Source: Oligoflexia bacterium
GTDB lineage: Bacteria > Bdellovibrionota > Bdellovibrionia > JABDDW01
Length of the DNA: 49,119 bases
Direction of reading: 5' to 3'
Assembly (NCBI GenBank): GCA_020847095.1
Contig: JADLCR010000019.1
Span: forward strand, 1-49,119
The notes under the pieces are model-generated. The model did not search any database. It was given only the letters and a program-made list of their open reading frames with translations, and had not been told where the DNA came from. Positions 1 to 49,119 of the stretch are shown in pieces. The stretch's first letter is position 1, and every line of letters starts with the position of its first letter. A program made the translations under genes and the position numbers.

Positions 1-40
1 ACCTCAAACACACAAAATGGCCTCAGATGCGAGGAGACGA

Positions 41-174
41 AATGGGCTTTTAGCGAAGAGCTCAGAGCCAGACAAGGAAAGCGAAAGAGTCCCGACGGGA
101 GTGTGCACAAGCGCACATGACCTAGGGACGACTGAGCTTGACGATGTATGGCGATAGAGATCTGAAGCTAAAAG
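41..174 (+). other. Nested inverted repeats, possible structured RNA
   Basis: This gene-free stretch holds four complementary pairs that nest inside each other: 47-54 with 167-174 (8 bp), 59-65 with 132-138 (7 bp), 89-93 with 125-129 (5 bp) and 101-106 with 111-116 (6 bp around an ACAA loop). The innermost stem needs one G-U pair when read on the plus strand and would have a mismatch on the minus strand, so plus is weakly preferred. I could not match it to 6S RNA, RNase P, SRP RNA or tmRNA. It may be a small RNA, or a folded 3' flank of the adjacent minus-strand tRNA. Short open frames cross it, but none looks like a protein I know. Confidence 0.35.
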
Positions 175-251
175 TGGCGCGGCCGGCAGGAGTCGAACCT
201 GCGACCCTCAGATTCGTAGTCTGATACTCTATCCAACTGAGCTACGGCCGC
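175..251 (-). tRNA. tRNA-Arg (anticodon ACG)
   Basis: The reverse complement folds as a full tRNA: a 7-bp acceptor stem starting GCGGCCG and closing CGGCCGC, a D arm with AGCTCAGTTGGATAGAGT, an anticodon loop reading CTACGAA (anticodon ACG), and a T arm with GGTTCGACTCC. Discriminator G is followed by an encoded CCA at 175-177. A34 of ACG tRNA-Arg is normally converted to inosine by TadA, letting it read CGU, CGC and CGA. It lies divergent from uppP. Confidence 0.97.
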
Positions 252-310
252 TTGCGAGAACTGATCCCGTGGTCTAGCATAAGGGTCTCTCCAAAAGCAA
301 GGATCGAACC

Positions 311-1111
311 ATGGAGCTACTACAGAGCGTTGTTTTAGGCATTGTACAAGGGTTGGCGGAATTTTTACCCATTTCAAGCAGCGGGCACTTAATTGTCATC
401 CCTTGGCTATTCGGTTGGCAAGATCATGGGCTGACCTTTGATGTAGCCCTTCACCTTGGAACCCTGGGCGCGGTTTTCATTTACTTTAGAAAAACTTGGT
501 GGGATTTGACCAAGGCCTGTTTCAAGCTCAATAAATTCAGGGACCTTGATCGCAATATCGATCAGAGACTGATTGTATATCTTGTTTTGGGCTCCATTCC
601 TGCGGCTCTTGTGGGTCTTTTCTTAGAATCCATTATTGAGTCCGTTTTTCGCCAGCCCTTGCTTGTGGCCTCCACTCTGGGCTCAATGGGAGTTGTTATT
701 TGGGCCTGCGACCGATTTGGAAAAAAGACCTTAACTGTTGAGGGACTCACTCTTTCGCAAGTATTGCAGATTGGTCTCGCGCAGTGCTTAGCTCTGGTTC
801 CGGGGGTGTCTCGCTCTGGCATCACCATGGCCGCAGCTTTAAAATTGGGTATGAAAAGAGCTGAAGCTGCAAAGTTTTCTTTTTTACTTTCTTTTCCCAT
901 AACGCTCGGTGCTTGTTTGTTGAAACTGCGGCACCTGACCGTTTCCGATTTAACTTTACAGTTTGTGATTGGGGTTGTGGTTTCTGGATTTACCGGATGG
1001 CTCGCAATCGGTGGGTTGATACGCTTTTTACAAAAACAAAGTTTCGGAGTGTTTGCGGTCTACCGATTGATTTTTGCTGGAATCATCTTCAGCGTTTATT
1101 TTTTGCGCTAA
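311..1111 (+). CDS. uppP: Undecaprenyl-diphosphate phosphatase UppP (BacA)
   Basis: UppP removes a phosphate from undecaprenyl diphosphate at the inner membrane, recycling the lipid carrier for peptidoglycan and other surface polymers; overexpression gives bacitracin resistance in other bacteria. The 266-residue length is normal. Both family signatures are visible: the Glu-containing LAEFLPISSSGHL segment near residues 16-28 and PGVSRSG at 164-170. The rest is a series of hydrophobic helices. The ATG at 311 follows an AAGGA about 7 bases upstream. The last 84 bases overlap, in antisense, the end of the HxlR-type gene on the other strand. Family assignment is secure. Confidence 0.97.
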   Translation: MELLQSVVLGIVQGLAEFLPISSSGHLIVIPWLFGWQDHGLTFDVALHLGTLGAVFIYFRKTWWDLTKACFKLNKFRDLDRNIDQRLIVYLVLGSIPAALVGLFLESIIESVFRQPLLVASTLGSMGVVIWACDRFGKKTLTVEGLTLSQVLQIGLAQCLALVPGVSRSGITMAAALKLGMKRAEAAKFSFLLSFPITLGACLLKLRHLTVSDLTLQFVIGVVVSGFTGWLAIGGLIRFLQKQSFGVFAVYRLIFAGIIFSVYFLR

Positions 1112-1750
1112 AGATACTGGCTTTGCCAAAGGAAACCACCGAAAGACCTCGTTGAGGTCACCCCGCAGCCGATACCAAATTTGATTGAGTGTCTTTTCGC
1201 CAATGACAAAATCTCGAACATCTTTAAATCCCACTTCGAGAACCAATGAAAGATCTGAAAATCCCTTAGCCCCTTCACAAAACTGAACCGGATGTCCCGT
1301 GGATTTTGAAAATTGAACGTAGAACAAACCTTTCGGGCCTCCGTGCAAAACCATTCCCATTTGTCCAAGAGCTTCACTTTCAAATTCAATAAGCGCTCTT
1401 AAAAAAAGAGTAATGGCTTCAATCCCCGCTGAAGGTCCAAGCTTTATTTCCTTTAAGCTAAGGTAAAAGAGCTCGCGACAAAGCGGAACCAATGCCCGCC
1501 CCTGAGCGGTCAGGGCATATTCCACTCGTGGCGGATATTCGTAAAATTCCTGACGGGCAATCCACTGCAACTCTACAAGCTGATTGAGCTTTCTTGACAA
1601 CTGATCATGTGAAATTTCCCCGATTCGTGATTTGAGCGTTCCAAACCGATGGGGCTCCAACGATAATAAAAAGAGAATTTCCAATTTCCAACGATCACCC
1701 AACTGATCGGCAACCTTTGAAATCGGTACTATAGACGACGCTTTGCTCAC
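1028..1750 (-). CDS. HxlR-family winged-helix transcriptional regulator
   Basis: The first 100 or so residues match the HxlR helix-turn-helix pattern: a GDRW(K)LEIL helix near residue 18, a RFGTLKSRIGEIS segment, a SRKLNQLVE recognition helix and a wing with EYPPRVEYALTAQGRAL. HxlR proteins are DNA-binding regulators, often of oxidative or aldehyde stress genes. About 130 more residues follow, unlike the usual 110-residue family members; their mixed pattern is reminiscent of an SCP2-like sensor domain, but I am not sure. The start is GTG at 1750, with no clear Shine-Dalgarno. It follows two barrel-type genes on the same strand. The 3' end overlaps uppP by 84 bp. Confidence 0.8.
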   Translation of the reverse strand: MSKASSIVPISKVADQLGDRWKLEILFLLSLEPHRFGTLKSRIGEISHDQLSRKLNQLVELQWIARQEFYEYPPRVEYALTAQGRALVPLCRELFYLSLKEIKLGPSAGIEAITLFLRALIEFESEALGQMGMVLHGGPKGLFYVQFSKSTGHPVQFCEGAKGFSDLSLVLEVGFKDVRDFVIGEKTLNQIWYRLRGDLNEVFRWFPLAKPVSLAQKINAEDDSSKNQSVDRKHSETLFL

Positions 1751-1822
1751 AAATTGAGAGTAATACAGCGGCGACCGGGATTTGAGTCCAGGAATCTCCT
1801 AGAATTGAAAACTAGACGTTGG

Positions 1823-2701
1823 TCAAAAGAGAATGCCCAGTCGGATTTGATCAACCGTGGGCTTTCGGCCGCTTCCAATGTTGGATGATGCAAAAACAAG
1901 ACGTCCAATAAAAAATTCGAAGCTATAGTCTTCGGTTCTGAACCCTTGCCAACCAATACCCACCTGAGCAATGGGGCCGGCCTCTAGATTTCTATTTGAA
2001 CCCCCGTAGCCAACGAATAATCCCACAAACGGAGAGCCTCCATGAAACCTTGAAGCTCCATGAAATTTCCAACCGGCGCCAAGCCAAGTGATGGGACTAG
2101 ATCCCGCTTGACTAGAAAGAAAGTTGTGGTCATAGAACATTGAAAAATCCCCTTGGGGAGCGGTGCGAACATCCATGGCGAGCCGAATGTTTATTTTAGA
2201 GCCAACTCCACTTCCAAGATCTTCTGATATTGCATGTCCGAGACCAATATATAAGCGATGATGGCGATTAAGATGCTGAAAGAGATCGCCGTCATAACTT
2301 TCAAGGACCTCCGCATCAATGATTGAAAGGACGCTGACAGAATCGGGATTAATATTCGCACCCTTTGGCAATTCCCCCTTCACTCCAGTGACGACAAGCC
2401 GAAAGGGATGACCCCAATCTCCGCGAATACCCCATTTATTGATCGTTTGAACCCGCAAGAAGTACACGCCCGAAGGTAAATCAACGTTTAACTTATTTTC
2501 TTTGGCTCTGAAGGATCGAATGACCTTAGAAAACTCACCGTCGTCACTGAGTTCGATTTGATATTGAACGGCCCGCTCGACAGGCTTCCATTTAAGCCTT
2601 ACTGGTTTGGCTTCGGCCGGAAACCCAATGATCATCGTCATCAAAATAAAAAGACCCTTGGTCAAATGCGCCAAGGGCCTCTCCGAATACTTTGTTTTCA
2701 T
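1823..2701 (-). CDS. Exported protein: FN3-like domain plus barrel-like C-terminus
   Basis: A hydrophobic segment near residues 16-31 ending in PAEA looks like a signal peptide. Residues about 32-105 read like a fibronectin type III or similar beta-sandwich (LKWKPVERAVQYQIELSDD, then SGVYFLRVQTIN and WG repeats). The C-terminal half is rich in alternating aromatic and glycine residues and ends in LGILF, the pattern of an outer-membrane beta-barrel. That half is clearly homologous to the C-terminal half of the gene just upstream (shared ISEDL, YDH, GYGG, FRT and FEF blocks), so the pair arose by duplication. Seven bases separate it from that gene. No specific function is recognised. Confidence 0.7.
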   Translation of the reverse strand: MKTKYSERPLAHLTKGLFILMTMIIGFPAEAKPVRLKWKPVERAVQYQIELSDDGEFSKVIRSFRAKENKLNVDLPSGVYFLRVQTINKWGIRGDWGHPFRLVVTGVKGELPKGANINPDSVSVLSIIDAEVLESYDGDLFQHLNRHHRLYIGLGHAISEDLGSGVGSKINIRLAMDVRTAPQGDFSMFYDHNFLSSQAGSSPITWLGAGWKFHGASRFHGGSPFVGLFVGYGGSNRNLEAGPIAQVGIGWQGFRTEDYSFEFFIGRLVFASSNIGSGRKPTVDQIRLGILF

Positions 2702-2708
2702 CTTCTAT

Positions 2709-3599
2709 TTAGAAATAAATACCAAATCTCAACACGTCAACGTTTGGTGTGGAGCTCACGCGAACAGTGCTTGAGCTAAATACCATCGTTTTAACCCAAG
2801 CAAATTCAAACGTGAAGTCTTTGGTTCGGAAGAACTGGCCACCGACACCAACTGTTAATGTTGGGCCCGCGTCTGTGAATCGATTTCCACCGCCGTAACC
2901 AACCGAGGCTTCGAAAATCGGGCTATTATTTGCTCCGCGATCAACCGTGTAGAACATAAAACCAGCTCGACCCAAGGTAATGTTAGAAGCACCGGCAGAA
3001 GCTGTGTTGAAGCTATGATCGTAACGCATAATCACATCAGCTTTTTCCCAAATTGGAATTGTATAACCAAAACTTAGGTGCGTTTTGGTTCCCACATCGG
3101 TTCCGAGTAGATCTTCAGAAATTGCGGGACCAATACCAATAAACCATTTATTGCGCGTCGACATGGTAAGCCCGCCGCCAATTGATGCGGTTTTTCTGGT
3201 TGGCGCAGTTTCTACTTTAGCCGTTGGCGCCACCGGAGCTTCTTCGGTTATTGAAGCCTGCATCTCTTTAGCCAAGCTTGCTGAAGCGTCGCCAAATTCG
3301 TTAGCCGATCCAACCGTGACTTCGGCCGTAGCTGCAGCCTTTCCGTTTTCGATACGATCAACGAACACCCTAAAGGATTCGCCGGACCGCTCGAGTCTCG
3401 GTAAGAATGTGTATTTGGCTTCTTGAGAGCCCGTTAGCTTCCAGCCCCGAGCCGTAAACGCGTTTCGTAACGCATCTCTAAGCTCTTGGCCTTGAGCCTC
3501 TACCCCTTTTTTAGCCACAGTCTTACGAACGTAAAATGTGGTTTGAGCAAAGCTCAAGGAGGTAAATAACAAGGTGAATAGAATCCCGGCTAACTTCAT
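2709..3599 (-). CDS. Exported barrel-like protein, paralogue of neighbour
   Basis: I place the start at 3599, where GGAGGG stands about 7 bases upstream and a clean signal peptide follows (MKLAGILFTLLFTSLSFAQ); the open frame itself extends 26 codons further upstream. Residues about 20-120 form a compact alpha/beta-like domain with a RDALRNAFTARGWKL helix and no family that I recognise. A linker rich in Ala, Pro and Thr follows. The last 140 residues look like an outer-membrane barrel ending in FGIYF, homologous to the downstream gene. Likely an outer-membrane protein with a periplasmic N-terminal domain; the role is unknown. Confidence 0.72.
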   Translation of the reverse strand: MKLAGILFTLLFTSLSFAQTTFYVRKTVAKKGVEAQGQELRDALRNAFTARGWKLTGSQEAKYTFLPRLERSGESFRVFVDRIENGKAAATAEVTVGSANEFGDASASLAKEMQASITEEAPVAPTAKVETAPTRKTASIGGGLTMSTRNKWFIGIGPAISEDLLGTDVGTKTHLSFGYTIPIWEKADVIMRYDHSFNTASAGASNITLGRAGFMFYTVDRGANNSPIFEASVGYGGGNRFTDAGPTLTVGVGGQFFRTKDFTFEFAWVKTMVFSSSTVRVSSTPNVDVLRFGIYF

Positions 3600-3725
3600 G
3601 TTGTAACCCTCCACGACGCGAGTCCATTGATGTTCAGTAACTGTAACCAAGTATATCGAATTTATTTCGCAGGGCAACGTCCAGTTCTTTAATTTGAGAC
3701 CTTTGTCAGATAAATAACTTGGAAA

Positions 3726-4790
3726 CTATTCTTTGATCCAGGCGTTTTGAGATTCTAATCGTGTTGCTGGAGCCAGAAACTCCAAGCCGGACTCCGAATA
3801 ATGGTGACTTCTAAGCTGTTGCAGAATCTCCGCTTCTAAATTTCCAATGATTTTCGACCGTCTTTTTTCAAAGTGTTCGAGCAAAAGCTTCAAAGTCATC
3901 TGGGTCTTCATTCTGGTGACGCGCTCGCATTGAGTCATTAATTCTCGACCTGCAAATGAACTCCGATAGCTTCCGATAAGCACTTGAAGGATGCCAGATG
4001 CAAACCCATTATATCCGTCACTAAACCATTTCAATGAAAGCTCTTCCAGCCCCGCTCGGTCTACGGCCCCTCGAAGCGCCCCAATAATGAACTTGCGACA
4101 GCTGTCAAAAAGACCATAAATCTTGCCATTGCAGGATTTTTCAATCCCCAATAGCGTGGAGCCAAGATCGTAATGAGTCGTAGGATTATTTGGATCCAGA
4201 ACATAACTCTGCGCCAACAGTCCAAACGCCTCATCTTTTTTGATATCAATTCCAAGCTTTTCTTGAATGATCATGAGCTTGGCCTGAAGTCTTAAAGACT
4301 CGGCTTGAATCCCCGCTGAAAACCGCTGAAGCCTGGGATTTCTGGTGAAGCCCAGTAAAGCCTCTCTAATTTCTGCCACCGTATGCCGCCTTTGGGTTCT
4401 TATTTCGGAGCTTGTCGGCTTTGGCTCAGCAGCCAGTTCATTTACTGTTACAGAAATTTTCTCCAACACTTCTGTCGAGGCATGAAACTGTTCAATGGCT
4501 ACTTGTAGATCTGTATTCAGATGCACGCCTTCACTTGCGGCAGAATTAACCCCTAGTTTTCGAATAAGCTCACATGACGTGGCGATCGGGGCAAATCCAA
4601 CACGATCTTCTGGGCCAAACGCGCCCACAGGCGGAAGATCTTCAATAATACAAAACCCCGACATCCCATCAAAAAGTCGAGTTGAAACCATGGTCGCCGA
4701 ATGCACCACTCCCCCAGGAACCAAGATTCCAATCAGCAAAATAATCAATTGTTGGCCTAGTTTTGGGAAGGCACCCAAATGGTTCTTCAT
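3726..4790 (-). CDS. Exported protein of unknown function
   Basis: A 354-residue protein with a probable signal peptide (hydrophobic residues 15-32, cleavage after VHSA). After that it is mostly polar and probably helical, with a TPR-like stretch near residues 190-220 (AFGLLAQSYVLDPNN, then THYDLGSTLLG). Cysteines at several positions would suit a periplasmic or surface location. I recognise no family. No convincing ribosome binding site precedes the ATG at 4790. It is divergent from the membrane protein at 4933 and not obviously in an operon with the barrel genes downstream. Confidence 0.6.
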   Translation of the reverse strand: MKNHLGAFPKLGQQLIILLIGILVPGGVVHSATMVSTRLFDGMSGFCIIEDLPPVGAFGPEDRVGFAPIATSCELIRKLGVNSAASEGVHLNTDLQVAIEQFHASTEVLEKISVTVNELAAEPKPTSSEIRTQRRHTVAEIREALLGFTRNPRLQRFSAGIQAESLRLQAKLMIIQEKLGIDIKKDEAFGLLAQSYVLDPNNPTTHYDLGSTLLGIEKSCNGKIYGLFDSCRKFIIGALRGAVDRAGLEELSLKWFSDGYNGFASGILQVLIGSYRSSFAGRELMTQCERVTRMKTQMTLKLLLEHFEKRRSKIIGNLEAEILQQLRSHHYSESGLEFLAPATRLESQNAWIKE

Positions 4791-4932
4791 CGCTGCATCT
4801 ATATAAGCAATCTTTAAGCCCGCTCAGTTGCCACTACGTTGCGCATTTCAAGCCCAAAGTAGAGGCAATCAAAAGCCCTTGTGACAAAATTTGGCTCTTT
4901 TTAATTTCATTAAGAATTCCGAGAAGTCATAC

Positions 4933-5694
4933 ATGAATCGTGTCTACATCGTGCTTCTCATTACGGCAGCGCTTGCTGTTTCTAGTGTAGGGGCCACCTT
5001 TTCGATCGCCGGTCTCGCGCAGCTTTTTGCTGGGGCTTCATTTTCTGTGGTGCTCATGGCCGCCTCTTTAGAGTTTTCCAAACTTGTTGTTGCCGGATTT
5101 CTATATCGCTATTGGGGTCATATTAATCATTTAATGCGCACTTACTTATGCGTAGCGCTTGGAATCCTTGTGGCCATTACCAGTATGGGTATTTTTGGTT
5201 ACTTATCCAAAGCTTACCAAACTTCGTCGCTCCAGCTGGTTGGGCTGAATGCAAGGGTCAATACGCTAAAGAATGAATATCAAAGAATTCAAGACGAAAT
5301 TGCTCAAACCCAGGCATTTATTGATAGCGTCCCTCGATCGCGCATTTCCAAAAAATTTGCCCTTCATAAAGAATCACAACCTCACCTCCGAGCACTCAGG
5401 GAGCGTGGCGAAGAGAATCAGCGGCAACTTCACCAACTAGAACTCCAAAGGCTTAATGTGCAAACTGAGGTCGGTCCCATTATTTATGTTGCCGAAACCT
5501 TTGGTACCGAAGTTGATCGGGTGGTTCGCATATTGATTCTACTTTTTGTCTCGGTTTTCGATCCCCTTGCGATCTGTCTCGTTTTTGCAGCAAATCTTGC
5601 ACTTCGTCTAAAAGAAAAATACCGTGGAAACGAGCGAAAAATTGCTGAACTCGCCTTAGCCAAACCCGTCGACCATCGCCGCAAATCTGCATAA
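4933..5694 (+). CDS. Four-helix membrane protein with coiled-coil domain
   Basis: The ATG at 4933 preceded by GAGAAG is the better start; the open frame could begin at a TTG 42 bases earlier. Three hydrophobic segments fill the first 95 residues, followed by a charged, Gln- and Arg-rich region of about 100 residues that is probably a coiled coil, and then a fourth membrane segment near residues 200-225. The second and third helices (SLEFSKLVVAGFLYRYW and GIFGYLSKAYQ) remind me of a conserved membrane protein found near structural genes in T4-like phages, but no phage genes surround it here. Function is unknown. Confidence 0.6.
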   Translation: MNRVYIVLLITAALAVSSVGATFSIAGLAQLFAGASFSVVLMAASLEFSKLVVAGFLYRYWGHINHLMRTYLCVALGILVAITSMGIFGYLSKAYQTSSLQLVGLNARVNTLKNEYQRIQDEIAQTQAFIDSVPRSRISKKFALHKESQPHLRALRERGEENQRQLHQLELQRLNVQTEVGPIIYVAETFGTEVDRVVRILILLFVSVFDPLAICLVFAANLALRLKEKYRGNERKIAELALAKPVDHRRKSA

Positions 5695-5743
5695 GACTTG
5701 GCTCTTGCACCGCCTCAAAAAAGGTGCTACCCGTAAATGAATC

Positions 5744-6712
5744 ATGAGTCAAAAACCGATTTCAGAGTTTATTGAGAAGCACTATCGTCATTTCAATGCA
5801 GCGGCCCTTGTCGACGCTGCAAAAGCCTACCGGACTTTATTGGATCAAGGCGGAAAGATGATGGTGACCTTAGCGGGCGCTATGAGCACCGCAGAGCTTG
5901 GAATTTCGCTTGCCGAAATGATCAGGAAGGACAAAGTTCACGCTATTACGTGCACTGGCGCCAACCTAGAAGAAGACCTCTTCAACTTAGTCGCTCACAA
6001 TCATTATAAGAGAATTCCCGAGTATCGTTACTTGACTGCAGACGACGAAGAAAAGCTCCTGGACCAACACCTCAATCGGGTTACGGACACTTGTATCCCC
6101 GAAGAGGAAGCCATTCGCAAAATTGAACGGGTTGTTATTGAAGAGTGGTCCAAGGCTAGTGCAGCAGGGGAATCTTACTTTCCCCATGAATATCTATATA
6201 AGATAATCAAAAGCGAGAAGCTTGCATCTCAATATCAAATTCCAAAAGAGCACAGCTGGCTCATCGCAGCTTGTGAGAAAAACATTCCTATATATGTTCC
6301 TGGGTGGGAAGACTCAACCCTTGGCAATATTTTTGCCGGCCGCTGCATTCAAGGAAAGTTGAAAGTTCAGGCGATGAAATCAGGCCTTCAATACATGATG
6401 GATTTGGCAACCTGGTACGGTAAGGCTAGCAAAACCCCCATTGGGTTTTTTCAAATCGGTGGCGGGATCGCCGGCGATTTTCCAATTTGCGTCGTTCCCA
6501 TGCTCCGCCAAGACTTAGCTCAAGAGGTCCCGCTTTGGGCTTATTTTTGCCAAATCAGCGATTCCACTACAAGCTATGGTTCTTACTCAGGCGCCGTTCC
6601 CAATGAGAAAATCACCTGGGAAAAGCTCGCCGCCGATACCCCCAAATTTATCGTTGAATCAGACGCAACGATTTGCGCACCACTGATTTTTGCTTACGTT
6701 CTTGGCCACTAG
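5744..6712 (+). CDS. Deoxyhypusine synthase-like (DHS family) enzyme
   Basis: Matches the deoxyhypusine synthase fold over its whole length: TLAGAMSTAELG near residue 44, AITCTGANLEEDLF near residue 65, and the C-terminal block ITWEKLAADTPKFIVESDATICAPL. Lys294 in WEKL corresponds to the catalytic lysine that forms the imine with the butylamine group. Archaeal and eukaryotic enzymes modify eIF5A; bacteria lack eIF5A, and characterised bacterial DHS-like proteins make homospermidine or related polyamines. Here the KHH motif of the classical enzyme after GGG is replaced by GDF, which fits the DHS-like branch rather than true DHS. A polyamine role is inferred. It ends 26 bases before the convergent SulP gene. 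Confidence 0.88.
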   Translation: MSQKPISEFIEKHYRHFNAAALVDAAKAYRTLLDQGGKMMVTLAGAMSTAELGISLAEMIRKDKVHAITCTGANLEEDLFNLVAHNHYKRIPEYRYLTADDEEKLLDQHLNRVTDTCIPEEEAIRKIERVVIEEWSKASAAGESYFPHEYLYKIIKSEKLASQYQIPKEHSWLIAACEKNIPIYVPGWEDSTLGNIFAGRCIQGKLKVQAMKSGLQYMMDLATWYGKASKTPIGFFQIGGGIAGDFPICVVPMLRQDLAQEVPLWAYFCQISDSTTSYGSYSGAVPNEKITWEKLAADTPKFIVESDATICAPLIFAYVLGH

Positions 6713-6738
6713 ATACGGGATGCTTATCGTTCAACTCG

Positions 6739-8493
6739 CTATTTAAAATTAACTCTATCTTGGGCGATAACCAAGGCCGCCTCAAGATTATTCGAAAACG
6801 CGAGCTTATCGGTTTTTTCAGTAATCCCCGCTCGAAACAGCAGCTCTTGAGGTTGCTTTTGGAGCCTTGCGATTATGGCCAGAGTTCCTTGCTTTGAAAG
6901 TCTATTGAGCGCATTTTCAAATGCCACTAGTCCTGTTTCATCCATGACGGGAACTGAATACATATCAAAAATCACACACTGAGTGTCCGATCTCACAAGC
7001 CTTAAAGTATCCATGGCTTTATCAGCTGCCCCAAAAAATAATGGACCTGCCACCTCATAGAGAACAACGCCTCTCGGAAGCTGAACATGCGGTGAAGCAT
7101 GCCCCTCTCCGATCAACTTGGCAGATGATATTGAAGCCATACGCTGCATGAACAAAAGCGCTGCCAATACAACTCCCACGGCCACAGCGATAACCATGTC
7201 AAATAGAACGGTCAAAACGAAGCACGTAAGTAGGACGGCGACATCAGAGCGCGGGGCTACTCGAACGATGTGAATAAAGCGTTTGAATTCGGACATATTC
7301 CACGCCACCATGACAAGAAGCGCCGCAAGTGACGCCATCGGAAGATAAGAGAGAAGGGGCGCAAAAAGCAAAACCGCCAGCAAGATAAAGAGCGAATGGA
7401 TCATGGCACTGATCGGAGTTTTGGCTCCATATCGAATATTTGTTGCCGTTCGAGCAATGGCGCCTGTTGCGGGAATACCGCCAAAAAAAGGCGTTACAAT
7501 ATTGCCTATGCCTTGCCCAAAAAGTTCGGCATCCGGGTCATGCTTTCCGCCCGACATTCCATCGCCAACGACAGCCGAGAGGAGCGATTCAATAGCTCCC
7601 AACATGGCGATGGCAAATGCCGATGGGAGCAATTGCCTGAGCGTTTCAAAGTTCAAATCAAAGTGTGCTCCACCAATTCCCGTCACCGACCAAGGGGCCG
7701 TGAACTGCGGAAGGATCTGAGGAATTCCTGAATGAATTTTTCCAAAAATATTGGTCGAAAATCGATTGCCAATGGTTGAAACCTCGAATCCAAAAAAATA
7801 CCCCGCCCCACCAACAAGCAATGCCACCGAAGACAATACAATAAGTGGCGCGGGAATTCGCTTTGTCACTCTTGGGACGAAAACAAGCAAAAGCAGGGTT
7901 CCTAAAGCCACGGCGACCTCATTCAACTGAATGGTCGGTGCTGCCGCAATCATAACCTGAACTCGCTCCAAGAAATGATCCGGGGTTTTTTCAATTTGAA
8001 GGCCCAACAAATCTTTGAATTGTAAGACTCCGATAACCGTTCCAATGCCTGCGGTAAACCCGGTAGTAACAGGGTGAGGAATAAATTGAATCAACTGACC
8101 AAATCGCAAAACTCCCATGGCCATGAGAATTAATCCCGATAGAAATCCCGAGACGAGCAGGCCCCCCAAACCATATTGATTGAAAATGGGGGCTAAAATA
8201 ACCACAAATGCCGCCGTTGGACCCGATACCTGTAGTGCCGATCCACCAAAAAACGGAATGATAAAGCCGGCGAAAATGGCGGTGTAAAGTCCGTACTGAG
8301 GCGGAACTCCGACGGCTATAGCTAACGCCATGGCCAAAGGGAGGGCCACAATACCAACAACAACCCCCGCAGATAAATCGGCCTTGAAAGTTGATGCGTT
8401 ATACCCTGAAGCCAAAGCCTCTTTTAGTGCCACGCCTGGAATTGAAATGAACTTTTTCTGTTTCTCAACGGCTCTAAGTAAGCGCTTTCTCAC
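6739..8493 (-). CDS. SulP-family anion transporter with STAS domain
   Basis: A 584-residue inner-membrane protein with the SulP arrangement. The first 430 residues are hydrophobic helices, including the early GVPPQYGLYTAIFAGF and SGPTAAFVVILAPIF signatures. A cytoplasmic STAS domain follows (about 450-560), with a FDMYSVPVMDETGLVAFENAL core. SulP proteins move sulfate, bicarbonate or dicarboxylates, usually with sodium or protons; the sequence alone does not tell which. No carbonic anhydrase or sulfate-assimilation gene adjoins it. It is divergent from the DGC-domain gene, with 139 bases between. Confidence 0.93.
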   Translation of the reverse strand: MRKRLLRAVEKQKKFISIPGVALKEALASGYNASTFKADLSAGVVVGIVALPLAMALAIAVGVPPQYGLYTAIFAGFIIPFFGGSALQVSGPTAAFVVILAPIFNQYGLGGLLVSGFLSGLILMAMGVLRFGQLIQFIPHPVTTGFTAGIGTVIGVLQFKDLLGLQIEKTPDHFLERVQVMIAAAPTIQLNEVAVALGTLLLLVFVPRVTKRIPAPLIVLSSVALLVGGAGYFFGFEVSTIGNRFSTNIFGKIHSGIPQILPQFTAPWSVTGIGGAHFDLNFETLRQLLPSAFAIAMLGAIESLLSAVVGDGMSGGKHDPDAELFGQGIGNIVTPFFGGIPATGAIARTATNIRYGAKTPISAMIHSLFILLAVLLFAPLLSYLPMASLAALLVMVAWNMSEFKRFIHIVRVAPRSDVAVLLTCFVLTVLFDMVIAVAVGVVLAALLFMQRMASISSAKLIGEGHASPHVQLPRGVVLYEVAGPLFFGAADKAMDTLRLVRSDTQCVIFDMYSVPVMDETGLVAFENALNRLSKQGTLAIIARLQKQPQELLFRAGITEKTDKLAFSNNLEAALVIAQDRVNFK

Positions 8494-8632
8494 TTGTTAT
8501 CCCCGAGCTAAGAATCTTGACCAAGTTAAAAACCCGTCAAAAGACCTAGATCCCGTTTCGTCGTTATTTTTATGAAAATTCTAATTTAGAATTTTATCGA
8601 AGACGACTCGTCATAATGATATTCTATTAGCA

Positions 8633-9001
8633 ATGGAAAATGACAACCGAAAATTCAAAAAACCTCTAATTTACTCCTGTTCAGGTTGTTCGAGCGCGGC
8701 TCAACTAGCCAATTGCGTCGCGATCCGTCTGGATCGCGAAGGTCTGGCCGAGATGTCGTGCATCGCCGGGGTGGGCGGCGATGTAACTTCGCTTGTCGAC
8801 ATCGCGAAGTCAGGGCGAGAAATCATCGCCTTAGACGGTTGTCCTTTGCAGTGCACGGCGAACTGTTTAAAACGACACGGAGTAGTTCCAAAATATCATC
8901 ATGTTTTGTCACAATATGGGATCAAAAAAATCCAACATGGGGACTTTTCACTAGAGCAAGCCGAAGAAGTGTACAAGATAGTCTTAACCAAAATTGCCTA
9001 A
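8633..9001 (+). CDS. DGC-domain putative zinc-binding protein
   Basis: A short 122-residue protein matching the DGC family, named after its Asp-Gly-Cys motif (residues 68-70 in ALDGCPLQC). Seven cysteines are visible: 16, 19, 28, 43, 70, 74 and 78. The CSGCSSAAQLAN start and the LDGCPLQCTANCL block suggest that two cysteine clusters bind metal. The biochemical role of the family is not established. It lies 133 bases upstream of a radical-SAM gene on the same strand and may be transcribed with it. Confidence 0.85.
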   Translation: MENDNRKFKKPLIYSCSGCSSAAQLANCVAIRLDREGLAEMSCIAGVGGDVTSLVDIAKSGREIIALDGCPLQCTANCLKRHGVVPKYHHVLSQYGIKKIQHGDFSLEQAEEVYKIVLTKIA

Positions 9002-9134
9002 ATCGAAAATCCTTTACAGCGACGTTACCCTTCAGGTCCAGTTTTAAACACCGGCCTCCGATTTCTGATTTTTGTCTGATAAACTAATTTTGTTTACCGA
9101 TTCTGATCAACATTCAAATCAAGGTGGTGCATAA

Positions 9135-10832
9135 ATGACTAAAAATGTTTGGCTTATAAATTTGTTTGGCTCTCCTTGTGCGCCGAGTTCTTTTAATCCG
9201 GACAATTCTTTGGCGGCACTGGCGGGCTCTCTCAAGGCATCTTCATATAAACCGCTGATTATCGATTATCAAACTCTATCTTGGTGTCAAAAATTCATTC
9301 CACCCACGATTGGCGAGCAGGTTCAAAAACATGTCAAACTCCTTCATTCTAATCCCGATGATCAAAACGCCCTCGAAACCCTGCAAGAGCTTAACCAACA
9401 ACTTGAGCACCACCAAAAGCTAATTGTTTCTCAAATTGCCGAAGATTTAATTAAGGAAATTCACGCTAAAGAGCCACTGTTTATTGGATTAAAACTATAC
9501 TCAGGAGAGGGTATTCATCTGACGCGATGGCTTGCTCGGCTTTTGCGGCAACAGACCCAAGTCCCCTTGGTGGGCGGAGGCCCTCTTGTGAGAGTCATCG
9601 GTAAAGAACTTCTAAACCACATGGATGAATTCGATTACCTCATTGACGGGGAGGCTGAACGTGCAATAGTAAAGTTTGCCCAATTTTTAGAAAATGGCAG
9701 TTCTCGCTCAGACGTACCTGGTCTTATATATAAAGGCAAGGCTGCGGTCGAAGCTCATCCAATAGATGCAATCAAGAACTTAGATGAGCTTCCAATGCCT
9801 TGTTATGATAAAGAGGTTTACCCAGCCTGCTATGAGGCTAACGAAAAGGCGCTTGTTTTTCAGATCGACGAATCACGCGGCTGCCCGAATGCGTGTTCGT
9901 TTTGCGTTCACCCGAGAATAAACGGAAAAGGGGTGCGATGTCGAAATCCAGAGCTCGTGGCAGAACACATTGCTCAACTCAAAGAGCGCTTTGGAGCCTT
10001 TGCATTTCGTTTTACTGGTTCGAATACCCCGGCAAAATTCCTGAACGCCTTTTCAAAGATCGTCCTGAAAAGAAATCTTAATATCCGTTATAGTTGTTAC
10101 GCCTCAGTTAACATGTTGTCATTACCGGATCTCGAACAATACAAGAAAAGTGGGCTTTGCGGGGTTTTCATCGGTGTGGAAACATTGGACGAGCATATTC
10201 TTGATGTCATTATCAATAAGAGAGGACAAGGCTTAGAAAAAGTTCAGGCGGCTGTGAGTGCCCTTCTACAGCACGAGATCTTTGTTACAACCAGTTATAT
10301 TTACCCTATGCCCGGGGTAAAAATCGATTCTACCGAAATGCTCAGAGACTTTATCTTGAAGAATTTTGTTACTAAAGAAAAAGAAGTTGGATCAGTGATG
10401 GTAGTTCCCGGACTCGTTATTCCAGGAACTCCTTGGTACGACCAGGCGGAAAAATTTGGTTTCGTAATAAAAGACAAACGACAACTAATAAGTGATTATG
10501 TCAATATTGTTATGCGACTATTTATGCCGAAGTCGCTTATGGGTGACGTGGCATTTACATATAACAATCAGTCGTTTCGTGAATTGTCTCGTGAGTCGGA
10601 CCGCTTTAACAAAGAACTCGCAAAAAGTGAAGTATTGCTGTCAATCACGGACGACTGGATGCTGATGGGTAAGCTTTCCGGCCGTTCCCTGAAAGAATTC
10701 AAGACTCAGTCCATACAGTCTTTAATGAGTGGTGATTATGACGAGCTCGAGCGAATGATTAAAACGATCAATCATAATTCACGAGAAGAAATTTTTGATC
10801 AGCTCGACGATAATCGCATTGTGGCGGCTTAA
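9135..10832 (+). CDS. Radical SAM enzyme with B12-binding-like N-terminus
   Basis: Cys250, Cys254 and Cys257 form the CX3CX2C cluster motif (RGCPNACSFC) that holds the SAM-cleaving 4Fe-4S centre, followed by a TIM-barrel-like region to about residue 440. The N-terminal 200 residues look like a Rossmann cobalamin-binding domain (IGLKLYSGEG, then VPLVGGG), but I see no DXHXXG motif, so cobalamin binding in base-off form or no binding is possible. This architecture is shared by class B methyltransferases and other B12-type radical SAM enzymes. The C-terminal 120 residues are not recognised. A good AAGGTGG precedes the ATG. The MaoC-like gene follows after 51 bases, and the substrate is unknown. 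Confidence 0.88.
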   Translation: MTKNVWLINLFGSPCAPSSFNPDNSLAALAGSLKASSYKPLIIDYQTLSWCQKFIPPTIGEQVQKHVKLLHSNPDDQNALETLQELNQQLEHHQKLIVSQIAEDLIKEIHAKEPLFIGLKLYSGEGIHLTRWLARLLRQQTQVPLVGGGPLVRVIGKELLNHMDEFDYLIDGEAERAIVKFAQFLENGSSRSDVPGLIYKGKAAVEAHPIDAIKNLDELPMPCYDKEVYPACYEANEKALVFQIDESRGCPNACSFCVHPRINGKGVRCRNPELVAEHIAQLKERFGAFAFRFTGSNTPAKFLNAFSKIVLKRNLNIRYSCYASVNMLSLPDLEQYKKSGLCGVFIGVETLDEHILDVIINKRGQGLEKVQAAVSALLQHEIFVTTSYIYPMPGVKIDSTEMLRDFILKNFVTKEKEVGSVMVVPGLVIPGTPWYDQAEKFGFVIKDKRQLISDYVNIVMRLFMPKSLMGDVAFTYNNQSFRELSRESDRFNKELAKSEVLLSITDDWMLMGKLSGRSLKEFKTQSIQSLMSGDYDELERMIKTINHNSREEIFDQLDDNRIVAA

Positions 10833-10883
10833 CTCTGTAAGGTTCCTAATAGTTATTATTGCTACAGTCTGGTGAGGGCCAAC

Positions 10884-11729
10884 ATGAAAACCTTGCATTA
10901 CGTTACAAATCCCTCGGTTCTGGCGTTTATGACGAGGGCTTTTTGGCCATCAAAAGGTTTTAAGAGCACCGAGGAACTGCCTCATTTTGAAATAAGTCAG
11001 AATAACTTTTGTTTCACTGAAAAGTTGTGTTCAGAAATGTATAGGTTAACTCAAATTCCTTATTTAGAAAGTCTACCTATATTTTTTCCTCACACGATGA
11101 GCTTTCGACTGGTCATGAGAATGGTTACTGATCCTGATTTTCCTGAGCCGATTTGGAACGCCCTTCAACTTCGAAATGAGATCAAACAGTTTTGCCCTCT
11201 TAGGGTGAATGACACTGTGAATTTTAATCTGAAGACCCATTCATACAAATTCTTGGAAAAAGGCGTCGAAGTGGCGTTCATCAATGAAGCTCGCAAAGAT
11301 GGGGTTCTAAGCTGGCAAAGCGTCACGACCTTTTATTACCGTGTCGCGCACGGAAGGCCACCAGACGCTTCAATAGGATTATTGCCGAAAATTTCGAAAG
11401 CTCCAACAATCAATTATGTTCTGCCAAAAGGTGGGGGCCTAAGGTTCGCAAATTTATGCGGTGATTTTAATGGAATTCATCTATTCAATCTTTACGCCAA
11501 AATGTTTGACTTCAAATCGGCGTTTTTGCACCCTCATCGCGCAGTCGGTTCTGCGCTGGCTCATATTCCGTTGACCGAGAGTTACCCTCGCGAACTTGAT
11601 CTATGGTTTCGCGGACCCATTTCGTACGGGGCCAATGCTCACCTCGCCATAGAGAAACAAGAAAAACAGATCGATTTTGCAATATATACAGATGATCCCC
11701 GACCTGGAATTATCGGGAGGCTTAAATAG
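10884..11729 (+). CDS. MaoC-like hot-dog hydratase/dehydratase
   Basis: The ATG at 10884 has GGTGAGGG just upstream; a GTG start 12 bases earlier is less likely. At residues 193-199 the protein carries GDFNGIH, the hydratase 2 motif (Asp and His catalytic in MaoC enzymes), followed by a segment that matches the usual AHG turn (FLHPHRAVGSALAHI). The N-terminal half may form a second, degenerate hot-dog fold, giving a double-hot-dog protein of 281 residues. Such enzymes hydrate enoyl-CoA or enoyl-ACP. Following a radical SAM gene suggests a shared acyl or lipid-modifying pathway, which is inference only. Confidence 0.75.
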   Translation: MKTLHYVTNPSVLAFMTRAFWPSKGFKSTEELPHFEISQNNFCFTEKLCSEMYRLTQIPYLESLPIFFPHTMSFRLVMRMVTDPDFPEPIWNALQLRNEIKQFCPLRVNDTVNFNLKTHSYKFLEKGVEVAFINEARKDGVLSWQSVTTFYYRVAHGRPPDASIGLLPKISKAPTINYVLPKGGGLRFANLCGDFNGIHLFNLYAKMFDFKSAFLHPHRAVGSALAHIPLTESYPRELDLWFRGPISYGANAHLAIEKQEKQIDFAIYTDDPRPGIIGRLK

Positions 11730-11826
11730 TCACTTTGACACCCTTCTTCAATTGGCACCCATTTTTACTGTCGAATAGTCAAATTTCTAAGTGGAAATGT
11801 GGATAACAATAAGGTGATATTCGCCG

Positions 11827-12954
11827 ATGGATGCAATCTGTGAAATCGCCCAAATCTGCTCGGGATGCCCTAAATCGGCAACCCCTCTAGAAACTCAACA
11901 TAAAGAAAAATCGGACCATTTGGCGCATCTCTTAAAATCCCGAGAAGTGTCTTTTGAAGACCCTATTGACATCAAACCTACAGTTTCGTGGCGTAGCCGG
12001 GATAGGGCCGACTTAACCGTCGAAATTCAATCGGGCGCAAAAACCATAGGGCTTTTTAAAACCGGCACTTTTGAAGTTGCCGACATGATTAACTGCGCAC
12101 AAATGAGCGCGGAGCTTGAAGAATGGTTGATTGAGTTTAGAAAATTTCTTCCTCCGGTTCAAAAAGGAAGCGTCAGACTTCGGGTTGCGCCAGACAAAAC
12201 CCGCGGGCTGTGGCTCGATTTTTCAAACAATGATGTGAAGATGCTTTTCGATGACTCGTCATGGCTGAGAACAATCCCCCAAGACGTTATCATTGAAGTT
12301 GGACAGCGACGAAAACGTCTAAACCTTACTGGTAACCGACCCAAACTAGAAGATCCACAGTTTTTTCCGTGGTTTGAAACATATAGAGCCCGTGACCTCG
12401 CGCCGCTTGCGATTTTTTCTCAGATAGCAAGTTTTTCGCAACCCGGTCGAGCGACCAATAAAGTTTTGATTCAGGAGTTTTATAATTTGTTGTCATTAAC
12501 CCAAAGTACTTCGTGGCTTGAAATATTTTGCGGCTTCGGAAACTTTACTTTAGCTCTAGCCAGCTATGGATACCCTGTTTGCGCCCTAGAACTTGATTCA
12601 CTTGCGATCGAAGGTGTCAAAAAGTCATCTCAAGCCGCCCAGCTGGAACATTTAATAGATATCAGAAAAGAAAATGCCCTCAAACTCGACCCTTCACGAT
12701 TTCAAAGAGACATGGGGCTCCTGGTTGACCCGCCGAGATCGGGGCTTGGCAAACTTTTGGACACGCTTTCTCAAGTTAACCCCAAAAAACTTCCACAAGA
12801 TTTCATTTATGTCTCTTGCTTTGCCGACTCATTGTCAGCCGACCTGGCACGCCTTGAATCTTTTGGCTATAAAATTCAAAAGGTCCTCGGAGTGGATCAA
12901 TTTCCACAATCGGCCCATTGTGAATGGCTCTGCCTGTTGAAAAACGCAAACTAA
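11827..12954 (+). CDS. TrmA/RlmCD-family RNA uracil-5-methyltransferase
   Basis: Methylates C5 of a uracil in 23S rRNA or tRNA using SAM. Cys5, Cys11, Cys14 and Cys90 have the CX5CX2C...C spacing of the 4Fe-4S cluster in RlmD. The SAM-binding motif LEIFCGFGNFTLAL lies at about 231-244, the DPPRSG motif at 301-306, the catalytic nucleophile Cys331 in YVSCFAD, and the proton-abstracting Glu366 in FPQSAHCEW. The Cys-to-Glu distance of 35 residues matches E. coli RlmD. There is no N-terminal TRAM domain, so the target (RlmC, RlmD or TrmA type) cannot be decided. AAGGTGA lies upstream of the ATG. Confidence 0.9.
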   Translation: MDAICEIAQICSGCPKSATPLETQHKEKSDHLAHLLKSREVSFEDPIDIKPTVSWRSRDRADLTVEIQSGAKTIGLFKTGTFEVADMINCAQMSAELEEWLIEFRKFLPPVQKGSVRLRVAPDKTRGLWLDFSNNDVKMLFDDSSWLRTIPQDVIIEVGQRRKRLNLTGNRPKLEDPQFFPWFETYRARDLAPLAIFSQIASFSQPGRATNKVLIQEFYNLLSLTQSTSWLEIFCGFGNFTLALASYGYPVCALELDSLAIEGVKKSSQAAQLEHLIDIRKENALKLDPSRFQRDMGLLVDPPRSGLGKLLDTLSQVNPKKLPQDFIYVSCFADSLSADLARLESFGYKIQKVLGVDQFPQSAHCEWLCLLKNAN

Positions 12955-12980
12955 ATTCTCATCTCTAGCCTGGTTCACAA

Positions 12981-13018
12981 ATAATAAAATCCATCCCCTG
13001 GGGGATGGATTTTATTAT
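12981..13018. terminator. Perfect 18-bp palindrome, bidirectional terminator
   Basis: 12981-12998 and 13001-13018 are exact reverse complements separated by two bases. Each arm has a GC core of CCATCCCC flanked by an A/T-rich end, so both strands give a hairpin followed by a U-rich tail. It ends the plus-strand methyltransferase gene (stop at 12954) and the minus-strand serS/tRNA-Ser transcript. The final base of the right arm lies in the CCA of the tRNA. Confidence 0.85.
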
Positions 13019-13107
13019 GGCGGAGGAGGTGAGATTCGAACTCACGATACCCGTGAGGGTATGCCAGTTTTCAAGACTGGTGCGATCAACCGCTCTGCCA
13101 CTCCTCC
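13018..13107 (-). tRNA. tRNA-Ser (anticodon TGA)
   Basis: The 90-base reverse complement has acceptor stem GGAGGAG/CTCCTCC, an anticodon loop CTTGAAA (anticodon TGA), a long variable arm (CATACCCTCACGGGTATC) typical of serine tRNAs, a T loop in GAGTTCGAATCTC, and encoded CCA at 13018-13020. It reads UCN codons. It begins 46 bases downstream of serS on the same strand, so enzyme and substrate tRNA may share a transcript. Confidence 0.97.
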
Positions 13108-13153
13108 GTTTAAGCTCGATTTGGCGCCAAGCTACCCAAAGTCGCGCAGTGAA

Positions 13154-14434
13154 TCAAGGCCCAAGACTTGGGATACGATCAAAACCGCAATACTTTTTCA
13201 GAACCTGAGGAATAATTACGGATCCGTCGGCCTGAAGGCCATTTTCGAGCAATGCCACTAGGGTTCGTCCGACGGCAAGACCAGACCCATTAAGAGTATG
13301 TACAAACTGGGGCTTGCCTCCGTCTTTGGGTTTAAACCGTATGCCTGCCCGGCGGGCCTGAAAGTCTTCGAAATTAGAACAGCTGCTGATTTCCCGATAG
13401 GCATCCTGGCCCGGTAACCAAACCTCTAAATCATAGGTTTTTGCCGATCCAAATCCCGTATCTCCTGAGCAAAGACTGACTACTCGATAGTGAAGTCCCA
13501 ACGCTTGAAGAATTTTTTCAGCGTGACTAGTAAGAACCTCGAGTTGCTCATAGGATTTGGTCGGATGGCTCAACCGCACGATTTCAACTTTATTGAACTG
13601 ATGCTGCCGGATTAGTCCCTTCGTGTCTTTCCCATAGGATCCCGCTTCCGCCCGAAAACACGGCGAGTAGGCCGCAAAAGCAATCGGCAACTGGTCTTCT
13701 GACAAAATTTCTTCGCGGTAAAAATTTGTAACCGGAACTTCTGCCGTTGGAATCAAAAAGTAATCTGTTTTTTCGAGCTTAAAAAGGTCTTCTTCAAACT
13801 TTGGTAACTGCGAAGTTCCAATAAGCGATTGTCGATTCACCATGAACGGCGGAATCATTTCTTCGTAACCATGTTCAGTTGTATGTGTATCTAACATGAA
13901 GTTAACCAAAGCACGCTCAAGCTTTGCGGCATGAGAGCGGACAAAAGTAAAACGGGCCCCCGTAACTCTTCCTGCACGCTCAAAATCCAAAATGTTTAGC
14001 CGCTCACCAATTTCCCAATGTTCAGACGGTTTTACAATCTTTGGCTTATCGCCCCAGGTTCTAACCACCTTGTTCTGTTCGGCACTTTGACCGCGAGGCA
14101 CTGACTCGTGAAGAGTATTTGGAATTCGCATGAGGAGCTGCTGCACTTCTTCATCTCGAACTCCCGATTCCGCTTCTAGCCGCTTAACCTCTCCGCTGAG
14201 CTCCTTCATTTGTTCTAAAAGAACCGAAGCATCTTGTTTGTTCTTCTTTAGTTGTGCGATTTCTTGGTTTACTTTGTTTTGTTGTGCTTTAAGAGTTTCT
14301 GATTTTGATATCAAATGGCGTCGCGTTTCATTAACAGCTAAAACGCGATCAATTTCCGTAATATCAAAGCCTCTCATGGAAAGGTTTTTCTTCACGTCCT
14401 CAGGGGCGGCCATGATTTTTTTTATATCAAGCAT
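13154..14434 (-). CDS. serS: Seryl-tRNA synthetase
   Basis: Charges tRNA-Ser (and tRNA-Sec where present) with serine. The N-terminal antiparallel coiled-coil arm (about residues 30-100, rich in Lys, Glu and Gln) that grips the long variable arm of tRNA-Ser is clear. The class II core follows, including motif 2 (FRAEAGSYGKDTKGLIRQHQF) and motif 3 (LNGSGLAVGRTLVALLEN). The ATG at 14434 has AAGGA about 7 bases upstream and fits the family N-terminus MLDIK; a TTG six bases earlier is less likely. The length of 426 residues is normal. The cognate tRNA follows 46 bases downstream. Confidence 0.98.
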   Translation of the reverse strand: MLDIKKIMAAPEDVKKNLSMRGFDITEIDRVLAVNETRRHLISKSETLKAQQNKVNQEIAQLKKNKQDASVLLEQMKELSGEVKRLEAESGVRDEEVQQLLMRIPNTLHESVPRGQSAEQNKVVRTWGDKPKIVKPSEHWEIGERLNILDFERAGRVTGARFTFVRSHAAKLERALVNFMLDTHTTEHGYEEMIPPFMVNRQSLIGTSQLPKFEEDLFKLEKTDYFLIPTAEVPVTNFYREEILSEDQLPIAFAAYSPCFRAEAGSYGKDTKGLIRQHQFNKVEIVRLSHPTKSYEQLEVLTSHAEKILQALGLHYRVVSLCSGDTGFGSAKTYDLEVWLPGQDAYREISSCSNFEDFQARRAGIRFKPKDGGKPQFVHTLNGSGLAVGRTLVALLENGLQADGSVIIPQVLKKYCGFDRIPSLGP

Positions 14435-14452
14435 GTTCAATCCTTTTCGAAC

Positions 14453-14740
14453 TTACTGACCAGGCGCTACCAAGATATACATTCGAAGAAGCATGGCGGT
14501 CATTACACAAAAGAGATTGAATAGCAGAACTCCGGTGTACTTCCAAGCTTTGCTTAACTTTAGAAAGATTCCAATGCAGGCAACAATGACGAAGGTAAAA
14601 CCAAAATTACCCACTCCAAAAAACTGCCTTAAAACGAGAGCCAGGGTGAGCCCCACAAGGCTTCCGGTCAAAATCTTAAACATAATAAGCCCTATGCTGA
14701 CGCTGGACTCTTTGAACCGCACTTGCATTTTCTTCAGCAT
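14453..14740 (-). CDS. Small membrane protein, unknown
   Basis: A 95-residue protein with about three hydrophobic helices (near residues 18-40, 46-64 and 70-90) and a positively charged N-terminus. A GGGGG sequence 5 bases before the ATG supports the start. It sits between the large TPR gene (11 bases upstream) and serS (18 bases downstream) on one strand, so the three are likely co-transcribed. I recognise no family. Confidence 0.65.
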   Translation of the reverse strand: MLKKMQVRFKESSVSIGLIMFKILTGSLVGLTLALVLRQFFGVGNFGFTFVIVACIGIFLKLSKAWKYTGVLLFNLFCVMTAMLLRMYILVAPGQ

Positions 14741-14751
14741 TTTTCCCCCGT

Positions 14752-17577
14752 CTAATCCAACTCTTTGATCTTGTTTTGAATTCGGTCTTTGTCTGGAGGG
14801 CTCGGATTCAACCGCAAGTATTGACGGTAACTTTCAGCCGCTTCCTTTGCCTGCCCTTTTATTTCAAACAATTCGCCTTGTTCTTTATATATTTCCGGAT
14901 AACCCGACTCCTTGGCAACAGCAATTCTTAACATCGATGCCGCTGCGTCCACACTTCCTTGGGCCCGGTAGGCCTTCGCAATTTTGACGTAAATTTCAGC
15001 CCCCACTGGACGAATTTCAATAACCTTCTGATACTCCTTTGTGGCCAACGAAAATTTGCGCGACGCCATTAAGATGTCGCCCGCAAACTCATACGGATCT
15101 GCGAGCTTCGGATTGAGTTTCTTCTCCTCTTCAAGCTCCTTGAGAGCTTCGTCGCCTAGACCTAACGAAAAGTTCGCGCGCGCCAGATTGTATCTCACTC
15201 GCGGGTAAAGTCCGTTTGTTTGAATCACAAGCTTGAAATAGCGTAAAGCGTCACTTGGCTTGTCGGCTTTTAAATACAGTTCGCCCGCTCTAAACAATCC
15301 TGCCGGATCCGATGGATCTGCTTTTGATGCGCCCAAATAACTCTTCAATGCGGCATCAATCTGATTTTGAAAAAGCTGAGAGTCACCGAGTAGCAAAAGC
15401 GCTTCTTTATGCCCCTGATCGGCGGCAACGACTTGAGACAAGACCGTCTCCGCTTGAGAGTATTGCTCGTCTTGAATCAAAATTTCTCCAAGGCCCACTC
15501 GATAAGTCAAATTGGTAGGAAATTTCTGAATTAATCCTGAGAGATATTCTGAACCCGACTTAACTCCCTCAAAAGCCGTCTTTGCTTTCGCATACGTCAC
15601 TTGAGCTTCGCTGTTTCCAGAGTCAAGTTCGATGGCACGTTTTGAAAACTGCAGCGCTTTAACCACATCTCTTTTCATCAGCTGAATCTTCGCCATCACG
15701 TCGTTTAATTTTGAGTCAGTACCATAAAGCTGAAACGCCCTTTGTGCGTAGACCTCAGCGGCGGCGGCGTCCCCTCGACGTATATAAATATCCGCGTAGC
15801 CACGGTAAACTTCATAGCTTTTCGGATTAACTTTTAAGGCTTGCTCTAAAGATTTCACGGCACCATCAAAATCAAAGCGCTCGGCACGATATTGAGCCAA
15901 AATCACGTAAGGCGCCATAAACTTTGGATCCGCTACTATGGCCTTTTGAAGATATTCAAAAGCATTTGACGGTTGATGCAAAGCCCATAACGATTCTCCC
16001 GCTCTAAGCGCCGCTCTTGAGTTCTTTGGATTCGCATCAAAGGCCGCTCGAAATTGGGCTTGCGCCGCCAAGTGATTTCGCGATTGAGCGTACTGTTCAC
16101 CCATGAGCATATAGGTGCGCTCGTCTCCTGCTGGAGTTGCTTGATCCACTTGAGCACCAAATCTTTGCAAAAAGTCTCTGACATCGGGGTCACTTGGATT
16201 TACCTTGAGAGCTATTTCCGCCTGCCGCCGACTTTCTTTTGCGTTGCCATCTTTTAACAATATGCTCGCCAAAATATAGCGACCCCGTGACTCTACTTGC
16301 GGCAGCAGTCGCTCGTTCCCATCGAGACCCGCATTGAGATACTCGAGCGCCCGATCATCATTGCCAAAATATTTGTGTTCAACGACACCAAGTTCAACTC
16401 GTGCTGCCGCATGATTGGGGTTGATTTTAAGTGCCTGAATCAAAAATTTTTGCGCCGAAGCCCCATCACCCAATCGAGAATGGGCGAGCCCGGCCAAATA
16501 ATAGGGTTTTACCCAGCTCGGCAAAAGAGCGGCCGCTTTTTCAAAGTAGGCGATGGCTTGTTGATAATCTTGATTTTGCATAAACAAAGTGGCGCGCAAA
16601 CCGTATAAACGACCTTCTTCTGGAAGCTTAGCCAATAGGTTGTCAATTTGAGTTTGAGCTCCAACGGATCTACCCAGGATCATATCCACAATGGACAATG
16701 CGACTCCATGATGATTGCCATAGGATTCTGCTTGAGCCATGAGTTGCAAAACACCCTGAACAGTTTGAGTCTCGACATTGTCCTGACGGGTAAAAGGCCA
16801 AAGCTCTGCCTGTGTCATCAAAAGACTAAGCAGGGCCTCTTTATGAGTGGGCTGAGCTTCAATCGCTACAACAAAGGCCTCTTCAGCTTTTCTGTAGTTC
16901 GAAAAGGTGTCTTTAAGAAAGAAAACTAAACCTTTCTGATAAAAGTTTTCCGCGGCCGCGGGCCCACCCTTGCCAGTTGGGTTGGGTACCATCAGACTAA
17001 TCGCTGGCTGACGGCTGCCTTTTTGGTTGATGGTGAAAGCGTAATAGAGAAGTCCCCCAGCAACCAAGATCAACAAGAGTGGAACGATACTTAAACTCTT
17101 CTTTTTGATCTTTTTGCGTTCTTTCATTTCAATGATTTGAGTGGCCGTGGGGGGCTTTGGAACCGGATCCCCTTCTCGCAAGGGCCTTGTGTGAGTAAAT
17201 TGAGTGTGGCTCGCAGGCTCACGTTCAACTTCGGGCTTTTGAGCAGAATCGGGTTTCAGTTTTCGACTTTTTGTTTCGCCGGCGATAATTTTATAAGTCC
17301 CCGAAGACCCAGTGGCTTGGCTCCCCATGGTTTTTTCTTCTTTTTTGTCTGCCGGACTCACCTTTGGACTTCGATTCCCAATGGCTTCTAGTACAAACTC
17401 GTAAAGCTCTGCTTCTGCTGACATGGCCATCCAATCACCAGCTGGGTAGTTGGCCACCTGCTCCTCACCGGAAAATACACCTTTAAGGAGAAGCTCTCGA
17501 ATTTTGGCGGGCTCAAACGGTCCATAAATATGGCCGTCATGATTTCGAACAATCCACTTTTTGTGTTGAGAAGACAT
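14752..17577 (-). CDS. Large TPR protein with GYF-like domain and membrane helix
   Basis: A 941-residue protein. Residues about 7-55 resemble the GYF_2 (DUF4339) domain: KKWIVRNHDGHIYGPFEPAKIRELLLKG and a W near the end. A charged, Pro-rich linker follows, then one membrane helix at about 162-181, and then some 740 residues of tandem TPR repeats (recurrent A..Y..A and LNPNHA/VNPKSYE segments). The GYF side is therefore probably cytoplasmic and the TPR array periplasmic. TPR arrays act as scaffolds for protein complexes. The start is the ATG at 17577 with GAGGT just before it; an upstream extension is unlikely because it would run into the selB promoter side. Confidence 0.85.
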   Translation of the reverse strand: MSSQHKKWIVRNHDGHIYGPFEPAKIRELLLKGVFSGEEQVANYPAGDWMAMSAEAELYEFVLEAIGNRSPKVSPADKKEEKTMGSQATGSSGTYKIIAGETKSRKLKPDSAQKPEVEREPASHTQFTHTRPLREGDPVPKPPTATQIIEMKERKKIKKKSLSIVPLLLILVAGGLLYYAFTINQKGSRQPAISLMVPNPTGKGGPAAAENFYQKGLVFFLKDTFSNYRKAEEAFVVAIEAQPTHKEALLSLLMTQAELWPFTRQDNVETQTVQGVLQLMAQAESYGNHHGVALSIVDMILGRSVGAQTQIDNLLAKLPEEGRLYGLRATLFMQNQDYQQAIAYFEKAAALLPSWVKPYYLAGLAHSRLGDGASAQKFLIQALKINPNHAAARVELGVVEHKYFGNDDRALEYLNAGLDGNERLLPQVESRGRYILASILLKDGNAKESRRQAEIALKVNPSDPDVRDFLQRFGAQVDQATPAGDERTYMLMGEQYAQSRNHLAAQAQFRAAFDANPKNSRAALRAGESLWALHQPSNAFEYLQKAIVADPKFMAPYVILAQYRAERFDFDGAVKSLEQALKVNPKSYEVYRGYADIYIRRGDAAAAEVYAQRAFQLYGTDSKLNDVMAKIQLMKRDVVKALQFSKRAIELDSGNSEAQVTYAKAKTAFEGVKSGSEYLSGLIQKFPTNLTYRVGLGEILIQDEQYSQAETVLSQVVAADQGHKEALLLLGDSQLFQNQIDAALKSYLGASKADPSDPAGLFRAGELYLKADKPSDALRYFKLVIQTNGLYPRVRYNLARANFSLGLGDEALKELEEEKKLNPKLADPYEFAGDILMASRKFSLATKEYQKVIEIRPVGAEIYVKIAKAYRAQGSVDAAASMLRIAVAKESGYPEIYKEQGELFEIKGQAKEAAESYRQYLRLNPSPPDKDRIQNKIKELD

Positions 17578-17600
17578 TACCTCAAGTTTAGGGTACGGCA

Positions 17601-19145
17601 ATGATTCAAACAATGACTTCGACGCGACCGCTTCTCCTTGCCACGGCGGGTCACATTGATCATGGGAAGTCGACCTTTGTCCGGCATCTCACAGGGACCG
17701 ATCCTGACCGTCTCCCCATAGAGAAATCCAGCGGCATGACCACAGATTTGGGTTTCGCCTTCGCTCCGGGTCTTGCGTTCTTGGACTGCCCTGGCCATGA
17801 GTCCTATATTCAGCACGCGCTGACAGGCTTTTCTGTGGTCGATGGAGTTTGCCTTATTATTGATGCAACGAAAGGCCCCCAAGAGCAGACCTTTGAACAC
17901 TTATTTGCCATTTCAGGAATTCGAGTTCCTCAAGTTTTAGTTGTGCTTTCTCATGGTGATAAAGTCTTAAAAGATCAGGAACAAAATCTTATTGAAAAAA
18001 CTGAACAACAGGTTCGTCAGTTTTTTAATTACGACGTTTCAATTCAAACAACAATCTGGTCTCCAAAAACGGATCAATCCCAGATCTACAGCAAACTTTT
18101 AAACTTCTTTAAACCTACTCTTAAGTTCAAAGACGGTCCCCTTAGATTTTTTATTGATCGAAGCTTTTCGCTACCTGGAGTGGGGCCCGTTTTCACCGGC
18201 ACCCATATTCAAGGGACAGTAAAACGGCACGATCACGTTCAACTTTGGCTTTCATCGAAGCACCCGACTAAGAAAATTCAAATTAAGTCTATTAATAGAG
18301 AAGGGAAGCCTTTGACTGAGAGCCCGAATTTTCCCTCAAGATTAGCGCTCTCTCATGACTTTACCGTGCCCGCCGAGGTCAGAAGAGGATCTTTGTTACT
18401 TTCTCCAGAAATTGGTTTTAATAACTCGGCCCTTGGGCGCACCCGATTTAGAACTAAAGACATCGACGGAAAAAGACTGCTCGCGCAAATTCGAACCCTT
18501 CAAATCCCAGTCCAAGTGTATGTGCTTGAAAGCGAAGTGGTGCGCTTGAAGTTTCCGTACCCGATTCCGATTTTGAATCAAGATCAAGTTTTCTTGCGCT
18601 TTCCAGATCGAAAGCCCGGCCTCGGACACTTGGCTGCCGTCGTTGATCTTTTTGAGATTTATACTAAAGAGCGCTCTCAGCCCAAAAATCGGAACCGGGA
18701 TATCAAGCCCAATAAATCTTCAGCTCGACCGGAGGCTGATTCAAGAATTGAAAAACTAATAAATGATTCTGGGCGATGGGACTTGCTCTTAGCTGGAGAT
18801 GATCTGATCAAAGCGCGGGCACTTTCTAAAGAAAATCGAGTCATTGAAGTCAAAGACGGTCAATTTCTAAGCGTTAATCAATTTTGCTTACTCCAAGGCT
18901 GGCTCATCGAGCATTTTTCGAAATCTAAAGAGCTCTCAATCAGTGATGTGAAAGATAAGTTCGGGATTTCAAGGCAACATGCTGTTCGTATTTTAGAGTT
19001 CTGTGATCGCCACTATTGGACTTTTCGCAAGGGATCCTCGCGGACGGCGTTTAAACTCCCGTCATCTTTCCGCCCAGCTGTTCTCCCGCCAAAACATGAA
19101 CATGAACGTGAAAAACACTCTGACAGCCGTGGCCATTCGTGTTGA
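17601..19145 (+). CDS. selB: SelB-like selenocysteine-specific elongation factor
   Basis: SelB is a GTPase that delivers Sec-tRNA to UGA codons marked by a SECIS hairpin. Visible are the P-loop GHIDHGKST (residues 17-25), a switch I of the SelB type (KSSGMTTDLGFAF), the G3 motif DCPGHE at 62-67, beta-barrel domains 2-3, and a C-terminal winged helix with DVKDKFGISRQHAVRILEFCDRHYW. The G4 motif is SHGD (117-120) instead of N/TKXD, which is unusual. At 514 residues it is shorter than E. coli SelB (614), so fewer winged helices are present. No selA, selD or tRNA-Sec lies in the window. The last 95 bases overlap the convergent HIT gene. Confidence 0.82.
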   Translation: MIQTMTSTRPLLLATAGHIDHGKSTFVRHLTGTDPDRLPIEKSSGMTTDLGFAFAPGLAFLDCPGHESYIQHALTGFSVVDGVCLIIDATKGPQEQTFEHLFAISGIRVPQVLVVLSHGDKVLKDQEQNLIEKTEQQVRQFFNYDVSIQTTIWSPKTDQSQIYSKLLNFFKPTLKFKDGPLRFFIDRSFSLPGVGPVFTGTHIQGTVKRHDHVQLWLSSKHPTKKIQIKSINREGKPLTESPNFPSRLALSHDFTVPAEVRRGSLLLSPEIGFNNSALGRTRFRTKDIDGKRLLAQIRTLQIPVQVYVLESEVVRLKFPYPIPILNQDQVFLRFPDRKPGLGHLAAVVDLFEIYTKERSQPKNRNRDIKPNKSSARPEADSRIEKLINDSGRWDLLLAGDDLIKARALSKENRVIEVKDGQFLSVNQFCLLQGWLIEHFSKSKELSISDVKDKFGISRQHAVRILEFCDRHYWTFRKGSSRTAFKLPSSFRPAVLPPKHEHEREKHSDSRGHSC

Positions 19146-19401
19146 TGACTGTTCTATATCCAGTGCTATCAAAACCTTCTTTTTTGGCAACTTGGGCGAT
19201 AGCGCCATAAACAGAAGCCATGACGGACATTTCGCCTTCTTTGATTTCGTTTAAGTTCGAATAGTGCTTTTTGGGGATAAATAAATAATGAACCTTGGCC
19301 TGCGGCTGAATGTCTTTGAACGCTAAGACCGTTTCATTCTCGAAAACTTTTGCTGCCGGAATGGCGCCATCAACGATTTTGCAAAACAAGCATTGTCCCA
19401 A
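19051..19401 (-). CDS. HIT-family nucleotide hydrolase
   Basis: Histidine-triad proteins hydrolyse or transfer the nucleotide of purine phosphoramidates and dinucleotides. The triad H98-V-H100-V-H102 followed by LAGEQLGGKM is complete, and Cys4 and Cys7 (CLFC) plus a conserved histidine could bind zinc as in PKCI-type HIT proteins. The length of 116 residues is typical. The start is TTG at 19401, preceded by GGAGG with good spacing; the ATG eight bases further in is out of frame. The 3' end overlaps selB. Confidence 0.93.
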   Translation of the reverse strand: MGQCLFCKIVDGAIPAAKVFENETVLAFKDIQPQAKVHYLFIPKKHYSNLNEIKEGEMSVMASVYGAIAQVAKKEGFDSTGYRTVINTNGHGCQSVFHVHVHVLAGEQLGGKMTGV

Positions 19402-19562
19402 TTTGGACCTCCAAGTTCCAACTTGAAACTAGACCAAGATCACGAAATTCACAAGTATCGCGCCAAAGTGGAACTCTCCAATGCTTCAAATGAACAATAG
19501 AACCGTTTCACCGATGGCATGGCGGTTGCTCTATAGAGGGTTGAACACGCTAGGAGGGGAAC

Positions 19563-20048
19563 ATGAAATCACGGATATTGATCATCGCCTACATCGCCGC
19601 CGTACTCTTAATCTCAAGATTTTCACATGCCGATGGATTTGGAACTGGACGAGGCTTGATCACAAACGCTTCGATTCACAAAACAACAAGCATCTTGAGC
19701 ATCGAAGGGTATTTTAGCAATCCCTGTCAAAAAGACCCTCGCGTTGTAGCTGATTTGATCGACAACGAAAAGCTGGTCATTACACTTTCCGTGCGAACAA
19801 CGATAACAGCAGCCATGTGCATCGAAACCTTGGGTCCGAAGTTCGAAATTTCTTATGACCTCAAGGAGCTTCCGCTTCGCCCCGGCAAGTTCTATACGAT
19901 TAAATTTTCGCCCGCTCGCGACGACAAGCCCATCGAACTCAAGTACTTGTCTTGCAACACAGAGACATATGAAGTTTACAAAGAATTGATTGAAAAGGTT
20001 CCGCTGTTTTTTGAATCACCAGACTACTGGACTTTGCGCGCTAATTAA
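19563..20048 (+). CDS. Small exported protein, unknown
   Basis: A 161-residue protein with a clear signal peptide (hydrophobic residues 5-20, cleavage probably after SHA at about 23). The mature part has three cysteines, which would permit a disulfide, and mixed beta-type composition. AGGAGG 7 bases before the ATG is a strong ribosome binding site. It is followed by a strong intrinsic terminator, so it appears to be a single-gene unit. No family is recognised. Confidence 0.7.
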   Translation: MKSRILIIAYIAAVLLISRFSHADGFGTGRGLITNASIHKTTSILSIEGYFSNPCQKDPRVVADLIDNEKLVITLSVRTTITAAMCIETLGPKFEISYDLKELPLRPGKFYTIKFSPARDDKPIELKYLSCNTETYEVYKELIEKVPLFFESPDYWTLRAN

Positions 20049-20078
20049 CCCCAATTGCCTGTTTTAATTTTTCTGACA

Positions 20079-20110
20079 CCCGACTTTGCCCCCCAAAGTC
20101 GGGTTTTTTT
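20079..20110 (+). terminator. Intrinsic terminator
   Basis: A 10-bp GC-rich stem (CCCGACTTTG with CAAAGTCGGG) around a five-base C loop is followed by seven T. It ends the plus-strand exported-protein gene. Its T run overlaps the murA stop codon on the opposite strand. Confidence 0.93.
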
Positions 20111-21371
20111 ATGGAACCCGCTGGATGCGCGCTCCCAATGATCGAAGTTTACCCTCTAGATCTTCATAGCCACGATCTAAGTGATAAATGCGGCTAATGA
20201 GCGTCGAACCTTGGCTAACGAGTCCCGCCAACACTAAACAAGCACTGGCCCGCAGATCGGTTGCCATAACGGGAGCTCCCACCAACCCACCAGGTTTTCC
20301 GCGCACAACGGCCGTTCTGGTTTTGGGGGTTATGTCTGCACCCAATCGCATAAGTTCTTGCACATGCATAAAGCGATTTTCAAAAATAGTTTCGGTGATA
20401 ATGCTGGTTCCCTGAGCCACACACATCAAGGCCATGAATTGCGCCTGAAGATCCGTAGCAAATCCCGGGTAAGGAGCTGTTGTAATATCGATCCCAGTCC
20501 AAATCTTGGGGGAAGAGACTTTCACGCCTTGGGTTTTTCCATGAAGCGTTTGAATCTTAAATCCTGACTCAATCATTTTCTGAATGAGAGCATCGATCAA
20601 AACTGGATTGAATCCTTCAACGGTGACTTCGCCACCGGTAATGGCTCCGGCAATCAATAAAGTGCCTGCCTCAATGCGATCGGGCATGATGTCGAAAGAT
20701 GAGGCTTTAAGCTGAGAAACTCCTTTGATGGTGATCACCGAAGTTCCATGTCCGGTAATCTTAGCTCCCATTTTTATCAAATACTCGGCAAGGTCCACAA
20801 TTTCGGGTTCCTTCGCCGCATTTTCTAGAACCGTGGTGCCCTCGGCAAGAGTCGCTGCCATCATTATATTTTCAGTCCCCGTAACCGTGACTGTGTCAAA
20901 CATGATACTGGTGCCCTTGAGCTTCGAGCAGCGCGCCTCCACATACCCTTCTTTAATTTCTATCTGAGCACCCATTTTCTCTAAAGCTTCGAGATGAAGA
21001 TTAATCGGACGCGCGCCAATAGCGCATCCGCCCGGCAAGCTCACCCTCGCAATACCGTACCGAGAAAGAAGCGGACCTAAACAAAGAACACTGGCTCGCA
21101 TTTTTCGAACGAGATCGTAATGAGCTTCTTGATTGTCAGCTTCATCGGCTTCAATGGTCACTGTGTGGCCGTTCACGGAGGTTCGGCAATTCAGCGCCTC
21201 CAGAAGTTCACGGGTTGAATCAATGTCCTTAAGCTTTGGAACATTTCCCAAAATGTGCTTTCCGGAAGCCAGCAACGTTGAAAACAAAATGGGCAAGGCC
21301 GAATTCTTAGCTCCGCTAACACTCACGGTTCCGTTAAGAGAAACGCCACCTTCGACTGAAATTTTATCCAT
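20109..21371 (-). CDS. murA: UDP-GlcNAc 1-carboxyvinyltransferase MurA
   Basis: First committed step of peptidoglycan synthesis: transfers enolpyruvate from PEP to UDP-GlcNAc in the cytoplasm. Cys116 in PGGCAIGARPINLHL is the active-site cysteine attacked by fosfomycin, so the enzyme is predicted to be fosfomycin-sensitive in principle. The KNSALPIL phosphate-binding segment near residue 22 and the ATDLRASACLVLAGL block near residue 370 are also present. The length of 420 is normal. It is the last gene of the rho-rpmE-prfA-prmC-murA run, 9 bases after prmC. No obvious ribosome binding site precedes its ATG. Confidence 0.98.
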   Translation of the reverse strand: MDKISVEGGVSLNGTVSVSGAKNSALPILFSTLLASGKHILGNVPKLKDIDSTRELLEALNCRTSVNGHTVTIEADEADNQEAHYDLVRKMRASVLCLGPLLSRYGIARVSLPGGCAIGARPINLHLEALEKMGAQIEIKEGYVEARCSKLKGTSIMFDTVTVTGTENIMMAATLAEGTTVLENAAKEPEIVDLAEYLIKMGAKITGHGTSVITIKGVSQLKASSFDIMPDRIEAGTLLIAGAITGGEVTVEGFNPVLIDALIQKMIESGFKIQTLHGKTQGVKVSSPKIWTGIDITTAPYPGFATDLQAQFMALMCVAQGTSIITETIFENRFMHVQELMRLGADITPKTRTAVVRGKPGGLVGAPVMATDLRASACLVLAGLVSQGSTLISRIYHLDRGYEDLEGKLRSLGARIQRVP

Positions 21372-21380
21372 GTTTCTATA

Positions 21381-22253
21381 TTACTGAGAATTCAAGTCCG
21401 TTGCACGCAGGATTCGCTGATGACCGGCCAAGTCTTGAAGAATCGACGCGTCCTTAAAACCCGCCTCTAAGGCCAGGGCCTTGGCTTCTTGACCTTGGCC
21501 CGAACCAATTTCCATAAGCAAAAGCCCTTGGGGCTTCAAGAGTCTCTTTGCGTTAAAAATCCAAGGGCGCAAGAGTTCTGTTCCCGTTTCGCCAGAAAAA
21601 AGCGCTTGAGCAGGTTCAAAGCATTTAACATCCACCATCAACTCAGCTTCTTCGCGCTTTCCGATGTAAGGAGGATTGGCCACGATCAAATCATAGGTTT
21701 CACCATCTGAGCCCCAGCTCGCTGCATCAGCGAGAACAAAACTAACTCGATCCGAAACCGATAGTTCGCTCGCATTTTGTTTCGCCACTTCAAGCGCGGC
21801 CTCTGAAACATCCAGAGCTCTCCACTGGGATTGGGGAAGCTCCAGGGATAATGTCAGCGCCAAGCAACCGGAACCAGTTCCAATATCTAATCCTTTGATA
21901 CCCTCTAACCCTAAAGTCCAAGACTTTGATTCTTCGACAATCAATTCGGTTTCTGGTCTGGGGATTAAAACATTGGAATTAACTTTAAAAGGTCGGCCGT
22001 AAAATTCTTTGACTCCTGTGATGTAAGCAACCGGCTCGCGCAGCGCTCGTCTTCGAACTCGTAGCTTAAATTCTGAAAGCTCGCTCTCTGTGAGAGGTTG
22101 GTCTTGGCGAAGGTACAAATCCAGTCTTTTACAATTTAGCGCATTGGCCAGCAATATTTCAGCATCGAGTCTTGAAGATTCAATGCCTTTGCTTTGAAAG
22201 TGTTCGGTCGTCCAACTTAAAATTTTATTTATAGTCCAAACTTCACTTTTCAT
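21381..22253 (-). CDS. prmC: Release factor glutamine methyltransferase PrmC
   Basis: Methylates the glutamine of the GGQ motif in RF1 and RF2. The N-terminal helical domain is followed by the SAM site [12 protein letters not shown] (about 123-134) and the catalytic NPPY at 193-196. The ATG overlaps the prfA stop as ATGA, so translation of enzyme and its RF1 substrate is probably coupled. The length of 290 residues is typical. Confidence 0.97.
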
Positions 22254-23314
22254 TGAGACTTCAGTGCCTCAGCTTGGTAGTGAGCGATAAGAGGCTCAAT
22301 AACGTCGTCTATTTCGCCAGCCACAATCTTATCGATTTGATAAAGCGTGAGCCCTATGCGGTGGTCGGTCACTCGCCCTTGAGGAAAATTGTAAGTTCGA
22401 ATGCGCTCGCTACGATCACCGGTACCGATTTGCCCCAATCTTTGCGCTGAAAGAGCGTCTTGTTGACGCTTCATTTCTGCATCATAGAGTCGTGCATATA
22501 AAATCTTTAACGCTTTGGCTCGATTCTTAATTTGAGATTTTTCGTCCTGACAAACCACCACGGTTCCCGAAGGAATATGCGTGATTCGAACTGCGGAATC
22601 TGTTGTATTAACGCTTTGTCCTCCGGGCCCACCGCTTCGAAAGACATCGATTTTTAATTCATTTTGATTAATATTTATCTCTACTTCTTCAACTTCAGGC
22701 AAGACCGCAACGGTCACTGTAGAGGTATGAATGCGTCCTTGAGTCTCAGTTTTTGGAACTCTCTGAACTCGATGAACACCGCTTTCATATTTTAGCTTGC
22801 TGTAAACCTTTGTTCCGCGCACTCCAAAAATAACTTCTTTAAAGCCGCCCATGTTACCGGGAGATGCCGACATCATTTCAAGAGTCCAGCCATTGCGATT
22901 AGCATACTTGAGATACATGGTGTAAAGCGCTTCAACAAAGAGTGCCGCCTCATCACCACCGGCGCCCGCGCGAATCTCCACAATGATGTTTTTGTCATCA
23001 TTTGGATCTTTTGGAATCAATGCAAGCTTAAGGGTTTTTTCTAAATCAGAAAGCTCAGATTCGAGATTCTTAGAGTCTTCGAGCGCCAGCGCCCTCATTT
23101 CTTCATCCGATTCTTGGGCCAGCATTTCTTTAGCTTGGTCTAATTGGGATTTCTTTGTCTTATATTTTCGATAAGCCCCCACCAGCTCTTGAAGGCTCGA
23201 GTATTCCTTCATGAGATCAGAATACTTCTTGGCCTGACTGGTCACCTGAGGGTCTAAGAGCGCACGACCGACTTCTTCAAAGCGAGCTTCAACTTCTTCT
23301 AGTTTCTTAAACAT
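22250..23314 (-). CDS. prfA: Peptide chain release factor 1
   Basis: RF1 recognises UAA and UAG. The stop-codon-reading PXT tripeptide is PKT at 187-189, and the GGQ hydrolysis motif is at 231-233 within [13 protein letters not shown]. The length of 354 and the N-terminus [15 protein letters not shown] match the family, so the ATG at 23314 is right. The bases before it are a T-rich tract of a terminator-like hairpin, with no Shine-Dalgarno. It is followed by prmC with a 4-base overlap. Confidence 0.98.
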
Positions 23315-23319
23315 CGATC

Positions 23320-23356
23320 AAAAAAAAAGAGTGAACGAATCTTCGTCGTCCACTCT
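23320..23356 (-). terminator. Intrinsic terminator between rpmE and prfA
   Basis: On the minus strand AGAGTG, a one-base interruption and ACGA pair with TCGT, one base and CACTCT, around a 7-base loop. Nine T follow immediately. The T run ends only a few bases before the prfA ATG, so rho-rpmE transcripts may stop or attenuate here. Confidence 0.8.
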
Positions 23357-23379
23357 CTCTCCAAGTTTTTAGTTCAAAG

Positions 23380-23580
23380 CTACTTCTTTGCGTATTTCTT
23401 ACGGAAACGCTCCACTCGTCCTTCTGTGTCGATCAACTTATGCTTGCCAGTAAAAAACGGGTGGCAGTTTGAGCAAATATCTGTGGATATCTCTTTTTTA
23501 GTCGAACCTACTTCAAAAGTAGTTCCGCAAACGCAAACAACGCGCGCTTTATGATATTCAGGGTGAATTCCGTCCTTCAT
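23380..23580 (-). CDS. rpmE: 50S ribosomal protein L31, zinc-binding type
   Basis: A 66-residue ribosomal protein starting MKDGIHPEY, the usual L31 N-terminus. The ATG at 23580 follows GAGG with about 6 bases between; the open frame runs four codons further upstream. Cys16, Cys18, Cys36 and Cys39 form the zinc site, so this is the C-plus form that depends on zinc. It lies between rho and prfA, as in many bacteria. Confidence 0.97.
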
Positions 23581-23648
23581 TTTTAACCTCAATTAATCGT
23601 CGAAAAGGTCTTTTTCTAGCAGCAAATCCACGGGTTTGGCAAGCCCCG

Positions 23649-24893
23649 TCATGTATTCATGCTGGTGATAAACTCCCCATTGGTTTTGGTAGCGGAGATC
23701 TTATCAAGTAAGAATTCCATGCTATCAATGACGCTCATGGGCTGAAGCACCTTACGCAGGATCCAAACCTTACCCATAGTCTCTTTACCGATCAAAAGGT
23801 CTTCTTTTCGAGTGCCTGATTTATTGATGTCCAAACACGGAAATATGCGTTTTTCCATGAGTTTTCGGTCCAAATGAACTTCTGAATTACCTGTTCCTTT
23901 GAACTCTTCAAAGATGACCTCATCCATACGAGATCCCGTATCGATAAGGGCGGTGGCAATAATAGTAAGGCTACCCCCCTCTTCAATATTACGGGCCGCT
24001 CCAAAGAAGCGCTTTGGCTTATGGAGCGCGTTTGAATCCACACCACCAGACAAAATCTTTCCTGATGGGGGAACCACGGTGTTGTAAGCGCGAGCTAAGC
24101 GCGTGATGGAGTCAAGCAAGATGACGACGTCTTTTTTGTGTTCAACAAGGCGCTTTGCCTTTTCGATGACCATTTCAGCGACTTGAACGTGGCGGGTAGC
24201 AGGCTCGTCGAATGTGGAGCTGACCACTTCGCCCTTAACGTTTCTTTGCATATCAGTGACTTCTTCAGGACGTTCATCGATCAACAAAACAATTAGGACG
24301 ATTTCGGGATGATTTGTAGAAATGGCGTTTGCAATGTCTTGCATCAAGACCGTTTTTCCCGTTCTTGGAGGCGCCACAATCAAGCCCCGTTGCCCTTTTC
24401 CTAATGGAACAAGCATGTCGAGAATGCGTGTTGAATAATTTGTTGGCTTATATTCGAGATTAATTTTTGAATTTGGATACAGCGGGGTCAAGTTATCAAA
24501 AAGAATTTTGTCTCGAGCTTTTTCCGGACCCTCGTGATTGAGGGTATCTACTTTGAGAAGAGCAAAATAGCGCTCACCATCTTTGGGCGGGCGAATGGCG
24601 CCAGAAACCGTGTCCCCGGTTCGCAAGTTGAACCTGCGGATCTGTGACGGTGAAACATAAATATCATCGGGGCCTGGCAAATAGTTATAATCGGGGGCTC
24701 TTAGAAATCCGAAGCCGTCGGGCAAAATTTCTAGAACGCCCTCACCAAAAATCTCGCCTTTTTCTGCCTGCTTTTTGAGGACTTCAAAAATCAAGTCTTG
24801 GCGACGAAGGCCTGCGGCATTTTCAATGCCTAGGCTTGATGCCATTTCCGTTAGTTCACCGATCTTCTTGTTCTTTAATTCTTTTAAATTCAT
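23649..24893 (-). CDS. rho: Transcription termination factor Rho
   Basis: Hexameric RNA-dependent ATPase that ends transcription. The N-terminal Rho_N helices ([18 protein letters not shown]) are followed by the OSB-fold RNA domain with DGFGFLR at 59-65, the Walker A APPRTGKT at 174-181, the Walker [17 protein letters not shown] and the Q-loop region with [23 protein letters not shown]. At 414 residues it is close to E. coli Rho (419), with no large insertion. AAGGAG lies 11 bases before the ATG. A TTGACA sequence at 24986-24991 could be a -35 element, although no good -10 follows. Confidence 0.98.
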
Positions 24894-24994
24894 GAAAAGG
24901 AAAGCTCCTTGAAAAGCTTATTTGTAAGGGATTGTTAAAAGGAATAACTCTTACCGAGACCCCAATTTACGCAAGGTTTATTGCTTGTCAAGAG

Positions 24995-26341
24995 TCAATT
25001 TCGAAGGGAATTAAGTCTACGTAAGAATTCAGGGTCAAAAGGCTTACCTTCTGTTGGAATTCGAATATACCCATTACTCGGAAATACTCGTATGATTTGT
25101 CCCTCTTTAGTCAAAACCCAATAGACTTTTATAGGCTGCCGCTCTGTATTGATGCTTGTGGATACACCTATAATGGTGCCCTCAACATCCGGCTGCCCGG
25201 GAACGTATGAATTGAAAAAGACACCTTCACCTTGCTCAGCAAATGCCTTTGGATTTCTTCGCAAATCCCGAAAAGCCGGGTTTTGAAAGCTTTCATCGAG
25301 GCTTGCCAATGATCTTGTGCGATACTCGGGGCTTAAAGTAGAAACCGAATCCCTTTTGATACTCGTAACCGAAATGGACTTTGCGGTTCCATCGGGCAGG
25401 CGATAGCAGACAACCCCTCTGCCATTGGTACAATTAATGACTTCTGCGTTTTGAACAACTTTGCCCTCGGTCGTAGTGAAGTTAGCGACGGAGCCCGGGC
25501 TGAGGCGTTGTAGGGTTTCATGGTGCTCGGGCGCTAAAACTCGGGCGGAATTGCTGGGCACCTCTCTTCCACCGAAGGAAATGTTGGGATTCCGAGATTT
25601 CTCATGAATTATGGCCGCATCGCGATTTCCAATTCTTTGAATCGTTGACCCTGGCGGAATATTGAGCGACGAAAGTTCTAGACTTGGTGTTGACTCTTCC
25701 AAGTGGTGAAGTGAAGCCATTGCATTTACACCATGACTTGTTGATAGTTGGTAAACAGAGCTCTCCTTGCCATCTGGGCCAACGATGACAAAAAAGTCTC
25801 CGTCATGAACACCGGCAACAGCGAGTTGTCTTTCGGGCGTCGGTGGAATCACTCCTATGGTCATGGGATCAATGCGCGACAGGTCTGTGATTTTAATCTC
25901 GCCATCAAGGGATTTTACGCAAAGTGAACCTTTGCCAACTGTTCCCGGACAGGCAATCACTTCGCCTTCCGTACGAATCGTAGAGCCTTCGGTTAATTTA
26001 AATTTAACTTTTGCCCCTGGGACAAGACCCAAATCATCGGCATCAAATTTGTTCCAAAATTCTTTTTTAGGAATAGACGAAACATTACCTTGCGAATTGG
26101 TAATGTTGTAGTGCGTGCCCAATGTGTTTTCTTTAATCGTCAAGGGCTCGCCGGGCCTTCCGAACTCTGAGCGTCCCGAACGCAGCTGGGGAGTTGAATA
26201 CGTAGTCGCTTGGCTCGGACCTGGATTTCCCGAAAGGGCTTTAGCAATGATTCCCGCCGCCGAGCAAGACTCGTTGGGCGCACCATGGGCGCTCTCAAAA
26301 ATGGCCTGGGCCACAATGATACAAATAAAGAGACTCCGCAT
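24995..26341 (-). CDS. Secreted protein with internal repeats, unknown
   Basis: A signal peptide (residues 1-20, ending SAHG) leads a 448-residue protein. Two segments resemble each other: 107-158 and 281-332. Each has a hydrophobic glycine start (VPGAKVKF; SPGSVANF), a TEG turn, a VIXC strand, a second cysteine 8-10 residues later and a LDG/PDG turn followed by a basic-acidic end. They look like small SH3- or Tudor-like beta barrels with paired cysteines (131/141 and 304/312). A third, more diverged copy may occupy about 370-425. No known family is recognised. It lies upstream of rho in the same direction. Confidence 0.65.
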   Translation of the reverse strand: MRSLFICIIVAQAIFESAHGAPNESCSAAGIIAKALSGNPGPSQATTYSTPQLRSGRSEFGRPGEPLTIKENTLGTHYNITNSQGNVSSIPKKEFWNKFDADDLGLVPGAKVKFKLTEGSTIRTEGEVIACPGTVGKGSLCVKSLDGEIKITDLSRIDPMTIGVIPPTPERQLAVAGVHDGDFFVIVGPDGKESSVYQLSTSHGVNAMASLHHLEESTPSLELSSLNIPPGSTIQRIGNRDAAIIHEKSRNPNISFGGREVPSNSARVLAPEHHETLQRLSPGSVANFTTTEGKVVQNAEVINCTNGRGVVCYRLPDGTAKSISVTSIKRDSVSTLSPEYRTRSLASLDESFQNPAFRDLRRNPKAFAEQGEGVFFNSYVPGQPDVEGTIIGVSTSINTERQPIKVYWVLTKEGQIIRVFPSNGYIRIPTEGKPFDPEFLRRLNSLRN

Positions 26342-26608
26342 GACACACTTATCGGAAATCCCCAGTTAGAATTAAGCCCTTAGACCGGATTTGCCCCTTA
26401 ACTTTGTTCAAATTTTAGACAAAAACGACCCTCAAATTAAGCATGACCAGGAGCCGTTGTTTGTCACTCAGGTCAGGACATTTAACACTCCTTTTTTGGC
26501 AATACTCCCCAAATCAAATCCTTTAGGCCTTACCCCTGGCCCAGCATTTGAACATGTGGTCGATGCCAGTGTGTTTTGCTGGTGATGCGTTTGTAGAGGA
26601 ACGTGAGC

Positions 26609-27598
26609 ATGAAGAAGAATTTAGTTTGGTTGGTTTTAGCTGTAGTTGCTCTTTCGGCAAGTGCTTGCAATAAAAAGAGTGATGACAATGGGAACGCTGT
26701 TCCGCCCCCAGGGCATAACCCGCAATATCCTTACGGACAGCAACCTTATGGACAATATCCGGGCAGCATTAATTATTCACAGCCTGATATTGTGAATATC
26801 AACGGCCAAGGCCGCATTGTTAATAAAACTATTAAGGTCATGCAGGGAAGCGTTGAAGAAACGACCCAAGACACATGTCTTCTCGATCGAAACGGCGATA
26901 TCGTCAAGAAGCGATTAAAAGCGAACCTAGTTCCTCGGCTTAACGATTTTATTCTTAACTTTGATGGCGCCGGAAACTTATCCATTTCAATTATAGATCT
27001 TCGAGGGGAAACACGCTCTCAAGGACACGTCGCTTATACGTTGGATGACGTTACCCAAAGCATCAACATTGAACCTTTTATCGCGCAAGGCCCCATTAGC
27101 CAGCTCTATTTCAATCGAGAAAAGAATCGGGCCGAAACCATACTGCGAAAAACTCAATATGACACCCGTCGTGATTACGGATCTCAGCGAGATTTTTATG
27201 GAGACAGTTCATCGTCTGGAATTTCCTTTGAAGCTGGCCGTATCCCGGGCGGCGGATTTGAAGCATCTGTTTCCGTTGGTGGCGGGCAACCCGGTTTCCG
27301 AAACGATTACAATCCCAATCAACCACAACCTGGCTACGGCCCCCAGTACGGTACACAGCCTCAGCCATTTAACGGCCAAGGACTTGCCACATCAAATGCG
27401 GGCGTGCTGACTCGCGAACTGCCCTATGGTTTGAAGGGCCGAATTCGCGTTATCCCCATTCGTCCTTATCAAAAAATCGATACCATTCTTGTTAACAGAG
27501 TATTGGTGACCACGGTCGGCGTAGTCGATGCCCTTCCTCAAGCGGGTATCACATGCCATGAAACAGCCGAAGCCCAGCTTCGCTTGATGCTTCGATAA
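26609..27598 (+). CDS. Lipoprotein with Tyr/Pro/Gln-rich segments
   Basis: The ATG at 26609 has AGAGGA 8 bases upstream; a GTG six bases earlier is too close to it. The N-terminus is a lipoprotein signal (LVWLVLAVVALSASAC) with acylation at the Cys near residue 20. Residues 30-60 and about 240-275 are low-complexity stretches rich in Pro, Tyr, Gly and Gln. Between them lie beta-type sequences. The function is unknown; a surface or periplasmic location is inferred. The gene is followed by a strong terminator. Confidence 0.7.
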   Translation: MKKNLVWLVLAVVALSASACNKKSDDNGNAVPPPGHNPQYPYGQQPYGQYPGSINYSQPDIVNINGQGRIVNKTIKVMQGSVEETTQDTCLLDRNGDIVKKRLKANLVPRLNDFILNFDGAGNLSISIIDLRGETRSQGHVAYTLDDVTQSINIEPFIAQGPISQLYFNREKNRAETILRKTQYDTRRDYGSQRDFYGDSSSSGISFEAGRIPGGGFEASVSVGGGQPGFRNDYNPNQPQPGYGPQYGTQPQPFNGQGLATSNAGVLTRELPYGLKGRIRVIPIRPYQKIDTILVNRVLVTTVGVVDALPQAGITCHETAEAQLRLMLR

Positions 27599-27621
27599 CT
27601 TTAATAATATCAGATACTTAT

Positions 27622-27654
27622 AACCCCTTGGCGATAACCAAGGGGTTCTTTTTT
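27622..27654 (+). terminator. Intrinsic terminator
   Basis: A perfect 10-bp stem (AACCCCTTGG with CCAAGGGGTT) around CGATAA is followed by C and six T, 24 bases after the lipoprotein stop codon. Confidence 0.93.
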
Positions 27655-27751
27655 GCCCGACTAACGTCTAAATTATTGAATTGCCTGGGGTATTAAACGT
27701 CAAGATTTTGACTCATCCTCCGAAAAGACATGTGAAGGAGAGTTTGGACGT

Positions 27752-28108
27752 ATGGAGCAGAAACCAGCACCACGACACAATGTAGAATTGAACTTCGAAT
27801 TCAAAAGAAGCTATGGCCGTCAAACGGTCCTAGCGTCAGTGAAGAACATTTCTTTGACGGGAGCTTTTGTTTCAACGGATCAACCACTTCGCCCAAGTGA
27901 AAAAATAAGCGTGTTCTTAAATGTGAGTGGCCGCTCTCGTAAGGTCGCTGCTAAAGTGGTTTGGGTTTCTGAAAAAGGAGCGGGCGTTCAATTCCAACCG
28001 TTCAACAACCGTGACATTCAAATTGTTGACGATATTATTTATTACGCCACCGAAAAAACCCAGTCGACGCGCTCGCTGTTAGACAGCATTCTCAAGCGCG
28101 TCGCCTAA
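27752..28108 (+). CDS. PilZ-domain protein
   Basis: A 118-residue single-domain protein with the PilZ core: the NISLTGAFV strand fits the NXSXXG c-di-GMP motif at about residues 32-37, followed by ISVFLNV and KVVWVSEKGAGVQF strands. The N-terminal RXXXR arm that normally grips c-di-GMP is not seen (only one arginine, in APRHNVEL), so binding may be weak or lost. PilZ proteins act as c-di-GMP effectors in motility and surface behaviour. A strong GAAGGAGAG precedes the ATG. It is convergent with the LysM gene, 8 bases apart. Confidence 0.85.
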   Translation: MEQKPAPRHNVELNFEFKRSYGRQTVLASVKNISLTGAFVSTDQPLRPSEKISVFLNVSGRSRKVAAKVVWVSEKGAGVQFQPFNNRDIQIVDDIIYYATEKTQSTRSLLDSILKRVA

Positions 28109-28116
28109 GCCTTCAA

Positions 28117-29397
28117 TTAAACCTGAGTAAGTCCCTGATTACGTCGGGCATTGCGCCTTCGAATAGCAATCAATGCTCCACCGCCGACGATGAGAACTCC
28201 ACCCGCAGCGATCAGCATGAGATTGTCCGGACTCATCCCCAAATCTTTGTCTTTTTTCTTCTTAACTCCTCCAGGTGGTGGAGGAGGAGCGGCCGCCAAA
28301 TCCGATGGCGGAGGCGGTGGAAGCGGGGGCTCTCCAACTCCGCCAATCGCGCCCGGAGGTGGAGGCAAACTTGCCTGAGCAATGGGAGAAGGTTCAGGAG
28401 TTGGAATTGGCGTCGCGGCGGCCACTTGTTCCACTGGTGGAGGAGGTGCGCCGTAGGCAGTTATCGTCGCGGCTGCTGGCCAATATTGCAGTTCCGTTCC
28501 CGGTGGTAAATCCGAAGTGCTCGTTAACCCTTTATTGATAGCGTAAATTTCTCGATAGGAATCTTCGTTTCCGTACCACTCCATTGAAAGAGATCTCAGA
28601 GTATCGCCTTCTTTTGAAGTGTAGGTTGAGGGCGGTAAGCCTTGATCTTCATAAACCGTAATCATGCGATCTCGATCTTCTGCACGATTTGGAGAATTGA
28701 AATAAACTTTATCACCCGTCTTTACGCCTTTTTTCAAAGTGGGGTTGGCCTTTTTAAGTTCCGCAACTTTATCTTCGCCAAAAAGTTTTTGGCTGATTCC
28801 GTCTAGCGTGTCACCTTCACGAGCGATGTAAACGGTGTTCAAAAGCTGCCCACCTTTTTCGAAAGGGGCATCTTTGATATGAGAGAGCGCCACTTTTTTC
28901 TTTTTCTTCGGCGGAGGCTCCGAGGTGTCAGCAACAGCCCCACCACCAAATAGGTCGCCAGCTCCAGCGCCAGCCGAATCGCCACCCGAGGGGGGTGCTT
29001 CTTCTGTTGGCGGAACGGTTTCGGCTTGGGCAAGACTTGCATCGGGAGTCGCTTCGGGAGCTGGTGCTGCATCAGCCGGCGTCGCCTCTGACTCTGGAGG
29101 AGGAGCTGCCGCTAAGTCTCCAGCCGCATTAGGATCTTGTACCGCTGGATCTTGCGCCGCCGGGTCTTCGGCCGGTGCCATTCCATCTGCAGGAGGCTGA
29201 TCGGCAGCCGCCACATCAGCGCCTGGTTCCGCACTTGGATCTGATTCCGCAATTGGCTCAGCTGGAGGAGCACCTTCCGCATCAGAAGCCGCAATATCTT
29301 CTGTAACGTCAGATGATTCTTCGCTCGAGCTGCAAGAAATCATTGTTAGTGCGATTAACGAGACGATGAAAAGACGTGAGACGATTGATTTGTTCAT
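28117..29397 (-). CDS. LysM lipoprotein with C-terminal membrane helix
   Basis: A lipobox (LTMISC, Cys22) is followed by some 140 residues dominated by Ala, Pro, Glu and Asp, a KKKKK cluster, and two LysM domains (about 188-235 and 257-307, each with an EGDTL start). A proline-rich stretch (PPPPP runs at 345-377) then leads to a hydrophobic helix near 393-412 and an arginine-rich tail. LysM binds peptidoglycan glycans. Having both a lipid anchor and a C-terminal helix is unusual; the long Pro/Ala linkers could span the periplasm. The architecture recalls FimV/TspA-type polar proteins in part, but this is not a clear homologue. Confidence 0.82.
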   Translation of the reverse strand: MNKSIVSRLFIVSLIALTMISCSSSEESSDVTEDIAASDAEGAPPAEPIAESDPSAEPGADVAAADQPPADGMAPAEDPAAQDPAVQDPNAAGDLAAAPPPESEATPADAAPAPEATPDASLAQAETVPPTEEAPPSGGDSAGAGAGDLFGGGAVADTSEPPPKKKKKVALSHIKDAPFEKGGQLLNTVYIAREGDTLDGISQKLFGEDKVAELKKANPTLKKGVKTGDKVYFNSPNRAEDRDRMITVYEDQGLPPSTYTSKEGDTLRSLSMEWYGNEDSYREIYAINKGLTSTSDLPPGTELQYWPAAATITAYGAPPPPVEQVAAATPIPTPEPSPIAQASLPPPPGAIGGVGEPPLPPPPPSDLAAAPPPPPGGVKKKKDKDLGMSPDNLMLIAAGGVLIVGGGALIAIRRRNARRNQGLTQV

Positions 29398-29510
29398 GCT
29401 CCCATTCCTTTGGTGCTATTAATCAACAGCGGCCTATCCTAGCCTCTTTCTTTAATTAAATCATATTGGGGGATAGTCACAAAGTCCGAAAAAGTCTAAC
29501 CGTCGAAGGT

Positions 29511-30245
29511 CTAGGAGTATCTCGATTTTGACTCCATTTGATATAGCCAAACGGCCAGCATCCCGAACAAAACACCCTCAAAAACAAGTGCCGCAAAATA
29601 TCCCATGGGCCACGCTCTCTTCTCAATTACGGCCCAAACAATTTCGCCATAGTGGCGAGTTGGGATAAATTTCGAAATTTCCTTAAAACTTTCTGGCAAT
29701 AGTTCCGGAGGTCGCCACAAACCACCCAAAAAAGACGAGAGCAGATAAATCAAATTGGCCAATGGCATTGCAGCTCGAGGATTCACTGCATAGCCCACAA
29801 TCAGACCTAAAAATCCAAAAGGAATGGCGCCTAGTAATAAAACGGGTAACAACGTCATGTAAGTTTTAACTTCTAAATCGGCCGGCGAGGTTTTTATCGC
29901 CACGAGCGACACTGCAACTGCCGAAAGTCCGCCAAATAAAAGGCAACTGACAATTCTTGCCGCCAAAGGGATGAATCCGGAAACAGGAAGGGTGCGCACG
30001 TATCCCGTCCAAGCGTTTGATTTTTCTTGGCTTGAAGCAATGGCAAACTGAAAGAAGACCACTCCAAAAACCGCAAAAGCAGCGAACGAGCCCACAAGAA
30101 AGTTTGCAATAACTTTTGTGTTTGCCTCTGGGGCGGCAAATAAGAAGTAAAACAACGACGGAAAAATGACCGTTAAAAGCACAAAGTCCCATTGACGAAT
30201 GAGCTCTTTAAGTTGGGCGCTTAGGTGAACCCAGAATATTTTCAC
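29511..30245 (-). CDS. ABC-2 type transporter permease
   Basis: A 244-residue protein with six hydrophobic segments and the ABC-2 pattern, including the GAIPFGFLGLIVGYAVNPRAAMPLANLIYLLSSFLGGLW block near residues 135-175. It forms the membrane part of an exporter with the ATPase encoded just upstream. The start is GTG at 30245, overlapping the ATPase stop as GTGA, so translation is coupled. The substrate is unknown. Confidence 0.9.
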   Translation of the reverse strand: MKIFWVHLSAQLKELIRQWDFVLLTVIFPSLFYFLFAAPEANTKVIANFLVGSFAAFAVFGVVFFQFAIASSQEKSNAWTGYVRTLPVSGFIPLAARIVSCLLFGGLSAVAVSLVAIKTSPADLEVKTYMTLLPVLLLGAIPFGFLGLIVGYAVNPRAAMPLANLIYLLSSFLGGLWRPPELLPESFKEISKFIPTRHYGEIVWAVIEKRAWPMGYFAALVFEGVLFGMLAVWLYQMESKSRYS

Positions 30246-31126
30246 AAGGCCCCCGGGCCTGTTAAGTCCAAAAAAGCTTCCTCTAAACTCGTCTCCAAAA
30301 TCTCAAGCCCAGAAAATGAAATGTTTGATTTGCAAAGATTTCTGACAAGCCCATCTGGGTCACTTGTTTTTATCATCACGCGCTCTCCAAGTGATTCAAA
30401 CCGGAAGTCTTTGAGGGAACTTCGATCAGAAATTTGAAAGGTCACCTTCTTGAATCCGTAAGATTCTTTGATTTCTTTAACCGATCCCGTTTTAATTAAC
30501 TCTCCTTTGTTTAACACCAAGATACGGTCCGACAGGCTTTCTATTTCATCGAAATAGTGGCTTGTAATCAGAACTGTACCACCTCGACGAGCATACTCTT
30601 TAACTTCGCGCCAAAGAATGCGGCGGCTTTCTATATCTAAACCCGTTGATGGTTCGTCTAGAAAAAGCACTTTGGGATTTCCGATTATTGATAACGCCAG
30701 AGCCAGTCGTCGTTTTTGACCACCACTGAGAAGTGACGCGCGCCGTTTGAGATCATTCTCAAGTCCAAACCGATTCGCCACAGCCCAAGTTGATTCAGCT
30801 AGGGCGTAGTGACTTGCCGAAAAATGTAGAAGCTCTTGCACGGTTAGATTTGGCGGAAACTGAAGATGTTGCGGGGTCACACTGAATTGCCGTCGCGCCG
30901 CGATTAACCGTGGGTTTTGCTGGCAAATTTTTATGATTCCCTGTGACGGCTGCCTGAGCCCCGTCAACAGTTCAATGCATGTGGTTTTCCCAGCCCCGTT
31001 GGGACCAAGTAGGCCCACGATTTTGCCAGGTTCAATTTCAAAGGACACGTTTTTTAGAACTTGGCTCTTTCCAAAATTCTTGGAAATTCCCTTTACCTCA
31101 ATGGCATTCATAACAGATGATGACAT
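30242..31126 (-). CDS. ABC transporter ATP-binding protein
   Basis: Walker A GPNGAGKTT, signature LSGGQKRR, Walker B VLFLDEPSTGLD and the H-loop SHYFDE are all present. A C-terminal extension of about 80 residues fits the ABC-2 exporter class (drug or lipid resistance type). I prefer the ATG at 31126 (MSSSVMNAIEV); the open frame reaches a TTG 24 bases upstream. AAAGGA lies only 2 bases before the ATG, so an inner ATG at 31111 is possible. It overlaps the permease start by 4 bases. Confidence 0.93.
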   Translation of the reverse strand: MSSSVMNAIEVKGISKNFGKSQVLKNVSFEIEPGKIVGLLGPNGAGKTTCIELLTGLRQPSQGIIKICQQNPRLIAARRQFSVTPQHLQFPPNLTVQELLHFSASHYALAESTWAVANRFGLENDLKRRASLLSGGQKRRLALALSIIGNPKVLFLDEPSTGLDIESRRILWREVKEYARRGGTVLITSHYFDEIESLSDRILVLNKGELIKTGSVKEIKESYGFKKVTFQISDRSSLKDFRFESLGERVMIKTSDPDGLVRNLCKSNISFSGLEILETSLEEAFLDLTGPGAL

Positions 31127-31159
31127 AGTCCTTTCTTTGTCGTTCAACAAGGGGATTTC

Positions 31160-31903
31160 ATTATCGTCAAAGTCTTAATAGCTGCCGTTATTGGGTTTTC
31201 TGCTCAGGGGGCCGATCCGAAACTTGCGACCAGCTATCTCGAAACCGTGGCCACTCAGCGCGAATCTAATCCCGCGCTTTTGAATAAAACCGTCGAAGAT
31301 CTTAAACGGCTTTGGGGCGTTAATTCCAAAGATCCCACTTGTGGGGCCTACCTTGTTCGATTCTTGTTTTATCGCGCGATCAACACCCCCGACTCTGAAA
31401 AGAAAAGTCGCATTACGAAGTATCAAGACGCCATTGATCTGGGTGAGGCGGTTTTAAAACTCGATCCCAATAATTTAATGGCCCGCTTTTGGCTGGCCGC
31501 CGCCCTCGGCAAGCAGGGCCTCGATATTGGAATTGGTAGGTCCCTTCGACAAGCCAAGTTTATTAAACAGCACCTGGAAGTTGTTGAAAAAGCGGAGCCT
31601 GCCTATGAGTCGGCAGGGGCCCTAAGAGCACTGGGGATCATGTATTATGAACTTCCCGGTTGGCCTTTTAGTTTCGGTAGCTATTCTAAGTCTGTGGAAT
31701 ATTTGAAACGTGCTCATCAATTGAGTCCAACTCATTTAGGTAACAAATCCTATCTCGCACGGTCTTTGATTAAAAGCGGGGAGAAGGAGTTGGCTCGGAC
31801 TCTTGCAGAAGAAGTATTGTCATCTAGGCCCGATCCCAATCATCCCAATGAAGAAAATGAATATCGAGAAATCGCACGCTTTACTTTGAAGAAGCTTGAT
31901 TGA
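31160..31903 (+). CDS. Exported TPR-like protein, possible AUU start
   Basis: The protein carries TPR-type helices (AIDLGEAVLKLDPNNLMARFWLAAALG; YLKRAHQLSPTHLGNKSYLARSLIKSG). The first standard start codon in frame is a GTG at 31247, which would leave no export signal. Upstream in the same open frame lies a good signal-peptide-like stretch (KVLIAAVIGFSAQGADPK), but no ATG, GTG or TTG precedes it. AAGGGG at 31149-31154 is well spaced from an ATT at 31160, so I propose a rare AUU start; the 31247 start is the alternative. The gene ends with a 23-base convergent overlap with the DUF192 gene. Confidence 0.6.
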   Translation: MIVKVLIAAVIGFSAQGADPKLATSYLETVATQRESNPALLNKTVEDLKRLWGVNSKDPTCGAYLVRFLFYRAINTPDSEKKSRITKYQDAIDLGEAVLKLDPNNLMARFWLAAALGKQGLDIGIGRSLRQAKFIKQHLEVVEKAEPAYESAGALRALGIMYYELPGWPFSFGSYSKSVEYLKRAHQLSPTHLGNKSYLARSLIKSGEKELARTLAEEVLSSRPDPNHPNEENEYREIARFTLKKLD

Positions 31904-32324
31904 GTTGAAGCTTATCCCCGGTTTTTATTCCCGCCTTTTGAAACCAGCCTCGCGGAACCTCTAGGGCATATAAGGCGGGCTGCCGGCTTGGATAAGTTTT
32001 CGGATTTAATTCCATGGGACTTGCTGGTTCCATATCCAAAATTTGAAATAAGCTGCCACGGCTATCGAAATAGCCGATCGAAAGAGGAATAAGAGTATTT
32101 TTCATCCAAAAAGCCTGAATTTCTGGCTTTTCAAAAACAAAGAGCATCCCTTCACCCGAAGGAAGGTGTTTGCGAAACATGAGTCCTTGAGCCCTTGATT
32201 CAGGTCGATCCGCAATTTCAACTTTTACGTGGGAGGCTCCAACTTTGATGGTTTTTCGCTCTAGAGGTTTGGCTTGAGAAACCGTAAAGCTAAGAAACAA
32301 AATCAAAAATAAAAATTTTTTCAT
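31881..32324 (-). CDS. DUF192-family exported protein
   Basis: A signal peptide (residues 1-18, ending VSQA) is followed by a DUF192 domain: KVEIADRPESRAQGLMFRKHLPSGEGMLFVF, then FWMKNTLIPLSIGYFD. The family is widespread and small; its biochemical role is not settled. Its ATG overlaps the ppx stop by 4 bases (ATGA), making it the last gene of the gatCAB-asmA-ppx unit. Confidence 0.92.
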   Translation of the reverse strand: MKKFLFLILFLSFTVSQAKPLERKTIKVGASHVKVEIADRPESRAQGLMFRKHLPSGEGMLFVFEKPEIQAFWMKNTLIPLSIGYFDSRGSLFQILDMEPASPMELNPKTYPSRQPALYALEVPRGWFQKAGIKTGDKLQLNQASSK

Positions 32325-33241
32325 GACCTAAAGCTTTCGTGAAACATGGCGGCACCAAATCGAAGTCCACGGGTAGAAACAATCATTTCACTATGACCAA
32401 TAATCTCAAGGGCCGCATCCAAGAGGGCGCAACCCGCAACGATAACATCGGCCCGCTTGGGCTCAAGTCCTGTTGTTTGTTTACGAAGATCCAATGTCAT
32501 TGCTCCAAGTTTTCGTCCCCAAAAATCAATTTGCTCTCTGGTTAATGAAAAACCATTTATCTTCTCGTCGTCAAATGCAATTGCCTGAACAATACAGGCC
32601 AGGGTGGTGGGTGTTCCGGCGACTCCGATCACATGATCGACTGGCGGCTTCCCAAATTTTTGAAGCACCTGTTTTCCGTATGCTCTTAACTCTTCATATT
32701 CTGATTCTTTAATAGGGTCCGATTTCACAAACATCTCGGTGAGTCTTACAACGCCCACATCAAAACTTTGAGCCTGCAAAGGCTGCCCGGGGGAATGTCT
32801 GATTAGCTCTGTTGAGCCCCCGCCCACGTCGACAACGAGGACTTGCTTATTTAAATGCGCTGGAAAGCCGCTCATGGTTCCGTAAAAACTGAGTTCCGCT
32901 TCTCGCTTCCCTCCAATCACCTCAATGGGAATTCCAAGTCGCTCCCCCAACTGCAACAGCTCGTGGCCATTTTTTGCATCGCGAGCCGCACTTGTTGCCG
33001 TGGCCACAATTTTTTCGGCACCGGACTCTTTAATGATATTTGCAAATTCTTTTAGACAAACTTCAGCGCGCGCTAAAGCTTCGGGTAAGAAAGCGCGATT
33101 TTGATTTACTTTTTCACCGAGCCGCACGACGCGGGAACAATCTTTTATAACTTCGATCTTGGCAGACGAACCAGAACCTTTGACCCGGGCCACCAAGCAC
33201 AAAAAAGTATTGGTTCCCAGGTCAATCGCGGCGACTTTCAT
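32321..33241 (-). CDS. Ppx/GppA-family phosphatase
   Basis: Cleaves terminal phosphate from polyphosphate or pppGpp. The ASKHA-type phosphate motifs are visible: AIDLGTNTFLCLVAR at the N-terminus and VVDVGGGSTELI near residue 135, followed by GVAGTPTTLACI near residue 208. At 306 residues it is the short form without the C-terminal HD-like domain of E. coli Ppx, so either activity is possible. The ATG shares one base with the upstream asmA stop (TAATG). Confidence 0.93.
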   Translation of the reverse strand: MKVAAIDLGTNTFLCLVARVKGSGSSAKIEVIKDCSRVVRLGEKVNQNRAFLPEALARAEVCLKEFANIIKESGAEKIVATATSAARDAKNGHELLQLGERLGIPIEVIGGKREAELSFYGTMSGFPAHLNKQVLVVDVGGGSTELIRHSPGQPLQAQSFDVGVVRLTEMFVKSDPIKESEYEELRAYGKQVLQKFGKPPVDHVIGVAGTPTTLACIVQAIAFDDEKINGFSLTREQIDFWGRKLGAMTLDLRKQTTGLEPKRADVIVAGCALLDAALEIIGHSEMIVSTRGLRFGAAMFHESFRS

Positions 33242-35490
33242 TAAAAGGGCAGTTTCTTCAGAAGGTCCTGGACCGCGGGGTTTCCAATGTTTTCGACGGC
33301 CTTCTTAATTGCTTTTCCACCTTCTTCTTTCAGGTAAGCCTTTCCAATGATCTGCAAGGGCTTTTCCATTTTCAAGCAAGGCGCATTTGCCTTGCACCCG
33401 ATTTCATATGGAATGGCCATTCGCCCGTCGGAATGGCGAAGATCGGCGGGCGCTTGTCCAGGGGCAAGGATTTTTCCTTCTAAAGACAGATTCATGTCAA
33501 AATCCACAAATCCATGTCCGAGAACGCCTGTGTTAGACCCTTCCATATCCGCAACCAAATTCACAATGTTAAACTTGCCATTGGCAATATTGAAGTCAGA
33601 GCGCAATTGTTTGAACTTATCTGTAACCGAGATTCCACCCAACTTGTCTTTTGCGCCAGGAATACTTGAAAGCTTTTCTCCAATTCCCTTCATGACTTGG
33701 AGTGCTGACCAAGATCCATTATCGATCTTAAATTGCCCCGCACCCTTAAGTGTTTGTGAAACCTTAGCTTTTGAAAGTCCAGATCCATTGACCGTAAAAC
33801 GACTTTGAATTTTTCCCATGACTGTATCTTTGAGTGAGGGCATCTGACTTGTCACGGCCGCATTGATATCTAGGCCTGCAACCTCACCGCTGGCTTTATA
33901 GCTCGGATCTGCGCCCTTAAAGTCGATGGCGGATGTGAAATTGACGTTGCCGCCAAAGGCCTTTGCGGAAGCTTTTTGCAAATCCATGACCAAGTTCTTG
34001 AAGGACAAGACACTCACCAAATCGGTCACATCCGCTTTATTGACGACTACCTTTTGAAATTTCACTTGCCCAAGGAAGTCCAACTCTCTCATCACAGGAC
34101 TTTTCTTAAGCGCCGCGATTGGACCGGATGCAGCCTTTTCGACATCAACAGGTTCGGCCCCGCCTGCTTTTGCCGATTGCGCCGCAGCTTGCTCTTCAGC
34201 CTTTTTTTGTTCGGCCGATTTTTTTGGCAGCATAGAATCTAAATCTAGTAAAGAGCTTCGCACATCGAGTCTGACTAGAGGTTTAGCAAAGTTTTTAACT
34301 GATCCTTCTGCAGATAAATCGCTTTGGCCAATTTTAAGCGAAGTTCCTGTTACAGAGGCGGTGTCTTTTGTAAAAGTCAGTGTTGCCTTCAGATCTGTCA
34401 CCCGCTGCACCAACCCCGGGGGAAGAAGGCTCACCCCATCAAGACTCGCTTTTCCATTTATCATCGGAGCAAGCTTTGTTCCTGAAAGTTTGACGTTAAA
34501 ATTGGCGCCGCCCTTCATGTCAAAGTCCTTCAAAGGGCCGATAACGGCTTGCCATTTTTCAAAATCAAACCTTGAACTTACCAATGATAAATTCATGACT
34601 GGGTCATCTATGTTTTCAACTGTTCCGGTAAAATCGACGGCTGCATCTCCAATCTGAAAATGCCCGCGATCAAATTTCAAATTTTTCTTTTCAAGGCCCA
34701 TTGTCAAACCAAACTCCAGCGGAACTTTGTCGGTCTTCTTGAAAAGTTTGGCGTATATAATCTTGAGATCCGTCATGTCTGCATCGAGTTTAAAGTCGAG
34801 CTTTTCAAGCCCTTCGGCGCCCAGGTAAACCCCCGCGGACCCTGAAGCTTCAATGCTTCCATTAAGAGTCAATTCTTTCATTTGCTTAACATCGAGGGCG
34901 GTTTGAAGACTAAATGAAAAGGGTCGATTCAATCCAAAATCAGAAAGCTTGAAGTTAAATCCTGTGATTTCTGTTTTAGTTTTTGCCTTGTCATCGATAT
35001 AGGCCAGTTGCCCCTCAGTAATATCGAAGTTCAATATAAATGGTAATGCAATAGGAGCTGTGGACTTTGGTGATTCCGTCGGAGCTGGCGGCGCCTCTGA
35101 AGCGGGCTTGGCAAGTTTGGAGACATTCAATTTTCCATCAAGTCCCGAGACAATTCGAATCATAGGCTTGTCAACAATCAAAGTAATATCGGGCTTTGCG
35201 GTCAGCAATGACAAAAGTGAAATTTTAAGTGCCCCATTATTCATTCCAAAAATGGGCGCCTTACCATTGGATCCTTTTTCAGAGAGAACTAGTTTTTCAA
35301 TTTTTATCTTTATTCCGCCCCAAAGCGAGAGGCTAAGCTCACCCAACTCGAGGTCGGCATTTACGTTTTCTTCGACCGCTTTAATAATTTGTGGCCGGTA
35401 TTTGTTGGCATCAATAAAAAATGGCAATGTCACGGCCACAAGAACGAGTGCCGCAAGAAAAACCCCAATACCGATCAGAACCTTTTTCAT
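33241..35490 (-). CDS. AsmA-family envelope protein
   Basis: A 749-residue protein with an N-terminal membrane anchor (residues 4-24) and a start typical of AsmA (LPFFIDANKYRPQIIKAVEENVNADLELGELSLSLW). The long mature part has repeated beta-type blocks and an AsmA C-terminal region (ANGKFNIVNLVADMEGSNTGVLGHGFVDFDMNLSLEG). AsmA-like proteins form periplasmic beta-taco bridges thought to move phospholipids or influence outer-membrane assembly. A Lys/Ala/Glu-rich insertion lies near residues 415-445. It starts 3 bases after gatB. Confidence 0.9.
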   Translation of the reverse strand: MKKVLIGIGVFLAALVLVAVTLPFFIDANKYRPQIIKAVEENVNADLELGELSLSLWGGIKIKIEKLVLSEKGSNGKAPIFGMNNGALKISLLSLLTAKPDITLIVDKPMIRIVSGLDGKLNVSKLAKPASEAPPAPTESPKSTAPIALPFILNFDITEGQLAYIDDKAKTKTEITGFNFKLSDFGLNRPFSFSLQTALDVKQMKELTLNGSIEASGSAGVYLGAEGLEKLDFKLDADMTDLKIIYAKLFKKTDKVPLEFGLTMGLEKKNLKFDRGHFQIGDAAVDFTGTVENIDDPVMNLSLVSSRFDFEKWQAVIGPLKDFDMKGGANFNVKLSGTKLAPMINGKASLDGVSLLPPGLVQRVTDLKATLTFTKDTASVTGTSLKIGQSDLSAEGSVKNFAKPLVRLDVRSSLLDLDSMLPKKSAEQKKAEEQAAAQSAKAGGAEPVDVEKAASGPIAALKKSPVMRELDFLGQVKFQKVVVNKADVTDLVSVLSFKNLVMDLQKASAKAFGGNVNFTSAIDFKGADPSYKASGEVAGLDINAAVTSQMPSLKDTVMGKIQSRFTVNGSGLSKAKVSQTLKGAGQFKIDNGSWSALQVMKGIGEKLSSIPGAKDKLGGISVTDKFKQLRSDFNIANGKFNIVNLVADMEGSNTGVLGHGFVDFDMNLSLEGKILAPGQAPADLRHSDGRMAIPYEIGCKANAPCLKMEKPLQIIGKAYLKEEGGKAIKKAVENIGNPAVQDLLKKLPF

Positions 35491-35493
35491 GAA

Positions 35494-36930
35494 CTATTCT
35501 CCCTTAAGCTTTTTCTTTAAGAGGTCATTGACAACGGTCGGTGACCCCTGACCCTTCATTTCTTTCATCACTTGTCCTACGAAAAATCCGAACAACTTAT
35601 CTTTCCCCGATCGATACTGCTCTACCTGACCGGCATTTGCGGCAATAATTTTATCGATGACGGCCTCGATCGCTTTAGTATCCGTGACTTGGACAAGACC
35701 ATTTTCTTTCACGATCTGTTCAACCGTTTTATTTGAGAATTTGCCCGCAGCCAGGTCTTCGAAAATGCCTTTGGCAATTTTACCTGACATCTGCCCTTGA
35801 TCGATCAGACGCACCAAATCTCCCAACTGATCAGCATTCACAGGAGAATCCGCAACTTCTTTTTTCTGATCATTCAAAACTCTCAGCAACTCACTCATGA
35901 TCCAGTTGCTGGTCCCTTTGGGATTATTGGATCGCTTGACCGCCGTTTCAAAATATTGAGCCAGATCCCGCGATTGCGTCAAGATTTGAGCGTCGTACCT
36001 CGGAAGCCCAAACTGCGTCGCAAATCGGTTCATTTTCTCGTAAGGCAGTTCAGGAAGTTGCTTTCTTACCCCATCGATCCATTCATCGGACAGCCTTAAT
36101 GGAAGCAAGTCGGGATCGGGAAAGTAGCGGTAGTCGTGGGCCTCTTCTTTTGATCTCATTCCGACCGTGCGGTTTTTATCCGGATCATACAGCCGTGTCT
36201 CTTGAACAATCTTTTGTCCTTGCTCAATGAGATCAATTTGACGGCCAATTTCATACTCAATCGCTTTTTCAACAAATCGGAAGCTGTTGATGTTTTTCAA
36301 TTCAACTTTAGTTCCGAATTTTTCAGCCCCTCGAGTGCGCACACTAACGTTGGCATCACACCTGAGGCTTCCTTCGTCCATGTTTCCGTCGCAAACGCCC
36401 AGATAAAGAAGCACAGAGCGTAATGCACGCAAATACTCTCCAGCCTGTTTTGGAGTTCTCATATCGGGCTCGCTCACGATCTCCAAAAGCGGGACGCTGC
36501 TTCTATTCAGGTTTACTAGACTAAATTCGCCGTGATGAGTGTTTTTTCCTGCGTCCTCTTCCATATGGATGCGCGTTACACCAACGGTCATTTCATTGCC
36601 GTCGACTAGAAAAGTAAGTTTTCCGCCAAGGCAAATCGGCTCTTCGTACTGTGATATTTGGTAACCCTTCGGAAGATCAGGGTAGAAATAATTCTTTCTG
36701 GCAAAGATGTTGTGCTTCTGTATTTTGCAATTGAGTGCAAGCCCCGTCAGAATAGCGAAATCCACTACTTGTTTGTTCAATACGGGCAACGCTCCTGGAA
36801 GTCCCGTACAGACTGGGCAAACATTTTCGTTGTCCCCATGGCCAAAGGCCGTGGGACAAGAACAAAATATTTTCGATTTCGTCAACAGTTGGGCGTGAAC
36901 CTCAAGACCAATGACAGCTTCAAAATCCAT
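35494..36930 (-). CDS. gatB: Asp/Glu-tRNA amidotransferase subunit B
   Basis: GatB binds mischarged Glu-tRNA-Gln or Asp-tRNA-Asn and activates it with ATP. The start [25 protein letters not shown] at 36930 follows AAGGAGG with 4 bases between. The GatB core and the C-terminal YqeY-like helical region (from about 330, with [36 protein letters not shown]) are complete; the length is 478. The gatA stop lies inside its first codons (11-base overlap). Confidence 0.98.
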
Positions 36931-38383
36931 GGGGCCTCCTTGGGGCCAAGCCAAGATTCTGCTCTACGGTGAATGCGGCTTGAATGATCTTTTCCTCGTC
37001 CCAGTGTTTTGCCATAAGCTGAAATCCAATGGGGAGCCCCGACTTGGTAAACCCGCAATTAACGCTTAAGGCCGGAATCCCGGCTAGCGACGGCGGCAAA
37101 GTAAAAATGTCGTTTAAATACATGGCGAGCGGGTCGTCAGCTTTTTCACCCAACTTAAACGCGGGACCTGTTGCCACAGGGGCGGCGATAACATCTACCT
37201 GTTTAAACGCTTTGACAAAATCATCGCGCAACAGCCGTCTTACCTGACAGGCTTTTTTGTAATAGGCGTCGTAATATCCTGATGAAAGCGCAAACGTTCC
37301 AAGCATAATGCGTCTTTTTGGCTCCGCACCAAATCCTTCGCCCCTTGAGCGACAGTAGAGATCCATAAGGTCTTTAGAATCTTTTGAGCGATGACCGTAC
37401 TTAACGCCATCGTATCTGGCTAAATTGGAACTCGCTTCACAGGGTGCGATTAGATAATAAACAGCTATGCCGTGGGAGGTGAGTGGCAATGAAAGCGGAA
37501 CGATTTCTGCCCCCTGAGATTTTAAAACGGCAATAGCATTATCGACGGCTGCTCGCACCTCAGGCTCAATGCCGTCTGCAAAATATTCTTTAGGCAGGCC
37601 CACTTTAAAACCTTTTACGTTTTTCACCAGTGCTTTTGAAAAATCCGGAACCGCTTGCACGGCCGTTGTGGAGTCTTTAGGGTCTTTGCCAGAAATCGCC
37701 TGAAGCATGAGAGCCGCATCTTGTACTGAATGAGTCATGGGCCCGACCTGATCTAACGAACTTGCAAATGCCACCACACCATATCTCGATACTCTTCCAT
37801 AGGTGGGCTTTATACCTGTCAGTCCGCAAAACGCTGCAGGTTCTCGAATACTTCCGCCCGTATCCGTTCCGATAGCCCCCGGGACGAGTCTTGCGGCCAC
37901 TGCTGCGGCCGAGCCTCCGCTTGAACCCCCCGGTACTCTTGATGTGTCCCAAGGATTTTTCACCGGACCAAAAGCCGAGTTTTCGTTACTCGCGCCCATT
38001 GCGAATTCATCTAAATTTGTTTTTCCAATTGTAATCGCGCCCGCGGCTTCAAGCTTTTCCACCACAGTCGAAGAATATGGCGGAACAAAATTTTCTAAAA
38101 TCTTAGATCCTGCCGTGGTGCGCACACCTTTGGTCAGCAGAATGTCCTTGATCCCAACAGGGACACCGGCGAGCAGCCCGGGATCTCGTTTTTGAGAAAC
38201 CATGCGATCAACTTTTTCCGCCTGCTCCAGCGCCTGATCGTCTGTAAGCGTAATGAAGGCGTTGAGTTCTTTATTTTTATTTTTTGCGCGAGCCAGGGCT
38301 TCTGTGGCAACAGTCTTTGCCGAAACCTCGCCGCTTCGAACTTTTTTAGCGATTTCAAAAATGCCTTGATCCAAAAGACTCAA
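36920..38383 (-). CDS. gatA: Asp/Glu-tRNA amidotransferase subunit A
   Basis: The amidase subunit releases ammonia from glutamine for transamidation. The amidase-signature catalytic triad is Lys79 (VGIKD), Ser154 (GGSSGG) and Ser178 (TDTGGSIR), at the same numbers as in Staphylococcus aureus GatA. The length of 487 is normal. It sits between gatC and gatB in the usual C-A-B order. Confidence 0.98.
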
Positions 38384-38402
38384 ATCTCTACTCTCCCGTT
38401 AA

Positions 38403-38687
38403 TTAAAGTACTGGCGGAACCTTAAACAGATTTCCCGACCGATCAGGTGCATTGGATAATAAATCATCCGGAGACAAAGATGGCTCCACTTTGTCTTCTC
38501 GAAAGTTAACGGCCATGTCCGTTGCGGTCACAAGGGGCTCAACGCCGGTCGTATCAACCTTTGAGAGTTGGCTGACATAATCCAGAATTCCGGTTAGTTG
38601 TTTGGAGTACGTTTGGACCTCTTTTTCCGTCAATTCGAGGCGGGCCAAATGAGCTATCTTGCGAATGGTTTCTTCAGAAACTGCCAT
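38403..38687 (-). CDS. gatC: Asp/Glu-tRNA amidotransferase subunit C
   Basis: The small subunit that stabilises GatA-GatB. It has the usual start (VSEETIRKIAHLARLELTEKE), the central LTGILDYVSQLSKVDT and a C-terminal LSNAPDRSGNLFKVPPVL tail. The length is 94 residues. AGGAG precedes the ATG. It is the first gene of the gatCAB-asmA-ppx-DUF192 unit, divergent from ligA. Confidence 0.97.
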   Translation of the reverse strand: MAVSEETIRKIAHLARLELTEKEVQTYSKQLTGILDYVSQLSKVDTTGVEPLVTATDMAVNFREDKVEPSLSPDDLLSNAPDRSGNLFKVPPVL

Positions 38688-38812
38688 AAAGACTCCTGGT
38701 TTGTACTAATCGCATCAAAATAGGTGAGAACCGCGGATGATTCAATCATCTTGTCGCCTTAATGCGCCTTGTCAATGATGGATTTATCTGCAAAGTTGGA
38801 GTAACCGAATAG

Positions 38813-40921
<2,109 letters not shown>

Positions 40922-40992
40922 TTTATCCCACTGGCCAAAGCTCACTCAGTGATAAAATTTTATAGTCGATACACTTTAACCAGGAGGGTGAG

Positions 40993-42567
40993 GTGAGCCG
41001 CATTTTCATCACTGCCGCAATCATCAATTGTGTTTTGTCCACGACGAGTTTTGCTACCGAAAAATATCTAGTCAAAGTAAACGATCCCAACAGACTTTCA
41101 GAAATCATCTCCAAAGGTGGTCTGAGACTGGTTAATTGGATTCCACAACTTAATATCGCTGTTACCGAACCCTTAAATAAGACTTCATTAGACAAGCTCA
41201 CGATTCAAAAAATTTCTGATGACAAAGATGTCAGATATCTCGAACCAAGCAGTGTTTGGTATGCCATCGCAAAACCCACGGACCCTCGATATGGAAGTCA
41301 AACAGCTCCTCGAAAGCTCAACCTCGAAGCCGCATGGGATATCGAAACTGGAAAACCAGAAACTCTTGTTTCCGTTATCGACACGGGCGTGGATTATAAT
41401 CATGAAGATTTAGTCAATCGAATGTGGACAAACCCAAATGAAATTCCTGGTAACTCCGCTGATGACGATGGAAACGGATACGTTGACGATGTTCGGGGCT
41501 GGAATTTTGCCCTAAATAATTCTGACCCCAAAGACGGACAGTTTCACGGAACCCATGTCTCCGGGATAGTAGGCGCTGAGGCTAATAACGGAAAAGGCAT
41601 CGCCGGAACATCTTGGAACCTGCGCATTATGGCGGTCAAGTTTTTGGGCGATGATGGCACTGGACGCATAGAAAACGCCATTCCCGCAATTGTGTACTCG
41701 GCTGATAACGGAGCGAAAATTATCAACGCGAGCTGGGGAGGTGGTCCCGAATCCCAGGCGCTTAAAGATGCCATTTTATACGCGCAATCTAAAGGAGTCT
41801 TATTTGTCGCCGCCGCTGGCAACAACGGGCAAGACGCTGAGACTAAGAATTTTTACCCAGCGAGTTTTAATCTTCCAAACATGGTCACCGTAGCGGCCCT
41901 AAGCAAAAGCACCGGGCTTGCGGATTTTTCAAACTTTGGAAAAACCATAATCCATCTCGCAGCGCCCGGCCAAGATATTTTATCTCTGGGTCTTGGCAAC
42001 TCCTATCGATCCGAAAGCGGAACGAGCATGGCGGCACCCGCCGTTAGCGGAGTGGCCGCGCTCGTCTTGTCGGCTCACCCAAACATTGATGTGATCACTC
42101 TTAAAAATGCCTTGCTGAATGCTTCGCAAACTGATTCTTCATTGTCAGGAAAACTTGCTACGAATGGGGCATTGAATGCCGCGCTGGCGCTTAGCCAGTT
42201 TCAAAACGGCTTTCAACTGTGGCCCGGCAAAATGACTCTTAGTCAAAATGCCACTTTTCAAATGACGGCCTATGAGTCACAGGGTGGATTAAATTGGTCC
42301 TCAAGTGATGGCAATGTGGCGACGGTGGACGCCGCCGGCGTTGTGACGAGCCACAATACTGGAACCGCTGTCATCAATGTTCAAGATCAAACCGGCGCCT
42401 CACGCCAGGCAACAATTGTTGTCACCTCTGGGAGTTCAAGCTCGAATCCTGGCGGCGGCGGAGGATGTAATTCAAAATCAAATCCCACAGAATCGTCGCC
42501 CATTGCCCTTGGCTATTTAGGTCTTCCATTGGCTCTTGGATTAGTTCTCAGACGAAGAAAATTCTAG
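40993..42567 (+). CDS. Secreted subtilisin-like protease with sorting-type tail
   Basis: An S8 serine protease with a signal peptide (residues 1-21), an inhibitor I9-like propeptide (about 22-90) and the catalytic triad Asp130 (VIDTGVD), His185 (HGTHVSG) and Ser345 (SGTSMAAP), plus oxyanion Asn277. A Big_2-like Ig domain lies at about 412-478. The tail is Ser/Gly-rich, then Cys492 and a hydrophobic helix (about 503-519) ending in RRRKF. That three-part tail resembles MYXO-CTERM or GlyGly-CTERM sorting signals that anchor proteins on the cell surface. AGGAGGGTGAG precedes the GTG start. The 3' end overlaps the next gene by 4 bases. Confidence 0.93.
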   Translation: MSRIFITAAIINCVLSTTSFATEKYLVKVNDPNRLSEIISKGGLRLVNWIPQLNIAVTEPLNKTSLDKLTIQKISDDKDVRYLEPSSVWYAIAKPTDPRYGSQTAPRKLNLEAAWDIETGKPETLVSVIDTGVDYNHEDLVNRMWTNPNEIPGNSADDDGNGYVDDVRGWNFALNNSDPKDGQFHGTHVSGIVGAEANNGKGIAGTSWNLRIMAVKFLGDDGTGRIENAIPAIVYSADNGAKIINASWGGGPESQALKDAILYAQSKGVLFVAAAGNNGQDAETKNFYPASFNLPNMVTVAALSKSTGLADFSNFGKTIIHLAAPGQDILSLGLGNSYRSESGTSMAAPAVSGVAALVLSAHPNIDVITLKNALLNASQTDSSLSGKLATNGALNAALALSQFQNGFQLWPGKMTLSQNATFQMTAYESQGGLNWSSSDGNVATVDAAGVVTSHNTGTAVINVQDQTGASRQATIVVTSGSSSSNPGGGGGCNSKSNPTESSPIALGYLGLPLALGLVLRRRKF

Positions 42568-43532
42568 ATGCCTTCGAGGGCCGCCTCATAAAGGGCGGCC
42601 TCTTCATTTTTCTTAATTCTCAAAAGCTCTCTGGCCTTGGTCGATAGATCAAATCGATAAACTCGGTTAAGTCTGCAAGCCTCAACAAAAACTGGAAGAG
42701 CGTGTTTGTACTCTTGAATTTCAAATAGACTTCTTGCCAAATGAATCGCTGACTCTTCGTCTTGGGGGTTGAGTCCAAATGCCTTTCCGAGTTCAAACGC
42801 AGCTTGCTCATAGCTTTTTTCTTGAAAGTAAATCAATCCCTTTGCCCTACGAATAAAACTGGATGTCGGATTTTTTGAGAGACCTTGCTTCAATGCCAAA
42901 AATGCCTTTTCTCTCTTGCCTGCATCGTAAAGACTTTTTCCTAACAGCGCCCAAGAGCGGTCGTCTTTGCCATTAAGAACAGTGGCCAAAGCACATTGTC
43001 TCGCCGTTTCATCGATGAATCCGTCTTGGTAATTAATCCAACACAGCCGCGATCGTAATTCCGCCAGCGAGCCAAGATTTTTCACCGCCTCGACGTACAC
43101 TTGACGTGCTTCGTAGCGCTCTTGAGCAAGCTCCAGTATCTCACCCAAACTGAAAACGGGTAGGGACCATTTCGGTTTAAGCCTAATCGCTTGTCGTAGA
43201 GATTCGATCGATTCATCAATTTTTTTATTTTGATGTTGGGCCAGCGCCAAGTCGTAAAGAATCGATGGGTTTTTTGATTCCCTTTGAAAGGCAATTTCCA
43301 AATAGTGTAAGGATTCGGGCCATTTTCGGTAGCGCGCATAGAGCCTGCCAACATCAACGTAAGCGGCAGCGGTTTCTTGGCTGTTGAGGTAATCGGTTAT
43401 GTTTTTCTTAGCTTGAGGCCATTGTTTATTTCGGATTTGCATTTCAGCAAGTTGCAATCGCGCATCCGCTGCCCAAACTGGTGTTATTCCAGCGATGACT
43501 ATTTGAAAGACCAAAACCAAAGTGACCATCAT
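42564..43532 (-). CDS. Exported TPR protein
   Basis: A signal peptide (hydrophobic residues 3-17, cleavage near VWAA) is followed by about eight TPR units (for instance LYARYRKWPESLHYLEIAFQRES, IYFQEKSYEQAAFELGKAFGLNPQD) over the rest of the 322 residues. Probably a periplasmic or surface scaffold; the partner is unknown. No clear ribosome binding site precedes the tandem ATG codons at 43532 and 43529. Confidence 0.8.
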   Translation of the reverse strand: MMVTLVLVFQIVIAGITPVWAADARLQLAEMQIRNKQWPQAKKNITDYLNSQETAAAYVDVGRLYARYRKWPESLHYLEIAFQRESKNPSILYDLALAQHQNKKIDESIESLRQAIRLKPKWSLPVFSLGEILELAQERYEARQVYVEAVKNLGSLAELRSRLCWINYQDGFIDETARQCALATVLNGKDDRSWALLGKSLYDAGKREKAFLALKQGLSKNPTSSFIRRAKGLIYFQEKSYEQAAFELGKAFGLNPQDEESAIHLARSLFEIQEYKHALPVFVEACRLNRVYRFDLSTKARELLRIKKNEEAALYEAALEGI

Positions 43533-43607
43533 TTAAGAATCATAGAGACTCTGGGGCGTCGTTGACAAGTATTGACAACAAGACAGAGAGACCCTCATGC
43601 TGAATGT

Positions 43608-44123
43608 ATGAAAACCCTGCTGCTCTTGCCTCTCATTTACTCCCTGGCGGCGACGGCCCCCAATTGCCCGCGCCCTTTGGATATGAATGAAGAAGAAAAG
43701 GTCAGCGCCTATTGGCAGTGTCTTGAGAAAAAGCAGCAGTTTTGTGAGAAAAACTTGAAAGTTGCAGGATGCCCAGCATTTCTCGCCGGACTAAAAGCAA
43801 AACAGCCCCCCAGCTTCGAACCGGCACAAATCAACCCTCAGGATCTCTGCTCAATCCAAAAAACCGGCGCTTATATTTGTCGCCAGCAACCGTTTCATTT
43901 AATCGTTAAAGAAAAACCCAAGGATCAGCCTATAAGCTTGCCCGCGCAAAGCCGCGAGTCAGGCGAAACACCGCCAGAGCAGGGACAAACACCGAAGCAA
44001 GCACCTAATGCCGCTGCAGAGCAGGGGCCCGCTTCAAATCAAGAAGCCATTCCGCCTGAATTACAAAAAGAGATCAACAACTTGAAACAACCCGAAAGCA
44101 ATAGCGAACGCCCACCGCAATAA
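43608..44123 (+). CDS. Small exported Cys-containing protein, unknown
   Basis: I choose the ATG at 43608, which begins a signal peptide (KTLLLLPLIYSLAATAP); the open frame starts 36 bases earlier at a TTG. The mature N-terminal 80 residues hold seven cysteines, suggesting disulfides, followed by a Pro/Gln/Glu/Ala-rich, probably disordered tail. No family is recognised and no good ribosome binding site is seen. Confidence 0.6.
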   Translation: MKTLLLLPLIYSLAATAPNCPRPLDMNEEEKVSAYWQCLEKKQQFCEKNLKVAGCPAFLAGLKAKQPPSFEPAQINPQDLCSIQKTGAYICRQQPFHLIVKEKPKDQPISLPAQSRESGETPPEQGQTPKQAPNAAAEQGPASNQEAIPPELQKEINNLKQPESNSERPPQ

Positions 44124-44148
44124 AAAAACGCCCGTTTTTCAACGGGCG
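44122..44148 (-). terminator. Intrinsic terminator of the histone gene
   Basis: On the minus strand CGCCCGTT pairs with AACGGGCG around GAAA and is followed by seven T. It lies about 30 bases after the histone stop codon and overlaps the end of the convergent small exported-protein gene. Confidence 0.88.
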
Positions 44149-44177
44149 CTCATTCTTCGTTATTCGGAACAATCACA

Positions 44178-44372
44178 TTAAATGTGATCGATTACGATAT
44201 CTCGGGCCATAACTGTTTTACGGCCGTCTTGACGGGCATGTTCCATACCCTTTTCGCAAAGACGTTCAACAGCCTTGCTCAGTACGTCAATCGTTTCAGC
44301 GCTGGTATTGCACTGACCCTTTTCCTTAATGTACTTTTTAACTTTGCTCGTCACCACCAATACATCTGCCAT
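44178..44372 (-). CDS. Bacterial histone-fold DNA-binding protein
   Basis: A 64-residue protein consisting of one histone fold. The C-terminal block RKTVMARDI (residues 51-59) matches the RKT DNA contact and the ARG/ASP pair of archaeal histones such as HMf. The long central helix is about residues 25-48. It resembles the Bdellovibrio bacteriovorus histone Bd0055, which coats or bends DNA in the nucleoid. The start at 44372 has AAGGGAG 8 bases upstream; the open frame extends 23 codons further, without a matching ribosome binding site. Like Bd0055, it ends soon after helix 3, so it has no tail. A strong terminator follows. Confidence 0.92.
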   Translation of the reverse strand: MADVLVVTSKVKKYIKEKGQCNTSAETIDVLSKAVERLCEKGMEHARQDGRKTVMARDIVIDHI

Positions 44373-44503
44373 TTTGAAATCTCCCTTAAGATGGTCGTTA
44401 ATGTCGGGACCCATTAAATTGATTTTGAGCGCCAGATTCAAGATAATTCGAGTTAATGTGTGGTTTAGGTCATGATTCGATGCGTTAACTTTTGAGAATT
44501 CGG

Positions 44504-44525
44504 CACAATTTTCGTTGTGTATAAT
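44504..44525 (+). promoter_or_regulatory. Putative -10 box with adjoining inverted repeat
   Basis: TATAAT at 44520-44525 lies 26 bases before the ATG of the outer-membrane protein gene. Directly upstream, CACAA (44504-44508) and TTGTG (44515-44519) form an inverted repeat with 6 bases between, a possible operator. No good -35 is found at 17 bases spacing. Confidence 0.4.
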
Positions 44526-44551
44526 ATCTTAAATCGAACAAAAGGGGTCTT

Positions 44552-45412
44552 ATGCAAGGTCTTTTGGCGGCACTAATTCTGGTTTTTTCTTCGATAACCT
44601 ATGCTCAATCCCGAGATTTAGGGGGCGGCGGATTTAATATTGGAGCTACTCAAAGTCGCCGCTCTTCAGAAAGATTCAATATTTTAGATTGGATTCGAAG
44701 CCAACAAGCCGCCGTTAGAGCCCAAGACGCCAAGTATGGACGCGCCGGCGGAGGCGGTCCTGGGCCGTATCCGGATTTGACCCTCACTTACTGGCAAGAT
44801 CAAGGCGATGTCACACGCCAAAGTACAAAACTTGGAAAAACCGTCCGCAATGCCGGCCGTGTTCAATTTTTGCTCGACGACCTTTTTAGACAAGGCAACA
44901 AAACGCGCACCCTCAATATTGATTTGGGATTTGAAGCCTTTTTAAGTCAAACAAATCAATTTACTCCGGAGCCCTCCATTACCCAGCAAACTCACAAATA
45001 TTCTGAAATGGGCGGTGGTGTAGCATTGCGGCCCATTGGACGCAGCTCACAGGATACGGGCCTACTTCTCAAGGCCGGATATGTGCATCTCGACCAAACG
45101 GGACTCTGGTCAAACACCCAATCTCCAATTTCCATGTATGCCACCTACGTTGGGGCCGAAGCAAAACTGTACTTACTTCCATTTTTGGGCGGACGGGCCG
45201 AATATTTTTCCACACTTGAAACTGAAATTGGAAGTCTGAACTCAAAATGGAAAATGCAGAAATTTACTTATGGCGCCTTCTTAGAAATTTTTCTAATTAA
45301 TCTCGAAGCTCACCTTTTTAGTCACGAATTCGTCTTGACTGAGGCCGCGACGGCCAACTCGACAAAAGAAATTCATACCGGCATTGGATTTGCGGGAAGT
45401 CTACATTTCTAA
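44552..45412 (+). CDS. Predicted outer-membrane protein, unknown
   Basis: A signal peptide (residues 1-18, ending TYAQ) is followed by a Gly/Ser/Arg-rich stretch and then alternating beta-type segments with Gly and aromatic residues, finishing in GFAGSLHF, an outer-membrane barrel-like C-terminal strand. AAGGGG stands 5 bases before the ATG. It is divergent from the histone gene, about 180 bases apart, and convergent with nuoN, ending 5 bases from it. No specific family is recognised. Confidence 0.7.
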   Translation: MQGLLAALILVFSSITYAQSRDLGGGGFNIGATQSRRSSERFNILDWIRSQQAAVRAQDAKYGRAGGGGPGPYPDLTLTYWQDQGDVTRQSTKLGKTVRNAGRVQFLLDDLFRQGNKTRTLNIDLGFEAFLSQTNQFTPEPSITQQTHKYSEMGGGVALRPIGRSSQDTGLLLKAGYVHLDQTGLWSNTQSPISMYATYVGAEAKLYLLPFLGGRAEYFSTLETEIGSLNSKWKMQKFTYGAFLEIFLINLEAHLFSHEFVLTEAATANSTKEIHTGIGFAGSLHF

Positions 45413-45416
45413 TCAA

Positions 45417-46895
45417 TTACTCAATTAAATTTGAAATGCTCTTGATTGCTGGCGTGTAAAATGGAACAGAAGCAACACCCATGACAATACAAAGCACTGC
45501 CGTGACCGTGACTACGGCAAACGTCAGCGGTGCTTTACCAACTTCAATTCTCTCATGAGATTCCTTCATGTACATGTAAACAATCACTCGAAGATAGTAA
45601 TAAACCGCAATGACGCTATTGAGTATGGCAAATACCGCGAGACCCAAAAATCCCTCTTTAAAAGCTGCTGCGAACAAATAAAATTTTCCCAAAAATCCCG
45701 CCGTTGGTGGAATTCCAGCCAGCGACAGAACGAAAATGGTAAGCGCCAAGCCAAGTACTGGGTACTTAAATCCAAGACCTGAATAATCCGCGATCGATAA
45801 TTGCCCGCGCTCTTCTTTTTCAATAAGGCTGACTACAGCAAAGGCCCCTAGGTTCATCACAGTATAAGATGCTAAATAAAATAATGCAGCACCAGCTCCA
45901 TCGGCATTCTTTGAGGCCGCTGCCGAAATAACTCCGATCATGATGTATCCGGCATGAGCAACACTAGAGTACGCAATCATGCGCTTAATATTGTCCTGAA
46001 CAATGGCCGCTAAGTTTCCGACAGTCATCGTGAGAACGGCGGCAACCTGAAGGGCAAATATGAGATTTGCGTCCGCTTGAAAAATCCCTTCCACCGCAAG
46101 TCTAATGAAAAGGGTGAACATGACGACTTTCACTCCTGTGGCCATAAAGCCCGTCACAGAGGTGGGAGCTCCTTGGTAAACATCAGGGGTCCATGCGTGA
46201 AACGGAAAAAGACTAACTTTAAAGCCCAGGCCGGCCACCAATAAGACAAGGCCAACCAAAAAAAGTCTATTTGCTGAAGATAAAATTAATGCCTGAGCCG
46301 CTAGCGGCTTAAGGGCCGTGGTTCCTGTGGTTCCAAAAATGAACGCGACGCCGTAAAGAAACAGAGCGGATGCGAAACTTCCCAAAATGAAATACTTGAA
46401 AGCAGCTTCTTTTGTAAAGCGCTGCTCGTGGCCTAGAGCAATCAAAATATAAAGAGAGATGGACATAATTTCTAGGCCGACGAAACCAACAACTAAATCG
46501 ACACTGCTATTAAGAATGAGCATGCCAACCGCGGCTATACAAATGAGAAAAATATGCTCAGCAAAAGACTGTCCCCTTGTGGAGACATTTCCGTGACTAA
46601 GAAGCATGGTCATCGCCGTAATCAACAGCACACACAAGTTTGAATAGTTGGCGAGATGGTCAAAAGTTAAAACACCGCTGAAAACGGCTTGGGCGTCCAA
46701 TTTAGATTGGGCCACCGTCCCCAAAAGGGCAAGAAAGACTCCACCGAGACCGAAAAACAGGCTGAGTAAATTTGATGGTTCTACATTTCGTCTCAATACT
46801 TTAATGGTAATTGGAATAAGTCCAAAAACCGTCAATGCGGCCATCGGAAGCAGAAACAGCGCTTCTGATAAAGTTGGAAAAGCCAAGTTAGTCAT
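45417..46895 (-). CDS. nuoN: NADH-quinone oxidoreductase subunit N
   Basis: An antiporter-like proton-pumping subunit of complex I. Some 14 hydrophobic segments and the family blocks VGLEIMSISLYILIAL, PFHAWTPDVYQGAPTSVTGFMATGVKV and AYSSVAHAGYIMIGV are present. The length of 492 is typical. It begins with a 4-base overlap with nuoM. It is the last nuo gene seen here. Confidence 0.98.
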   Translation of the reverse strand: MTNLAFPTLSEALFLLPMAALTVFGLIPITIKVLRRNVEPSNLLSLFFGLGGVFLALLGTVAQSKLDAQAVFSGVLTFDHLANYSNLCVLLITAMTMLLSHGNVSTRGQSFAEHIFLICIAAVGMLILNSSVDLVVGFVGLEIMSISLYILIALGHEQRFTKEAAFKYFILGSFASALFLYGVAFIFGTTGTTALKPLAAQALILSSANRLFLVGLVLLVAGLGFKVSLFPFHAWTPDVYQGAPTSVTGFMATGVKVVMFTLFIRLAVEGIFQADANLIFALQVAAVLTMTVGNLAAIVQDNIKRMIAYSSVAHAGYIMIGVISAAASKNADGAGAALFYLASYTVMNLGAFAVVSLIEKEERGQLSIADYSGLGFKYPVLGLALTIFVLSLAGIPPTAGFLGKFYLFAAAFKEGFLGLAVFAILNSVIAVYYYLRVIVYMYMKESHERIEVGKAPLTFAVVTVTAVLCIVMGVASVPFYTPAIKSISNLIE

Positions 46896-48502
46896 GGATT
46901 CAGATCTCCTCTGACGGCAATGTCGCTCGTCTGAGCTCGATAAATCGTCAATTCATATTGAGACTTATTTTTAACAAAGTGTTCGATCGACGCTTTTGAT
47001 TTTTCTAAAAACTGATTTGGGAAAATTCCCATCCAAAAAACTAAAACAACCAACGGAATCAATACACAGATCTCTCGAAGACTTAAATCGACGAGCGGAT
47101 GCTTGTGCGCACCGTGGTGTTCAACCTTGTGATTTGGTCCATGATCATGATGAGCGTCTTCAACTTCAGGAACCAGCTCGCCAGCTGGTCCAAAAAAGAC
47201 CTTTTTATACATCCAGAGCATGTAAGCTGCGCCCCAGACAACACCGGTAACTGCGATATAGCTCGTCCAAGGGGCGCTTTTATAGGCGCCAAGCAATATT
47301 AAAAACTCTCCCACAAATCCGTTTGTTCCAGGGACTGCGATACTCGACAAAGTGATAATCAAAAAGAAGACCGCAAAAACCGGCATTACGGCCGCAAGGC
47401 CGCCATACTTAGATATTTCTCGTGAGTGGGTGCGTTCATAAATCATCCCTACAAGCAGGAACAATGCGCCCGTGCTCACTCCGTGATTAAGCATTTGATA
47501 AAGTCCGCCACTAATCCCTTCAATGTTAAATGCAAAAAGTCCCAGCACGACATAGCCCAAGTGACTTACCGAGCTATAGGCCACCAGTTTTTTCATGTCT
47601 GGTTGAATCATCGCAACCCACGCACCATAGATAATTCCGAAAATCGAAATTCCCACAAAAATGGGCGCGGCTTGTAGTGTTGCTTCCGGAAATAGCGGCA
47701 AAGCGAAACGCAAAAACCCGTAGGTTCCCATTTTGAGAAGCACCCCTGCCAAAATAACTGAGCCCGGGGTTGGCGCTTGAACGTGCGCATCGGGTAACCA
47801 AGTGTGAAGTGGAAACAAGGGAACTTTAATCGCGAATGCTAAGGCAAATGCCGCGAACATCAACATTTGTGGATTAAAAAACGTTGCCAAATCAAATGGC
47901 AAATTGACTTTGTATAAGTCCAATAGACTTGCAGACAAAATTCCGGTTTGTTCTTTTCCGTAATACATGAGCCCGATGATGGCCAACAACATGAGCACCG
48001 AGCCGACCATGGTATAAATAAAAAACTTTACGGCGGCATAAATGCGCTTTTCCCCGCCCCACACTCCAACCAGTAGATACATGGGAATAAGCATGAGCTC
48101 CCAAAAAACATAAAACAAAACCAGATCCATAGAAACAAGAGCCCCAATCATCGACATCTCGAGTAAGAGCATGCAGACGTGAAAACTCTTAACTTTTTCA
48201 GAAATGGAATTCCAACTAGCCAAAATGGTTAAGGGCGTTAAAAATGTAGTCAGCAAAACAAGCCAAAGGCTAATGCCATCTAGGCCAAGAAAGTACTGGA
48301 TGCCAAAAGACGGAATCCACTTATAAACCTCAACAAACTGCAAAGCCGCTGAGCTGCTATCGTAATCTTTAAGCAAAAGCAGGCTGACAAAAAATTGAAT
48401 TCCTGAAAAGACCAAAGCCGCCAGTCGCGAGGCCCGATCAGTTGGAATGAGGGCCACGATAAGGGCCGCCAGTACGGGAAAGAAAATCAAAAAACTTAAC
48501 AT
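46892..48502 (-). CDS. nuoM: NADH-quinone oxidoreductase subunit M
   Basis: An antiporter-like subunit of the complex I membrane arm. Key blocks are VLFYVFWELMLIPMYLLVGVWGG (with the essential Glu), PLHTWLPDAHVQAPTPGSVILAGVLLKMGTYG and AYSSVSHLGYVVLGL. The length is 536. A His-rich loop (DAHHDHGPNHKVEHHGAHKH, about residues 445-465) is unusual for the family. It is 3 bases downstream of nuoL. Confidence 0.98.
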   Translation of the reverse strand: MLSFLIFFPVLAALIVALIPTDRASRLAALVFSGIQFFVSLLLLKDYDSSSAALQFVEVYKWIPSFGIQYFLGLDGISLWLVLLTTFLTPLTILASWNSISEKVKSFHVCMLLLEMSMIGALVSMDLVLFYVFWELMLIPMYLLVGVWGGEKRIYAAVKFFIYTMVGSVLMLLAIIGLMYYGKEQTGILSASLLDLYKVNLPFDLATFFNPQMLMFAAFALAFAIKVPLFPLHTWLPDAHVQAPTPGSVILAGVLLKMGTYGFLRFALPLFPEATLQAAPIFVGISIFGIIYGAWVAMIQPDMKKLVAYSSVSHLGYVVLGLFAFNIEGISGGLYQMLNHGVSTGALFLLVGMIYERTHSREISKYGGLAAVMPVFAVFFLIITLSSIAVPGTNGFVGEFLILLGAYKSAPWTSYIAVTGVVWGAAYMLWMYKKVFFGPAGELVPEVEDAHHDHGPNHKVEHHGAHKHPLVDLSLREICVLIPLVVLVFWMGIFPNQFLEKSKASIEHFVKNKSQYELTIYRAQTSDIAVRGDLNP

Positions 48503-48505
48503 CGC

Positions 48506-49119
48506 TTACCTCATGAATACCCAGGCAATGGCCGTCACAAGTCCCAGCACCATATACAGGGCATATTGTTGTGCATTTCCACTAGCTAATAGGCGAATCG
48601 TCGAGCTGCTGCCTTTGACAATATCCGAGAGCAAGTAGGTTGTGCGGTCGACGATTTTGACATCGACGTAAGCCCACAGCATTTTTGAAAACTGAACCAG
48701 TGGATTAATGAGCGCTCCAAAATAAAACTCATCTACAAAATACTTGTTCAAAACCAGCTGGTAGGCCGCTGAAAAACGCTTTGCCCACTGGGCAGGGAGT
48801 GCGGGATGTCTTGTGTATAAAAGATAGGCCGCTGAGGCGGACACGCCCGCAAGGGCCACTGAAGTTCCCATGGTTGCCCATTCGGCCAGAGCCTCACCAT
48901 GCCCTTGAACATCGTGAACGATTGGAGACAACCAATGTTCGAAAAGATTTGGAATATGTAGAGGGTGTCCAAGTAGGTGGGGAATTCCAACCCAGCCACC
49001 GATGAGAGATAGTACGGCCAAACTCACAAGCGGAATGGTCATCACCGCCGGCGATTCGTGCACATGAACAGATTTAGAGACGCGGCTTTCACCCCAAAAC
49101 GTCAGCGCCATTAACCTTG
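48506..49119 (-). CDS. nuoL: NADH-quinone oxidoreductase subunit L (C-terminal part)
   Basis: The window ends inside this gene; only about the last 204 residues are present, and the frame stays open to the edge. The visible part has RLMALTFWGESR at the start and HVHESPAVMTIPLVSLAVLSLIGGWVGIPHLL, then several hydrophobic segments and the C-terminal region with the lateral helix that characterises NuoL. The true start lies outside the window. Confidence 0.95.
   Translation of the reverse strand, partial: RLMALTFWGESRVSKSVHVHESPAVMTIPLVSLAVLSLIGGWVGIPHLLGHPLHIPNLFEHWLSPIVHDVQGHGEALAEWATMGTSVALAGVSASAAYLLYTRHPALPAQWAKRFSAAYQLVLNKYFVDEFYFGALINPLVQFSKMLWAYVDVKIVDRTTYLLSDIVKGSSSTIRLLASGNAQQYALYMVLGLVTAIAWVFMR

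Follow-up and report, generated by a model that had tools for sequence, protein, structure and literature searches.

A histone gene very probably orthologous to HBb/Bd0055 of Bdellovibrio, in convergent orientation with ligA in an uncultured bacterium of the Bdellovibrio class

The histone gene and its genomic surroundings

The window analysed here (the whole stretch of 49,119 nucleotides of contig JADLCR010000019.1) encodes on its minus strand a small histone, recognised from its sequence and from phmmer matches to 8fvx and 8cmp. The features considered are the following:

35494..38687, minus strand: gatB-gatA-gatC (amidotransferase subunits), open reading frames that adjoin ligA as in relatives
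38816..40921, plus strand: ligA (NAD-dependent DNA ligase), convergent with the histone gene
44126..44151, minus strand: intrinsic terminator of the histone gene (11-bp stem, 4-nt loop, U tail)
44181..44372, minus strand: histone coding sequence, 64 amino acids (ATG at 44372, stop codon at 44178-44180)
44381..44387, minus strand: Shine-Dalgarno sequence AAGGGAG, 8 nt ahead of the ATG, read directly in the sequence

The protein product of the gene (44372..44178) is MADVLVVTSKVKKYIKEKGQCNTSAETIDVLSKAVERLCEKGMEHARQDGRKTVMARDIVIDHI. An earlier note had assigned a 64-residue histone to positions 44178-44372, without naming the strand; these coordinates proved exact, and the gene lies on the minus strand. 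The plus-strand translation of these coordinates is an unrelated peptide. An in-frame TTG at 44441 was evaluated as a longer start and rejected, since both the position of the AAGGGAG site and the start positions of relatives favour the ATG at 44372 and thereby fix the 64-residue form. The ribosome binding site and terminator that the note had attributed to the gene are both present. SD-like motifs precede the histone ATG in 118/118 copies inspected, and the terminator downstream of the stop codon is one-way, its U tail being confined to the minus strand, and has an RNA fold z-score of -4.18. A promoter scan at the gene returned a single chance-level match on the opposite strand, and no promoter is claimed.

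In relatives, ligA is usually the direct tail-to-tail neighbor of the histone gene. Of 80 loci, 75 have the two genes in convergent orientation, 52 of them separated by ≤250 bp, and beyond ligA follow gatC and gatA (about 60 of 80 loci) and gatB (55 of 80), as counted from loci that end at ≤6 kb. In L066, L032 and L034, too, these gat genes come after ligA. The window has the order gatBAC-ligA-...-histone and differs from the HBb locus of the predator Bdellovibrio bacteriovorus, where ligA is also the convergent neighbor, in the insertion of three genes (40993-44123) between ligA and the histone gene, two of which also occur in L032, a relative of the same family. Apart from ligA, the close neighbors of the histone gene in the window are not conserved. 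The main text of PMC10627809 does not mention the ligA-histone arrangement, and in the passages of PMC11317129 searched for it ligase appears solely as an assay reagent. We regard the convergence as strong evidence of orthology and as a weak hint of function, because convergent genes need not share regulation.

Two other products encoded nearby were recorded. The first (40993-42567, plus strand) is a subtilisin-like secreted protease with a Gly/Cys-rich C-terminal stretch, a hydrophobic segment and a terminal RRRK, which resemble a C-terminal sorting signal. The second (44552-45412, plus strand), divergent from the histone gene, is a probable outer-membrane or secreted protein, for which no homolog was found in the other 80 loci.

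Relationship to HBb and to other histones

Searches of the PDB sequences with phmmer retrieved Bd0055/HBb (8fvx and 8cmp, together with their DNA complexes) as the best match, at E 1.9e-29 over 64/64 residues without gaps and with 53/64 residues identical (83%). Among solved histones, HTkC, HMk, HLp and HmvA rank behind it at E 3e-6 to 6e-5, and HMfA/B match only at E ~0.6-0.8. A profile built from 48 orthologs scores HBb (8fvx/8cmp) at 141 bits and the next solved histone at 41, a gap of 100 bits. The Pfam model CBFD_NFYB_HMF matches just below its curated cut-off (21.1 versus 21.4) and the NCBIfam archaeal-histone model far below its own, which is unsurprising for a bacterial class this divergent.

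An AlphaFold2 model of the monomer, made with the same 48 orthologs, has a mean pLDDT of 83 and helices at residues 9-18 and 24-48. The top five PDB matches of the model in a structure search are all HBb structures (82-84% identity), with modest TM-scores of ~0.6, probably because the model contains one chain only and the protein is an obligate dimer. The structure-prediction comparison with Bd0055 and HMfB proposed in the earlier note points to HBb; archaeal histones (HMfA/HMfB and HTkC) are only ~23-38% identical. The relationship to Bd0055 claimed there is supported alike by sequence, by profile, by synteny and by the predicted fold. The gene at 44372..44178 is, with very little doubt, an HBb/Bd0055 ortholog, one of the alpha3 histones grouped as 'bacterial dimer'.

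Orthologs occur in 60/60 of the nearest genomes (67-91% identical), those of the same family being 86-91% identical to the window histone. The comparison with the nearest relative (pN 0.06, pS 0.86) indicates that the gene is under strong purifying selection. The E-value, the orthologs in relatives and the great excess of synonymous over nonsynonymous change place the histone far beyond chance. The HBb profile finds matches in 131 of the 144 class genomes searched, and in 103 of the 106 of good quality, at a threshold of E 1e-10; a few of these genomes are listed solely with a longer Bd3044-like protein, so that the ortholog count is slightly lower. No such long histone was found in a search of the window genome. 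The rarity of bacterial histones asserted in the earlier note does not extend to the Bdellovibrio class, within which they are near-universal. Named records among the contig matches are nearly all Bdellovibrionales or Bdellovibrionia, including B. bacteriovorus strain kdesi. One record titled as a Streptomyces griseus MAG (L097, CALQIT020000112.1) holds a Bdellovibrionia-type histone with a convergent ligA; this bin is probably mislabelled or contaminated.

The histone fold, the RKT motif and the RD clamp are also found in archaeal HMfA/HMfB and HTkC, and the RKTV and RD motifs common to archaea could suggest an archaeal histone acquired horizontally or present as a contaminant. This origin has a vanishingly small probability and was discarded, given that every one of the nearest relatives belongs to this class and that synteny agrees, in addition to the very weak HMfA/B matches. 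HMf proteins carry a sprocket arginine and a tetramerising histidine, and their alpha2 and alpha3 helices are longer; the window histone has none of these features. Its alpha2 and alpha3 are short as in HBb and align without gaps to 8fvx, unlike those of the archaeal nucleosomal histones, which PMC10627809 characterises by the sprocket arginine, a long alpha2 with a histidine and an alpha3 of three turns.

A second group with a similarly short alpha2/alpha3 fold, an RD clamp and a helix-1 SK motif is that of the bacterial face-to-face (FtF) histones, represented by the DNA-wrapping HLp of Leptospira perolatii (9qt0). Of the residues R49, N53 and R55 of the HLp tetramer interface, the window histone has R55 alone (its R51). 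The R and N of the face-to-face contact are replaced by H45 and D49 at the aligned positions, and membership in this group was rejected on these residues.

The DNA-binding surface and proposed function

In PMC11317129, the DNA contacts of HBb are given as K12, T23, S24, A25, K52, T53 and R57, together with T8, S9 and K10, and its clamp residues as D49, R51 and D58. All 13 of these positions are identical in the window histone, and across 80 distinct class sequences 11 of them show no variation. S24 has a single exception, and about a third of the sequences carry S, G or Q in place of A25. The invariant residues include T8, S9, K10, K12 and K13, which make up the TSK motif and the alpha1 lysines, as well as R51, K52, T53, V54 and D58. 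The RKTV and RD residues highlighted in the earlier note are at positions 51-54 and at R51/D58. The protein consists of a single histone fold of 64 amino acids, with no other domain, aligning end to end with 8fvx.

By analogy with HBb, two 64-residue chains would most likely form an antiparallel histone-fold dimer acting as a nucleoid-associated protein. Such a dimer would grip DNA without sequence specificity through an L1-L2 surface made up of K12, T23, S24 and A25 of one chain and K52, T53 and R57 of the other, together with the start of helix 1 (T8, S9, K10), and would compact the chromosome, probably through bending. Dimerisation, DNA binding, bending, abundance and a need for viability are all properties that the window histone would share with HBb, on whose study they rest. 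The binding mode of HBb is itself disputed: PMC10627809, which crystallised HBb dimers sheathing straight DNA, proposes end-on sheathing, and PMC11317129 proposes bending of DNA by individual dimers. The statement in the earlier note that the Bdellovibrio histone binds DNA differently from nucleosomal histones is subject to this same conflict; for the window histone, non-specific binding and bending by dimers are favoured. Its statement that the Bdellovibrio histone is essential rests on the failed deletions in PMC10627809 and, likewise, in PMC11317129; the former qualifies them as 'not an ironclad demonstration'. Four HU/IHF-family proteins are also encoded in the window genome, so that the chromosome may have a main organiser other than the histone.

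Histone-fold proteins may also perform other tasks, as do the CBF/NF-Y transcription factors, and the weak Pfam match, along with the lasting position beside ligA, could point to a role in local transcription control or in partnership with some neighboring gene. Such a role is quite improbable for a protein with an invariant DNA-contact surface and a near-universal presence, whose other close neighbors are not conserved and whose counterpart HBb binds genome-wide and non-specifically in DAP-seq (PMC11317129).

Compared with HBb (8fvx, 8fw7, 8cmp, 9ezz, 9f0e), which has the same length, the window histone carries eleven substitutions. These include His at 45 and Gln at 48, where most orthologs have Ser and Ala; H45 is common to the three genomes of the window's family (L001, L003, L004) and Q48 is found in the window histone alone among the 80 distinct sequences. 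Because S45 and A48 are among the three positions mutated in the HBb variant A48H/S45F/I61L, which brings DNA ends into FRET proximity (PMC10627809), the dimer-dimer behaviour of the window histone could differ somewhat from that of HBb at this one place. A stronger version, in which a contact through H45/Q48 leads to tetramers or DNA wrapping instead of isolated dimers, is unlikely, given that I61 is unchanged, that none of the substitutions equals an engineered one, and that R49 and N53 (HLp numbering), which mark face-to-face contact, are missing. Binding and bending by dimers thus remain the preferred reading.

Other histones of the class and the place of HBb

A second histone is encoded elsewhere in the same genome:

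Contig C14:88659-88838 (L002:1504-1683), minus strand: singlet histone L002, 60 amino acids, 39% identical to the window histone

Its C-terminal part, RAKSNGRKTVRANDF, displays the R...N.R pattern and terminal DF reported for the HLp tetramer interface (PMC12701072). A profile of 18 proteins of this type scores HLp best at 73 bits and HBb at 53. In a small tree of 60-residue histones, used for separation of the FtF group only as most of its forks are unresolved, they group with HLp at 98/99, HLp being on a long branch. The type occurs in 24 of the 144 class genomes, with a clean score gap (E 3e-25 versus 9e-16), in families f1, f3, f4, f6, f8 and f11; none was found among these 144 genomes in f2, the family that apparently holds the Bdellovibrio genomes. 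In several members (L116, L117, L122, L125, L131) the N-terminus is extended by a lysine-rich tail of 10-35 residues. Within this phylum, FtF histones have been placed in the class Bacteriovoracia (PMC11390915), and their occurrence alongside HBb in the present class may be new with respect to the main text of that source. It is conceivable, at somewhat less than even chances, that the chromatin of this bacterium is built from two histones, a DNA-bending HBb-type dimer and the HLp-like L002, which would form tetramers and wrap DNA.

The genome-reduced genera g61, g67 and g68 (1.4-2.0 Mb) have no canonical HBb, and most of their genomes hold a diverged homolog. In the six loci examined (L142-L147) the diverged gene adjoins ligA in four, and all six proteins have Leu in place of R51 and His in place of D58, so that the RD clamp is lost; KT is mostly retained. 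These proteins are possibly orthologs released from DNA-binding constraints.

The window histone itself is largely an expected member of the HBb type already known in the class, and through it an uncultured genus joins the few bacterial lineages whose chromatin is based on histones. HBb is near-universal, has an invariant DNA surface and persistently lies beside ligA, all of which argues for a core chromosomal protein of the class and against sporadic acquisition. Of greater interest than the gene alone are the ligA-histone neighborhood, the clamp-less orthologs and the two-histone genome; if dimer-type and tetramer-type histones do coexist in one bacterium, they would offer a test of how two architectures share one chromosome.
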